Source of the DNA: Pseudovirgaria hyperparasitica
Lineage: Eukaryota; Ascomycota; Dothideomycetes; Acrospermales; Acrospermaceae
DNA: 64,000 bases
Assembly (NCBI RefSeq): GCF_010093815.1
Contig: NW_022985560.1
Coordinates: forward strand, 1,299,501 to 1,363,500
Reading direction: 5' to 3'
Under the pieces are notes generated by a model. It searched no databases. It saw only the letters and a list, made by a program, of their open reading frames with translations, and was not told the DNA's origin. Below, piece after piece: positions 1 through 64,000 of this stretch. The position numbers and the translations under genes are program-made. The stretch's first letter is position 1. The number at the start of each line of letters is the position of its first letter.

Positions 1-967
1 GAAGTCTTCATGATTTCTTCTTGGAGTCTCTGAAACGCCTTTTCGCCCTCTCCGTAAAGGAGTGGCATGTTAACATCAAAAATCCCAAGGAGACAATACG
101 CTGTGTCTTCAATCCTCGTGGTCTTCCTAGTAGAGGCCCAAGACATGCGTTTCGCAATACTTGCGTCAGACACTTTCCACTCGCTTGTGATGAATTCCTC
201 GTCAATCCCAGCGAGATGAGAAACCTGATCAACCAACTTGTTGTTGACCAGATTGTCATCTGGCTGGTGTTCAACTCGCTGGTTACCGCCTGACTCATTC
301 TCGTCTGAATTGTCGTCTTTCAACCTTGTGCCGTCTATCTTGTCGTTGCGTGGCTCGTCAATTTCTGACTCTGCACTTTCTGACGGGACTTCACCGATCA
401 ATTCATCGTCATCGGACTCATCATCAGCTAGCTCGTCATGGTGCTTTAATGTCCCAAGAGACGCCCAATCTTTGTTGTAAAAGACCAGACGACGAGGTGC
501 CAGTAGTTCCTGAAGCGTCCATCCTCGCATGAACCAGCGGCTTCGAGGTAAAGGATCCCCTTCCTTCACAGAGACATCTGATAGGTACGCGTAGCATATT
601 TCTGCCCTTTCATACCATTTGAACATGCTATTGATAGCTTCTGCAAGCTCGGAGCTGCTGGTTTTGTCGATGCTAGAATTTCCATCAGACTCAAGGCTCT
701 CTCCAATGCACGTTATCACATTGAGACGGGATCTGACCAACAGGTATCGACCCAAGCGTATCCAATGCCATGGTCCCGTGCGATTTCACACGTTCGGTGA
801 ACTTTTCCAAATCCAAGGAAGCTAGCTTTATGCAAAGGATCTGGGTTTTGCATGTCTTTGAAGGTAAGCTCGCCATCTTCCCATGTGTGTGACAAGATAG
901 CATATGCTGGTATTCTGTCATCAAGAAAAGTTTCGAGCTGTAGAGTATCTGTGTTGATAAGCCACAT
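1..967 (-). CDS. HET-domain protein, partial (C-terminus beyond left edge)
   Basis: Heterokaryon-incompatibility (HET) domain protein, a family tied to allorecognition and programmed cell death in filamentous ascomycetes. It starts at 967 with MWLINTDTL, the usual N-terminus of this HET class. Exon 1 is 738-967; an intron of 65 bp (673-737, GTCAGA...CTAG) restores the conserved VDTCCIDK core; exon 2 runs 672-1 and leaves the window. Visible HET motifs are AILSHTW near residue 23, the CCIDK block near 76, RGWTLQELLAP near 126, and the downstream DTAYCLLGIFDVNMPLLYGE block near the left edge. Between about residues 157 and 226 (bases 225-434) lies an acidic, Asp/Glu/Asn-rich insert within the normally compact domain. 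The start is inferred from family resemblance. The partner domain after HET cannot be seen. The neighbour on the same strand is an MFS permease. Confidence 0.82.
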
Positions 968-1265
968 TGCTACGAGATGTGGAGATATGCAACCAGATAG
1001 AAAGAGCCGAACTGGATCTTGGAAAGGCCCCACAGGGAATGGCTTGCTGGCAAATTTCAGAAGTTTCGAACCATACTTGTAGGCTATATCGCACCAATGA
1101 TGTGTGCTCGACTTGGTGGATATGACAGTAACAGAAATTATGATGCCTGCAGGTGCCCCGCAGACACATGACTCCGTAGGATTTTAGAGCCATTCATAGC
1201 CTAATCGAGCATCTAGCCAAGTCGTGTCTTTCTGTAGTCCAATGGCGAAGTCAAGTGACCCATTT
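968..1265. other. Intergenic, HET promoter / MFS 3' side
   Basis: About 300 bases between the start of the HET gene and the stop codon of the upstream MFS gene on the same strand. It must hold the HET promoter and the MFS terminator. I see no further gene or clear motif. Confidence 0.5.
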
Positions 1266-2877
1266 CTACTCTATCCGAGTCAAAGTCTCTTCCTCCAGTT
1301 TCATCATGACAATCAATCCAATCGCAAGGGCATAAAATCCTGCTGAGACGAAATATGGTAAACCTAGTGCGATGCCGCCGGTTTCAATGCCATGAACCCA
1401 CAAAACAGCCATTAAAGGTGCACCAATAAGGGATCCAGCCGTTTTCGATAGCATCGCCAAGGAGAAAAGCTGTGTCGGAGTGTGTGCATCGGAAGAGCGA
1501 CTTGAAGAAGACACGATGCCAGACACACAAGACGCGCGAAGGAGTGAAAACTTGAAAACCGGAAGCGCGGACCCCATGGCATAGATTATAAGGCTGGTTA
1601 GAAGTTGCCAGAAGGCAAAAGAAAGGCCGATGCCAAACGCGCCTATGACCGATATGATGAGGCTTAGGATTGCAGCAACTGAGTTCAGTCCCACTGGCCT
1701 AAAAACATGCGAAGCGAGGTACATGAGAGAAGGAACGAGAGTCGTAAGGAGAAAGAGGTTGAAGATGGACTTAACGGATAGAAGGAAGCCTGCGGCCGTG
1801 AAGGTCCAGCCATATCGAAGGGAAATATATTGGACGAGTAGATACGTGTTGGAACCAGCCACTGCCGTGAGGACGAAGCTACTGAGTAGTAGCCGTATGT
1901 TGATATGCAAAGGATGGAAGATTAGTTTAAAGATCTCATGAAATTCATGCAATATTGCAAGATGCATAGGCAAGTCCTCGTCCCGTTTCAACGAGGATTG
2001 CGTGGTCTCGGTAGATAGTGCTGGAATCAAGGGATTTGATTCTGATCCTCTGATCGGATGAAGTTGATGAACATAGTCTGGGATATGTTTGATCGTCATA
2101 GATGCGGAGGCAAGAAGCAGAAGACCTATCCCAAGAGGTAGCCAGACGACAAGTTTCATTGTAGCTGCCGAGGTAGCTGGACCGAGAAGATTGACAACGT
2201 AACTGATTGAACTGATCCATGCAAGATGTGTTGCTCTAAATTACAGTCAGCGAGTGATCGCAGACCTAGGAGGGTATCCATGCCTCTGGGTATTGTCATC
2301 GGACATGTTCGCTGTAAGTGTATATATGATCGTTTCAAAAACGCATGCTCCACCAAACACTGACAAGAACGGAGCAGCGATGATTGATGTCGTCGGGACG
2401 ACTCTGTCAAAGTAATTGAACAAGGCTGGCCAAAGAAGAAGGCAAGCGCGCGGTATCAGATTGATATATAGCACCAATTTTGCGCCGTAGCGAGCAGCCA
2501 CGAAGCTCATCGGGATCGTTACTAAAAAGTCTAACAACACGTTACTTCCGGCTAAAGATAAGAGAGCCCGGATATATCTCACCTCCAATAGTCCAAGTAG
2601 TCTCCATTATACCCTGTAAAGTTGCTAGTCTCGACTGTATCTGGCTGATTTTACACATAGATTCATCAATTGTGCCGTCTGCCTGAACGTGACTTGGATC
2701 GTACTCCTGGTAGTATTCGCGACATAATCTTTGCTCGATGATCTTATTGAGTGGTAGCGTGTAGAGGCCTTGTGCGAAATTAACAAAGAGCAGGAGAACT
2801 AGTAGAGCTTTCAGTGGTCGTTGCGCGTTGCCCTTCCTTTCTCGGACTGTACCCATTCCGGGTGCACTGGAAGACAT
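1266..2877 (-). CDS. MFS transporter (fungal, about 12 membrane segments)
   Basis: Major facilitator superfamily permease in three exons: 2583-2877, 2284-2530 and 1266-2235, giving 503 residues. The N-terminus is short and hydrophilic and leads into a first hydrophobic segment (LLVLLLFVNFAQ). A long loop with two Cys follows, then a block resembling MFS motif A (DFLVTIPMSFVAARYGAKLV). Many hydrophobic segments fill the C-terminal exon. Intron 1 (2531-2582) is GTGAGA...TTAG. Intron 2 is best read as 2236-2283 with a GC donor (GCATGG...TTTAG), which gives a smooth QRATHLAWISS junction; the GT alternative leaves only 30 bp. The substrate is unknown. Fungal MFS proteins of this type often sit near accessory or secondary-metabolism genes, but none is seen here apart from the HET gene and the repeat protein that flank it. 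Confidence 0.8.
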
Positions 2878-3508
2878 AGCTCCTTAGCTCCATCAAACGC
2901 AGATTGGCTTCTGTATACGTGTTTAGAGAGAGTATATCTTGCTTTCATTCATCATGGTGTAGGATTCACTGGCGGTCGGATGAAAGATGTCTTTTCAAAG
3001 CCGGAGTCTGACGTGCAAGATATCCTGAGATCGGGTATGCATTACTGCCTCAGGCATCATGACTGATACAGTAGATCGCAACCTCGGACGCAGTGGGTAC
3101 TATTACCATGTCAGCAACCAACGAGTGCCCTTAGTACATCGAAAGTCAGACATTATGACGTATTGATACAAAATGACTACGAATACAGCTGGCTCTGAGA
3201 ACGTCGATCCTGGTGCTGTGCTGAATATCTATTCAACGTGGATCATAATTTATGTGTGAAACAAACAAATCAGTGTATAGAGTTCATAATCGTGTTGAAT
3301 ATTCATAATAGCTTGAGTTAAATGACATGATTCGTTATGTCGTAGCATCGCAAAATGCGGTGCATACATGTAGGATATCGTAGGAAAGGAAACGCAACAC
3401 AATGCTGAAAGACAAAAACACGTCAACAAACAACTGCAATCAAAGAAAGAAAACACATCTTAACAACATAGAAAACCTCTGTATCCCGTCCTTTTCTTGT
3501 ACAAGTTT
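2878..3508. other. Intergenic, no gene seen
   Basis: About 630 bases between two genes on the minus strand. It holds the presumed MFS promoter and the 3' region of the repeat protein. The part near 3170-3480 is AT-rich. I see no convincing coding sequence. Confidence 0.5.
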
Positions 3509-4630
3509 TTACGCAGTAGTGGTTGGTGTCGCAACATCGGAGAGCGAAGTTTCCGCAGCAGACACCGCGCTGCTAGTAACCGAGACCGCAGCTGATTCAC
3601 TAGTCGCAGCGACGCTGGTGGCATCAGAGGTTGCCAGGGGAGTTGATGTATCCGCAGTCAATGGCATAGACGCCGTAGTCAGAGCGTCTGATGCTAGCGA
3701 GCTGTCTGTGGCGACTGCAGACAAGGTCGATGTAAGCGCCGCGACAGTCGAAGTTGCATTGTCCTGGCGTCTGTAGAGATTACCAGTGCCAATGAAAGTA
3801 AGAGAAGCAGACGAAAGAGTCAGCCCAGAGATTGGGAGAGAAGTAAGACTCGTTAAAGTTGGTACGTCGACTTGACGTCTCATATCCAGTGCAGATGTCA
3901 GGTTGGTTGCAGGCGTCGGGAGGGGATCCAGAGTGGTGAGACTCAAAGATGGTAGAGACACTGTTGTCAAGATGCTTGTGGGCAGATCGACCTGTCTCTT
4001 GGCTTCAACACTGGTTACTGAATTGCTGGCTGGTAGGAGTGTTGTTGGTAAATCGCTAGGTAAGGATAGTGATGGTAGTATGCTTGTAGGAAGATCGACC
4101 TGTCTCTTGGCTCCTACGCCGGTTGCCGAGTCGCTGATTGCAAGTATTGTCGTTGGTAGGTCGCTGGGTAAGGACAGGGATGGTAATATGCTCGTAGGAA
4201 GATCGACCTGTCTCTTGGCTCCAACACCGGTTACTGAGTTGCTGGCTGGGAGGAGTGTTGTTGGCAAGTCGCTGGGTAAGGATAGCGATGGTAATATGCT
4301 CGTAGGGAGATCGACCTGTCTCTTTGCTCCCACATTGGATGCCGACTCGCTCAGTGGAAGAAGAGTTGGGACGTTGCTGGGCAAGGACAAACTCGGCAGA
4401 ACAATAGTAAGCTGGCGCTTACCAAAGACCTCGTCGTTCGTCCGACGGGGAAGTGGGAACGCAGTTGGAGAACCAGAGAATTGTGTTCCCGTCAGATCAG
4501 AGGGAAAGCTTGACAAGACTGAAGATGGAATGTCGCCCTGACGCTTTCCGTGTACATGCCCATGCAGGTGATGAGGAATTGCTGTAGCAATTCCAGAGCA
4601 CAGAGTGATGAACAAGATTGATGAATGCAT
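3509..4630 (-). CDS. Secreted Kex2-processed repeat protein (repellent-like)
   Basis: A 373-residue intronless protein with an N-terminal secretion signal (hydrophobic ILFITLCSGIATA). Dibasic sites followed by Gln recur at KR29-30, 71-72, 103-104, 139-140, 175-176 and 211-212, and at RR251-252 and 287-288; RR62-63 is followed by Thr. The three central units, starting at residues 103, 139 and 175, are exactly 36 residues and nearly identical (QVDLPTSILPSLSLPSDLPT plus a variable tail). The tail after 289 is Ser/Thr/Ala-rich and likely O-glycosylated. Kex2-type cleavage in the Golgi should release several peptides of about 34 residues with N-terminal Gln, which can cyclise to pyroglutamate. The layout resembles the repellent precursor Rep1 of Ustilago and other Kex2-processed repeat proteins. 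It lacks a recognisable alpha-pheromone core, and no DUF3328-type dikaritin maturase is visible in the window. Function is unknown; a wall or surface role is an inference. Confidence 0.8.
   Translation of the reverse strand: MHSSILFITLCSGIATAIPHHLHGHVHGKRQGDIPSSVLSSFPSDLTGTQFSGSPTAFPLPRRTNDEVFGKRQLTIVLPSLSLPSNVPTLLPLSESASNVGAKRQVDLPTSILPSLSLPSDLPTTLLPASNSVTGVGAKRQVDLPTSILPSLSLPSDLPTTILAISDSATGVGAKRQVDLPTSILPSLSLPSDLPTTLLPASNSVTSVEAKRQVDLPTSILTTVSLPSLSLTTLDPLPTPATNLTSALDMRRQVDVPTLTSLTSLPISGLTLSSASLTFIGTGNLYRRQDNATSTVAALTSTLSAVATDSSLASDALTTASMPLTADTSTPLATSDATSVAATSESAAVSVTSSAVSAAETSLSDVATPTTTA
4001..4324 (-). repeat. Three tandem 108-bp coding repeats
   Basis: Three direct repeats of 108 bp (4217-4324, 4109-4216, 4001-4108) each encode one 36-residue unit that starts with KRQVDL. 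Units 1 and 3 resemble each other more closely (TTLLPASNSVT) than unit 2 (TTILAISDSAT). This pattern fits recombination or conversion among units. Diverged units flank both sides (about 4325-4420 and 3881-4000). Confidence 0.85.
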
Positions 4631-4754
4631 CCTGGAGAAGTGCTTCTTTGTCAGGCTTAGAGGATTGCGAGAAATATGATTGTAAGATGAGGTTGTCAGA
4701 TGTGCTTGTAAGGTTCAGAAGTTGATACCTATCATTGTTTGGTGGCATGCCCTT

Positions 4755-4760
4755 CTTATA
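4755..4760 (-). promoter_or_regulatory. TATA-like box of the repeat protein gene
   Basis: TATAAG on the minus strand, about 125 bases before the ATG at 4630. Position and sequence fit a core promoter; no experimental support is available. Confidence 0.3.
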
Positions 4761-5980
4761 TCTGGTAGATGTTTACATGACTTACTCGCGATCATCACGA
4801 TGGCAACAACAATAGTATCAAGCGTGGTGGTCAAAATGCACAATGATGTCGACGTACATGAAGAGGTTGGGGAGTCCGTCTTCAGAATATACTCTCCTTG
4901 GGCCGATTCCCCAGGTTGTGCTTCGTTTGTGTGTACAGCCATTTCTCAAATGACCATAGTATACACGTGGGTTATGGGAATTTGGGGTTGCATCTTGGAT
5001 GTAGAATACTGCGTGGCTGACGTGTTGTGGCGGAGAATATGCAAGTAACATGTGAATCGAAGATGATTGCCGGTATCTGTAGCGCACGTAGGAATACAAA
5101 ACGTTCCGACAGACGAGGCGAAAATGGTGGAAGTTGTGGTGGCTGGTATCATAACAGCTCTAGTCGGATAAATCGTTCGGGGAGTTCACAATCTCCCATC
5201 GCGATGTATTTTCCAGCCACCGTTTTTTAGTTGACAGACAGACTGTCTTGAGAATACCCAGTTTCAAGTCGAAACTCACTGCGGACTCATCTTGAGGTCT
5301 GTTGATGACTTTTGAACCAGTTCCTAGCACCATAAACCACGTCGGGGCGAGCTCGTGTCAGGTTATGTTGCAATGATATTCTGAGCTGCTGATACGCGGG
5401 ATTCTTTGGGCATTGAAGTGATGGTTACCGTACTTTCACCTCACATCTCTCACCCTGTTCGATATCTCTTCAAGTATCAACGATCTCGGAACTAGACGTT
5501 CTCGTTCAAGCACGACAGCGCAACCTTTATTTCAAATCCAGAAGTACTTCTTCGAGTTTATCGGTGCCTATCTGGACAAAGAGACGCAATGCCATCAGCT
5601 ACAACGGCTATCGTTCAGAGCCATTGAACGCGTAACCTTTCCTATATGAATTCCTCTGTGTTTTATATAGCATAGCACTTGTCCATGCACAAAGACGAAT
5701 ACAGTCTCTTAGCTTCAAAGAGGCTCTCATCGATGGGAACCTGCGGCTCCGTGACTCCGCTGCTCTGAGTGGCACGCAGACACGGTCGGCTGGGACACGG
5801 CGCGGGTGCTCGACGCAACCTTGGAGTGATCGGTTTAAGACGACAGATTCATCACGAAGCATAATGATATCAAGAGGTCTCTCAATTGAGGCGCTGGTCC
5901 CGGGTCAGAGATGATATAACACTACGCTCACATGTTTGATGCCATCACTATCTTGAACGTCGCTCGGAGGTGATGCGGCG

Positions 5981-5996
5981 AGGACTAATTAGTCCT
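5981..5996. promoter_or_regulatory. Perfect 16-bp palindrome
   Basis: AGGACTAATTAGTCCT reads the same on both strands. It lies 126 bases upstream of the bL36m start codon. The symmetry suggests a dimeric transcription factor site, but the factor is unknown. Confidence 0.35.
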
Positions 5997-6121
5997 AGCG
6001 CACTGACCACTTGAGGTTTCAACCTCATCCATCACGGTATTGTATAAATCTCAATTACCTACCATCTCCAACCAACAAACCACCCATAGAGCTTCCATCT
6101 CCGTGGACACAACCCATCATC

Positions 6122-6439
6122 ATGTTGTCCATTCGCACCTCGCTCTTTCGTACGCTCACGCGCCAGACGCCTTTCCTCCCAATGTTCCGTGCGCAAACCG
6201 CCCAGCCGCTCCTCTCCTCCTCCACGCTACTCTCAAACACACAAGTACGAGGCATGAAAGTTCGCACATCAGTCAAGAAATTCTGCGATGGATGCAGGAG
6301 TGTGAGGAGAAAGGGCGGCCGATATGTGTACATCATCTGCAGTAAGAACCCGAAGCATAAGCAAAGGTATGACTATGTCAAGAATGAGCCACGCGGACTG
6401 GAGCTGATATGTGTGACAGGCAAGGATAGACGATGGTAG
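6122..6439 (+). CDS. RTC6: Mitochondrial large-subunit ribosomal protein bL36m
   Basis: Protein of 105 residues: an N-terminal Arg/Ser/Thr-rich extension typical of a mitochondrial presequence ([14 protein letters not shown]), then from about residue 41 the bL36 core [14 protein letters not shown]. The core keeps the zinc ligands of bL36 (CDGC, a later Cys in YIICS, and the His of KHKQR). Compared with the 37-38 residue bacterial protein, there is a C-terminal extension of about 20 residues ending in RRW. The ATG at 6122 is chosen because the presequence begins there; an in-frame ATG at 6011 would add 37 residues with no obvious purpose. The protein acts in the mitochondrial large ribosomal subunit. 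The gene is intronless. The symbol follows the yeast orthologue. Confidence 0.9.
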
Positions 6440-6892
6440 CGAAGTGACGTGTTGATCAGATATCCGATCGTTGCAAGCAGAGACTGCATTTGGCTGCTGA
6501 GGAAGAGCATCAGTATGGGCGCTGCAACCTATGTAGACGGTGTCCTCGGAATTGCACTGAAGCCCGAGGACGACTTCACAATCCTCGAGATTTACAATAT
6601 GTGACCAGAGGTCTCTCTTCTCACGTTCATTAGCGCATCATATAGAGGATTCAATGTAACATTACTACTGGAATTTGTTGGTCGTGTGAACTCCTCTCGA
6701 ACTCACAGCACAGCGAACCTTTGAAGCAATGCAAGGCATCAGTGAGTTGTTCTAGTCAGTACTCCAACACAAACCAATCTAGCGACGCATATTTGCCCGG
6801 TAGTAGAGTACAATCATATGTATTGATTCCTATTCAAAAGTGCTTGAGGGTAGATCGATTCCCAAAAGGCACAAATGAGACATGGTATATCT
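6440..6892. other. Intergenic, convergent 3' regions
   Basis: About 450 bases between the stop codons of bL36m (+) and the ABC transporter (-). Terminators for both are expected here; no gene is seen. Confidence 0.5.
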
Positions 6893-9800
6893 CTACTTTT
6901 TTCTCTCCGACAACATCTCCTTGATCAGATCCTTCTCACCACTCTCCTCTACCATGCTAGCAAAGGCGCCTTTGCCTCCATCTTTTTGCATTAGCACTTC
7001 TGGTCTATCATACTCTAGAATCTTGCCATCTCCCAGGACACAGACGCGGTCAAAATCAGCTATGGTTGATAGTCGATGAGCAATCACGAGCAGAGTGCTA
7101 TCGCTAAATTGCTCGCGGACACTCTGTTGAATGAGCGTGTCAGTCGCTTTATCAACGGCAGACGTCGCCTCATCCAAGATAAGGATCTTCGGTCTATGTA
7201 AGATAGCTCGGGCGAGACACAGGAGTTGTCGTTGGCCCTGGGAGAGATTCGAGCCTGACTCTGCAATCGTGGTGGAGAGTGATGCGAAGGGATTCGTGTT
7301 AGCTGTTGAGACTGTCGGCTCAGTTGGTCCAGACGTCGTCGGCGGTGTACTGGACCCAGAGTCATTTCCTTTGATGAGATGGACCCGTTCGAGTGCTTCT
7401 CGCAAGGCATCGTCACTATGCTCGCTGAACGGATCCAAGTTCGAGCGGACAGTTCCAGAGAATAACACCGGGTCCTGTGGTATGATGGCTAGCCGGCTTC
7501 GGAGATCCTTCAGTCGCATAGTCGCAATGTCAATACCGTCAATGACAATGCGGCCCTCTCGTGCAGCCAGAAAACGGAAAAGGGCAAGCGCCATAGATGA
7601 CTTGCCAGCACCAGTCCTTCCGACGATGGCGCATCTTTCGTTAGGCTCTATTCCCAGCGTAATACCGCGCAGAACAGGTGGTAGATCTTCCGCGTATCCA
7701 ACTACAAGATTGTCAATTTCAAGCCGCCCTTTGCTAGGCCAAGCAGCCGGAGCTGGCTTTCCACCCTGGTCTTCGATCTCAGTCTCAGTGTATTCCTGTA
7801 TCCGCTCGACGGAGTTCATGGCCATCTCCGTGATACCAAATTGTCGCAACAGCCAGTAAATCGCGTCGGTGTACTGCAGGGCAAAGCTGAGGGCAAATCC
7901 TGCTAATGAAGGATCGAAATCCTTTATGCTAGTCACAATGACAGCTATGATTACGGCAAATATGGCGCCGATCAAACCCAACCTTATCGAGAGCCACCTA
8001 TTCATCCCAGCTATGTAGTAGCTCGTAGCACCATAGACATCAATCTTAGCAAACATGTTTGTCTTATAGATATCCTGCTTCTTGAATGCTCGAATGGTTC
8101 CGAGTCCAGTTAGTGTCGTACCAAGGATCTCGAAAATGGGGCTCTTTGCAATACTCTCAAGTCGTTTCATCTCGCGGGTACCGTCCAAGTAGTAGAGAGA
8201 GTATCTCAAGGAAATAGCAATGAGAAGGAACGAAAACACCACAACGTATGGCGAAACAAGAATGCTAGAGATGATGTTAGGATAGCCGACGAGTTTGAAA
8301 TCTATAGCTTACCCGGCCACAATGATCCCCAAGATGACAAGTGTTTGATCAAAGACGGTACACATTGTCCAGCAGAGCTCACTGTCGACGATGGTAAAGT
8401 CTGATGTAAAGCGGTTCAAGATTCTGCCCAGAGGCATTGTGTCCCACCATCTCAACTTGGCGCGTAGAACTCGGTAAGTGAGATCCTCGTATAGCTTTTG
8501 ACTGGCACGAATTGATCCAGTGAACATGAAAATTGACCTTCCAATTCCAGCGATCAAGAGCAGACATGCAAAGCCAAAGTAAATGCCAAGGTAGTACTTA
8601 AGGTTTGCGTCAACTTCTCGTATACGCATCGTCTGATTCGAAGTTCCCGCGATCATGAGCTGTTGTTGATGAGAAATATGGTATGCTTTTGGTACTTGCT
8701 CTGTCTCGTAACTCTGAGTCCAGAGTTTGACCCACCACGACTACATGAAATGTTAGCAAGTCAACCCTTTGAAGCTTCATTCGGTATAATCTGACCTGAC
8801 CGAGTCTTAAAACTTCCAGGGCTATCAGAACACCAGCATAGCCCGCCCAGAACCAGAGGTAACCACTTGCTTTCCAATAGCGCACATATATGTTGAAGGC
8901 AATGCGCCCAATCTGCCTTGATTCGTCTTCAACAAATTTTTTCGGTACTTGTGTTGTTTTGCCGCTGTTATCCTCGTCCATGAGTCCGTTGGGCCGGATG
9001 GAGTTGGAGGATTTCCGCGCCGATGATCGACGACGATTCACAGTGTGGTTGTGCGAGGTATTAATTGACTGATACCCAGCTTCTCTATGCATGATCCCTG
9101 TCCCTTCGTTGTCGCCCTCGGCGACGACTATCGGTACGATCTCTTCGGCTTCTTCCACTGCTTCCTCGTGCACCTTGTCTTCTTCCAAGAGAATCGATTG
9201 TAGCGCGCCTGTTCGTTTAAGATGTTCAATGCTGCCAGAATACTCAACTTGGCCATTACTTAGATGCACGGCGTACTTTGCTGAGCCAACGACAAGAGAG
9301 ACGTGATGCGTGGCCAGTATTCTAGTTCTTCCAGCACCGATCTTGCCACACAATGCATTCGCAAATATGTGACGGCCAACGTGAGCATCAACGGCGCTGA
9401 AGATGTCGTCCATGATCAGAACACCTGCTCTTGAGTACAACGCTCTTGCCAGTGTGATTCGCCATTTCTGTCCGCCAGAGACATTCACTCCATTGGCACC
9501 AATCTCTGTCTCATCCCCATCACTCAGTATCTTGCGATCCTGAGTCAACGCACACGCATCGACAACGCTTTCGTATCTTTCTTTGTCAAAAGGCAGTCTG
9601 AAGAGGATGTTCTCCTTGAAGGTCCCGTTCTCAATCCATGGCTGTTGACTAACGAATGCAAGTGTTCCAGGCTGTATCCAGTTTGTCTGATTCAGTATTT
9701 CATTGTCGTTACAGTCCCCTGGTGTACCCTTAGGAACAGTGATGGCTCCCGAGATTAGGTCCGCTTCACCAAGTATCGCAGCCAACATTAAGCTCTTTCC

Positions 9801-11675
9801 ACTTCCTGTGCCTCCCGCGATGATGCTGAGCTCATTGTTTGGAAACGACAAGTTAGCTTTTCGAATTATGAACTCTCTGTTCGCGTCTTGATCGTCGACA
9901 GGCCAAGCAAAGTCAGCATCCTGAAACTCAATCGATTCGCCTGGAGTTGTAACTTCTGGGATCTCTGGAGCGTGTAGATACTTCTCCACTCGTTTCAGGC
10001 TTACCCAGGCATCGATTGCGTTGGTTGCAAGTTCTGGAATCAGAGCAAGCGTGACCTGAATACTATTGAGCACACCCATTGTTGTGAACGCGACGCTGGG
10101 TAACAGCTCGCCATACACGAGTGCATGAACTGCCAATGCAACGGCAGACAGCATTATAGGCCCAAACAGCCAACAAAACATAAGACCAATGTCAGCCCTG
10201 AACGACCTCCACTGCTGGCTCAGTTCTTCGTCTCGTACTTCTTTAATTTGACTTTGAACTCTGTCCTCGTGGGCTGCAAACTTGACATGCCGAATCCCCT
10301 TCAATATTTCGGTTACAACAGCAAGTTTTCGATCGCGAACTTTCATGACATCATTCTGTGCTTTTGCGTATTTTTTCGAGAAGAAAGTGTTGAGAGGCAT
10401 ACTCAGAATTTGGACAGTTAGCCCTGCGAGCAATGCTTGCCATCCCACGAGGTATCCAAGGAGGCTAAAAGATATCAAGATTTTGCAGAATGCGCCGAAG
10501 AACCAGTTGTTCACTAGGGCAAAGTATGATACCCTGAAAACGTCGACTCCGACTAAATTGACCGTTCCTTGTTGTGTCTTGTTCTCGGCATCCTCGCTCT
10601 CAAGCCCTGACACATCGGCCACCCCCTTGACATCTTTACGTCGCAAAGCTTTGGCATAGACAAGAGCTGACAAGTGGGTACGAAAGGGAACTTGGATGTA
10701 GGAGTATGAGATGTACCAACCGACGCTCTCAACGAATTGTGTTAGGAAGAGAAAAACGCCGAGCAGGACAACCCACAACGCGATCGGTGCACTCTGGTCT
10801 CCGCTTGCATGTCGGCTCTCTAATGTTCGCAACAACATGAGCATGGCAACAGAAGGCGCTTGGACTGTAATCGCATCCATGAATGTCATGAAATACTGTG
10901 CGGCTAGCGCCCCACGATGGCAGCGAAGTAGCAGACGAAACAAGGTCTGGTCAGGCTGGAGCTCAGGGTGTGTATTGAGAAGCCAGCTGGATCTGCTTTG
11001 GTATCCCAATATGGGTACATCGTCCATTGTCAGCCAGCTCTTGGCACGCACCAAATCCACGAGCTCAGCCATCCAGGTGAAAGTCAGCCTGTTCAACAAG
11101 GAAACTGTCCGTTCCCCATCCACATTTTTGCCTCCCAGAAACACTTTAGGACGTCTTGGAACTAGCATACCAGAGACAAATGCAGCAATCGAGCAAAGCA
11201 CATCAACGAGAAGCAATGCCTTTACTGTCCGTCCGTTCCATTGGGTGTAAAGCAAGCTCGCGGTAATGGCCACAATAGCATGACTGAGAGCGGTGTATGC
11301 AGAGCTGTTGAAGCGTCGAATCGGATTTCGTTCTAGAGCAACGTTGATGCCCTGTATCAGAATTGCAAAGTGTTCGCCTGCATGGAGCCATGCTGGCAGA
11401 AGTATATTGTTACCATGTTTCGCAGGGGTCGAAGAGACTGCAAGTGCGAACGATGATGACAGGGCGAGGACTGAAACCACGAGCAGAGATATGATAGGAC
11501 CTTTGGCAGAAAATTGTTTCTGACTTTGTTCTGTTGCGACTCCGTCCACATCTTCGTAAAAGCCACTCCCTTTTTCAGATTTCCTACGCCGGGCAATGTT
11601 GATGGCAGCAAGAAGACTAGGAAGGCCGATCAGCGCGAAGCTTACAACTACTAGGATTGTCGTAAGCGGAAGCAT
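6893..11675 (-). CDS. ABCC-type multidrug-resistance ABC transporter
   Basis: Full-length ABC transporter of subfamily C in three exons: 8796-11675, 8313-8740 and 6893-8264, about 1559 residues. The order is an N-terminal TMD0-like hydrophobic region, TMD1, NBD1, TMD2, NBD2. NBD1 shows Walker A GGTGSGKS (about 9792-9815), signature VSGGQ (about 9470) and Walker B LIMDD, where Asp replaces the catalytic Glu, as is common in NBD1 of this subfamily. NBD2 shows VGRTGAGKSS (about 7592-7624), LSQGQ (about 7230) and a complete LILDE Walker B (about 7170). A Ser/Thr/Pro-rich insert of about 40 residues precedes the NBD2 signature. Introns are 8741-8795 and 8265-8312. An in-frame ATG at 11744 would add 23 residues; 11675 is preferred because hydrophobic sequence begins at once. 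It probably exports conjugates or drugs across the vacuolar or plasma membrane; the substrate is unknown. Confidence 0.9.
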
Positions 11676-12325
11676 TGCACTGCTGTTGGTCAAAATCAAG
11701 GCAGCTCCATGGCAACTCTGGTGAGATGGAAGATATATGGGCAAGCGTATGAGTCAGGATGAAATGATGATGGCCAGAGTTTGCGCGACAACAATGGATC
11801 AGTGCAGATGGGGGCGGATTGATGAATGATGGTAAATCTGATCAGACGCGGTGTCCGTTTGCGTCGATCTCTAACGTGAGGGGGCCGGAGAACCGCACGG
11901 TGCACCACTGGACGGGACTACAGAGACTAAAGACCCATCCATCAATTCATTTTATTTACCTAGGATGTTTACACTACATTCATAGTGAAGAATACCATGA
12001 TTCATCCATCATCTGACTTGCTTTCGCCTTTCCGGACAAGAGTAGAATGTGTCACTGCGTAGTTGTCGTAGTTACACCACCGTGGCGCATATTAGGCAAC
12101 AACGCTAGCGCTAATTAGTTTCATGGATCGGACCCGAATCTATTCCAGAAGTCGAATTCGGAACTTCATTATCGATACCGACCACTGGACACTCCCTAGA
12201 CAGATCTCCCGGTTTGCACTGTCAGATACCGATTGTTTTGGCAGTGGTGTTACTCATTAGCTATTGTGGTGTTATACATGACAATCATCAAACTCCTCTC
12301 CATGTGAAAGTGGCTCTTGCCTGGG
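11676..12325. other. Intergenic between ABC transporter and PEX2
   Basis: About 650 bases holding the ABC transporter promoter and the PEX2 3' region. A small partly palindromic stretch (GCTAGCGCTAATTAG, about 12103-12117) is visible. No gene is seen. Confidence 0.5.
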
Positions 12326-13792
12326 TTACTCCGAGCTGGCATTGCTTGCCTTCGCCCATTCTTCGCTTTCATCAAGACCCAGATCATGTTTCCGGTAGGA
12401 AACATCAGACTCTTCTGCTTCGGAATCTGCGCCTTCGCTCGTTGCACTGCGTTGAACAACGTCAGGCTTCGATCCCTGCAAGTCACTTCTTTCCTCGCTG
12501 TCTGCATCGAAATGTTCGGATGCAAAGCCTACTGTCTTCCCGTTCGAAGTTGGACGGGGTACTTCTTCCAAGACATCGCCAGCCCATGGTCTACACTCTT
12601 TGACCATATCACCACAGCGTAAACAAGTCCAACCTTGCCCTTCCTCGCCCTCTATTCTCTGAACCAAGCAGACATAACAATACACATGACCGCATGGTAT
12701 TGTTTCGTAGGGGTTCGTTATGTCTGTAGCGGCTGAACCAATCACGCCACCAGCACCGGACGACTGGGCCATAATTTCGGTCTCAGATGTGCCAGACGAT
12801 GGATTTTGATCTTGGTAGCAGATCGCACAAGTCCGCTCCGGCAGGTAACCATATTCTCCAAGGCTAGTATCTTCTTCAGTTGAGTCCGGGGTGCGGCCCA
12901 GAATGCTCTTTGTAACGAAGGTTCTGATTTTTCGCCACGTCCTAGACAGTATCCGACGCCAACGCGAGATTCCCACGAGAGGCAATAAGAATAAGAGAAA
13001 CTCAGTGAATGCATGCCATACAAGCTGACGATTCAAGTATTCGAAAGAGACTTCTCGAGAGGTTGCATGCGAGGTAGGTGTAAGTCGTAGTCGAAGTACT
13101 CGATCAAGGAGGGTTCGGTACCGCCCATTCGTCAGAAACACGAGGAAGGAGGACATCGCCGCCAAGGAGTGAATGTTGCTCAGAGTCGTAGTCAGACGGG
13201 ATAGTTGCTGCATTATTGGTGATTCCATAGCATCTGGATCATCCGGGCGAGATAGCAGATAATCTTCCCACTTAGTCCAGCCATATCTACATCCAACCGT
13301 CAGCAGTCCATATAGTCCTTTCTGCCACGACTTAGGCGGAGGCCTGGCTAGACTGTTGTCGCGAGCATCTGTGTATCGCAAGCCCTGTAGGGATGCCCCG
13401 TATGATGCATTGTGGTCCCAGATCGTGAGTTTAAACAGAATTGCGCGCAATGCCAAGAGTATCTCTGCTGAGTATTCATCCCTCAAATGAGATCCATAGT
13501 ATTTAAGACCTTCCCCAACCTGGCCTTTCAGTAAGTCGAGAAGTTCCTCGTCAAGTAGTTCTGCATCGATCTGTCCTACGCGGAACGCAGGATGTGTGCC
13601 CTCTCTTCCCTTGACACCATCCCAGAGACTGTTTCCAAGGCTGCCTAGCCGGCTGAGTGGTCTGGGGAGGCTTGACAGTGTCACGGCCTGCGCTGCGCGA
13701 TGCGCGTCTTCGCGAGCTCGATTCTCTGCAACGCGCTGTCGACGTCGGTTGGCTAGGCGCTGCTGCGCGGCGGCGAAGTCGGCTGTTGGCAT
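12326..13792 (-). CDS. PEX2: Peroxin-2, RING-type E3 of the peroxisomal import complex
   Basis: Intronless protein of 488 residues. The N-terminal half carries the Pex2/Pex12 domain with the conserved stretch around KLTIWDHNASYGASLQGL (about residues 121-138) and hydrophobic segments (for example 205-220 and 261-275). The C-terminus holds a RING finger with ligands C322, C325, C367, H369, C372, C375, C390 and C393. The spacing between the second and third ligand is long, as in fungal PEX2. A Ser/Glu-rich acidic tail of about 90 residues follows. With PEX10 and PEX12 it forms the ubiquitin ligase channel that recycles the receptor PEX5 at the peroxisome membrane. It is divergent from KAP120 over a 406-bp shared promoter region. 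The family assignment is firm; individual membrane spans are inferred. Confidence 0.92.
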   Translation of the reverse strand: MPTADFAAAQQRLANRRRQRVAENRAREDAHRAAQAVTLSSLPRPLSRLGSLGNSLWDGVKGREGTHPAFRVGQIDAELLDEELLDLLKGQVGEGLKYYGSHLRDEYSAEILLALRAILFKLTIWDHNASYGASLQGLRYTDARDNSLARPPPKSWQKGLYGLLTVGCRYGWTKWEDYLLSRPDDPDAMESPIMQQLSRLTTTLSNIHSLAAMSSFLVFLTNGRYRTLLDRVLRLRLTPTSHATSREVSFEYLNRQLVWHAFTEFLLFLLPLVGISRWRRILSRTWRKIRTFVTKSILGRTPDSTEEDTSLGEYGYLPERTCAICYQDQNPSSGTSETEIMAQSSGAGGVIGSAATDITNPYETIPCGHVYCYVCLVQRIEGEEGQGWTCLRCGDMVKECRPWAGDVLEEVPRPTSNGKTVGFASEHFDADSEERSDLQGSKPDVVQRSATSEGADSEAEESDVSYRKHDLGLDESEEWAKASNASSE

Positions 13793-14198
13793 GTCATCTG
13801 GGGAGCAAGATCATTGCCCTCGTTGCTATCCCGAGGATAAGACGAGATCAGGGTGACCTTTGGAGGAAGCAAAGCTTCGGCGATGACAATGGAGAATGTT
13901 CGAGTGCGTATTGCAAGCCGAGGCAAACTGTCCAGTGCTACCAAGCCTGGCTAGCTCCGCAAAATATCGGCGCGTCTCCCTAAAATGCGCGTTGGTGGTG
14001 CGCGCTAATAGTGGTACACTCTCAGGACTCTGGGCAAGGCTGATCCTACCAGTGATGCCCCACCAAAGCTACCGAACTGTTGACTGAAGCTATTCATAGC
14101 TTAGAAAAGACAACAAAATGGTTTGAACCTATAGTGCGACCTCGATCAAGCACAATTTAACCTTGTGAACAACCGAATCTGCAAAAGTATCTCCCACG
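13793..14198. promoter_or_regulatory. Shared promoter region of PEX2 and KAP120
   Basis: 406 bases between two divergent start codons. Both promoters must lie here. I could not single out a factor site with confidence. Confidence 0.5.
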
Positions 14199-17100
14199 AT
14201 GGATGTGGAAGGTCCTATTGAGGTTCCTGGAGAGGCAAACCCTCTTACGGAGGGGATCCTCTTCAACGTGCTTCGCTCAGCATCCTCGAGTGATCCACAA
14301 CAGATTCAAAGCGGCACTAAACAACTACAGAAATGGGAAACATCAGAGGGCTTTTATCCTCTACTACAAGTAAGCATATTCGGGCGTGTCTATCAAACAT
14401 TGGGGCTCATGACTTTTCAGACCGTGTTCATTGACCAGCGAGTCCCTCGAGATGTCCGATACCTAGCCATAATAAAGCTCAAGAATGGCATCGACAAATA
14501 TTGGAGGAAAACTGCCACTAAGTACGTCTTTGAGGTATCGCACACGTATCCATACATTGACCGACACTGTCTAGTGCGGTTAGCAAGGAGGACAAAGCAA
14601 AGATACGCGCGAGACTGCTCGAGAGTGGCATAAATGAAGCCGACGCACCGCTTGCTCTTCAGAATGCTATTGCGGTGGCAAAGATTGCAAGATTTGAATA
14701 TCCGAATGATTGGTACCATGCTGTCATGACCTAGGAAGAGGACGGTTATGCAACTGACATTTCCCAGGCCGGATGCGATACAACAGCTTCTAAACATCCT
14801 GCGTCAATCCATACTGCCAGGAGCTTATCGTCTACACCTTCCACGCGCACTGCTCATACTTCTGCACCTCATAAAAGACCTATCTGCAGGCCGTCTGTTA
14901 CGGACAAAACAGAATCTTCAGGCCATCGCCCCTGAAATACTGCATGTGCTGGGAAAAATATATTTAGAGAAGGTCCAGATTTGGGAAACCTTTCTTCGTC
15001 AAGGTGGAGATGACGAAGGAGGAGCACTCGATGACATTGAGACTAGCTTAATGGCCATCAAGGCCTTACGTCGTCTTTTGATTACGGGTTATGAATTTCC
15101 GCACAGAGATGCCGACGTTCAGCAATTCTGGGCCATTACCCTGCAAAAGCTTACTGAATTCAAAGAATTTCTTCCCAAAGACAGTCCTCTGTCTATAGAA
15201 GTGCAAAGACGGATCGCCAGGCATCTCACGCAATTGAACAAATTGCATGTGGATATGGCGAGGACACATCCCTCCGCTTTCGTTCTGCTACCTCAATTCT
15301 CCAACATCATACAAAGCTATTGGGACACTATCATGCAAGTGGGAGAGACCTTTGGAATACGGTCAGTCGATGACATTGGGGGTTATGTTGGCAGTGATGG
15401 TGATGCCGGCGATGAATACGAAGACGTCACCTCGATTCTCGAAAGATCTTGCCAACGTGGCCTTCTCATTTTCCGAGCTTGTATCAAAATGGTATTCAAT
15501 CCAGCACAAACCTTCAAGTATCGCCAGGAGAAGGAAAAGGAAGAAAGGACTCAAGCGCAGCAAATTGTCAAGGAGCAGATTCTCACCGAAGGCTTTGTCA
15601 GAACCATTCTCGAGTTGGTCATCACCAAATTCTTTGTGTATCGTCAGAGTGACCTCCGGCAATGGGAGGAAGAACCGGAAGAATGGGAGAAACGTGAAGA
15701 TGCGGAGGGCGAGGACTTTGAGTTCTCTATTCGTTCGGCTTCTGAAAAGTTGTTTCTCGATTTGGCAATCAATTTCAAGAATATTGTGATAGAGCCTTTA
15801 ATCAATGTCTTCTGCTCAGTCTCCAGTAAGTCTGTCCGAGCTCCAAGTCTTCCGTTGTTCTGACCTTAGGAGCTCCAAATGAAACTGCCATATTATCCAA
15901 AGACTCGATATATACAGCCATTGGTCTGGCAGCACCAGTCCTATCTCAGCACCTCGACTTCGATGCTTTCATAAATAACACGCTTTTGCAGGAGGTGCGC
16001 CAGACATTCCCAGGTTGCAGTCTTCTACGTCGACGGATTGCCATCCTGCTCGGCCAATGGATAACAGTCAAGGTCTCCAATGACTCAAAACGCCCGGTAT
16101 ACCATATATTTGAACAGCTCCTTGATAGGAATGACATCTCGAATGATCAAGTCGTACGTATCACAGCAGCCAGACATTTCAAGCATGCAGCAGACGAATG
16201 GGAATTCAAGCCGGAGAACTTTCTGCCTTATGCACCTACTGTTCTCACCCGCATAATGGAGTTAATAGAAGAAGTGGAATTGTCGGAGACGAAAATGGCT
16301 TTACTCAACACCGTTAGTGTCATTGTCGAGGGACTGGAGCAGCATGTACGTGCAAGCCAATGTGTGGCAGTGGCCTGTACTAACTCACGATAGATAAGTC
16401 CCTACGCAGATCGAATTGTCAAACTCCTGTCACCTCTGTGGGACCAGTCCGGACAGGAACATCTCATGAAGCAAGCAATACTTGTGATCTTGGCTCGTCT
16501 CATCAACGCCATGCGAGCTGAGTCTCAAGTATATCACAGTCTTGTTTTGCCAATCATTAAAGGCGCTGTTGAGCCCGAATCAGTAATTTCATGTCGTTCT
16601 TTTCGTCTTCTGCAGGAGCTGACTCACTCATTCAGGAAACTCGGCTATATTTACTGGAAGATGCCCTAGACCTGTGGGGTGCCATTCTTGCGCAGTCGCC
16701 TGCACCAGCCTCTGCAGACCTGATCGCACTAGCACCATACCTGCTCGATGTCTTGGAGACTGGATCAGACGCATTACGAATATCGTTGGATTTGACACAG
16801 TTATACGTGCTACTTGCACCATCAGACATTCTCTCGGACCAATTTCGTGGTCCTCTGATTCAGCGATTAGCCAGTCTCATGGGCACGCTGACGCCAGACG
16901 CAAACGGCACTGTGACTAGTCTTACTGAGATCATTATCCGAGCAGCTCATCAGTTTGGCGGGGAGCAAGCTATACAGGTCCTTGTAGGAGACATGGTCAG
17001 CACAGGCTTCCTTCCCAGGCTAATCAAGGGCCTGAAGGGCGCATGGGCAGCACATCAACGCACTGGTCCTAAGGCTCCTGCTTCCTCGGTAGATGGTATC

Positions 17101-17713
17101 GTTGAAACCGACTATTTCGCCGTTCTAGCGCGCATCGGCACCGCGAGTCCACAAGTCTTGCTTGAGGCCATCAATATGTCTCTACCAGATGAGAATCCAG
17201 AAGAAACCATGAAGTGGCTTCTGGAAGAATGGTTCAGCCACTTTGAGAATATCGCAGACCCGCCCCGCAGGAAGCTGATGGCGTTGCTGTTCGCACGGCT
17301 TATGGAAACCAATGCAGATTGGATCCTGGCCAAGCTTCAGGATCTCATGACGGTATGGACAGATGTCATCATTGAATTGACCGATGGCACAAATGATCAA
17401 TCGACCGAGTACGTAACTATGTTTCCCTTCAAAAACACTATTAATGCTAACACGATGCTGTAGCTGCCTTGTATGGGCCCCACCTGATCCCAACACTGTC
17501 GACCTAAGCGCTCAGACCCCCGAGGATGCTCGCATGTCCGTACTCGTATATGCCGATGTGGTACATACTGTAAACATAGTCGCGCTTGTCCGTGAGCGCA
17601 TCCAAGCAAGCATCACCCTCTGCGGAGGCCAAGAGAGGTTCCACGAACTTTGGCTCGTCAACGTGGACAAGGAGGTCATCGCTGCATTCAGCAAACTGGA
17701 GGGTGTCATGTGA
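14199..17713 (+). CDS. KAP120: Importin-beta family karyopherin, KAP120/importin-11 type
   Basis: Nuclear transport receptor of 994 residues encoded by eight exons: 14199-14369, 14421-14521, 14575-14712, 14768-15825, 15870-16345, 16394-16582, 16636-17408 and 17464-17713. All junctions keep one reading frame; introns are 44-55 bp. The N-terminus carries the importin-beta N-terminal repeat pattern (QIQSGTKQLQKWE, then DVRYLAIIKLKNGIDKYW), with the ANAVSKEDKAKIRARLL and FEYPNDWP blocks typical of the importin-11 group. The remainder is HEAT-repeat-like helices with an acidic loop (about 15655-15720: EEEPEEWEKRED). In yeast Kap120 imports ribosome assembly factors such as Rpf1. The intron 4 acceptor could also be three bases downstream, changing one residue. 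Confident at family level; the cargo is inferred from orthology. Confidence 0.9.
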
Positions 17714-17989
17714 GCGTTTTATGGGACATGGGAAACACTACGATGCGCACGTAGATTTGCCCGCAATGGTTTGTTTCTTGTGGTTATGGTGCATAGCGAT
17801 ATATACCCTCCCTGATGCATTCGTTCCTGATAGATATGAGTTGATGTGGTACCTGGCACAGGCTCGTGTTGACATAGCAGGTAATTCGGCATTCAAAAAA
17901 TAATTCGCTCTAATACTCTTCTACGAAGGTGTTATCCGCTCGCAGCTAATAGCGCACAGCGCATATCAGTCGTCGACTGCGATGGAAGC
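17714..17989. other. Intergenic, convergent 3' regions
   Basis: Stretch of 276 bases between the KAP120 stop and the stop of the zinc-finger gene on the other strand. No gene is seen. Confidence 0.4.
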
Positions 17990-18919
17990 TCAGCAATCTA
18001 TGTCGACATTATCCATACAATGCCCACACCATCCGCATTCTTTATCACAGAGCCCGAATTCAGTTCCCTTGCTACCATGGTCATACCCATACTCATACTC
18101 ATAAAACGACTGTGACCCGTGATATAACCCTCCTCCTCCACCTCTTCTCCATCCTCCTCCCCCACTTTCACTCCCGTTCTCCCCCCTCTCCAACCCCAGC
18201 CTTGTCCTAGTCCTTGTTTTCTTCCCACCGGCAACCATCACCTTCTTCTCTTTCTTCTCCTTCTCCTTCTTCCCTCCAACAGGCACATTCCCACCCCTCC
18301 TCGCCGCCCCCGAACCAGACACAAATCCACCCGACCGATGATACCCAAGTCCCGCATTTACCAGCCCATCAAAGGAGTGCGCATACCCACTATACACTCG
18401 ATCTTCGGGATACATATCCGCGTCAATTCCCGCCTCATCCAGTATCAGCGCGCTCATGCGTTCGAAGAGGTCTGTGTCTATGGCCTCGCGCGCCTGTGAT
18501 GTTGGTGTGGGTACTGGGGGGTTGGTAGAGGCGGGCAGTGCGGGGACCAAAGGAAAGTCAGCGTGAATATGCACAGTATCCTGATGAAGACGCATGGCAT
18601 CTACGCTGCAGAACGGAGCTTGACAGGATGGGCAGTGGAATTGTGATGGAGGGGGTATGGATGTGCCGCCGAGGTGTTGGGTGAGTGCGAGTTGGCGTTT
18701 GAATGGTTTGCGGCAGAGGGTGCATTGTAGTGGTTTTGAGAGCATGATTTTGGGTGGGTTTGGTGGTGGTGGGTAGATGTGGTTGGGAGGTTGAGGTCTG
18801 AATGTAAAGGGACGATTGGGGATAGATGATGGAGTTGTGAGGCGGGTTTGTTCATATGGATGGATGGATAGATCCATGTGTGTGCGGGGCATCTGTGGTA
18901 TCCCTGTTCTGTCTCTCAC
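17990..18919 (-). CDS. C2H2-type zinc-finger protein with Cys-rich tail
   Basis: Predicted protein of 309 residues. A proline-rich N-terminus leads to two adjacent zinc-binding motifs: CTLC at 66-69 with His82 (the second His is irregular), and a regular finger with C96, C99, H112 and H117. A middle region without known domains follows. Then come a Lys/Glu-rich basic stretch (about 210-240) that could serve in nuclear localisation, a Gly-rich stretch, a Tyr-rich stretch (YEYEYGY), and a Cys-rich end (LCDKECGWCGHC). It is probably a nucleic-acid-binding nuclear protein. The translation start is uncertain: internal ATGs at residues 10, 15 and 59 are possible, and the last starts just before the first finger. 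No exact family is recognised. Confidence 0.65.
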   Translation of the reverse strand: MRDRTGIPQMPRTHMDLSIHPYEQTRLTTPSSIPNRPFTFRPQPPNHIYPPPPNPPKIMLSKPLQCTLCRKPFKRQLALTQHLGGTSIPPPSQFHCPSCQAPFCSVDAMRLHQDTVHIHADFPLVPALPASTNPPVPTPTSQAREAIDTDLFERMSALILDEAGIDADMYPEDRVYSGYAHSFDGLVNAGLGYHRSGGFVSGSGAARRGGNVPVGGKKEKEKKEKKVMVAGGKKTRTRTRLGLERGENGSESGGGGWRRGGGGGLYHGSQSFYEYEYGYDHGSKGTEFGLCDKECGWCGHCMDNVDIDC

Positions 18920-19466
18920 TCGTGCTCGCTAGGGAGTGTGGATTGTAAGGTGCAGAATGTGTTTCTTACGATGGGATAACGGCTGAATGGCTTCGTGTCA
19001 TTGCATGAGATTATGATGACCTGTAAGTGGTCATCGACTGTGGGATCTACGGTGATCACGTCGGATTTATTTGGTTTCTGTGTAACACTGACCTATGGCT
19101 ACTGATACCAAGCACGAGTTTTATTCATCCTAAAGATACATAGGAGTAAGTGGATGATATACAATTCTACTAGGCTGTGCCGTTGTGGCTTGCAGATTCA
19201 CGTTCTGGGATCTGCCATTAGAGCTTTATGACTTCGCTGATATTAAGATCCAAACCGCTAGATATCTGACTGTTTGTTTTGAAGTAGACTTTAACGCTGT
19301 GGGTGGCATGGCACTGACTGCGCAAAGCATGAGGAGGCCTGGGAAGTAACAGATCGGAAGACTAAACCAACGAAAATTACCATTCAAACCCGATCGAAAG
19401 TTTCTGGCCATTATGACAACAACAGCTATTTGTCATATTACCACGAGGAGCAAGATGAACAGCTTA
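18920..19466. other. Intergenic, no gene seen
   Basis: About 550 bases between the zinc-finger gene start and the end of the CorA-like gene, both on the minus strand. It contains AT-rich DNA and no convincing coding frame. Confidence 0.45.
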
Positions 19467-21445
19467 TCATGCACTCCCAACACCCCTAAATGATGGTCTC
19501 AGGGTATGATGAAGTGGCTTGATATCCCTTGCCTCCGACTTGTGCTCATCATGTCCCGGTCTAACTGTTTTCTTTAGACTATGTTGAAGTGGCACAATGA
19601 CTTTTCCTTCCTCGAGACTTTTGACGACGCGCTCATTGCGTCTATACCAAGCATAGGCTGAAATGTTGACGATACTAGTGAGTATAACTGTCACGACCCA
19701 ATAGATCCAATGGTTCCCTGAAACCACTGACTCTCCCGGTCCAGCCCTCAAATTCCAGAAGGAAGTACTAAAGTATGTCTATAAAGCTGAATAAGCATTG
19801 ACCCATAAGGTAATACGATCCGAACGACGGCTCTACATACCGCGGTAAACGTGGCAGGGAGAAACACCATGGTGACTACAGATATCGCTTTCATTGCTTT
19901 AGCGTCCCGGAGTGAAGTCGTAGCAATTTTGCGAGAACTGTCGGCCAACTGCGCCATGAGCTTATTATCTTGCCGCGCTCCCCTGGCAAGTACAGCTGAT
20001 TCTTGAGCTATAGCCTGGGAATAGTAGTTGTCTCTCTGCGCCATGAGACTGCTGATCTGTTCCATGCATCAGTCGAGTAACCAAAGTCTAGATGGCTTTA
20101 AGTGACTGTACAAGATCTCGGACCCTTCCTAGACGGGCAAGCTGATGATCCACGGCTCTCCAGCAACCATCGTTGTACGCTTTGAGCGAGATTATTTTCG
20201 AACCCATCCACTTGATCGCGACATCGTCGTCTGCTTTGCTGACATCATTGACGATTTGAGAATGCATAGCGCTGAGACAATGCAGCGCGTTATTTACTTC
20301 CTTGCATATACAGTCGTTTCCCCCGAGGCCCCTGTAACGTATTCAATCAGACAAGACCAAATAATGCTACAGGACTAGGGCATCGGTGGAGAGGCTGGTA
20401 GAGGTGTGGCCTCACAGATACCACATCACTGTGTCGGTTGTTACTTACTCGTTTAGTGCATTAATTTGGACGATAAGCCCCTCAAGATCGACTTGTTCTC
20501 AGTACTTATCACCGCTGTCTATCAGATAGATCGCAAGGGTGTCCGCATCTTTTTGCCTGAAGCCAATGCTATCATTGAGATCAGTGATGCATTTGCCGAT
20601 GTTCAATGATTTCTGCCTAACACGAGCAATGGTCATTTCGATCACGAGGAGACACGCCGATGTTGGATGGATCGCTTTCTCCCGAAGATGGGTCAATTGG
20701 CGAGTCATCACTGTTATTTCACGATCCTCTAGACCATGTACAAAACAACATATAGAGCCGTCTGCGGGATCGCGTGTGGCTCCGATCGTAACACGCATAC
20801 TTCTCCATGCCAGGGGACCCTGTTACATCTTGTCACAAGTACCTCTGTAAAGTATCCCTGGTGGTCCCATGCATTAGTTGGTATTGACTCATAAAGTAGA
20901 GAAGTAACCGGAGTATGGCAGCCAACATACCCTCAAAGCTCGACTCAAACAATCCGGAATCCGTACCATAGACAAGTGTGGGCCCAATTGCAGCCAGAAT
21001 TAGGAGCCTTTGCGGTAAATGGAATGCTTCCAGGATGCGATCCACAGAGCTTCGAGTCGCTTGAAAACAATGCTTCCCATTTTCGCGCAGGATTGGATCC
21101 GTTGGCATTGCTCTAATAGGACATGGCTCAGCTCGCATTCACAGGACTTACGATAACTCACATCAGCCGAAAGCTTCTAGGCTTTCTCATGGATTCACTT
21201 TTTTCTAGCCAGGCCGATAGGTCATTTTCCGTGATAGTCTGCCGGCGTAGAGTGTCCACTGATGTAGCTTCTAGGCCCTTGAAAGAAATTAACACGCTTT
21301 AAGGTGAGTGTAATTATGTTGGAAGACTCGTTCGCACATCTTGAGCGCAGAAGTAAAGGCACTCCAGCTTTGTTTGACCGGGAATCGGGAAGAAGAGGTC
21401 TTTGATCTCGGGGTTGATGAACCTTTGATATTCATAGTCGTCCAT
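19467..21445 (-). pseudogene. CorA-like Mg2+ transporter-domain protein, interrupted by TGA
   Basis: A seven-exon model (21338-21445, 21162-21277, 20843-21112, 20449-20802, 20112-20331, 19841-20056, 19467-19778) gives one continuous frame of 531 residues, except for an in-frame TGA at 20499-20501 (codon 266). The stop lies between DSGDKY and EQVDLEGLIVQ, and both sides match this fungal family. Family features include HGLEDREI, MAQRDNYYSQAIAQES, and the CorA membrane region KAISVVTMVFLPATFTATYFSTSFW, followed by a second hydrophobic segment. Such proteins are common and variable in filamentous fungi; ion transport has rarely been shown. Intron 3 (20803-20842) is only 40 bp and uncertain. A further upstream exon beginning near 21576 (MHDDVKFL) is possible. 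TGA may derive from CGA by C-to-T change. A pseudogene is the simplest reading; a sequencing error is possible. Confidence 0.7.
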
Positions 21446-21576
21446 GATTATCTACTAACAAATTAGTAACACAAAAGGGACATGGCATCGACAGACTCTT
21501 GGAGGAGGTCAATGCGAGTTGGATTATGCTCTATATCGTCGTCGACGAGGCTGAGAAACTTGACATCATCGTGCAT

Positions 21577-22286
21577 AGAAGTGTTCTCGATCGGCACTCA
21601 TGATACCCAGCCCCACCACGACCTTGATCATCAGTAAGTCGTACAGAGACGCCTTGAGAGCTTACAGAAGTGACGCCGAAAGCTTGATGATGACGAAATC
21701 TGCAGACCAACTACCAATAAAGCCTCGACTACCATCTACGCCACCGAGCGTGCATGAAACCTCGTACAGTCGTATCAAAAAGACAGAGGGTATCTAACCA
21801 CTCATGACTAATTTTAACATTGTCTCCTTCAAGGCATCTTGGAACACCATGAGATTTCTAGAGGTCGTAGACTTTGTTGTGAAAGACGAGAAGAATCAAT
21901 TTTCGACTGATAGCACCCGCAAGGCCTTCCTTGTACTAAATGGATCCCACTCGTGGAATATCGTCGATGGATGTTGGAGCTACGGTGATATGCTCTCTTT
22001 CAACGGGTTTAGGGACTGACATAGCCAGTAGTTAAAGATATAAGGGTCGAATGCTGGTTGTGAAAGACATATGATGGGTCCCTTCCCAAAGCGGGTGGTC
22101 TGGCATGTGAATCAGGGTTCCACAACATCATATTGCACATTACATAGCTGTGACCAGATTAAGATTTTGTATTAATTACTTCATTAATTGCGTCCGATCG
22201 AATCCAATGAAACTTGCAACACCAAAATATTAGTGCGCCCAACAAACTATTAAGATTTGATAATGGTATCATATGGTATAATTCAA
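21577..22286. other. Intergenic, AT-rich, no gene seen
   Basis: About 700 bases between the CorA-like gene and the PIL1 stop. The stretch 22140-22270 is AT-rich. A 71-residue plus-strand frame at 21804-22019 is weakly protein-like but has no support. Confidence 0.4.
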
Positions 22287-23557
22287 CTATGCCGCGATTT
22301 CGCGATCCTGCTCACGTCCACGGTGCTCGGGCACCACGGAGGACTGGTCATCGTTGTGAAATTCGGAGCCCTCCCCGTCGACTAAATCAACACCATAAGT
22401 TTCTTGCTGCTTTGGAGCACGGCGCTGAGACGAGGCACGAGTGCGTTGGGATAGATTAGATGTAATCACAGCTTCATCAGAGACCCAATTGACGAGCGCT
22501 TCCTCGCAATCTTGTATGATGCTATTGGACATATTAGTCTTTGCTTGTCCGTAGGCATGGGGTGAAACTTACGCCTTGCTAGTCTCATAGCCATCATAGG
22601 CCTGACGAGTCTCGCCTGGTGTGACGGGGGTGTCGTCGACGAGCTCGAGAAGATGCTTTCCGTAGCCAGCGATAATTGCAAGCTTCTCGCAGTGTTCACG
22701 GAGAGCGTCAAACTGGTATGTGAATGCAGCCTTGAGCTTCTCGCGAGTAATGTTTGACAGCTGGGCCTCGGCAACGAGCGATTCAGCCTCCGCGCGAACA
22801 AGCTCCTGCTCGAGAACAACAATTTTTGGAGAGTTAGGTTCCTTATACTTTAGCTGGGCGATCTGGTCGGTAATCTTCTGCTTGCCTAGGTGACTTTAGA
22901 ATTGGATAATGCGTGGGATCAAAAATACTTACGGTCACGGCTTGGCTGTACAGAAGCTTCAATATTGCGAATGCTCTTGATCGTTACGCGGTATTGGTCG
23001 TACTTGTCCACAAACTGGTCCTCAAGCTCACCGATCTCGTAAATCAAGACACCAAGCTTGTCGGTAACATCGGAGACGTCGTCATCACAAGCCTCACCCC
23101 AGATTGAAAGTTGTTGCTGCGGCCAGATTAGCAGAGATTGCATTCGACTTTGGTTGTAGTGAACTTACAGCGACCTCCATGCGTTCACGGCTAACAAGTT
23201 CCATGCTGCGCATAGTGTTCTTCTCCATCTTTACCAATTGCGAGAGCTTCTTCGCAAGATCTGGACCGAAAGCACCGCTAGCATTTTTGCGAACAGAGTG
23301 GGCTAGATAGTAGTGTTAGCCAATCGTTATCTGCATGAGGCTGCAGCAACGCCTCCAGTCTTCATTGTCGCCGGCTTCGTCTTGAACTCGTGAATATTGT
23401 TATAAATTCTTTCGAGCGCTGCACGAGTGAGATGCTTACCGAAGTTGACCTTTCCAAACAGTCGGCCGGACTTGGTGGACGAGGTAGGTGGAGGAGGGTT
23501 GCGTAGCTGCTCCTGGGTTGGAGCGCGTGACGTGCGCATAGAGTATGTGCGATGCAT
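22287..23557 (-). CDS. PIL1: Eisosome core component PIL1/LSP1
   Basis: Protein of 327 residues in five exons: 23440-23557, 23169-23302, 22933-23116, 22573-22885 and 22287-22521, with introns of 47-137 bp. The N-terminus MHRTYSMRTSRAP and SSTKSGR is the hallmark of PIL1/LSP1. The Pil1 BAR domain follows (QQLSIWGEACDDDVSDVTDK, then IGELEDQFVDKYDQYRVTIK, then TREKLKAAFTYQFDALREHC). The C-terminus is variable and acidic. PIL1 assembles into curved lattices under the plasma membrane that form eisosomes (MCC furrows). These respond to membrane tension and to sphingolipid signalling through Pkh kinases. The frame is consistent across all junctions and the start matches family members. Many fungi have two paralogues; which one this is cannot be decided here. 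Confidence 0.95.
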
Positions 23558-25295
23558 CCTGATTAGAGGTTTTTGGAAGTGTGGATTGTGGAATAAGTGA
23601 GGGATATAGTGTGTACGAGAGCAAATATAAGCAGTTGAGAGGAGGAAGCAGAGGAGGTAATGGAGGGAACAGGGGTTTTGCGAGCGGCAGCGATGACGGT
23701 TTTGAGTGGGCGGAGGACACAGCACAACAGCCGATGACGTAAATTGACAGTTGGGGCGGGTATCCGTGCTTCACACAACGGATTGGCCCTGGCTGCTGTT
23801 CATGGATAGGCCAGCGCCAGCATTCTTGATGATTTATTATTGCATCTTCTTCTTAGCCACTTGGCCAGAGACCCTGCAAGCCTAACTTAGGCCTGGGCCT
23901 CACCAACCAGTCCACAAAAAGAGGCTGGAGCGTGCCTGGTCAGCCAGTAAATTCACAGTCCATCGTTGCGCATCGTTGACTATCTCCAGACTGCGACAAT
24001 GATCGCCGCTCAACTCTGGGATTCGATCGCTTCGGCTGCTGCTGGCCAGGAAACGACGCGGGATCCCCAGCAATCAGTCACGTGGCGTTCTTGGAGATCG
24101 GAAAGACGCACGACACGCGTTGCTTGACGATGTCTGGGGCGTGGTCGTCTCCTCCTTGCTGCGGGATTCATGCAACTATGCATACATACCTCGTCTTACC
24201 GCACATCTGGCCAGCTCGTCGTCTTGTCCTTGCCTTGCCAGCTCTGGTCGCATCGCCTTGGGCGTTTGACGCAACGATGCGGTGGTGTGCCATCATTGGC
24301 GCTTTCATGAGGTGCATGACCTCATCAAGCAAAACTTAGTGCACATCAACCATCTCTAGCCGCGCACTTGGACAGCTCAGGCGTTCCGTTGCACACGACA
24401 ACCGCAACGTTGTTGCATTCAATAAAATGCTGAAGCGCTTTCTTTGGCGGTTACAAAGCCGTACCAGGGCATTTTGCGAGAAGATATAAGACGTATCGGA
24501 ATTACTGAACCAATTTCTATAGCTTCTGGGCACGAGTAAATAATTTGTCCTTCGGCGTTGGCGAAACGCTCCTACGGGAAACGGCGTGTCCCATCAACAT
24601 TATCCGGACTAATAGTTCAAGTTCGCGTTGACGCGTCGTGTAACAGAATGCTGGAGACACTGCGACAACTACCCTACTCCAGTCCTCAGACTTCAATGGT
24701 CTGGTCTGGTTCTTCAATGCGACATATACCAGTTTACAGGCTTAAATCAAAAGTCGATCGAAAAGTACAAGGTGTACGAGTCATCCGCGAATCGTCTGAT
24801 TACCAGATCAACGCACCAGTGACCACTTGTACAGATACAATCATGCCTGCTCTCAATATATGATGAATATGACGTGAATGTTTATCCGAGTTAAAATCGT
24901 AACAAACTCATATGGGAGAAGATGTTCCTTATTTCATCGCAGAAGCTGTGGAGAGAATATATGCTGTTGGTCCGGTGTCTCAATGGATTAGTCCACGTGT
25001 ATGTGCGAAATAGATCTTCTCACTTCTCACTTTTTCACCTTTTCCGCGAATTATGGCACATCTCGGGATCAAATTTGGTAAGCTGATGAACAAGCACACT
25101 GGTTGCGAGCATACGCGGATTATTACCCCACAAGGCATGATCCCGCCGGGCCACGGGACTGGCTTGGCACACCCCGACTGAACGGAACGTGCACAGGGCA
25201 GATGCGCCTTAGATCTAAATGCTGTGAATTTCCTTACCTTTGCTAGGTGAACGTCTGGCCTTCGCAACCACCAGAGTCGCAATAACATTGTCACC
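23558..25295. other. Intergenic, 1.7 kb divergent promoter region
   Basis: Lies between PIL1 (-) and ERG9 (+). The first 250 bases upstream of PIL1 are A/G-rich on the plus strand, so CT-rich in the PIL1 sense, as in many fungal promoters. Short open frames near 24082-24339 lack any family resemblance. No tRNA or repeat is seen. Confidence 0.5.
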
Positions 25296-27018
25296 ATGCC
25301 GAAAGCAAGAGATGTCGTCTACTACCTCTTTCACGTCCAAGAGCTACGGAATATCATACAATGGTAAGAAGCTGTTCCCCCGGCACCACTTTTTCCGGAG
25401 ATGCGCCGTCTCCTGAGTTGACTGACATTGCGCTCAGGAAAGTATGGCACAACCCAGTTCACGAACGCGACGAGTCGAAAGAGACACCGTCGTTGAAGAG
25501 ATGTTTCCACTACTTGGACATGACCAGCCGAAGTTTCAGTGCCGTCATCAAGGAGCTCAACCCCGAACTCCTCGTCCCTGTGTGCCTCTTCTACCTCATT
25601 CTACGCGGTCTCGACACAATTGAGGATGACATGACGATACCACTTGCCGAGAAAGAGCCTCTACTACGGAAGTTTGACCAGATCCTCGAAAAAGATGGAT
25701 GGACCTTTACTGGCAATGGCCCGAACGAGAAGGATCGCGATCTACTGGTCGAGTTCAATGTCGTGGTCGAAGAATTTAAGAAGGTCAAGCCAGCCTATAA
25801 AGACATTATCCGGGATATCACAAAGAAAATGGGTGATGGTATGGCAGACTATGCAAACAATGCCGAACATAATGTCAATGGCGTGAACACTGTCAAAGAC
25901 TACGAGCTGTACTGTCATTACGTTGCTGGGCTTGTCGGAGAAGGCTTGACCCGACTGTTCGTGGAGGGCAAACTTGCAAATCCTGCCCTACTGGAACGAC
26001 CGGAGCTTATGGAGTCTATGGGCCAGTTCCTACAACAGGTAAACATAATTCGCGACATCCGGGAAGATCTGGACGACGGTCGGAGATTTTGGCCCAAGGA
26101 GATCTGGTCTAAGCACGTCGACAAGTTTGAGGACCTCTTCAAGCCCGAAAATGAAGAAAAGGCACTAAATTGCAGCGCCGAGATGGTGCTGACTGCGCTC
26201 AGACGCGCAGATGAGTGCTTATTCTACCTAGCAGGCCTACGTGACCAGAGCGTGTTCAATTTCTGCGCCATCCCACAAGCCATGGCCATCGCGACGCTCG
26301 AGCTGTGCTTCCGCAACAAGACCATGTTTCAGCGGAATATCAAGATCACCAAGGGTCAAGCCTGCCGGCTGATGCTCGACTCGACGCAGAATCTGCAGGT
26401 GCTGTGCGGCGTCTTCAAAGACTATGCTCGACGGATTCACAAGCAGAACAACCCGCGGGACCCCAATTTCTTGGAGATCAGCATCGCCTGCGGAAAGGTA
26501 TATATATATTCACAGACGACACAGAAGTCTACACGCACACAAGAAACGAGCTAACATCGCCCGCTAGATCGAGCAATTCATCGAATCGATTTTCCCCTCG
26601 CAAACTCCGACCGAGCGTGTCGTCCCGGCCGACCAACAAGCAATGACGCCCGAGCAAAAAGCAAAGGCTAAAAAGGAAGCTGAAGAAGCAAAGTGGGACA
26701 TCATCTACATGGGTCTTGCTGTCCTCCTGGTCTTGGGCACTATCTCGGGATTCATGGTAAGCCTCAATTCTCATAGACGCGTAGCACGTCCCTGGGACCC
26801 CTGGCTGTGCCTGAGGCTAGATCCAGCCAGCAGATCGACCCACACCAGTCCCCCTTTCCCCGTCCGCGTAATCCTCGGCCCACGCTAACACAACCCAACA
26901 ACAGATTTTCGTCGCCTGGATGGCCGGCGCACGCTTCGACATTGCCTTTTCCAGCCTCACGAACAAAATCAGCGCAACGCTGCCATCGCCATCAGCAGCT
27001 GGGCATAACGAGCTCTGA
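25296..27018 (+). CDS. ERG9: Squalene synthase (farnesyl-diphosphate farnesyltransferase)
   Basis: Protein of 476 residues in four exons: 25296-25363, 25438-26497, 26568-26756 and 26905-27018. It condenses two farnesyl diphosphates to squalene with NADPH, the first committed step of ergosterol synthesis, at the endoplasmic reticulum. The first Asp-rich motif DTIED is at about residues 82-86. The second is [17 protein letters not shown], encoded near 26046-26095. The conserved block [22 protein letters not shown] precedes the first motif. The C-terminal exons add a basic linker and a hydrophobic anchor ([18 protein letters not shown] and on). The short first exon ([18 protein letters not shown]) joins through GTAAGA...CTCAG to WKVWHNP. 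The model is consistent in frame throughout. Confidence 0.95.
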
Positions 27019-27790
27019 GTGCGTTTCTATGACCTGGGCTTTTGAGCGGATCCACCATTTCTTAATTAACCCCATTCTACTTTCGTGATTTGTAAGTCGT
27101 CGCAAATATACTTTGCGCTGCATATGCATCAGGCGGAATATCCCAAGGGTTATCATTATTATTATGTGTACTTATACTATACTTAATTTTCATTAAGCAC
27201 GATGTGGTTCTGCGGGTCCGCTTTTCCTTCGCGGCATCGTCTGACTTCCTACCGAAATTTCATGTCTTCATTCTGCCTTGGAGGAAGAGTATCTGCCTAG
27301 CACGGATGTCAAATTGCAATTCAGCCTCTCCATGGCTGTGGTTGTGCCGAAGAAGTGCTGATAATGAGTTCACTTAACCCGGCGACGGGACTTTTTGCCA
27401 TGGATACGAATGCCATCGCGCTGTTACCATGATGCACTAGTGCTGTGTACATCCTGATGCCAACATGGCGTCCTAGAAGTTTGTTCAAAGTACAACACGA
27501 TTCTATTGTATGTCAAATTATAGCTGGCACACAAGCCATAGAGCATAATGCGGTAAAGCCTCACTTGATAACCCATGATATCTCGAAGCCGTATCGCAGT
27601 GCCACATAATAACGCCGTGCTAATGCCACCCCTGTGAGGTCTCCAACATCTCCGTGAGCCGCCTACCGCAGCGGCATTTTGAGTTACAGTGCATGCATGC
27701 CTTATCCCGGGCACGCCAAGAATCCTGATCCTTTTGTTTAAACTGACATATGGTGTTGAAGGGGGTGTTGTGGAGTGGAATAGGAGGTAT
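27019..27790. other. Intergenic, convergent 3' regions of ERG9 and eIF4E
   Basis: About 770 bases between two facing stop codons. It is AT-rich around 27160-27200. Terminators are expected; no gene is seen. Confidence 0.5.
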
Positions 27791-28673
27791 TTAGACGGCG
27801 AACTTCGCCTTTGCGCGAGTGCTGCCGGAATGCGCGCTTTCAGTGTGACCAGCGAACTCGACGCCCTCGTTGTCTTTCAGGCCAAGAGCATCCTTGAACC
27901 GCTTGCCAATCTTCAAGAGAATCTCTTTGCCCTGGTCAAGCGAGCGACCTTTGCCTCCGGCATTGTTGCCATCGCCACCTCCAGGCACAGGCCTTCCTGT
28001 GGTGCGCGTCCACAGACCAATTCTGTAGAAGCCCTTGCGGACGTTGACGACCACACCCATGACCTCGCCGTCATCCTCATCTTCAAGAGTCTCCCCAATA
28101 GCAGCAAGCATGACATGGAGCCAGAGACCATCGATATTAACCATCTTCTTTTCCTTAAACTGGAAGGCCCATTTGCCGCCGTGTTTGTTCTGAGCATCCT
28201 CCCACTCGGGGCGTACGCCTTTCTTGAATAGGTGGTAGTCGGACTTGAGCGCTAGCTCAGAAGTAGGCGTGATGTTGTTCTATTGGTTCGGGTGAGCCTA
28301 CAGCATAAACACACTGCATGGTTTACATACGTAGATGCCCCAGAATTCTTCAACTGAATCGAAGCTGATGACCTCCTTGAGCAGGTCGTTCCAGTTGTCA
28401 CCCTATTCGGTGAGCATAGTGTCGGCTTTGTCAAGAGCTTGATCATACCTTGCCGCTAGGTGGCTTCGTGAACCACAGAGTCCACTGGTTCATCAGCGGG
28501 TGCTTGACGTTGAAGTTGTCTGGATCATGGAAAACAGTCTTGATGGCACCAGTATCGGCTGAAGTAGAGTCGCTACTGCCTGTACCATTTGGAGTGGTTC
28601 CATCAGAAGGGGAAATGGGAATGGTGTCTAGAGGAACAGGCGATTGTGGGTTAGCGGTTGCGGTGTCAGCCAT
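27791..28673 (-). CDS. CDC33: Translation initiation factor eIF4E (mRNA cap-binding)
   Basis: Protein of 261 residues in three exons: 28449-28673, 28331-28402 and 27791-28279. The N-terminus is a disordered Ser/Thr/Pro-rich arm. The core starts with HPLMNQWTLWF (W64 and W67), followed by GDNWNDLLKEV and VEEFWGIYN, which contain the eIF4G/4E-BP contact surface and cap-binding aromatic residues. Later come GVRPEWEDAQNKHGGKW, with the second cap-stacking Trp and its acidic neighbour, and a C-terminal insert rich in Gly/Asn. It binds the 7-methylguanosine cap in the eIF4F complex. It is divergent from the mitochondrial isoleucyl-tRNA synthetase, so the two share a short promoter region. The symbol follows the yeast orthologue. 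Confidence 0.95.
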
Positions 28674-28972
28674 GGCGAATGACTGGGAGCTGATGAAGAA
28701 GAGGTTTAAGGAACAGAAGGATTGTCGTGATGATACAGAGGCGGTTGTGTGTATTCGGGAGAGTTAAGAGTCAAGAGGCAATCTGGCGAAAGTGAAGTCG
28801 CAACTCAATGCATGCGTCGAACGTCGCTACTACAGAATAAGTTTGAGGTTCTGCGGGAAATCTTGGCCCGCCGCACCTTCACCTTTTGGGCACTAGCGTC
28901 CTTGCTTCCCAAAAAGTGAGTGAGCTATGCCTGAGCATGCGCCTAGAGGAGCTGTTTGCAGAAGATGGAGCG
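28674..28972. promoter_or_regulatory. Short shared promoter of eIF4E and ISM1
   Basis: Only 299 bases separate the two divergent start codons (263 if the ISM1 ATG at 28937 is used). Both promoters lie here. No individual site can be named. Confidence 0.5.
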
Positions 28973-31900
28973 ATGCTGAAGCCGACTCGGGTTCTGTATG
29001 CGTCGCCATGGAGTCATACTCTCAAGATACCCAAGTCGTCCTTTCAACCTCGCCAGACGAATTTCGATACCTATCTCAAACGATGTACCGATGATCTATA
29101 TGCATGGCAGGCCGCAGAGCGTGCGACTGCCCCGTCATTCGTCCTTCACGATGGGCCCCCATATGCCAATGGGAAACTTCACATTGGTCACGCGCTAAAT
29201 AAGATACTGAAAGATATATTATGTCGTTTTGAGCTAAGTCAGGGAAAGAGAGTGCATTACGTGCCTGGGTGGGACTGCCATGGGCTTCCCATAGAGATGA
29301 AGGCTTTGCAATTGCGGAAGGATGCTGAGACGAGGTCTGGAGAGAATTCCAGTGACATCGCATCTGAATGTCAGTCGCGCCTGCAACCTCTACAGGTCAG
29401 ACGTGCTGCGAGGAAATTAGCCACAAAGACAGTCAAGGAACAGAAGAAGGGATTCAAGGAATGGGCCATCATGGCTGATTGGGACAATTCATACATCACA
29501 ATGTCAAAAGACTTTGAAATGAGGCAATTGCAAGTCTTCCGAGATATGGTTAAGAAGGGCCTTGTATATCGGCAATACAAGCCTGTCCACTGGTCGCCAT
29601 CATCCAGAACGGCATTAGCTGAAGCAGAGCTTGAATATGACGACAACCGCAAATCTAGTGCTGCATATATCAAGTTTCCTGTCACCAAATTTCCCGTTCA
29701 GCTCGATTCAGCAGGAATTTTGGAAGGGAAACTCCTCAGTGCAGTGATCTGGACGACTACACCTTGGACTCTTCCCGCGAATCAAGCAATCGCCGTACAT
29801 ATGGGACTGGAGTACGTTGTCGTATCTCATCCAGATGATGCGATCGGTCTTCTCATCATAGCACAATGTCGTGTAGAAGAAATTGAGAGGACCTTGGGCG
29901 TGACCTTGAAACATGTCCTCGGGCCCTTCAATGGTCGCGACATAGCCGGCAAGGCTTTCTATCAGAATCCCCTACAAGGCAGTCAGGCTGAAGATCAGTT
30001 GATCATGAGTGCTGATTTCGTGAGTGGGACTTCGGGTACCGGTCTCGTACATCTAGCCCCTGGACATGGCATGGACGACTACAATGTATGCATTGCATTG
30101 GGAATTGCTCCCCTATCACCCGTCGATGATCATGGAAAGTATACCGCTGACGCTTTCCCTGATCAGCCAGAGCTGTTCCAGGGCCTGTCTGTCCAAACCC
30201 AAGGGACTGAAGCGATTCTGCGTCACCTCAAGACCGTCGAGTTTGGATCACACACTGGCTTCGTTTTGAACACACATGAGTATGAACATAAATATCCAAT
30301 CGACTGGAGGACTAAACAACCGATCATCGTACGTGCAACCGAACAGTGGTTTGCCAATGTCGACAACATTAAGTCTGACACTCTTCGAGCAATGAAAGAC
30401 GTGCAATTCATTCCGCCCGCCGGGTCGAAGAGGCTGGAAAGTTTCATACGAAGCCGTAGCCAATGGTGCGTATCTCGACAAAGGTCATGGGGTGTTCCGA
30501 TCCCAGCTTTATTCAGAACAGATGTTACTCCCCATCAAGCCATCATGAATGAACACACGATCTCTCACATCATGAATATCATCGATGAGCGTGGGGTAGA
30601 TGCTTGGTGGGAGGACGGTGATGACGAAACATGCTGGATTCCTTCTAATCTGGAAGGGACGTATACTCGTGGTAAAGACACGATGGATGTGTGGTTCGAC
30701 AGCGGCACAAGTTGGTCTATGCTACCCCAGCGTCCCGATAACACATTAGCGGATGTCTATCTCGAAGGAAGTGACCAGCATCGTGGATGGTTTCAATCTT
30801 CAATACTCACGCACGTCGCAAGCCAACAAAATCAAGTGGCAACAGAGGATAGGCAGGTTCATGTACCAAGAGCTCCCTTCAAGAAGCTGATCACTCACGG
30901 CTTTACACTCGACCAGTACGGGAAAAAGATGAGCAAGTCAATAGGCAACGTCATTGATCCACATGATATCATCACTGGTGCGCTGATCCCCACCGTGCAA
31001 AACAAGAAGAGCGGTAAGGGCAATTCGAGCGCATTAGGCCCAGATTCCCTCCGACTCTGGGTGGCCAGCAGTGACTACACCAAAGACGTCGTGATAGGTC
31101 CTCAGGTACTTCAGTCGATTAACAACGCGCTGTTGAAGTATCGTGTCACGTTTAAATGGCTTATTGGCGTGCTCTCGGGCGCTGAAGATGAGGTGTGGAA
31201 CCGCACGGAAGAGTCTATACGAACACGCATCGATATTCTTGCTTTGGAGAAGCTTACGGCGGTGTCTAGAACTGTACATGACGAGTATACACAGTCGCGA
31301 TTCAACGAGGCTGCTCGACACATCAACAATTATGTGGTCAAGGATCTTTCATCCTTCTATTTCGAAACACTGAAAGACAGATTATACACCGGCTCTCATG
31401 AAACACGCGTCGAAGCTCAGTTGGCTCTGCGGGCTATATTCTTGGAGCTTTGTAGAATGCTCGGACCGATCACACCTGTGTTGATCGAGGAGGTCTGGGA
31501 CTTTACACCTCAGAAGCTTCGTGACACCACTCCGCATCCTATACGATCAACTTGGGTCCCAAGAACTTCGAGCGTGCCCGCTCAGGATAGCTCCTTAAAC
31601 TGTATCGCAGCTGATCTCGTCTCAGTGCTCAATGGTGCGGTCAAAACAGCTCAGGAGGAAGCTCGTATGTCAAAGAACATCGCGTCAGGTCTAGAGTGCG
31701 ACGCTTGGATCGTTCTGCCCAGTAAATGTGGCGAAGAGGCTGCCGAGCATGGCTTTGAAGAACTTTTGCGCAAGATATGGCCTCAGGACGTTGCAGAAGG
31801 ATTGGCTAACGCCCTTGTGTTATCGAAGGTTCATCTCCTGTTCGATGGACAAGTGGACGTTGATCACACGGCGTGGTCTTTCCAGAAGTGGTTCGACATA

Positions 31901-32065
31901 CCAGAATCTATATCAAGCACACGCGGCACACCTTCGTTACGTGGCTGCGTTGTTATCACTCCGCCGTCGCAAAGCAAATGTCCTAGGTGCTGGCGTTATA
32001 CAGCACCTATAGATAAGGAAGAAAGCCTTTGCCAGCGGTGCGAAGAGGTTGTACAAAATATGTAA
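28973..32065 (+). CDS. ISM1: Mitochondrial isoleucyl-tRNA synthetase
   Basis: Intronless class I aminoacyl-tRNA synthetase of 1030 residues. It has the HIGH motif (about residues 70-73), preceded by [13 protein letters not shown], and the block [13 protein letters not shown]. The editing (CP1) region includes [14 protein letters not shown] and a late [11 protein letters not shown]. The catalytic block has [10 protein letters not shown] and [11 protein letters not shown], and KMSKS lies at about 652-656. The C-terminus has the bacterial-type zinc knuckle CPRC...CQRC from residue 1003, which fits an organellar enzyme. The start at 28973 is preferred because its first 30 residues are basic and Ser-rich like a mitochondrial presequence. 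An ATG at 28937 would prepend an acidic stretch. It charges mitochondrial tRNA-Ile. Confidence 0.95.
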
Positions 32066-32450
32066 GATTTTGACGATTATGTGTATATTAACAATGTAGA
32101 ATACCATTCGAATTGAGCACATGAGGCTCAAAAGTCTTATAGATAACGATATGCCTGCATCAATCAAACAGTATGTCAATGGCAATATGTGAGATACTCA
32201 TCGAATGTGCTTTCCTCTGGTTAATTCGATAGTACTTACTACCAATCAGCAGGTAATCAATTCATGAATGCACTTTCCATTGAAGCTTACCATGCGCCTA
32301 CGTCGGTGGCTACCTCTCCGGTAGCATGACACAACAACATGAAATTCTTCAGATGAGATTGAGCGCTTTCACGTACATACATTGCGCTTGACCTCAGTCT
32401 ACAAATTGACACCCTGTTATAGTTGATCTTCTCAGATCCTCACAGTCATT
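32066..32450. other. Intergenic, no gene seen
   Basis: About 385 bases between the ISM1 stop and the start of the DHA2 transporter. It holds the ISM1 3' region and the transporter promoter. Confidence 0.45.
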
Positions 32451-34216
32451 ATGGCATCAGATACACAGGATGATATTTCCGATAATCAACCCACGGCAGA
32501 TTCTCACCCGATCATATCACCTACCACGACCGAGAAAGCGACTTTCAGCGCACAGTGCAAGCCGCACAAAGACGCTATAAAAACAGTATTCATTATGGTC
32601 GCTATCTGTCTTGCATCGTTCCCAGCGGCTCTTGATGCCACCATGATTCCTACGGCTCTCCCTACCATCACGGAAACCTTCCAGGCCTCAGATTCCTCTT
32701 TCGCCTGGATCGGATCTTCCTTTTTGATCGGAGCTGCCGCAGCCATGCCGCTCTGGAGCAAGACCAGTGATATCTTCGGCCGCAAGCCTATGTTGATGGG
32801 TGCGAGCCTGGCTTTCATCGCTGGGAGCATCTTATGTGCGTTGTCTCGGACGATTGGCATACTCATTCTTGGTCGAGCAGTCCAGGGCATGGGTGGCGGT
32901 GGCCTAATGGTACTGCCTAACATTATCATCAGCGATCTATTCAGCATGCGACAACGAGGCTTGTTTTTGGCTATCGTTGGCATGGTCTGGTCATTCGCAA
33001 CAGCGATAGGACCAATTATTGGTGGATCATTCACTCAATATGTCAATTGGAGATGGGTTTTTTTGGATCAATGGTCAGTTGCATGTTTGAACGTTTATGT
33101 TAGCTTTTCACTAACACAGACACAGTACCCATAGAGGGCCTCTCTCTTGTTCTCATTTTCTTCTTGCTTGACATTCCAAAGCCTGACGTGCCTGTCATTG
33201 AAGGACTGAAGACCATTGACTGGATTGGTGGAATCGCGCTTGTCGGAGCCACGATCATGTTACTATTTGGACTTCAGCTCGGAAGTTCAACACACCTATG
33301 GAAGTCCGCTTCTGTCGTCTGCCTCATAATCTTTGAAGCGTTGATCTTCATTTTCGCTTTCGTTTACGAATGGAAATTCGCCTCATGTCCAATTGTTCCA
33401 ATCCGCATCCTGAAGAATCTATCGAACCTTGCGACCCTGATTGTCTGTGTCACACACGGCGTGGTGTACATTTCAGTCGCCTATTTCATGCCATTGTATT
33501 TCCAGATAGTGCTTGGTTACGAGCCTTTTCTGTCTGGGCTCTGGGGTCTTATCTTGACGTTCACGCTTGCCATTTCTACCGTTGTACCTGGGTTCTACAT
33601 CTTCTCAACTGGAAAGTTTCGAGTGCCAATTTGGATAGCTGCCATTTTCCTGACTTGTGGTCTCGGTCTGTTCATCGACTGGAGGGCCTATCGTAGCGAT
33701 ACGCGAATGGTTTTCTTCCAGGTCATCGCTGCATGCGGTATAGGTCCATTGTTCCAGGGCCCTCTTGTTGCCTTGCAGGCTCATTTAAAACCTGTGGACA
33801 TCGCTACTGGTACTTCTGCTTTTGTGTATCTCCGTATGCTCAGCGCTGGTATCAGTATCATTGTCGGTCAGGTCATTTTCCAGAACGACATGCACAAGAA
33901 GCTTCAAATGTTTCGGGATATGGGTTTAGAGGATACTCTTTCTGGGATTCTCTCTACCGGGTTCGCAGTTTCGGCGTCTTCAGCTGTCGAGAGATTATCC
34001 GAAGGTTCACAAAAGGCTGTGAAAGAGGCTATTACAGACAGTCTTTGTAGGATGTGGACCTTTTATACTATTGTCGCTTTCCTCGGTGCTGTGGTTAGCA
34101 TATTCATCGCTGCCAAGGCTCCGAGCGCCAGACGTGACAAGGTGTTGGCTGATGAGAATCATGGAATCCACACTGGTACCATTGCAGATGATCATGGGGG
34201 AGTAGATACGGCCTGA
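32451..34216 (+). CDS. DHA2-type MFS multidrug transporter, with apparent frameshift
   Basis: Drug:H+ antiporter-like MFS protein; the intended product would be about 570 residues with 14 membrane segments. The order is a hydrophilic N-terminus, TM1 with SFPAALDATMIPTALP, motif A around KTSDIFGRKP, motif B-like ILGRAVQGMGGGG, motif C GPIIGG, then WRWVF. Two exons are joined by an intron at 33074-33125. At 33058-33064 there are seven T in a row. With six T the exon reads WRWVFWIN and joins across the intron to VPIEGLSL, exactly as in the family; with seven the frame is lost before the intron. No alternative splice site repairs this. It is either a sequencing or assembly slip in a homopolymer, or a recently broken gene. 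Exon 2 is intact to the stop and ends in a soluble tail. The substrate is unknown. Confidence 0.75.
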
Positions 34217-34452
34217 TCGTCACTTTATCGCTATTTTACCGAGCCGTTCCTTACTGTAAATGCTATTTTGGCGATAGAATTGGTACTATGACAAGGCTGT
34301 AGTGCTAGAAAACTGCTCATGAGCTAAAGCGCGCATGATATTTCCTTTGTCCTTGATATAAGGATTTCGTAGCTTCGCTCGTCTGGCCAGCAGTCCGCAA
34401 TATATCATCTAAGAGTCCTCCCTCGTAGCCCTAGACGCAACAAGTTGGCCTT

Positions 34453-35856
34453 TTATAGGGGCTGTTCGGGATGTTGCTCGACGGCAATTCTCAGAGATAC
34501 GAGACAGGCATCAACGATTTCGTCAAGTTTCGCACGGCTAAGCTGACCAGGATCAGGCCAATCGCCTTTCATCGAGAGGAAAGAGTCAAAGGTGAATTTG
34601 GACGTCTCCTCGCGAATCCTCTTCTCATCCATATGTTTCCCTGAAGCTTTCAATTCGCATTGCCCGGTGAATTCCTTCTCCCACACATGCCGCGCGGCAA
34701 TACCTGGGAAGTACTTGACAAAGGCCTCCTCAATCGTAAGACTATAGTCTACTGGCACGCGTTCATCGTCCCGTACGATACCTTGGAGGCCATAAAATCG
34801 GTCCCTTGCGTCGGCACACTGGAACGCATTACCTGCCACTATCTGTAGAGCTTTGTGGAATGACCATTTGTCCCAGGGTGTACGCTGTGAGCGTCTATTC
34901 TCCATGTACATCGTGGCAAGAGTCTCAAGGTGACAGCCTGACCTCCCTAGCTTGAAGCCATACGGACGGAGGTCCTCGTCAAGCAGTTGGACAAGACTGA
35001 CCATATCACATAGCATCGGCCATTTGGCACAATGGTCACCCCATAGAACTGTGATAAGAGAACCGGTAGGTGCTAGGAATATCTCTTGGATTATCCACAG
35101 GCGACTCCAGTAGGGTCTTTCAGATATATGTGTGAGTGATGAGAGGAACAGTGTGAGGGCTTGGTCCTCTGGCTTGGCGTGGACCAAAACACATGATAAC
35201 CCGCATTCGCCTCCCGGATCATCTTTTGAAACTGTATGATGGTCTGAGAAATTGCTGTTCCCGGATGTAATTTCTTGCGTGACTTCTTGGACAAAGAGTT
35301 GATCGGGAGAATCTTGCACAGTCATTTTTCTTATCGACGCTATAACACTGCTCAATTCATCATACCGGACATTCAGCACTCTCATGAATGTACGACAGGT
35401 ATTCCATTCTGGATGACAGCCGTGCACTGGCTTAGTTTCACTTTTGATTTCACCGAGCCAGATCAAGATTTCGCTGGCCTGGGAGTATATGTGCTCCATC
35501 ATCTCCACCTGCTGACTTCGCTCCGAGACGTTGCCCTGATCAATACAAAGCTGATCGATCCACAGGTATCCATAGTCCCTGTTCTCTGCCATCTGGAGGA
35601 AATGGTAAAGATTTTCTCGCACGGTGGTCTTTCGGCCGTTTATGAGGATCTCATGGATGGGGTCTGGTGGGCCCCATGTATAAGATAGAGCACGGTACTC
35701 AAGCTTCCAGAAAAGATCCTTTGGTTTGTTGAACGTAAAGGGCTTGAGGATACATTGTATAGGAAGCACAGCAATGTCGCACGGCCGTCTGGGAATGATT
35801 CGGAGCAGCCTGATGTGATGCACAGAAGCCAAAGGAGTATATTTATACCCACTCAT
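34453..35856 (-). CDS. HET-domain protein
   Basis: Intronless protein of 467 residues from the ATG at 35856. The N-terminus YTPLASVHHIRLLRIIP and IQCIL is usual for HET proteins. The domain shows YRALSYTWG (55-62), the LWIDQLCIDQ core (98-107), a QVEMMEHIYSQASEILIWLGE block, and the late RPYWSRLWIIQEI. A second in-frame ATG at 36015 would add 53 residues without family support, so the later start is chosen. A following ARDRFYGLQGIV and VDYSLTIEEAF block is common in this group. HET proteins trigger incompatibility cell death when paired with a mismatched partner; here the partner is unknown. It is convergent with the DHA2 transporter. Confidence 0.88.
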   Translation of the reverse strand: MSGYKYTPLASVHHIRLLRIIPRRPCDIAVLPIQCILKPFTFNKPKDLFWKLEYRALSYTWGPPDPIHEILINGRKTTVRENLYHFLQMAENRDYGYLWIDQLCIDQGNVSERSQQVEMMEHIYSQASEILIWLGEIKSETKPVHGCHPEWNTCRTFMRVLNVRYDELSSVIASIRKMTVQDSPDQLFVQEVTQEITSGNSNFSDHHTVSKDDPGGECGLSCVLVHAKPEDQALTLFLSSLTHISERPYWSRLWIIQEIFLAPTGSLITVLWGDHCAKWPMLCDMVSLVQLLDEDLRPYGFKLGRSGCHLETLATMYMENRRSQRTPWDKWSFHKALQIVAGNAFQCADARDRFYGLQGIVRDDERVPVDYSLTIEEAFVKYFPGIAARHVWEKEFTGQCELKASGKHMDEKRIREETSKFTFDSFLSMKGDWPDPGQLSRAKLDEIVDACLVSLRIAVEQHPEQPL

Positions 35857-37350
35857 CTTTGCACCGAGCAAACACAGAAGACTGGATAAACACATCGAAG
35901 ACTGGCTATTGTCACAGAATAATTCAGATGATGTTGTATGAGTATGCTGCAATGGTATACAAAACGAGGGGCAAGGAAGGATCTCGGCTGTACCTGCCGA
36001 TTGCGAACAAACCAATCCATGGATGAGTTCGACAGGTTCTACAAAACCGAAGAGTTTTCATAGGATCTTAGGAAATGCTTGCCGGATTCGGCCTCGATTC
36101 GCGATTCAGCGCGGATTATTGGCTGGACCTGTATAAACACACTACGACATGCTCTTTGTCATCAATGGCGTGTCAAAATATAATGCGACGACTTACTCTG
36201 GACAATAGGAAATAATAAGGAGCCTGATCTCTCATACGATGACGACGAGTATCATGCTCGCGTAGGCAGTTTTACGCATATCTCCTCATGCTTCGCAATA
36301 GACCTATCGTGTTCACGTCCGTAGGGTTGTCGTAGATGCTAGTACTCGGCCATCGACTGTAGCCTTTCTCATGAAGGCGTTCGCGGCTCATAAGTCTTTC
36401 GCGAAGGAGGTCACACTCTCTGCTGCTACTCTGTTGTCGATCGTGGTAGAGGCAATGAGGGATAGCCCTTGCTGAATCTCCATGTCGGGGGCAGCCTGCG
36501 GGCTCCTGGGTTTCTTACACTTATAATGCATGCCCTTTACTCAATTCACCTCCTGGTATTAAATTCATGCCTGCTATGTATTCTATCATGCGTGAAAACC
36601 ACTCATCTGAGTCTTCAGAGTGTCTGCCTGGTGGTGACATTCAGAGGAACTAGTGACTGTGACGAATGCGAGTCGAGCGCCATCGAAATTGGTCTCTACA
36701 TCGTCGGTGGGAGCCGTCTCGAAGGACATCGATGTATAGTAGCTTTCATAGTACTACAAATAGACTCATCTCCTAACAGCCAGGATGATCAGGCGCCCAG
36801 CTTCGGCATTCTTCAATTATAGTGAGACTAAGTCGGTAGAGTACACTTCCGGTATGCTATAGGTTTTAAGTATGAGCTGTACATAGCCAGGACCATAATG
36901 TCAATCTATCACCTATCTTCGGATGTAGTAGAGAGCGACAAGGTGAAAATTCTCGCGATCCCGAGAAGGTATGCCAGGCCAGTGGAAAAGGCTTAGATCT
37001 GGCTAGGTGGAGACTTTATGTTGAATCGGACAGCCGAGCTCTTCAAGACTGCAAGGTCAGCTTTTTTTGATTTGGCGAAAATCCTAACACCTAGCCACCC
37101 TGAAGTGACGGAGATCTGCACGATATGAAAACCAAAACAAACCAAACTTATCCTTGTGGGTGGAACTTGGCATTAATTAAGGGGGGAAAATCATCTAAGA
37201 TGAAGCGTCGCGTCGGTCGACGTCATGCGCCTCAGCCACGCGGTGGCGCCGGGCAACAGCAGCGTCGTTAGGCTCGAACGCAAATAATTCCTTCGCGTTC
37301 AACCCCGCCGCCAACAACAACGTCTTCGCCATTTTTCAATCTATACCACC
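35857..37350. other. Intergenic, 1.5 kb, no gene seen
   Basis: Divergent region between the HET gene (-) and the J-domain gene (+). It includes the HET leader, an open but unsupported 117-residue frame at 36469-36822, and a C-rich promoter segment just before 37351. Confidence 0.45.
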
Positions 37351-39049
37351 ATGGTAGTCGATACAGCATACTATGATGCGCTCGGGGTTCAACCGACCGC
37401 AACCGAGCTCGAGATCAAGAAAGCGTACCGCAAACTCGCGATCAAGCTCCATCCCGACAAGAACCCCGGCGACGAGACGGCCCACGTCAAGTTCCAGCAG
37501 ATCGGCGAGGCATATCAGGTCCTTAGCGATGACAACTTGAGGAAGCAATATGACAAGTTCGGGAAAGAAGGCGCGGTGCCTCATAGTGGGTTCGGTAAGT
37601 TTGTGGTCCGAGCATCAGGGTGCTGGATTGTATTGCTGATACAGGACTATAGAGGACCCGTCAGAGTTCTTCGGCATGATATTCGGAGGAGAGGCTTTTA
37701 ATGACTGGTATGGAGTGCCCGATGTGACTTGTTACAGTCTTTTTGACCCATCTGCCATAGGATTGGCGAGATCTCTCTCATGAAGGACCTCACAAAGACC
37801 ATGGAAATTCAGATGCGGGAGATGGAAGAAGCGGGAGAGGCGCCTGCTGGTGAAGTAAAGACCGCAGAAACCGGAGAGTCCAGTACTGGAGACTCTACTG
37901 CCACACCCGCTGGGTCGACAACAGGATCGAGCGCTGCCCCTCCTCCACCATCCGTATCAGAGACGGAGCCCATCGTGCCTCCTACTGCCCCACAAACAGC
38001 TGGATCTACACCAAAAAGTGCTGGTCTAGCTCCAGAGCCACAGGCCGTACCCAGCAGATCTGGCGCGAGCACTCCCCAGCATGGCGCGTTGCCCATAAGG
38101 CCTGCGATTATGGATCGATCCGAGGAGGAGGCAAGACTTGATGCCGCCGGCATGACGGAGAAAGAGAAAGAGCTCCGCGCGAAGGAGCGAAAACGCGGTC
38201 TCACCAAGGAGCAGCGCGAAGAGCTTATGGCATACGAGATGGAGCGCAAGCGCATCCGCGAGGAGCGTGTAGATGACCTGGCCAAGAAGCTCGTCGATCG
38301 AGTCAGCGTCTGGACTGAGACAGACAAGGGCAAGGATGTCACAAAAGCATTCACGGAGAAGACCCGCCTGGAGATTGAGAATCTGAAGATGGAAAGTTTC
38401 GGTATCGAGATTCTGCATGCGATCGGAACGACTTATACCTCGAAAGCGTCCGCATTCCTGAAGTCGCAAAAGTTCCTCGGGATTGGCGGATTCTTCAGCA
38501 GATTAAAGGACAAGGGCACGCTTGTCAAGGAGACGTTTGGGACCATGTCTACGGCAATAGATGCATCGCTCGCGATCGAAGAGATGGCCAAGCTTGAAGA
38601 GGCTGGCGGCGCCGAATGGACAGATGAAAAGAAAGCCGAGCACGAGAAAAAAATCACAGGCCTCATCCTCACAGCGGCATGGAAAGGCAGCAAGATGGAG
38701 ATCCAGAGCGTGCTCCGCGACGTGTGCGACAAGGTGCTCAACGACAAGGCAGTCAAGCTCGAGAAGCGAGTCGAGCGCGCCGAGGCTCTCATGCTCATTG
38801 GGCCGATGTTCGCAAAGGTATGGTCTTCGCCTTCTTCACAAATCAAAACTAACAGCACTTTAACAGGCCGAGCGCGACCCCGAGGAGCAGGGAGACTTCA
38901 TGGCGTTCGAGGAGCTCATGGCCGAGTCGGCGCGTAAAAAGGAGGCAAAGAAGGACAAGAAGGAGGACAAGAAGGACAAGAAGCACAACCCATTTGGTCA
39001 CCACGCTCACGCCGATGAGAAGGCTAATACTACACCGGCGGCAGCGTAG
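37351..39049 (+). CDS. J-domain (Hsp40) co-chaperone with DnaJ-X domain
   Basis: Protein of 512 residues in four exons: 37351-37594, 37653-37707, 37761-38817 and 38867-39049. An N-terminal J domain (residues 1-75) carries HPD at 34-36 and QKYDxFG-like [10 protein letters not shown] short linker ([21 protein letters not shown]) follows. Next is a Thr/Pro/Ser-rich spacer, then a long charged helical region that matches the DnaJ-X domain of the Caj1/Djp1 class ([12 protein letters not shown], then [13 protein letters not shown], then [12 protein letters not shown]). The tail is rich in Lys/Asp and His and ends in PAAA. This class activates Hsp70; yeast Djp1 acts in peroxisomal protein delivery and Caj1 binds membranes. 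Which of these is the orthologue cannot be settled from the sequence alone. Confidence 0.9.
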
Positions 39050-39459
39050 GCTTCGAGAAACAAGGCATAAAGGTACATATACATACACTCCTTTCCTCCC
39101 CCAAAGCTCCATTCAACCAACCCGTTTTTATATATAGATATCCCCACAACTACGCCCATGTTCGAGCATATACTTTCTACTGGGCTATGAAATCGCCATT
39201 GAATTTTTTCTTCGAGGGAGGGGGCTCTCTTTCCTTGTCTTTCGCCTCCTTGTCTCCCTTGTTTTCATGTGAGTGCCATTGCTTGGAAATGAATAGAGCA
39301 ACAGCGTTATAGCGTGCGTAGTCAGTCGATCAGTCACAGATTTCAATCTAGATTTCTTATAAAGATGGGGACTATGTCTATCCATCAGTCAACCATTTTA
39401 ATTTTCAAAACAACCTTACGTCGCATGGCGCTATCCTTACACAAGCCTCCCCAATGAGC
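39050..39459. other. Intergenic, convergent 3' regions
   Basis: About 410 bases between the facing stops of the J-domain gene and SAM37. A TATATATAGATAT stretch lies near 39128-39141. No gene is seen. Confidence 0.45.
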
Positions 39460-40951
39460 TTAATATCTCAACCCATATCCCCCTCCCAATGCAGTATTCA
39501 GAAAGTCCCCTGCATCCCCGAGCCCACCACTAGCGACACCCCCTCGTCTCCGCCCATTCTGGCGCTCAAAAATCAAATTATCCGTCCGCTGCTGCGCATG
39601 TCCAAATGCAAGATACGTCGTGCCTGCGACAACAGCCGCCAGGACACCCGCGGAGACGTGGAATATATTCTCGGCAAGCATGCTGTTACTTCCACGCGAC
39701 GAATCCGGGACCATATCCGCGTCCGCATGCACAATCTCTGTGCTGTTCAGGTACCTACCCGCAAACGGCAGCTGCGCAAGCACCTGTCCCGCGACGCTAT
39801 ACACGCCAGCGCCAAACGAGGCCGTGGGCGCAGGGACCCAGGGCAGCTGCAGCATCTTCCACGCGCGGGCACGGCGGACGTCGTCTGTATTCGGGGGAAC
39901 GCCGTCATTAAGTGCGAGTACAGCGGCAACGTCGACATCACCGCCCAGTAGCGAGGCACGGAGACGGGTAGTATAGGCGGCTAAGCGTGGGTATTGTGTC
40001 TTCATGGTATCGGCGACGAAAGCTTGAGGGACGGGCGGAAAGAGGAGGAGGGAGAGGTATGCGAGGGCAAGACAGTCGAGGGATGTGGGAAGGGAGGTGG
40101 TGAGGAGGTATGGCTTTTCGGCGAGGACGTCGGAGAGGGGGTCGAGGAGCGATTTCGTGAGGGCGTCGAGCTTGAATTTGGAGGTGAGTAAGGCTTGGTT
40201 GAGGGTGGTGCGGTTGCGATTCCAGAAGGCGGGTTTGGGGGTTTGCTGGAGGGATGCGGTCGCGGCGCGCTTCTCGGCTTCGAAGCGGGCGGACGGCGTG
40301 GAGATGGTGGTGTGGCCTGTATCGAGGCTGTCGTGGGTTGTGTCGACGTCAAGGGAGCGGAGGCCGAGATGGGCGGTGCGTGAGCGGGCGGCGGAGCGGC
40401 GGGATGGGGGGATGGAGTAGTTGCTGTGCCATGGGAGGATGCGTGTGTATGCGGGACGGGTGGTGGAGGAGTAGTTCTCGTAGGATGTGTAGAGGGCTAT
40501 GTCGATGAGGGGGAGGGCATGGCGCTCGAGGAGGGCAGAAAAGCTGAGTTGGTGTCAATGGATGTATGAAAATGCGTTACTGTGATGGATTGTCAGGACG
40601 TACGCTATGGTGTCGGCTTCTTGCTGAGCATCAAGAGCCTCGTCAAGTCGCGATGACGGGCGCGGTTGCTTCCTGATATGCCGAACGATTGCGTGGTAGC
40701 CGCCTATCCATTGATCGCCATCCTTGAGCGCCGGAAAGCTTTCTGTACGACGATCAGTTTTGTGCGTGGCTATATGAAGTGTGTTCCTCGCGGCTCTTAC
40801 TTGTCGGACTTGAAGCCGGATCGTGCGCGGCTGATATCGTCCAGTCTTCATCTGTCAGGGTACAATTCAAGAAAGCTGCGGTAGCTATGCACTCTGCGTC
40901 AATTGAGGGGAGTCCGAAAGCTGGTCCCCAGACGTGTAGCTCGAGCACCAT
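39460..40951 (-). CDS. SAM37: SAM complex subunit SAM37/metaxin-like
   Basis: Protein of 457 residues in three exons: 40801-40951, 40604-40742 and 39460-40543. The N-terminus MVLELHVWGPAFGLPSIDAEC is the hallmark of fungal Tom37/Sam37, a thioredoxin-like GST fold, followed by FPALKDGDQWIGGYHAIV. The middle carries a GST C-terminal-like region with a long Ser/Thr-rich linker (around 40300-40420). A hydrophobic segment near the C-terminus (FHVSAGVLAAVVAGTTYLAF) may anchor the protein in the mitochondrial outer membrane. SAM37 works with SAM50 and SAM35 to insert beta-barrel proteins. It is divergent from the following gene over 352 bases. Exon 3 is open through its full length and GC-rich. Confidence 0.9.
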
Positions 40952-41303
40952 TATATCTGATAGGGGACGGCGGGATGGAGTGCGGAGGTTCGGAGGTGCT
41001 GCTCTGAGGTGAATCTTGCGAGCAGTCGCTTGGGCCGCAATGGAGTTGGGTTATCGTCGAAACTTCGTCTGAATCATATAATCTTGATCATAGAGACTGA
41101 GGAGTCAAATGAAACGGTAGGTCGGTGTTGGAGTAGTAAATGCAGCAGCCTCACACCTAAATTTCTCCCATGTCACTCATGACGAAGATCTTCCGGCGCC
41201 AGGGTCCAAGCTCCCGCCTCCCGCTCCGCTCCACCCCATAACATCATCGACATCACCATCACCCACTACCACTACCACAACACTACCACGCCAACAACCC
41301 TCA
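40952..41303. promoter_or_regulatory. Shared promoter region of SAM37 and the next gene
   Basis: 352 bases between two divergent start codons. The 90 bases before 41304 are CA/CT-rich, a usual fungal leader composition. Confidence 0.45.
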
Positions 41304-42405
41304 ATGGCCCCAATCCGGCGATACCTGCGCATCACAAAGTACTCCGTCCTCGAAGTGCGCATCTACCTCGACAATCCCGCCCACAGCGAATCCTGGCTCC
41401 TCAGCAACAACAACTCAGCTCTCGCACGCATCATCGCCGCTATCCAACCCCTCGTCCTGCCCAAACTGCGCGAGGAAAACGAGCGCCGTAGTGGCAGTGG
41501 TACAAAGTCTGGAAAACCAAAGGGCAAAAAGGGCGGTGTCAAGGATGTTGTCTCGGGAGGTGCGAAACTTTTGCATTTCCGAACTCTTTATCTAAATATA
41601 AATATCGGTATTCGAAATCATGAACCAGCAAAGACGCTAACCCATACACTCTAAAACTACAGAAGACTTCGAAGTATCCCTCTTCCTAACCGCGCCTTCG
41701 TCATCAACGCGCCACACCCTCCTCACGACGCAGAAGACATACGCGTCGAACCCGCCGTCGCGTTTGACTAGTAATACTGGGAAGCTGACCGGTTGGTTGG
41801 CTGGCGCTGATGCAGATGCCGCGGGATCGAGGGATAGGCCGGTTGATCTTTCGGGTGCGGATGTGTCTGTGCCGGGGCTCAGGAGAGAGGAAGAAGACGA
41901 GGATGAGGATGAAGGAGGGCTAGATGCGATACCCGATAATGATACTGCGGCGAGAGATGCAAACCGGAAGAGGAAGAGGAGGAGGACGCGCGACACGACA
42001 GACGATGGCGATGCGCTTTTCGTCGTAGACTCCAGCGCCGAGGAAGACGAGGCTGTTGAAGGGGCGGCTTCTACATCGTCGAAGCAGAAGAGAAAAGACA
42101 AATCAACAGGGGACAAGGACAACGACAATGCCGACGACGAAGACGACAAGAAAAAACTCGTCTCGGCAACGCGCTACGACGGCTTCAGCATCTACGGACG
42201 CATCCTTTGCCTCGTCGTCAAGCGCAGCGGACCAGCTGGGAAGACAGGAGGAGGAGCAGCAGCAGCAACAGGAAGGACGGCGAGTGGTAGTGCTGGTAGT
42301 GCTGGTGCAAGTGTAGGGATAGCATCGAGTCAGCAGATGCTCGAAAATTGGGTGAGTACGCAGGCGGCGGCCAAGGATTTGGATGATGAGGATGAGGATG
42401 ACTGA
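41304..42405 (+). CDS. Conserved acidic fungal protein, function unknown
   Basis: Protein of 332 residues in two exons (41304-41559 and 41663-42405). The N-terminus MAPIRRYLRITKYSVLEVRI looks well ordered and conserved-type. It is followed by a Lys-rich linker (KSGKPKGKKGGVKDV), then EDFEVSLFLT and RHTLLTTQK. The central part is highly charged: Glu/Asp runs (REEEDEDEDE), a basic NRKRKRRRTR patch likely to act as a nuclear signal, and more acidic stretches. Near the C-terminus the ordered block ATRYDGFSIYGRILCLVVKR appears, followed by Gly/Ala/Ser repeats and the end DLDDEDEDD. I believe this is a lineage-conserved nuclear protein but cannot name the family. The intron junction restores GEDFEV, which supports the model. 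Confidence 0.7.
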
Positions 42406-42804
42406 ATGGATGGATGATTGGATGATTGGATGATTGGATTATGGATTGTATGAAGCTGCTGCTGCTGCCGAGGTCTTTGCACTCTGCCATACTCTGCCCT
42501 ACACTACACTATCCCACGCAGACATGGCAAAGCTCCATCACAAGAACACCACTCCCCCTCCCCTCCCCTCCCCTCCTCTCAGCCCAAGATCCAAGATCCA
42601 AGATCTACAATCCAATCCAACAACCCCCCAATCTCGTCGGAACTACCCATCAACAACGCACTACAGCCACACCCAGCACCGAGATACGATACACACAAGG
42701 CACCAGGCACAAGGCACAAGGCCAATCGCCAATCCGCATCCCAACAAACCTCACCTCCGCGGCATCGGAGCGGCAAACATCCGGTCCCGACCAACCAACC
42801 GACC

Positions 42805-42831
42805 GGACAGACAGACAGACAAGCAGACAAA
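42805..42831. repeat. CAGA tetranucleotide tract
   Basis: Imperfect (CAGA)n microsatellite within a longer C/A-rich stretch (42560-43040). Confidence 0.7.
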
Positions 42832-43449
42832 CCTACCCACTCATTTTACCCACTCTACCAACAAATCTATCTACCTACCTCCCGAATCTAGTCTCTACCA
42901 ACAACGGCTTTTGTCCCGTTAGCCACAGCAGCCGCCACAGTGGCAGCCACTACCACAACAGCCACAACCACAACGGTCACAGCAGCCACAACGGCCAGAG
43001 CAGCGCTCCCAGCCCCCAGCCCCGAGGACCGCAAACCATGGTTCACAAGACGCGCGCGTAGACAAGATCGTACGATACTCGACAGGTGTGTAACTGTAGT
43101 CTGTCTAGTCTGGTCTACTACGACGACGCTCCGCGGACGGAGAGATTCATACAGTCGGTCCGTCGGTCGGACAGTCGGACATCTCCCCTTGGGATGGTGA
43201 TTCTTGATTCGAGGGGGACGTTTATTTTCCTTGAATAATATAATTGTCATGGTCTTTTTTTTGTCTTTAGGGGAGTAGAGGGAAGGGGTCACATGTGTGG
43301 TGGGGCGACGGGTGTGGAAGAGGAAGACAAGGACCAGGACAAGGATGGAGGATAAGGTTAAGTGATGGATAAGGCTAAGGGATCGAGAGTGAGAAATGTG
43401 GAGGACCTGGACGCAAACGATGAATGGTTCAGGCCAGCAGGTCGGGTAA

Positions 43450-43514
43450 CAGAGACAGAGATAGAGACAGATAGAGACATAGAGAGAGAGAGAAAGAGAG
43501 AGAGGCAGAGAGAG
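43450..43514. repeat. GA-rich microsatellite
   Basis: About 65 bases of imperfect GAGA/GACA/GATA units on the plus strand. Confidence 0.75.
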
Positions 43515-45822
43515 CCCAGCATAGGGGATCGATCTGGGGAAAAAAGCGGGTCTTTGTCGCAAATCTGGTACACTAGCAGCCTTGCACGCCTTACGCGATC
43601 GATTGTGGATACAGTAGTAGTTAAGGCTGGCTCGCCGGGGGGCTATTGGTCACCTCACGATGATTTGGGGCGACGAATTGTCCCAGCCAGGGTCTTTCTG
43701 AAACGATCCATGGGACGGATGTTAGAAGGGTGAAGTAGTAGCTCGGGAGTCGTACCTCATGGGGAATTTTGAAAGACTAATTAGTGCATAGTCGTGATTC
43801 GCACCTGAGTGAATCATATTGGATATGGGAGAGAGGTGGTACCGAGGACACCTTCTGATGTCAGTCAGCCTCGCTTCGTGGGTGTGTGTGTGTCCTATGT
43901 CTCTTTTGGATATTGTAATCATCATCGACCGATCGATTGAAGAGATATACTTTGGTGGGCAGGTAGACGGGACGGGTGATCCCCGTGGCTAAGCTGGATA
44001 CGGATAATGCAAATAGCAAGACGAAACGTAAATCGCGTATAGCATATAGCAAAAGCAGCAGAAGAGCGTGCGCGTGCCATCTCCTTGCCCTGACTGACTC
44101 TTTGGAATTGTCTATGGGTGGATGCGAAAAGGAGATGGAGGGTCGGGCGCGAGAAAAGGCCGACAGAGGAAAGTTGAGTATCGATGTTTACGCGCGTAGA
44201 CATTAATTGTTCATTCAAGATGCGACGCGCCTTGCATACAGTGTCAGAGGCTGCGTCCGTCTGATGCGCTGGGACGGGCTGGCGGTTCCGCAGAGCCTCC
44301 TGTTTTTACACGTAACGATACTGACTCTTGTCATGATCTCTGACGCTTCGCTTGTGCACTTGTCAGTGTCAGTGTCAGGCAGAGCCTCATCGGCCGAGCT
44401 GGGTATATGCTATCGTGGCCATCAACAGAAAGTTTGGAATGGGGATTGTTGGCCTGTCGGACATGAGTAATTCTCCGATCACCCACACACACGAACACGC
44501 GTACCATCATCAGCCTCAAGTCGGATTTTCCCTGCCCTCGCTACCACTGGCATCTACTCACCTCCCCCCATCTGACTGTGGGACTTGATAAACCCCCTCC
44601 CACTCCTTCTCTCCACTCTTTGATAAGCGAGCTCCACCAGCAGCAACGAGATACGATGACCTAGCCAACAAGGTTCCGGCCGCGGACAGGCAGATGGCGT
44701 TCCTGCATTCCCCGTATGGTGGTGCACATCACTCGTCTGGCATACTAGCTAGCTGGCTGGCTGGCTGGTGGGTCTTGTGCATAACACAACATGAAATATA
44801 CGATACCGGTCAACAGCCAGCCCTATTCAGCATGCATGCTGGAATCTCGCCTCGGCCAGTTTTGGGCTGGGCTGGGCTGGGTCCAGGCATGGCGTTGCGT
44901 GGCTTGAGTATTGGTGAGGGGGGAGAAGAGGAGGCAGAGGCAGACAGCCTGGCGGGCTCTGAGGAGTGGAGGCGAGCTGGAACGACCCGCTGACAAGGCT
45001 ACAAGCGCCACTGTGGATTATGTCTATCCGTATACTTGGGTTCTGCTTGCTTTTTGTTTGCTTGCTTTGTTTTGCTGTGTCTGACTGACTGATTATGTAC
45101 GAGGGCTGAAAACGACGTGTGGGATGCGTGTGCGGGTTGGAGCTGCGAGCTGCGAGCTGTGAGTCTCGTCACGTCCGGTCAGCGGTCAGTAGTATCTCAT
45201 GTCAGGCACCGTCCTGTCAAGTTTGTACGTGCGTAATGTGTGTATATGTCTGCTGCGTGAGTGAGTAAGTTGTGTGGAGTGGATCATGGATTAGACGGGC
45301 GACGATCACTTAGCTACAGTGAACTGCATGCTGCATTGGAAGTGCGCGAACTGCAATGTTACATAAGCAGGCAGCTTGAGCCCAGGAGGTTAGCGTGCTG
45401 CAGGCTGCGGGTGTTCCTGCCGCTAATACTGTTTCTGTTCCTGGCCCGTTCCTGGTCATGAACTGATGATAGATTCATGATGGTGATGCGTTTGCGTGCA
45501 TTTCCGGTGAGGTGTGCTTTACCCTGGCAGGACTGCAGACTTGACCGTGTCAATCATTGTCTGTACGATGACTACTATACATTTGCAGATATATATCCCG
45601 CTCGTTGCTGACGCTCTTCACCGACACTGATGCTCGCACGGCTGGTGGATGATGGCATGTCATTCTCTGCGTTGGGCCGGATGTGGCATGTGTTTTGGGG
45701 AGGGGGATTGGATGATGGATGATAGGTGATAGATAGTTGATAGATGGTCAGACAGGTACATGGACAGATAACAAGCACGGTCTGGTTCTGGCTGACCGGA
45801 CCGACGCGAGTGTGGCCTGTCT

Positions 45823-45856
45823 ATGCAAGACTGCAAGACCTGCAAGACCTGCAAGC
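45823..45856. repeat. Short 9-bp tandem repeat
   Basis: About three copies of CTGCAAGAC in a row, with a partial copy on each side. Confidence 0.7.
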
Positions 45857-45962
45857 CTGAGAGTTGCTATCTATCTGGTGAGCGGCAGTTCGTAAAAATG
45901 GCGCGGACAGTTCAAGGCTTCAAGCTCAGATCGCAAGACCGCGGACGCGCGACAGGGATTGC

Positions 45963-46000
45963 GGGGGATGGGGAAGGGGAAGGGGAGGGGAGGGGGAGGA
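45963..46000 (+). repeat. G-run tract with quadruplex potential
   Basis: Seven runs of three or more G with short spacers on the plus strand; meets the usual G-quadruplex pattern. Confidence 0.55.
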
Positions 46001-48024
46001 CTGGCAAAGGGGCATGATGTGTCCGATCAGATGCAAAAGCAAAAGCAAACGCGATATGGTGGCTGACGAGAAGATCATACGATAGCATCAGAGGGCGCTG
46101 GTCTGGAGCTGGAGCCGGAGCCAGAGCTGGGCCTTGAAAACAGGTGAGTCAAGATTCGGAGGGAAATGGTGGTGGTGTTGAGATCGAGATGTCGGAGGAT
46201 TGGCACAGGCATATCCAAGCGGCCGTAGCTATAGCCTATCTACGTCTGCGTGTCCCCGCGAACATTGAGCGAACGATAGGCGGAGAAGAAGCAGACGCAG
46301 ACGCAGATGCAGGACGGATGACTGGGCGGTGCGTGACTGTGGCCGTGACTGTGGCCGGTGAGAGCATATGCAATGTTATGCAGATGTCATGCCATGCCAT
46401 GCCATGCGGTGCAATGCCGAGTAGTGCAAAGCGCTCATTTCGCGCAACGGTATGCCAGTCTGCCCAACCTGGGGTCGACCAGCAGAAATCTCGATGGACT
46501 AGCCAGGGTGTTTTCTTTGTTCGCTATCTCGATAACAGGCGGTGGCGCGTCGTTCCGGGTTTGCGCTCCGACCAGATCACCAGAAAGGCAGATTGATACA
46601 GATGGTGTTGCAGATAGATACATACATCCCGGGTGTGTCTGGTAGCTCGTGAATGGCCATGTAGGTGAAGGTGCATTTGTGCACGTATGTTGAGATCAAC
46701 TGATATTACAATTACAACAACAAGACCGCAGATCTGCGGAGAGTCGGCAGGGTCGAGAACTATAGTTCAGGTGTGAGGCCTAATAATGCCAGGTACGGAA
46801 TCAGGTCAGGTACGGTGACTGCTGTAGAGAGAGGTAAGCTCGAGCAGAATCGGCCCTATTATTACAGTTGCTTGAACCACTAACCAGAGCTGGTACCGCT
46901 TTTATATAGATTATAGTGAGCAACTGCGTGATAATCCTGCGAGATATTCTGTACCCCGGACGGACCCTCAGCTCGACCGACGCCGAGTCTAACGTGCACT
47001 GTATCTCTATGGTAGATAGTTGAATTGCTAGCCGGAATATGGAATTTACACGAGCGCTATGGCACTGTTTGTCCCCAATGGCAGAGCGCGGATATGATAT
47101 CTGTCCTCTATCTGTCATCTATCTGCCCCCATAATCGGCCTACAACTCCACTCACTGAGACGATGCTGTTTGACGCGACTCACTGCTCAGTCGGAGAATA
47201 TGTATAGCGATAGAGGCCAAGAAATGTGTGGTCATGAACCAGACCAGGGACTGCGTAGTAACAAGTATTTGTGATTGATGTTGCATGATCTGATCGACGA
47301 GCACCAGGACCAGGAAGGGGACCAGGACCAGGGGGAAGAGAGGACATGCAAGCTGGTGGATCGGCTGAATACCCTCAGATGACGCGTGCAGCAGGTAGTC
47401 AGGTACGAATGCGAATGGCTGTACCTTGGTATCACAGCAGCGTGTGTGTATGGATAGGACGGGTGTGGATCTCTGGAGAGAACAGTTCGTGTACCCACGC
47501 CAGCTGAGGTGAGTAGTAGATCAGGTCATGCCATGTGGGATACCTAGGCGCGCATGATCATGATGAATGGCCGCAACTCACGACACGATGACGCAAGCTG
47601 AGCAGGATAGATGGATAGACATCAGCTTTGCTCTCTCTCGCCATCGCGACAATACGAAGCAAGCTTCGAGACAGACAGCCGGAGCAGCGGCAGGAAAACA
47701 GACGTAGAAGACGACCGGGGGTGTGTGTATACTGTAATCCCTCAGCAGCCAATCACAAGCACATGGTACCTGTCTCCGAGGCTCTCTCTCTATCAAACTA
47801 CCCTGTTTCGGCTAATATAGTTCAACGACATCAGACTAATCATCTCTGGACTCATTAGTTAATTAATTACTTGGAGAATGGATACCTATGCATCCAACCC
47901 CAAGCCAACAAAATCCAGCCAAGCAACAATGCAGCCTGCCCCTGGTCAGAAGATTTTTCCCACGTGTCCATCGAGCGCCACAGTTCACACCGCCACCCTG
48001 CACTCCGCCATGTCATAATATAAC

Positions 48025-48048
48025 TTTTTTTTTCTTTTTTTTCCCTTT
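48025..48048 (+). repeat. Poly-T tract
   Basis: T runs of 9 and 8 separated by single C bases. Confidence 0.7.
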
Positions 48049-49542
48049 CTTGTCTTGTGTTCTCGTCACGCGCGCGTGCTGACGAGCGACTGACAGGACT
48101 GACAAATATCTAATTCGTGTTGATATCTGATCCTTTTGATTAGCTGGTGGTCCATGCCGTGGGATGATCGTGTCATTTTCCATCCCAGTCTGTCTACGCT
48201 GAGCCCCCTCGAATGTCGCCCGTTCATAGTAGTCTGTACGGTCTGCGCCAGATGCGCCAGAGATGCCAGTGAGCAGTCAGTGCCAGAAGCGTTGCGTTGG
48301 GCGACACTACATTACACTGTACAGAGTACGGTACCGACAACTTTATTAGTATTAATTAGCAAAGTCATCGCGTGGCTTGGCTTTCTCCCTCTCTCCCTCT
48401 ATCTCTAGGCGTGTCTCTCTTCATCAAATCTCCAGAGAAATGCACGCATGGGCAGCAAAGAGGCCGAGGCGCGTGTCCTTGCTTTGGGGTCCTAGCGTCG
48501 TCGACACGCACATGGCAATTTGACACCAGTCTCGCCCTGTTGGCTGGATGTATCTATGTATCTCATTGTGGGACTACTCCTCAATGATGCAAACCGATTT
48601 ATGACTCAGTAGGTAGACCCTTCTTTGCCAGGCCAGGCATCTCCCTTGCTTGTCGCGGCGGACACACCGATCGGGACATGGCGGTTATCATTTTGTCTAT
48701 TAATAATTGTTAATATTGCTATCTATCAATTGGAACTGGTACTGATATTGCTACTGTTTCGCCAGACGTCATGTCTCCTCGCGCTCCTTGTTTTGCATTA
48801 TGTGTAGTAATCAGTCTCGTGATGCCATTGCATGGAGCGTGGCAAAAACGCCGTGTCCGTTGTCTGTGTGTCGGTCTACCTGCATCACGAGGTCTAACAG
48901 GCGAACTCCTGTTCGTGTCGCACGTTGCGTCGCAGCATGTCGTCTCGTCTCATCTCGTCTCCAAGTAACTAACCTCGTCTGGAATGCCGCTACGTTTGAC
49001 CAGCGCGCACAAAAGGGGTCCCGCTCTGTCCTGATCTGTAACCAGCCGGGCGTGCGCGTCTCCGGAAGGGATGAATGGACGGATGGCTGGAATGAAATGG
49101 AAGCGCTTCTCGAACGGCGGCAGAAGACATGCCGGACGGACGGGGCGCGACTTGTTGATTAATTAATTAGACGATAGACAGCTAGAAAGTTTCAGGCTTG
49201 CTTCTCCCAACCTATTCCCGTTGGTCGGTGCCAAGGGGGACGTGTTGACTCTCTCTATCGCGCAGAAAGGAAAGGGGAAATTAGGTGCCCATTTGCCACA
49301 CTCACACCGACGCACGCCGCAACACAAGAAAAAACGGTCATTAGGTTGCAGAACAGATCAAGCGCACGCTTTGGGCAATCTGATGCCCGAAAGGATGTTC
49401 TTGGGTGCTTCTTAGCCGCGCGCTCGCACACACACGCCCTATCCAGGGAGGACCAGGACAAAGATAGACTTTTTCCCTTATTCTTTTTCGGCGCTTGCTT
49501 GACCGCAGTCCCACAGACAATTTTAGCATTTTTGTTGTTGTT

Positions 49543-49579
49543 GGGGACGGGGATGGGGATGGGGATTAGCAGGGGGAGG
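49543..49579 (+). repeat. G-run tract with quadruplex potential
   Basis: Five runs of four or more G (GGGGACGGGGATGGGG and on) on the plus strand. Confidence 0.55.
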
Positions 49580-50556
49580 AGGAATCTTACCATTATGTTT
49601 TCCTTTCCTTTTTCCTTGTCTTTTTTTTTTCTTTTCATTCTGTGAATCATAATCATACCCATAATCATACTCATCATAATCGTATTGGGATTCCCAGCAC
49701 AGGGATGGGCCATGTGCGACAGCGCTCGTTTCGCGAGCAAATGGGCCGATCATTTCTTGTTCCTGGCCCGTCCTTGACGACGCGTCAACGTACGCCCCAG
49801 AAATGGAATGGGCGCTAGCCTTGCGGGTAAGTGCCTAGGTATTCTTAGCTAGGTTACAGTGTATCTCCAAATGAGTTAGCAGTAGTAGTAATTAGAGGTT
49901 AGTAGTCAGGAGGAGTAGTGGTAGTAAGTAGGTGTGGCGGACGCCGGCGTCAAAAAACAACAAGGAACGAAGCGTGCCTTGCGTGCCAGCGTGCCAGCAG
50001 TGCCAGCTTTGTGGTGTGTGTGTGTGTGTATGTGTCCCTCACCGCCACAGCCTGTCAAGTCTCATGTTTCTGGTTTCCTGTTCCTGCTGTGTTTTACCGC
50101 TGCGGTATATCGGATTTTTTTTGGCCGTCTGGCCTGGCTCTCCCATACTCTCACATGAGAATGGGGACTACTATCTGTCTGGATGTACGGAGAGTTATGA
50201 ACCACAGGACTGTTAATACCACCCAACCCCCCAACAGCAAGCCATAGCATCCACACCTGGATGTTCCGACCCAAGTACCGGCTCCTGGAGTCTGGAGAGA
50301 TGGCCGATTGCGATGATCGGAGAGCGCTAGCATCATCATCATCATTCAAACACACATTTCAGTTCAGGTGGTCATGGTTATTTTTGACGCTGGAAAGCTA
50401 AGACCCCGGCCAGAACAGAGCTGAGAGGAAACCAGGGGGGAGGGAGGGTGTGTATGCTCGGTGTTGTCGCAGGCCGCCCAAACAAATCAGCCGACCACCG
50501 CGGGCGGAGATGAAACGGGGGTGGGGGGTGAATGATGGAGGAATTATCAGGATGCG

Positions 50557-50592
50557 CACACACACATACACACACATACACACACACATATA
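50557..50592. repeat. CA microsatellite
   Basis: CACACA/TACACA tract of about 36 bases, followed by a GACGGT repeat near 50605-50630. Confidence 0.75.
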
Positions 50593-51100
50593 TGCTGGAA
50601 CGGTGACGGCGACGGTGACGGTGACGGGCGATGGATGGGCGATGGGCGTTCGGCGCATGCACCGCCCAGGGACAAGCTGCCTCTGCTTCTCTCTGCCTCT
50701 GCCGCCAGCCTTGTCACATCCCTCCCTCCCTTGCGCTCCACCGGCAAGCCCCAAGCCATCAATCTCTCCTTTCTCCTTTTCCACGTCTGCCTTTTGCCTG
50801 CCTGCGTGTGTGTGCGTGTGTACGTATGTGCTTGTGCCTGTGCTTGTGCCTGTCTGTGCCTGTACCTGTGCGTCTGCGTCTGCGTACGTACTGTAACTCA
50901 ACGCCGCCCCGCTCTGTCTGCTCACTCACCTCACACCTCAACGCAGACCAGGGGGGGCCCCCCCTCCCCCTCTCCCCTGTCTGCACTTCTCACGATCCGA
51001 GCCTGGATGACTGTGTATGACATGTTCTGCAGTTCCACCAAGCCCTGGCTAACTAAACTATTTCCTTTCTCAACTCACTTTCTTCTCCGAATCTCCCTAC

Positions 51101-51107
51101 ATAAATA
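51101..51107 (+). promoter_or_regulatory. TATA-like box in the gene desert
   Basis: ATAAATA, preceded by a CT-rich stretch (51055-51098) and followed 148 bases later by an ATG in a CA-rich leader context. This is the usual layout of a fungal core promoter. No transcript evidence is available. Confidence 0.35.
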
Positions 51108-51254
51108 CCCCCAAGCCGCTCCCCTCTGCTGACACGTATTCTGCTCGATATCCAACGACCAATTCGGCCACGACTCTATTACACAGTCCTCTTTGCTACT
51201 TAACAGTACGACTCTCGACACACACTGTCAGTCAACCAGCTTCTTCACATAAAC

Positions 51255-51536
51255 ATGATGTCTACAATGTCCGTATCTCAACTGCCGCCTCCTCCAGGCC
51301 CTCCGCCAACAAGGCCTCTACCAGCAATCCCAAAGTAGGGCCTGGCATACAATACTACATACACACATACGCCAACCAAACCTGATCTACAACCACTACA
51401 TCATCTCCCTCTATCGGCCATCTCCAAGTCACTCCTACAGTTATACGACTACTTAGACCCGGATACACCAAAGTGGCCTCTACTCTTCATCAACCACCAC
51501 GCCTTTTACCAAAGACAAACCAAAAAAGCAACATGA
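51255..51536 (+). other. Possible unrecognised gene: short Pro-rich frame, TAG, then open frame
   Basis: From ATG 51255 (context ATAAACATG) a 27-codon frame encodes a Pro-rich peptide (SQLPPPPGPPPTRPLP...) and ends at TAG 51336-51338. The same frame then stays open for 65 codons to TGA 51534, and that part is protein-like (SKSLLQLYDYLDPD, then WPLLFINHHAFYQRQ). Explanations are a short upstream frame, an exon whose donor is GTAGGG at 51335, stop-codon readthrough, or chance. The upstream TATA-like box favours a real transcript. I do not recognise the protein. Confidence 0.25.
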
Positions 51537-52102
51537 ATCGATAAAAGCCTATTCTCACACCCATCCAATCCTCCAATCCGCGCAAAACAGCAGCATAACA
51601 GCAACAAAATCGTATCGAGATCCAAATCAAGCAACAAGCTTTCGAACCAAGCCACGCATATGGTAGTGCACGAATCAGCACTCACCCACGCCTCGCTCCC
51701 AGCATGCCTACCTATGCGACTCGAAAACAGACACCACATGGCAAAACTCTCATAGCGCGCCCGTCCATCAAACGTTCGAAAAGCTTAAAAACGTTCTAGC
51801 AGCCTTCCAATGCTCTACGACTCGCGAACGTCAGGTGCAGCAGTTGCGAGTAATGGGCTCTTTTCATCGTTCGCGCTGCCTCATCGGGTCTTCCGTGCGC
51901 GCGTTCAATCAAACTTAATGTAGCGCTATTTGCTATTACGGCGTGTGCACGTACCACGTTTGGCGGCCTGAGGCTACTTGCTTGCTTGCTGCGCTCTACC
52001 TCCCACACCTACCTATACCAACAGCAACGACACCTTTCATGACGACGACCACATTACCCTTCCGAAAGACCCGCAGGATCGGCCTCTCTCGCTGTATTCT
52101 CA

Positions 52103-52200
52103 TACACATACACATACACATACAAACAACATCAATACACATACACGCACACAACACACCCTTGTACAACAAACAACAAACCAACAACAAAACACCATTG
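52103..52200. repeat. CA/CAT microsatellite and CAA-rich stretch
   Basis: (ACACAT)n for about 50 bases, followed by ACAACAAAC-rich sequence to about 52195. Confidence 0.7.
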
Positions 52201-53559
52201 TAATATCCCAGCGCTTTTCCCACCCTCGTCCCCCTTACCGTTATGGACTCAAGAAGATCGCCAACACACAGTGTTCGGCATGTAATGCATTTTCACTGGC
52301 GCAACTCGGGTGATTGTTTTATTGAAATGGTTTTTCTATACCTAGGCTAGGGGACGATGACGATGAGCCTCAAGGGCACTCACGGGAGAGGTTGGTGGAT
52401 CTGATGTTAGATTATATATATACCCTGAATTGATTTACCGATTTTCTTTACTTTTTTTTCACTTTTGCTTGGGTGCTGTGATCGAGGTTTATTGTGATAA
52501 TATGGCATGCTTGTATGCCATGCTTCTTTCTTTGCCTATCTACCATGCTCGTTCCCATGCAACCATCCACGCCCCCGTATCCCTACCTCATGCATTACAC
52601 ATCCCCTGCACCCGTACACCACACAAACCCCCAGCAATCGTATACTGTACCATCCACGCACCACCACGCAGTCTCATGCTCGTCATGCAGCATGCTCATC
52701 ATCATAACCCCTCGCATTAGGGCGGCGCTTCTCTCCAACTGCCAAGACACTTTATCCCTGCCCTGTCCTGTCCTTTGGAAGAAGCATAGCCGCAGCCAAC
52801 TGATACAACCAAAGTAAACGAAAATAATGGCTGTGTTATGCTGGGATTGTGTTTGTTTCTGTAGCCGCTGCGTGGATATATATGGATGGACGGATCGTGG
52901 TTTCGGTCGAACTGTGCCGCAGCGATGCGTGAGTGGGGATTTTTGGCGGCTGCTATTTACTGTCTATGCACTTACTGCTATTTCAGTAGCTGGTTGCGCG
53001 GCTCTATTGCTGCTGCAAATGCACTTCGCCATCCATACATCCCTACATCCACACATCTATCCAGCTGCCAGTCATCATGCGTCCAGTACCTCATGTAATG
53101 CAACATGCAAATGCAGTCATTGCCCTTTTGGCATTCGTAATTTCTGCTGCACCCTGCCAGGTACATCTGTACTCCACCCTCGCTGCACCCTCACTCCACC
53201 ATCCAGTCATCCATCTATTCCTCGTCCATCCCTCAGCCATACATAATCCCAGCTGCCCTGGTCGCTATTATATCATATTATATTATATTCTATCATGTTA
53301 CCCCGCGCTGCTCTGCTCACGCGTCTGCCCGGTTGCTATCTATGCTGAATCTCCATGTCTATAAATCTATATCAATGATTATCCGAATCCATGCTTATCT
53401 TCATCCCTACAGGCTCACCCACGCCCGCATTACGAACACGTCCACGTCCACATCCACGTCTACATTACGACCACCTTCAAGAACACACCCACGCACGCCA
53501 TTGCGTTTGGTCGTCGTCAGCTGTATGTTTTATACTGTGCGTTGTATATTATATATTAT

Positions 53560-53713
53560 ATACTGTCTGCTCTATACTGTCTGCTCTATACTGTCTGCTC
53601 TATACTGTCTGCTCTATACTGTCTGCTATATACTATCTGCTATATACTATCTGCTATATACTATCTGCTATATACTATCTGCTATATACTATCTGCTATA
53701 TACTATCTGCTGT
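53560..53713. repeat. 14-bp minisatellite, about ten units
   Basis: CTGC anchors recur exactly every 14 bases from 53567 to 53707 (eleven anchors). The first four units read CTGCTCTATACTGT. The next six read CTGCTATATACTAT, differing at two positions. The last unit is partial and diverged. Because 14 is not a multiple of three, the repeat is unlikely to be under coding constraint. Confidence 0.9.
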
Positions 53714-53922
53714 ATACTTCTACGGTACCCTTAATGCTGTACAGAGTATACTCCATACTGTACACCGCATCCTCTGTCCCCCGTCCCCTAGTCAGTATCC
53801 TCCATCCTGCACACAGTATACCTTATACCAACCCAAAACGGGTATATGCGCGCATCCGCCTCCGCCGCTGCCGATTCTGGACTTACCAGCCAAATGAATG
53901 AATTGGATGGATGCATTGGACA

Positions 53923-53954
53923 AGCCACCGCCACCGCCACCGCCACTGCCACTG
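53923..53954. repeat. GCCACC trinucleotide-type tract
   Basis: Repeated CCACCG/CCACTG units of about 32 bases, followed by GGGCAC/GGGCAT units to about 54008. Confidence 0.65.
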
Positions 53955-54283
53955 TCAATGCCATGGACACGGGCACGGGCACGGGTATTGGCATGAGCAT
54001 GGGCATGGGTACTGACCCATCTCGTGTCATCTTCTCCTCTTGGCCTCGTGTCATCTTTTCGTGCTCGTGTTCTTGTCTTGTTTTTGTTCTTGTATTGTCC
54101 TTGTTTTGTCGAGGTACGCGGGCATACATGCACGTATTGCGGGGATGGAGGGGCCGGGGACACGTAAGGATTGAGGGGCAGCAGGATTGAGAATTGTAAG
54201 GATGTGAGCATGTGAGCATGTGAATCCAGCATGATGTTTTGGTGGATTGTGGGGAGGGGCCACGCATGGATATACCAGGCTTC

Positions 54284-54304
54284 GTGATGTGATGTGATGT
54301 GATG
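54284..54304. repeat. GTGAT pentanucleotide tract
   Basis: Four copies of GTGAT in a row. Confidence 0.7.
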
Positions 54305-55061
54305 GTGGGGGTGCTTTGTTGATTTGGATGCGAGGGGCTGGCATGGGCAGCATGGGTGAGGGGAGGTAGGATAAGATAGGATAAGGCAAGGGGAGGTAGG
54401 ATAAGGTAGCATAAGGCAAGGCAAGGACAGCCTTGTGGATGGCCATGTCTATGACGCTGTCTTACCACTCACTGAATATGGGCTGAGCATTGGGTACTTA
54501 AGTAGGTAGGTACAGTGTCGTGTTGTTGGTGGTTTGATTGAGTAAGTGGTTGTGTTGTTGGCGATTCAATCAAGTGAGTCGTTGCGCGGTAAGTATGTTT
54601 TTGTGTTGTTTGTGATTCTTTCATGGATTGAGTGATGTATAAGACATGCCTTGCGCTTTGTGATTTGCTATATACAACACCAAGACGCTTAAATTTACTA
54701 CTGTCCTTGTATGTATGTATTCGTGATTTGTTGCTAGCCTGTCCATCCTCCAGCCTTTCTTACTTACTTGCTTGCCTCTTCTTCGTCTTAATAATCCGCT
54801 CTCTTCCGTTGCCTTCATTCTACACCACTACCAGCAATAATTCCAAAACACCGCCGCATGTACGAGCGAAGGCAGGGACTAGGGGATTCTTATCTTTAAC
54901 TGCCCTGTCAATAACCTGCACATATATATGGTTCCATGGTATTGTAAGACACGGCAACGTGCTGTCCTCATGGCATCGCATGGTATGGTGGCTCGTGGCG
55001 GGATGCTGTGTATAGACAGGGGTGCATGTCCTTGACCTGGACTTTGACCCTGCCCTTGCAT

Positions 55062-55104
55062 GTGCAGACAGATAGATAGACAGACAGGCAGGCAGGTAGG
55101 CAGG
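55062..55104. repeat. CAGA/CAGG/TAGA tetranucleotide tract
   Basis: Run of GATA, GACA, GGCA and GGTA units of about 43 bases. Confidence 0.7.
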
Positions 55105-55940
55105 TGTGTCGGATGCAGTCTACACGCTTTTCGCGCCGCTACCGCTGCCGTCCAGTTACCACGAGGCTGGGTGAACATCCGTTTCGGATATCGAATGATA
55201 TCACGTACTTACTTGCGCGCCCAGCCGGCAAGAAAAGAAGAAAGCAAGGAAGTACGGATGTCGAGAACGGCACTGCTTTGGAGTACAACATGCTAGGCCG
55301 CTGATACGAATCGAGTGTTGTTATGGCTTAGAAGCTTAGAGGTTTAGAATCTTGGAGACTTGGAGACATGGGGTGAGATAGATGGAATCTCATCAGTAGT
55401 GAATTACTGCGGGATACTGCGAGTAGTGGGCTGGATATGGGTCCTTGTGACTTTATGTACAGTATGGTATTGAAAGACCTTTCGTCCATTCGGATCTATG
55501 CTGACATCTGCAGGAGTATCTGCATTCTACATTCCTCGCCAATTCATGATGCTATATTCGTAAAGCACGAATGGAGACATAAACTAGCCGACGAACCGAA
55601 AGGGTAAACACACGAGCTTCATATCCGGAGTGATGTTGCTGGTGTTGTTCTCGTCGAGGAAAGGTTCGATCTGATGCGATTCACATGTGCGACGTATGAT
55701 GGAGGAGAGGAAGTTACGATGTTCAGACAGCTACAGCTACAGCAGCAGGGATCGCGAGATGTTCCACCTATCAAAACATAATACAGTGAAGGGTTCCCCG
55801 CGTTCTTCGTCAGCTCTCAGTGTACTTTATTGTGATCTATCTGAGGTCGTGAATGCTGCGCGGTCGGTCGTCAGCGATTGTCGTTATACGCTGACTGACT
55901 TCAGCTCCGGCCAATCGTGCCAGTCCACCATTCCTCGACA

Positions 55941-57592
55941 ATGGCCTCCTCGGAACCATTCTCGTTTGACTCACCTCGCGAATCCGCCGTAAAAGGGGCT
56001 CTGCGCTCCGACTTCTTCTACGGATACGCAACTGCGGCCTCCCAAGTCGAAGGCGCTTGGAACGTTGATGGCAAGGGAGAATCCATCTGGGACACATTCG
56101 CGCACGCCTCACCGTCTCGAGTCAAGGATGAATCTACTCCAGACGATGCAGTCCGCTCATACCATCTCTACAAGGACGACGTCAAGCTCTTGAAGAGCTA
56201 TGGCGTGAACGCATACCGCTTCAGCCTTTCATGGAGCCGCATCATCCCCCTTGGCGGCGCCAACGATCCCGTCAACGAAAAAGGCATCGAATACTACAAC
56301 AACCTGATCGACGAGCTCCTTGCGAATGGCATCACGCCCTTTGTCACGCTCTTCCACTGGGATATGCCCCAAGCCCTCGAAGACCGCTATTGCGGCATGC
56401 TCAACCAAGCCGCCTACACGCCAGACTTCCTCCGCTACGCCGCCCTCTGCTTCACCCGCTTCGGCGACCGCGTCACGCACTGGATCACCTACAACGAGCC
56501 AGGCGTCTACGCCCTCGCCGGCTACGCTGCCGGCGTCCACGCGCCCTCCCGCTCCTCCTTCCGCGACCGCAACCCAGCCGGCGACTCCTCCACCGAGCCC
56601 TTCATCGTCGCCCACACTCAGCTCGTCACCCATGCCCGCGCTGCCCTACTCTACAATTCCACCTTCGCCCCGGTCCAGCACGGCTCCATCGCCATCACCC
56701 TCCACGGAGACTACTCCGCCCCCTGGGACCCGTCCTGCCCGCTCGACACCGCCGCCGCCCAGCGCGCACTCGAGTTCGAAATCGCCTGGTTTGCCGACCC
56801 GCTGTACGGCTCCGGCCCCGTCGCATATCCGCCTTCCATGCGCGCCCAGCTCGGCGCCCGGTTGCCGGACTTCACCCCCGAGGAGCGCCAGCTCGTGCGC
56901 GGCAGCTCCGCCTTTTACGGCATGAACACGTACACAACCTTCTATGTGCGGCATCGCGTCGAGCCACCTGACATCACAGATCATAGCGGGAATATTGAAA
57001 AGTGTGACCAGAACAGAGCGGGTGAGAGTCGGGGTCTGGAGACTGATACGGCGTGGCTGCGCGCGTGTCCGTGGGGCTTCCGCGCGCTGTTGAGGTGGAT
57101 ATGGGCGCGGTACAAGGTGCCCATCTATATGACCGAGAACGGTACGACGGCGCAGGGCGAATGTAGTGATGGTAGTGGAGCGCCGGAGACGAGCGTGCTG
57201 GACGATAGCTTCCGCGTGCAGTTTTTCAGGGACTATCTGACGGAGCTTGCCGAGGCGGTACGCGACGATGGCGTCGACGTGCGCAGCTACTTTGCGTGGA
57301 CGTTTACGGATAATTGGGGTGAGTGCATTCAATCTCCTTGCCGCCAAAATCGGGGGGAAGGCAAGATATAAAGTGGAAATGTTGTGCTGACCTGATGCCA
57401 GAATGGGCGGCCGGCTTCACGGATCGGTTCGGGGTCACGTTTGTCGACTTTGAGAGCGCGGAGAAGACACGGTATCCGAAACGCTCGGCGTACTTTTTGC
57501 GCGACTATTTCGGTCATTTGATCCGGGAGGCGCGGGACGAGGGAGTGGGGGAGGAGGAGGGTGATAGGAAGGGAGACATGAGTATTGAATGA
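55941..57592 (+). CDS. GH1 beta-glucosidase, no signal peptide
   Basis: Glycoside hydrolase family 1 enzyme of 522 residues in two exons (55941-57318 and 57402-57592). It has DFFYGYATAASQVEGAW near the N-terminus, FSLSWSRIIP (94-103), the acid/base motif TYNEP with Glu186, and the nucleophile motif MTENG with Glu399. SYFAWTFTDNWEWAAGFTDRFG spans the intron, followed by RYPKRSAYFLRDYF. No signal peptide is visible, so the enzyme is likely cytosolic and cleaves beta-linked disaccharides such as cellobiose or lactose after uptake. The start at 55941 gives a short polar N-terminus typical of fungal intracellular GH1. A sugar porter follows on the same strand 830 bases downstream. The gene is GC-rich compared with the desert before it. 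Confidence 0.93.
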
Positions 57593-58422
57593 CCTTCGGA
57601 GCAATTTTGGTTCAAACCTCAGGTACGTAGGGAAGCAAACCGTGAAAAAAGGGGATGTATGGCGTTCCAAATCGTCTTTCTCGTCCTCTGCACACTGACA
57701 CCGTCATCGCGGCAATAGACATGTGAAATCAAAACTCCAAAAGCCTGCCTTGCCTCAAAATCTCGACAATGCACCCTGCCCACCTGCTGGACCGTTAGAA
57801 CCCATTTAGCCTGAAGGACCTTGTAAGGAGAATCATCAGATTAAGACCTGACTACCCATGGGCGTATAGGGAACCCGTAACCCAAATCTTCCAGAACCAA
57901 GTCCCTTCAACGATAACGTATAACACGCGGATATATCGCGCGCGCCCGCGCATATCGGATGCACTACATCTCAAGCAGAACAGACTGTTCAGATAGCGTA
58001 TGGACGGGAAAATCTCAACCCCGCAAATGATCCCTGTGCCGAGCATCGCGGTCGTGTAACACCGTGCTGCTAGTCTGGTTGTACATGCCGGGGCTTGCGG
58101 AAGATTCTGTATGACCTGCCTGCGAGAAGGGGTATATGTGATGTGGTCTTTTAGGGTTGACGGATGCGGAGACGCGGAGTTTTGTTTGCTACAATAGTGG
58201 ACTGGCGCTTAGTTTTAGAGAGCGGCCATTGCTTTCTGCTCAGTACGTTGGACGTGTGTTGGATTTTCATCTTGTATGAGTGGTGATTTTGGAATTGCAT
58301 CCCGCGTTCTTTTGTGTCTAGAAGAGCAAGTTGAGACAGGTAGGTAATTTGACCACACTCAATGCGTCGAAGCAACGACTTCGCTAACATAATCCCAGAC
58401 ACCCAGATAACTCAATCCCAAG
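57593..58422. other. Intergenic between GH1 and sugar porter
   Basis: About 830 bases holding the GH1 3' region and the porter promoter. A CG-rich alternating stretch (GCGCGCGCCCGCGC, about 57938-57951) is visible. No gene is seen. Confidence 0.45.
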
Positions 58423-60066
58423 ATGCGAGAAATCAGGCAAGCCATGGACCGCGGCGTCTCGGCGGCGGAGGAGAAGTTCAGCGCAGTCCACGTCGAAGAA
58501 GTCGTAGTACAGCGCATCACAGAGGAAGACCTCATGAACCTGTCCCGCCAGTCCATGAACATGCGCTCCCTAACCGGCCTGCGTATCTGCGGCGTCATGC
58601 TCGTGCAAGGCTGCAACCAAGCCGGCTACGGGGTCGACTGGGCGGTCATCGGCGGGATCAACGCATTTCAGCTCTGGCACGACTACTTCGGCTTCGGGAC
58701 GAGCGGGGGCACGTTTGGGACGATCAATGCGCTGATGAGGATTGGGACGGTGTGCGGCGCGCCGTTTCTGGCGCTCTCTGATGTGATCGGGCGGCGCGGG
58801 GTGAGTTTTTTGGGGAATTTTATTGTGTTGGCTGCGGCGCTTATGCAAGGACTGGCGACGAATATGCCGACGTTTATGGCTGGGAGGTTTTTTCTGGGGT
58901 TTGGGTCGGCGCTGATGTCGAGTCCGCAGTACATGGCTGAGGTTGCGCCGGTGCATCTGCGTGGACGGCTGGTTGGTATCTTTGGCGCGTGCTTCCAGGT
59001 TGGCAGTATGGCGATGAATGCTGCGTTGATTGGGTTCTCGACTATTGGCAGTCACTGGGCTTGGAGGATTCCATTGATCCTCGAAGGCTTGTTTCCGTTG
59101 ATCGTCTGCTCGCTCATATATCTCATTACTCCAGAGTCACCCCGATACTTGGTACAGCGAGGGAAACGCGAGGAGGCAAAGAAGGTTATCGCGAGATACC
59201 AGACCACGTCTGGCTCGGTGGACGAGCCAATCGTCGCGCTGATTCTGGCGCAGATCGAAGAATCGCTCGAGACGACTCGGACAAGTTTCAAGGCGGCCTG
59301 GGACTTTCGAGTCTTCGCGACTTCGATCGTACGCTACAGACTTCTTGTCCTCGTCCTATACTCCTGCTTCCAGTCCTGGAACGGGGGCTCGATCGTGTCG
59401 TACTATTCTACGCCAGCTTTGGAAACGGTCGGAATTACAAAGAGCATCGACCAGCTAGGCATCAATCTGGGGCTTACAGCGACGTACTTCGTTTTCACGT
59501 CGATAGGCGCATTCCTGGTTGACAAGTTCTGGCGACGCACTCTCATCTTTGCTGGCCTCGTATCCGTCATCACCATGCAGACGCTCGCGACTATAACTTC
59601 CTGGCAGTACTCTGTCACTGGATCCAAGGCCACGTCAGTACTGACCATCGTTTGGATGTTTATCTTCCAAGTCTGTTCTGCACTCTTCATCGCCACAATG
59701 CACAATCTCTATCCCGTAGAAATCCTGTCGCTTCCGCTGCGCGCAAAAGGGATGGGCCTCTATGGTCTGATTCAAGGTGCGGCAGGCGCTATTGAAGCAT
59801 ACGGCATCTCCATCGGGATAGCAAAGATTGGGTACAAGATCTGGACAGTATACATTGCGTACAATTTGTTTCAGCTCATAGCTGCATTCTTTGTGTTTCC
59901 GGAAACGAGCAATCTGAGTCTGGAGGAGATTGATGCTGTATTTGAGACTCCAGGCGTTCACCCGGTGAAGATGAGCATGTCCATCCAAAAGGGTAGAAAA
60001 GAGCGGATGAGGATGATGGAGTCTGTCCGTGGCGACGATGGCGAAGCTGCTACTGCTATACAGTAG
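58423..60066 (+). CDS. MFS sugar porter (hexose/disaccharide transporter type)
   Basis: Intronless sugar porter of 547 residues with 12 membrane segments. A hydrophilic N-terminus of about 50 residues precedes TM1. Sugar porter motifs are visible: LSDVIGRRG between TM2 and TM3, GRFFLGFGSAL, the PVHLRGRLVGIF block, PESPRYL before the central loop, VDKFWRR after TM8, and PETSNLSLEEID after TM12. TM5 carries GACFQVGSMAMNAALIG. Such permeases import sugars with protons at the plasma membrane. Its place beside a GH1 beta-glucosidase suggests a disaccharide such as cellobiose or lactose, by analogy with the Neurospora cellodextrin transporters and gh1-1, but the substrate is inferred. The C-terminal tail is basic and Ser/Met-rich. 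Confidence 0.92.
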   Translation: MREIRQAMDRGVSAAEEKFSAVHVEEVVVQRITEEDLMNLSRQSMNMRSLTGLRICGVMLVQGCNQAGYGVDWAVIGGINAFQLWHDYFGFGTSGGTFGTINALMRIGTVCGAPFLALSDVIGRRGVSFLGNFIVLAAALMQGLATNMPTFMAGRFFLGFGSALMSSPQYMAEVAPVHLRGRLVGIFGACFQVGSMAMNAALIGFSTIGSHWAWRIPLILEGLFPLIVCSLIYLITPESPRYLVQRGKREEAKKVIARYQTTSGSVDEPIVALILAQIEESLETTRTSFKAAWDFRVFATSIVRYRLLVLVLYSCFQSWNGGSIVSYYSTPALETVGITKSIDQLGINLGLTATYFVFTSIGAFLVDKFWRRTLIFAGLVSVITMQTLATITSWQYSVTGSKATSVLTIVWMFIFQVCSALFIATMHNLYPVEILSLPLRAKGMGLYGLIQGAAGAIEAYGISIGIAKIGYKIWTVYIAYNLFQLIAAFFVFPETSNLSLEEIDAVFETPGVHPVKMSMSIQKGRKERMRMMESVRGDDGEAATAIQ

Positions 60067-60240
60067 GTTTTAGCGGGATAGGCTATGTCAGACTTCTCGG
60101 GTGCGTTGTTTGCAGTCTGAGTATTGCGACTTGTATCGAAGTAGTGATATTGATCACATTCATTCGTTCTCGACCTTAGTCACGGCCCCTTATGTAGTTC
60201 TCCAAGCTATCGGAATAGGAGACTGCTAACTCCGTCCATC

Positions 60241-62458
60241 TCAGATGATTTTAATTGTGCAGGAATGTGTCCGTCTCCTCCCTCTCTCAAGCCACTCGGT
60301 CGTGTCGGACGTTTCCGCAAAGCCACGGCAGCTCTGCATGAAGGAAGCCATGCTGCGCTTCTGATCGTACCCTTTTATGGCAAGATCTGGACCAGGGTTG
60401 ATCCAAAAGACACCTAGCCTGCGGTATTCGCCTTTGGACAGCGTCCTCTGCAACATAAGCCCGGCTGTGATCCATCCGCCTGGATGTATGTATGCATCGC
60501 CGACGAGAAAGAAGTACACGCCTGGAGACATTGTGTCGGTCGGACTGTCGAACTGACACGCGATTACAAACTCGCCATCGGAGTATCGGTCTGCTCTGCC
60601 GTTGAGGAAGTCGTTGCGTGGGTTCGGTAACGGGTTCACTTTCTGGTTTGTGAGCGCTCCGTCGAGGCATATGTGCCCTTTGGAAACTTGTCCGAAAGGA
60701 TCGTCTGTGTCTTTTTGTGTGAAAACCTCGATGACTTCTGCCTTATACGACGGGAAGGGCGTGTCTTGCAATTCTACTACCATGTCGGGCCTGCTCTTGT
60801 TTGTGTCAGGAAAGTCCAACGTGGCGCTGATGGAAGCCCAGGACCAAGTAGGCGTCCCTGAAGCAAGTCTTCTTCTCGAGCCACCACCTCGCCATTGCAA
60901 ATATGTTTTCCAGAGCAGTGATATAGGCAGGTCAGCCTTCCACATTCCGGCGAAATATTCCGATGCGCTACCAAACCTACGAGCTACGCCCGAGATTGCA
61001 ATCAACTTATCCTTCTCCTCGAAAGATAGAGCACATTCACTATATCGTGCCATGATCGTACGCCACGTTGAACCTGGCTCAAGCTCCGCCCGTTCCGATC
61101 TTCGATCAGCCTTGATATCACTCTGTAGCATCCAAGGGGTGTGTGACACGCTGGACACGGGAGCCTGCGGTATGAAGGTGATGTGCTCGCTGTGGGACAA
61201 GTCATGCTCAGGATACTGTTCACATGCTCTCGAAGAACGACATTGCCAGTAAAGCTGATCTTGATCGAAATACAAGATGCGAGGAGCCAGTGCGAGCTCC
61301 TGAACGACCCAGCCACGTCGAATTATCGGTCCTTCAGCTACTTTACGACTCCAGATGTCTGCTGTGATGCAGAAGAATGCCGACGTAACCCCTGAACTTT
61401 CCATGACGTTGACATAACAAGGTTCGATGGCAAGTGTGTTTCGGGTGGTGAATAGACTGTGTTCATAGCTATCGCTGTTGTTTGCTGCAATATTACACAG
61501 CGCATTCCGGTAAAAGTCTCCCATATAGACCGATTCCGCTGCCCAGTCTGACGCGGAGTCTTGCATGATACAGAGACAATCTATCCATATGTACCTATAG
61601 CCAAGCTTCTTTACACATGCCATTGTTTCCCTGAACTTCAGAGATATGAAATGCAGTGGAAGCTGTTGTAAATACTCCTGCAGATTCGAACTCAAGAGAC
61701 GTGAGGGAATTAAGCCGCCCCAGCAATGTGACATGGTAAAATAAGGCGTCTGGGGATCGAGATTTTGGGTTGCGCATAGCCGTGGAAATATGCCCTCCTC
61801 AGAGTCTCCAATATCGATGAGCCGTGATGGCAGTCTCCGAAACGGACTGGCAAGATCACACCTTGAATGGCCATCCAAACATTGCGAGAGCCATCGTCTG
61901 GCTATGCTCCATGTCGTGTCGTTATCTGTATGAGATGACATAGGCCACACACCGGGTCCGAGTGATGGTACTAAAAAGAGTCAGCAATATCCCTCATCGA
62001 ACCAGCCACAAAAACGTACATGTGGTTCTGAGAAACAGAAACGGAGTGAAAGATTTGATCTTCAGCGCTCGCCAACAATCACTTCTCCACCGAAACGTCA
62101 TCGCTACATGACCGTCGTCTTCATAGTATCTTGTCGTGATATGAGCGCGCTTTCGTCGATGCACATCCAGTAAGTCTTTCGCGACCGTGTCAAACTGTCC
62201 CATGAAGATGCTGCACAGTCTACAACCCTGCAACGCACCTTCTCGGATGTCTGCTATGGTTCTGGATGTTCGCAGCCTTGCATCTATTCTCAGTGCTTCT
62301 GTGGAAAGCACACCTGATAGATGCTGGCAGTCAGCACATACTTGTTCGGCAGAATAACTCTCATGAGCATCGCGTATTACGACTGTGGCAGTGGTTACTT
62401 GAGGCGGTATCTGATGTGACAGTACATAGTGAATGTGACTAATTCCGTCACCAGTCAT
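60241..62458 (-). CDS. HET-domain protein with N-terminal Cys pairs
   Basis: Protein of 722 residues in two exons (62020-62458 and 60241-61970; intron 61971-62019, GTACGT...TTTAG). The N-terminus has two Cys pairs (C41/C44 and C79/C82), a layout common in large HET proteins. The HET domain begins near residue 223: YFTMSHCWGG, followed by RYIWIDCLCIMQDSASDW and RGWVVQELALAPRILYF. The domain is followed by TWRTIMARYSECALSFEEKDKLIAISGVA and a C-terminal region ending with a Trp-rich SWASI segment and beta-rich stretches. It is probably an incompatibility or death-regulating factor; no partner is identified. The junction restores a smooth LRTTLPSLGPG. It lies between two sugar porters. Confidence 0.88.
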
Positions 62459-62846
62459 GCTAAACTGTATGACAATTGATCTCGATAAGTCAGCGCAACG
62501 GAGACGCCCTTCGCCTGACTGCCAGATAAATTTTGCAGCTGTGTCACGTCTTTGGTGATTCGAATGACGAGCATGACGAACACAAACGTCGTAGTTGAGT
62601 GCCAGTGACTTCTCGAATAGTTATAGGCTAGAGACGTAATGAGTTATGAATGACATCCAGCAACGTGAACATATTGCGATGAACTGCAAGGACTCTGGGA
62701 GAGGTGGCATTAGGCGCGGCCCCCACATAATTCAAGGCAACAAGGCACAAACATAAAGAAGCGTTCTAGTTTTTTGTTGTTTCGTTTCATCATACTTTCG
62801 AAAACTATGTTCTATATCAAGCGTCATATACAGTGAAATAATTCTT
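62459..62846. other. Intergenic, no gene seen
   Basis: About 390 bases between two minus-strand genes. It holds the HET promoter and the 3' region of the right-edge porter. Confidence 0.45.
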
Positions 62847-64000
62847 TCATGCATCTGCACGCTTCTCCCTAGACTCTGATGGAATTCTTTCCAACGTCTC
62901 AATCTCAGGCACTTTTTCGTCCATGCCGTAGACCTCAGCAGTGCTTCCAATGCCCTGGGTCATTTGAGCGCCCTTGCGGCCGATGAGGTACCATGGGAGT
63001 GAGAACATAGCGTCCATGGCTTCGAGACTCTTGCCTTGGGTCTCCGGTAAGAAGAAGTACACCCAGATCAGGCCAATACAAGTGATGGCGGCGAAGAAAA
63101 ACATGGTTCCACCAGTTGTCAGACCGGTGAACATGCTTGGCACAGCCTTGGAGTTACCGTATTGGTTTGCGAAATGCACAGTCATGGCGAGTGAGCCACC
63201 GATGGCACGCAGGCGTAGAGGGTAGATCTCCGAGTTAATCAGGTATTGGATGCTGTTCCAGCCCATAGCCCATCCGAAACCGCTCAGGTATATCATGACA
63301 ATGGCTCCAATAGCAGCCCGTTTTTGTGATGGACTCTGAGGAATACTTTCGTCATCCACAGTTGTGTCGATGACGAGGAAGAGTGCCATGTATAGCATTG
63401 CAAAGGCCTGGAGCGAAATACCAGTGTATAATGCGCGCTTGCGGCCGATCCAGTCGATCAGGAAGAAGGCGCAGAGCATGGCAGATACGAACTTGACAAC
63501 GCCAAAAATGGCGGTGGCGAATAGCTTCTCTTCTGTGCCAGTCTGTCCAACCATTTCAAAGTACTCGGGGGCGTATATCGTGATGCTGTTTGCGCCAGAC
63601 CATTGGCCAAGCAGTTGCGACATGACGGAGAGCATAACACGGTACCGGTTGGCAGGGATTAGAAAAAGCTCTTTGACGTATCCCATCCATCCAAGACCTA
63701 GAGTAGCCTCGCGTTCACGATTCAGTTGGTCGTTGATGTCAATGATCTCGGTCTGGACGTAGGGGTGCTCGATTGGCAGATTCCGGAGGGTTGACATCTC
63801 TTTGGCTGCTTCTTCGTGTCTTCCCACCTTGATGAGCCATCGAGGCGATTCTTTTGCGAACCAGCTAGCAGTGAAGATGATGAATGCAAAGTAGATGTGG
63901 AGTAGATTGCAGTTCACCCACTGGAAAGAGCTTGTTTTGGCGATGTGCAGGCTACTGCCATATGCAGCAAAATAGCCACTATATTCAGGTTAGATGTGAG
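62847..64000 (-). CDS. MFS sugar porter, partial (N-terminus beyond right edge)
   Basis: C-terminal part of a sugar porter. The visible exon is 62847-63978; an intron acceptor (TATAG) lies at 63979 and the rest is intron to the window edge. About 377 residues are seen. They include the KESPRWLI motif before the central loop, FLIPANRYRVMLSVMSQLLGQWSGANSITIYAPEYF (TM7 region), IDWIGRKRAL, the EIYPLRLRAIGG block, and PETQGKSLEAMDAMF after TM12. The C-terminal tail is charged. The sequence fits the fungal sugar/quinate porter group. In PESPRW-type motifs the first residue is usually Pro; here Lys replaces it. The substrate is unknown. Confidence 0.88.

What the first reader, a model, noticed from the sequence alone, without database searches (positions are those of the whole stretch)
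3509..4630. Kex2-processed repeat precursor with three exact 36-residue units
The sequence shows a signal peptide and eight dibasic sites followed by Gln (six KR, two RR). Three central units are exactly 36 residues and nearly identical. Kex2 cleavage is known to release peptides from such precursors (Ustilago Rep1 repellents, dikaritin precursors, alpha-pheromones). The Leu/Ser/Pro units do not match pheromone cores, and no dikaritin enzyme is visible nearby, so a new surface-active or signalling peptide family is plausible. N-terminal Gln at every site suggests pyroglutamate ends.
Basis: partly seen in the sequence, partly recalled or inferred. Interest (0 to 1): 0.75.

Follow-up and report, generated by a model that had tools for sequence, protein, structure and literature searches.

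The report
Fungal precursor of repeated secreted peptides
A fungal gene encodes a secreted protein built like a string of near-identical 34-residue peptides separated by cutting sites, a known kind of fungal peptide precursor whose particular peptides had no relative in the collections that could be searched.

Summary
Window 4630..3509 (minus) encodes 373 residues: a signal-peptide-like start, eight KR/RR-Gln sites (six KR, two RR; shuffles mean 0.013, maximum 2 in 20,000) and three units of exactly 36 residues. A ninth dibasic site (RR-Thr) was not mentioned. The units differ mostly at silent sites (pS 0.31-0.48, pN 0.03-0.10), as expected if the peptide sequence is kept by selection. The protein meets those published criteria for Kex2-processed repeat proteins (KEPs) that I could test. 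Thousands of KEPs are described, so this is a new member of a known kind. The genome has a Kex2 and a glutaminyl cyclase-like exon, so trimmed, pyroglutamate-capped linear peptides of 30-38 residues are the likeliest product. The only UstYa/DUF3328 match on the contig is about 134 kb away, against a dikaritin. The peptides do not look like alpha-pheromones. No paralogue was found in the genome and no relative elsewhere, but no fungal collection could be searched, so 'new family' is untested. Function is inference: a Rep1-like surface role resembles it best, weakly supported.

The parts
3509..4630 (-). KEP-type precursor gene, 373 aa, single exon as read, stop at 3509-3511
4755..4760 (-). TATAAG, 130 bases before the ATG (possible TATA box); A at -3 of the ATG
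   Evidence: consensus match only
4580..4630 (-). signal peptide, residues 1-17 (ends A-T-A)
   Evidence: most hydrophobic 19-residue window of the protein begins at residue 1 (1.44); no SignalP run
4541..4579 (-). short His-rich pro-segment, residues 18-30, ending KR
4442..4540 (-). spacer segment, residues 31-63, ends RR (followed by Thr)
4415..4441 (-). short segment, residues 64-72, ends KR
4319..4414 (-). diverged unit U0, residues 73-104 (32 aa)
4211..4318 (-). unit U1, residues 105-140 (36 aa)
4103..4210 (-). unit U2, residues 141-176 (36 aa)
3995..4102 (-). unit U3, residues 177-212 (36 aa)
3875..3994 (-). diverged unit U4, residues 213-252 (40 aa), keeps QVDLPTSIL
3767..3874 (-). diverged unit U5, residues 253-288 (36 aa), starts QVDVPT
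3512..3766 (-). Ser/Thr/Ala-rich C-terminal tail, residues 289-373 (85 aa, 44% Ser+Thr, no Lys/Arg/His), no hydrophobic GPI-type end
3972..4334 (.). 108-bp tandem array, 3.4 copies, 83% matches

Best explanation
The gene encodes a Kex2-processed repeat protein. The precursor enters the secretory pathway by its signal peptide; the fungus's Kex2 cuts after each KR/RR, a carboxypeptidase (Kex1 type, recalled, not searched for) removes the basic pair, and a glutaminyl cyclase or spontaneous cyclisation closes the N-terminal Gln to pyroglutamate. The result would be six related linear peptides of 30-38 residues (three near-identical ones of 34), plus N-terminal fragments and an 85-residue Ser/Thr-rich tail. 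The peptides are Leu/Ser/Pro/Thr-rich, free of Cys, hydrophobic on average and weakly acidic. The most likely role (about 0.35 on its own) is at the outer surface of the hypha, as for the Rep1 repellents. Shown here: the repeat anatomy, the excess of silent over replacement differences between units, the presence of Kex2 and of a glutaminyl cyclase-like exon, and no UstYa match near. Inferred: cleavage, trimming, capping, secretion and function.
For: Eight [KR]RQ sites against a shuffled mean of 0.013. KEP rules (read) met as I re-applied them, not with the authors' scripts: at least 3 similar fragments between KR/RR, repeat share 29% (3x36/373) against a 15% floor, units of 8-100 aa. pS 0.31-0.48 against pN 0.03-0.10 among the three units; 14 of 24 variable columns at third positions (p=0.010). 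One P_proprotein (Kex2 P-domain) match in the genome, its frame matching kexin at E 5.6e-178. Glutaminyl cyclase-like exon at L073: best PDB hit 'Peptide hydrolase' E 6.4e-48, then glutaminyl-peptide cyclotransferases from E 2.4e-23 on. P2' behind the eight Gln sites is Val 5, Leu 1, Asp 1, Gly 1; small (Ala, Val, Leu) or acidic P2' was over-represented at cut sites (PMC2515848 passages). Only UstYa match on the contig about 134 kb away. Unit lengths overlap those reviewed for Rep1 (34-55) and Hum3 (31-36) (PMC4617103 passages).
Against: No expression, peptide or cleavage data. Sites with good Kex2 sequence can stay uncut for structural reasons (PMC2515848 passages); Gln at P1' is not among the residues over-represented there. 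No homologue to show that the dibasic sites are conserved. Amphipathic patterning is weak: at 180 degrees 4 of 7 segments have shuffle p 0.017-0.044, uncorrected for 42 tests and three of the four nearly identical; U5 instead peaks at 140 degrees (0 of 3000 shuffles). AlphaFold2 gave pLDDT 38.5, no usable model. Six matches to class II hydrophobins at four places in the genome mean the fungus need not rely on repellents.
Confidence: 0.7

Rival explanations
1. An uncleaved secreted or wall-bound Ser/Thr/Pro-rich protein in which the dibasic pairs are structural, or cut only at the first site as a pro-peptide.
For: Long Ser/Thr-rich tail; some predicted Kex2 sites are not cut in whole proteins (PMC2515848 passages).
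Against: All 6 Lys and all 12 Arg lie in the nine dibasic pairs, hard to explain unless the pairs are used; no GPI-type hydrophobic end.
Confidence: 0.12
2. A signalling peptide precursor (sexual alpha-pheromone or another extracellular signal read by a receptor).
For: Same architecture as alpha-pheromone precursors; the genome has an alpha-pheromone receptor match (one STE2 match), and my two pheromone patterns did not find its ligand gene.
Against: 34 residues against 9-24 for alpha-pheromones (PMC6339444 Results); no Trp, no Cys outside the signal peptide, no PYGxPxG, no X-A or X-P dipeptide directly behind any of the nine sites. The pheromone patterns were narrow and not every match was read, so a missed pheromone gene is likely.
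Confidence: 0.13
3. A host- or competitor-directed secreted peptide effector.
For: Repeat-containing Kex2-cut effectors exist in plant-associated fungi (PMC4617103 and PMC8528282 passages).
Against: Organism and lifestyle unknown; nothing in the sequence points to a target.
Confidence: 0.15
4. A dikaritin-type RiPP precursor whose cores are cyclised by UstYa/DUF3328 proteins.
For: Kex2 repeat precursor with signal peptide; the genome does hold UstYa genes (27 matched pieces); two P450 gene pieces lie about 10-21 kb away.
Against: Only one UstYa match on the contig, about 134 kb away (exon-by-exon search, counts are lower bounds), while in the published survey UstYa genes lay 3.09 genes from KEPs on average (abstract); the protein has a single Tyr.
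Confidence: 0.03

Closest known systems
Kex2-processed repeat proteins (KEPs) as defined by Le Marquer 2019 and Umemura 2020
   Same: Signal peptide (by eye), at least three similar units between KR/RR sites
   Different: Cores of 34 aa, longer than the 9-24 class that was the most abundant in Dikarya except yeast-like Basidiomycota; by eye none of the conserved motifs named in the Results text occurs in it; whether it is already listed in their supplementary tables could not be checked
Ustilago maydis Rep1 repellents and Hum3
   Same: Kex2-separated units of similar length (Rep1 34-55, Hum3 31-36 aa); average hydrophobicity
   Different: Rep1 has 12 units, here six related ones. Hum3 carries a hydrophobin domain, none found here. 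No sequence comparison with Rep1 was made
Ascomycete alpha-pheromone precursors
   Same: Signal peptide, Kex2-separated repeated peptides
   Different: Length, no Cys/Trp or PYGxPxG core, no Ste13 dipeptide directly behind the sites
Dikaritin (ustiloxin-type) RiPP precursors
   Same: Signal peptide and Kex2-separated repeats
   Different: No UstYa match near, a single Tyr in the whole protein
Coprinopsis KEP 497993
   Same: Gln-starting linear peptides seen as pyroglutamate
   Different: Shorter cores, different sequence, basidiomycete

Membership tests
KEP | N-terminal signal peptide | tested here: inconclusive
   Hydrophobic start ending A-T-A, most hydrophobic stretch of the protein; SignalP not available
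KEP | At least 3 similar fragments between KR/RR sites | tested here: met
   10 fragments after residue 17, three of 36 aa sharing 29-34 of 36 residues; rule
KEP | Repeats at least 15% of the protein; units 8-100 aa | tested here: met
   29%; rules, re-applied by me, not run with the authors' scripts
KEP | No transmembrane segment besides the signal peptide | tested here: inconclusive
   highest 19-residue hydropathy after residue 30 is 1.29, in U5, against 1.44 for the signal peptide; TMHMM not run
KEP | Kex2 present in the organism | tested here: met
   one P_proprotein match, kexin E 5.6e-178
KEP | Peptides released in vivo | not testable with these tools
   needs mass spectrometry
Dikaritin RiPP | UstYa/DUF3328 gene near the precursor (survey used 15 genes) | tested here: not met
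   only match on the contig about 134 kb away; genes in between were not counted
Alpha-pheromone precursor | 9-24-residue core with two Cys or PYGxPxG, Ste13 dipeptides | tested here: not met
   34-residue cores without Cys or Trp, no XA/XP directly behind the sites (definition)
Rep1-type repellent | Kex2-separated units of 34-55 aa | tested here: met
   5 of 6 units are 36-40 aa before trimming, one is 32; after trimming 34 aa is just under the 35-53 of released Rep1 peptides
Rep1-type repellent | Amphipathic, amyloid-like surface fibrils | tested here: inconclusive
   weak 180-degree moment; no usable model
Rep1-type repellent | Sequence homology with Rep1 | not tested
   no Rep1 sequence was fetched; no fungal collection searchable

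The most novel reading that the evidence does not exclude
A repellent-type, leucine/proline-rich surface peptide system in a filamentous fungus that also has class II hydrophobins: pyroglutamate-capped 34-mers, released together with longer and shorter variants from one precursor, assemble on the hyphal wall, and the array evolves by unit duplication under purifying selection on the peptide.
Probability: 0.2. Interest if true: 0.55.

Novelty: new member of a known kind. Interest (0 to 1): 0.32.

Why it matters
KEPs are common and their functions largely unknown (PMC9769878 abstract). This one gives exact, testable masses (pyroglutamate MH+ 3343.788, 3332.772 and 3445.820 for the three units) and an internal record of selection on the peptide, so release, capping and surface activity can be tested at once. 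It does not by itself open a new kind of system.

Tried and rejected
Homologues: no relative by tblastn in viral contigs (7 pattern matches, 0 confirmed) or prokaryote genomes (203 pattern matches, 0 confirmed), none in the PDB at E up to 1; Pfam gave only chance-level matches (best E 0.096), NCBIfam none. None of these collections is a fungal one, so absence means little. Paralogues: the genome search at E up to 10 returned three rows, all inside the gene itself. Literature by letters: three strings of the unit in 0 papers; supplementary tables of the two KEP surveys could not be read. Other KEPs: 682 frames of at least 100 aa in 74 held sequences (the window and 73 loci, many overlapping) gave five rows, all this same gene; this is not a genome-wide count. 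Gene model: no GPI-type exon was apparent by eye in three frames over about 600 bases behind the stop. Structure: AlphaFold2 on the 356 residues without signal peptide and without alignment, pLDDT 38.5, rejected as meaningless; no fold search was made. Rfam: no match in window 2500-5500. Glutaminyl cyclase: the Glu_cyclase_2 family gave no match; of 14 Peptidase_M28 matches (12 with loci) I compared six loci with the PDB: L065, L066 leucine aminopeptidase type, L068, L069 glutamate carboxypeptidase type, L072 weak aminopeptidase, L073 glutaminyl cyclase type. Class I hydrophobin: no match, but no control genome rang either, so not evidence of absence. Two further papers were seen in passages and gave nothing decisive (PMC3032640; PMC10884074).

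Full report
What is there. The minus-strand frame 4630..3509 gives 373 residues. Cutting after every KR/RR gives, in order, segments of 30, 33, 9, 32, 36, 36, 36, 40, 36 and 85 residues. Eight of nine cuts expose Gln; the exception exposes Thr at residue 64. All 6 Lys and all 12 Arg sit in the nine dibasic pairs. In 20,000 shuffles of the part behind residue 17 the count of [KR]RQ averaged 0.013 and never passed 2, against 8 observed. The array is also visible as 108-bp tandem DNA.

Is it a real, selected gene. Among the three exact units the raw silent differences per silent site are 0.375, 0.309 and 0.480 and the replacement differences per replacement site 0.076, 0.025 and 0.101 (uncorrected, and the three pairs are not independent). 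14 of 24 variable columns are third codon positions (p=0.010). A TATAAG 130 bases before the ATG and A at -3 fit a promoter and start. The codon score is 0.066 for this frame, 0.00-0.03 for the best frames of two flanks on either strand, and 0.09-0.17 for the five neighbour frames on which the score was trained. Against: an open antisense frame scores 0.062, and in it the units still share 28, 33 and 25 of 36 residues. The signal-peptide start and the dibasic pattern decide for the minus frame.

What it is. Two surveys define Kex2-processed repeat proteins: at least three similar fragments between KR/RR sites in a signal-peptide protein without membrane segments, repeats at least 15% of the length (PMC6339444, pipeline section), or at least three tandem repeats of at least 8 residues between Kex2 sites, none longer than 100 (PMC7329392, detection section). 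The repeat rules are met as I re-applied them; signal peptide and membrane segments were judged by hydropathy only. By eye it carries none of the conserved peptide motifs named in the Results text that I read. Pfam and NCBIfam gave no more than chance-level matches.

The machinery. The genome (G000, 35,028,730 bases in 59 contigs) has one match to the Kex2 P-domain family, whose frame matches kexin structures over about 480 residues (E 5.6e-178). Gln-starting KEP peptides were found as pyroglutamate in Coprinopsis, and the authors think it likely enzyme-made there because a putative glutaminyl cyclase is encoded; in Pichia, without one, it must form spontaneously (PMC9769878, passages). Neurospora has two such cyclases in the ER, and most ascomycetes have one predicted gene (PMC5241404, abstract and one section). 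Here L073 encodes an exon of that type. Only that exon was compared, so its full catalytic set was not checked.

What it is not. UstYa/DUF3328: 27 matched pieces in the genome, one of them on the window's contig, at C12:1438352, about 134 kb from the gene. Alpha-pheromone: core length, composition and lack of Ste13 dipeptides do not fit. The fungus has one STE2 receptor match, but my two narrow patterns did not find its ligand: the first had 0 matches (2 for its control), the second 23 (12 for its control), of which 20 became loci; in 9 of the 20 the motif lies in a frame of at least 60 residues, each time once. Three were not read.

Function. The six related cores are 30-38 residues after trimming, without Cys, with mean hydropathy 0.39-0.69 and net charge -1 to -3. 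By size and composition the nearest functional model is Rep1 (repeats of 34-55 residues, processed into peptides that form amyloid-like fibrils on hyphae), with Hum3 beside it (PMC4617103, passages). Alternation of hydrophobic and polar residues is weak (4 of 7 segments at 180 degrees, uncorrected), and AlphaFold2 gave no usable model. The genome also has matches to class II hydrophobins at four places, so a repellent role is not needed. KEP deletions in Coprinopsis gave no detectable phenotype (PMC9769878 abstract), a warning against strong functional claims.

Surroundings. Upstream of the window lie pieces of two P450 genes and an ABC transporter, about 10-21 kb from the precursor gene; downstream, among the frames up to 26.6 kb that I scanned (8 besides the precursor and the 1266-2240 frame counted together in one call of 9), an ABC transporter gene, a Pex2/Pex12-type RING protein, an importin-11-like protein, a weak zinc-finger match and a squalene/phytoene synthase-family protein. 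The rest of the window was not scanned for domains. P450s and transporters are common; nothing seen marks a peptide-modifying cluster.

Verdict. A sound observation, correctly read as a Kex2 repeat precursor; a new member of a known kind as far as could be tested. The claim of a new family, and any function, remain open because no fungal sequence collection was searchable here.

Noticed in passing
L055:1280-1860 (G000 C40, rDNA): The only 5.8S/ITS copy found shows C-to-T and G-to-A type differences from the usual fungal sequence, such as 'cgtaataagg' for 'cgtaacaagg' (usual form recalled, changes not counted); it may be an rDNA copy altered by repeat-induced point mutation.
   Followed up: partly
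window 53557-53718: A 14-bp minisatellite with 11.6 copies and 97% matches, by eye in two blocks of slightly different units.
   Followed up: no
L032:2915-3643, L033:660-1127, L032:5365-6318: P450 Pfam matches in two frames and an ABC transporter match (PDR type by its look, recalled; ABC_trans_N just under its cut-off) about 10-21 kb upstream of the precursor gene, with no UstYa match there.
   Followed up: partly
L033:8532-9899 and window 1266-2240: Minus-strand frames without a Pfam match beside the precursor gene; the L033 part resembles the region behind the HET domain of incompatibility proteins (recalled, not tested).
   Followed up: no
window 6893-11753: Two adjacent minus-strand frames with ABC membrane and ATPase domains, probably one full-size ABC transporter gene split by an intron, 2.3 kb from the precursor gene.
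   Followed up: no
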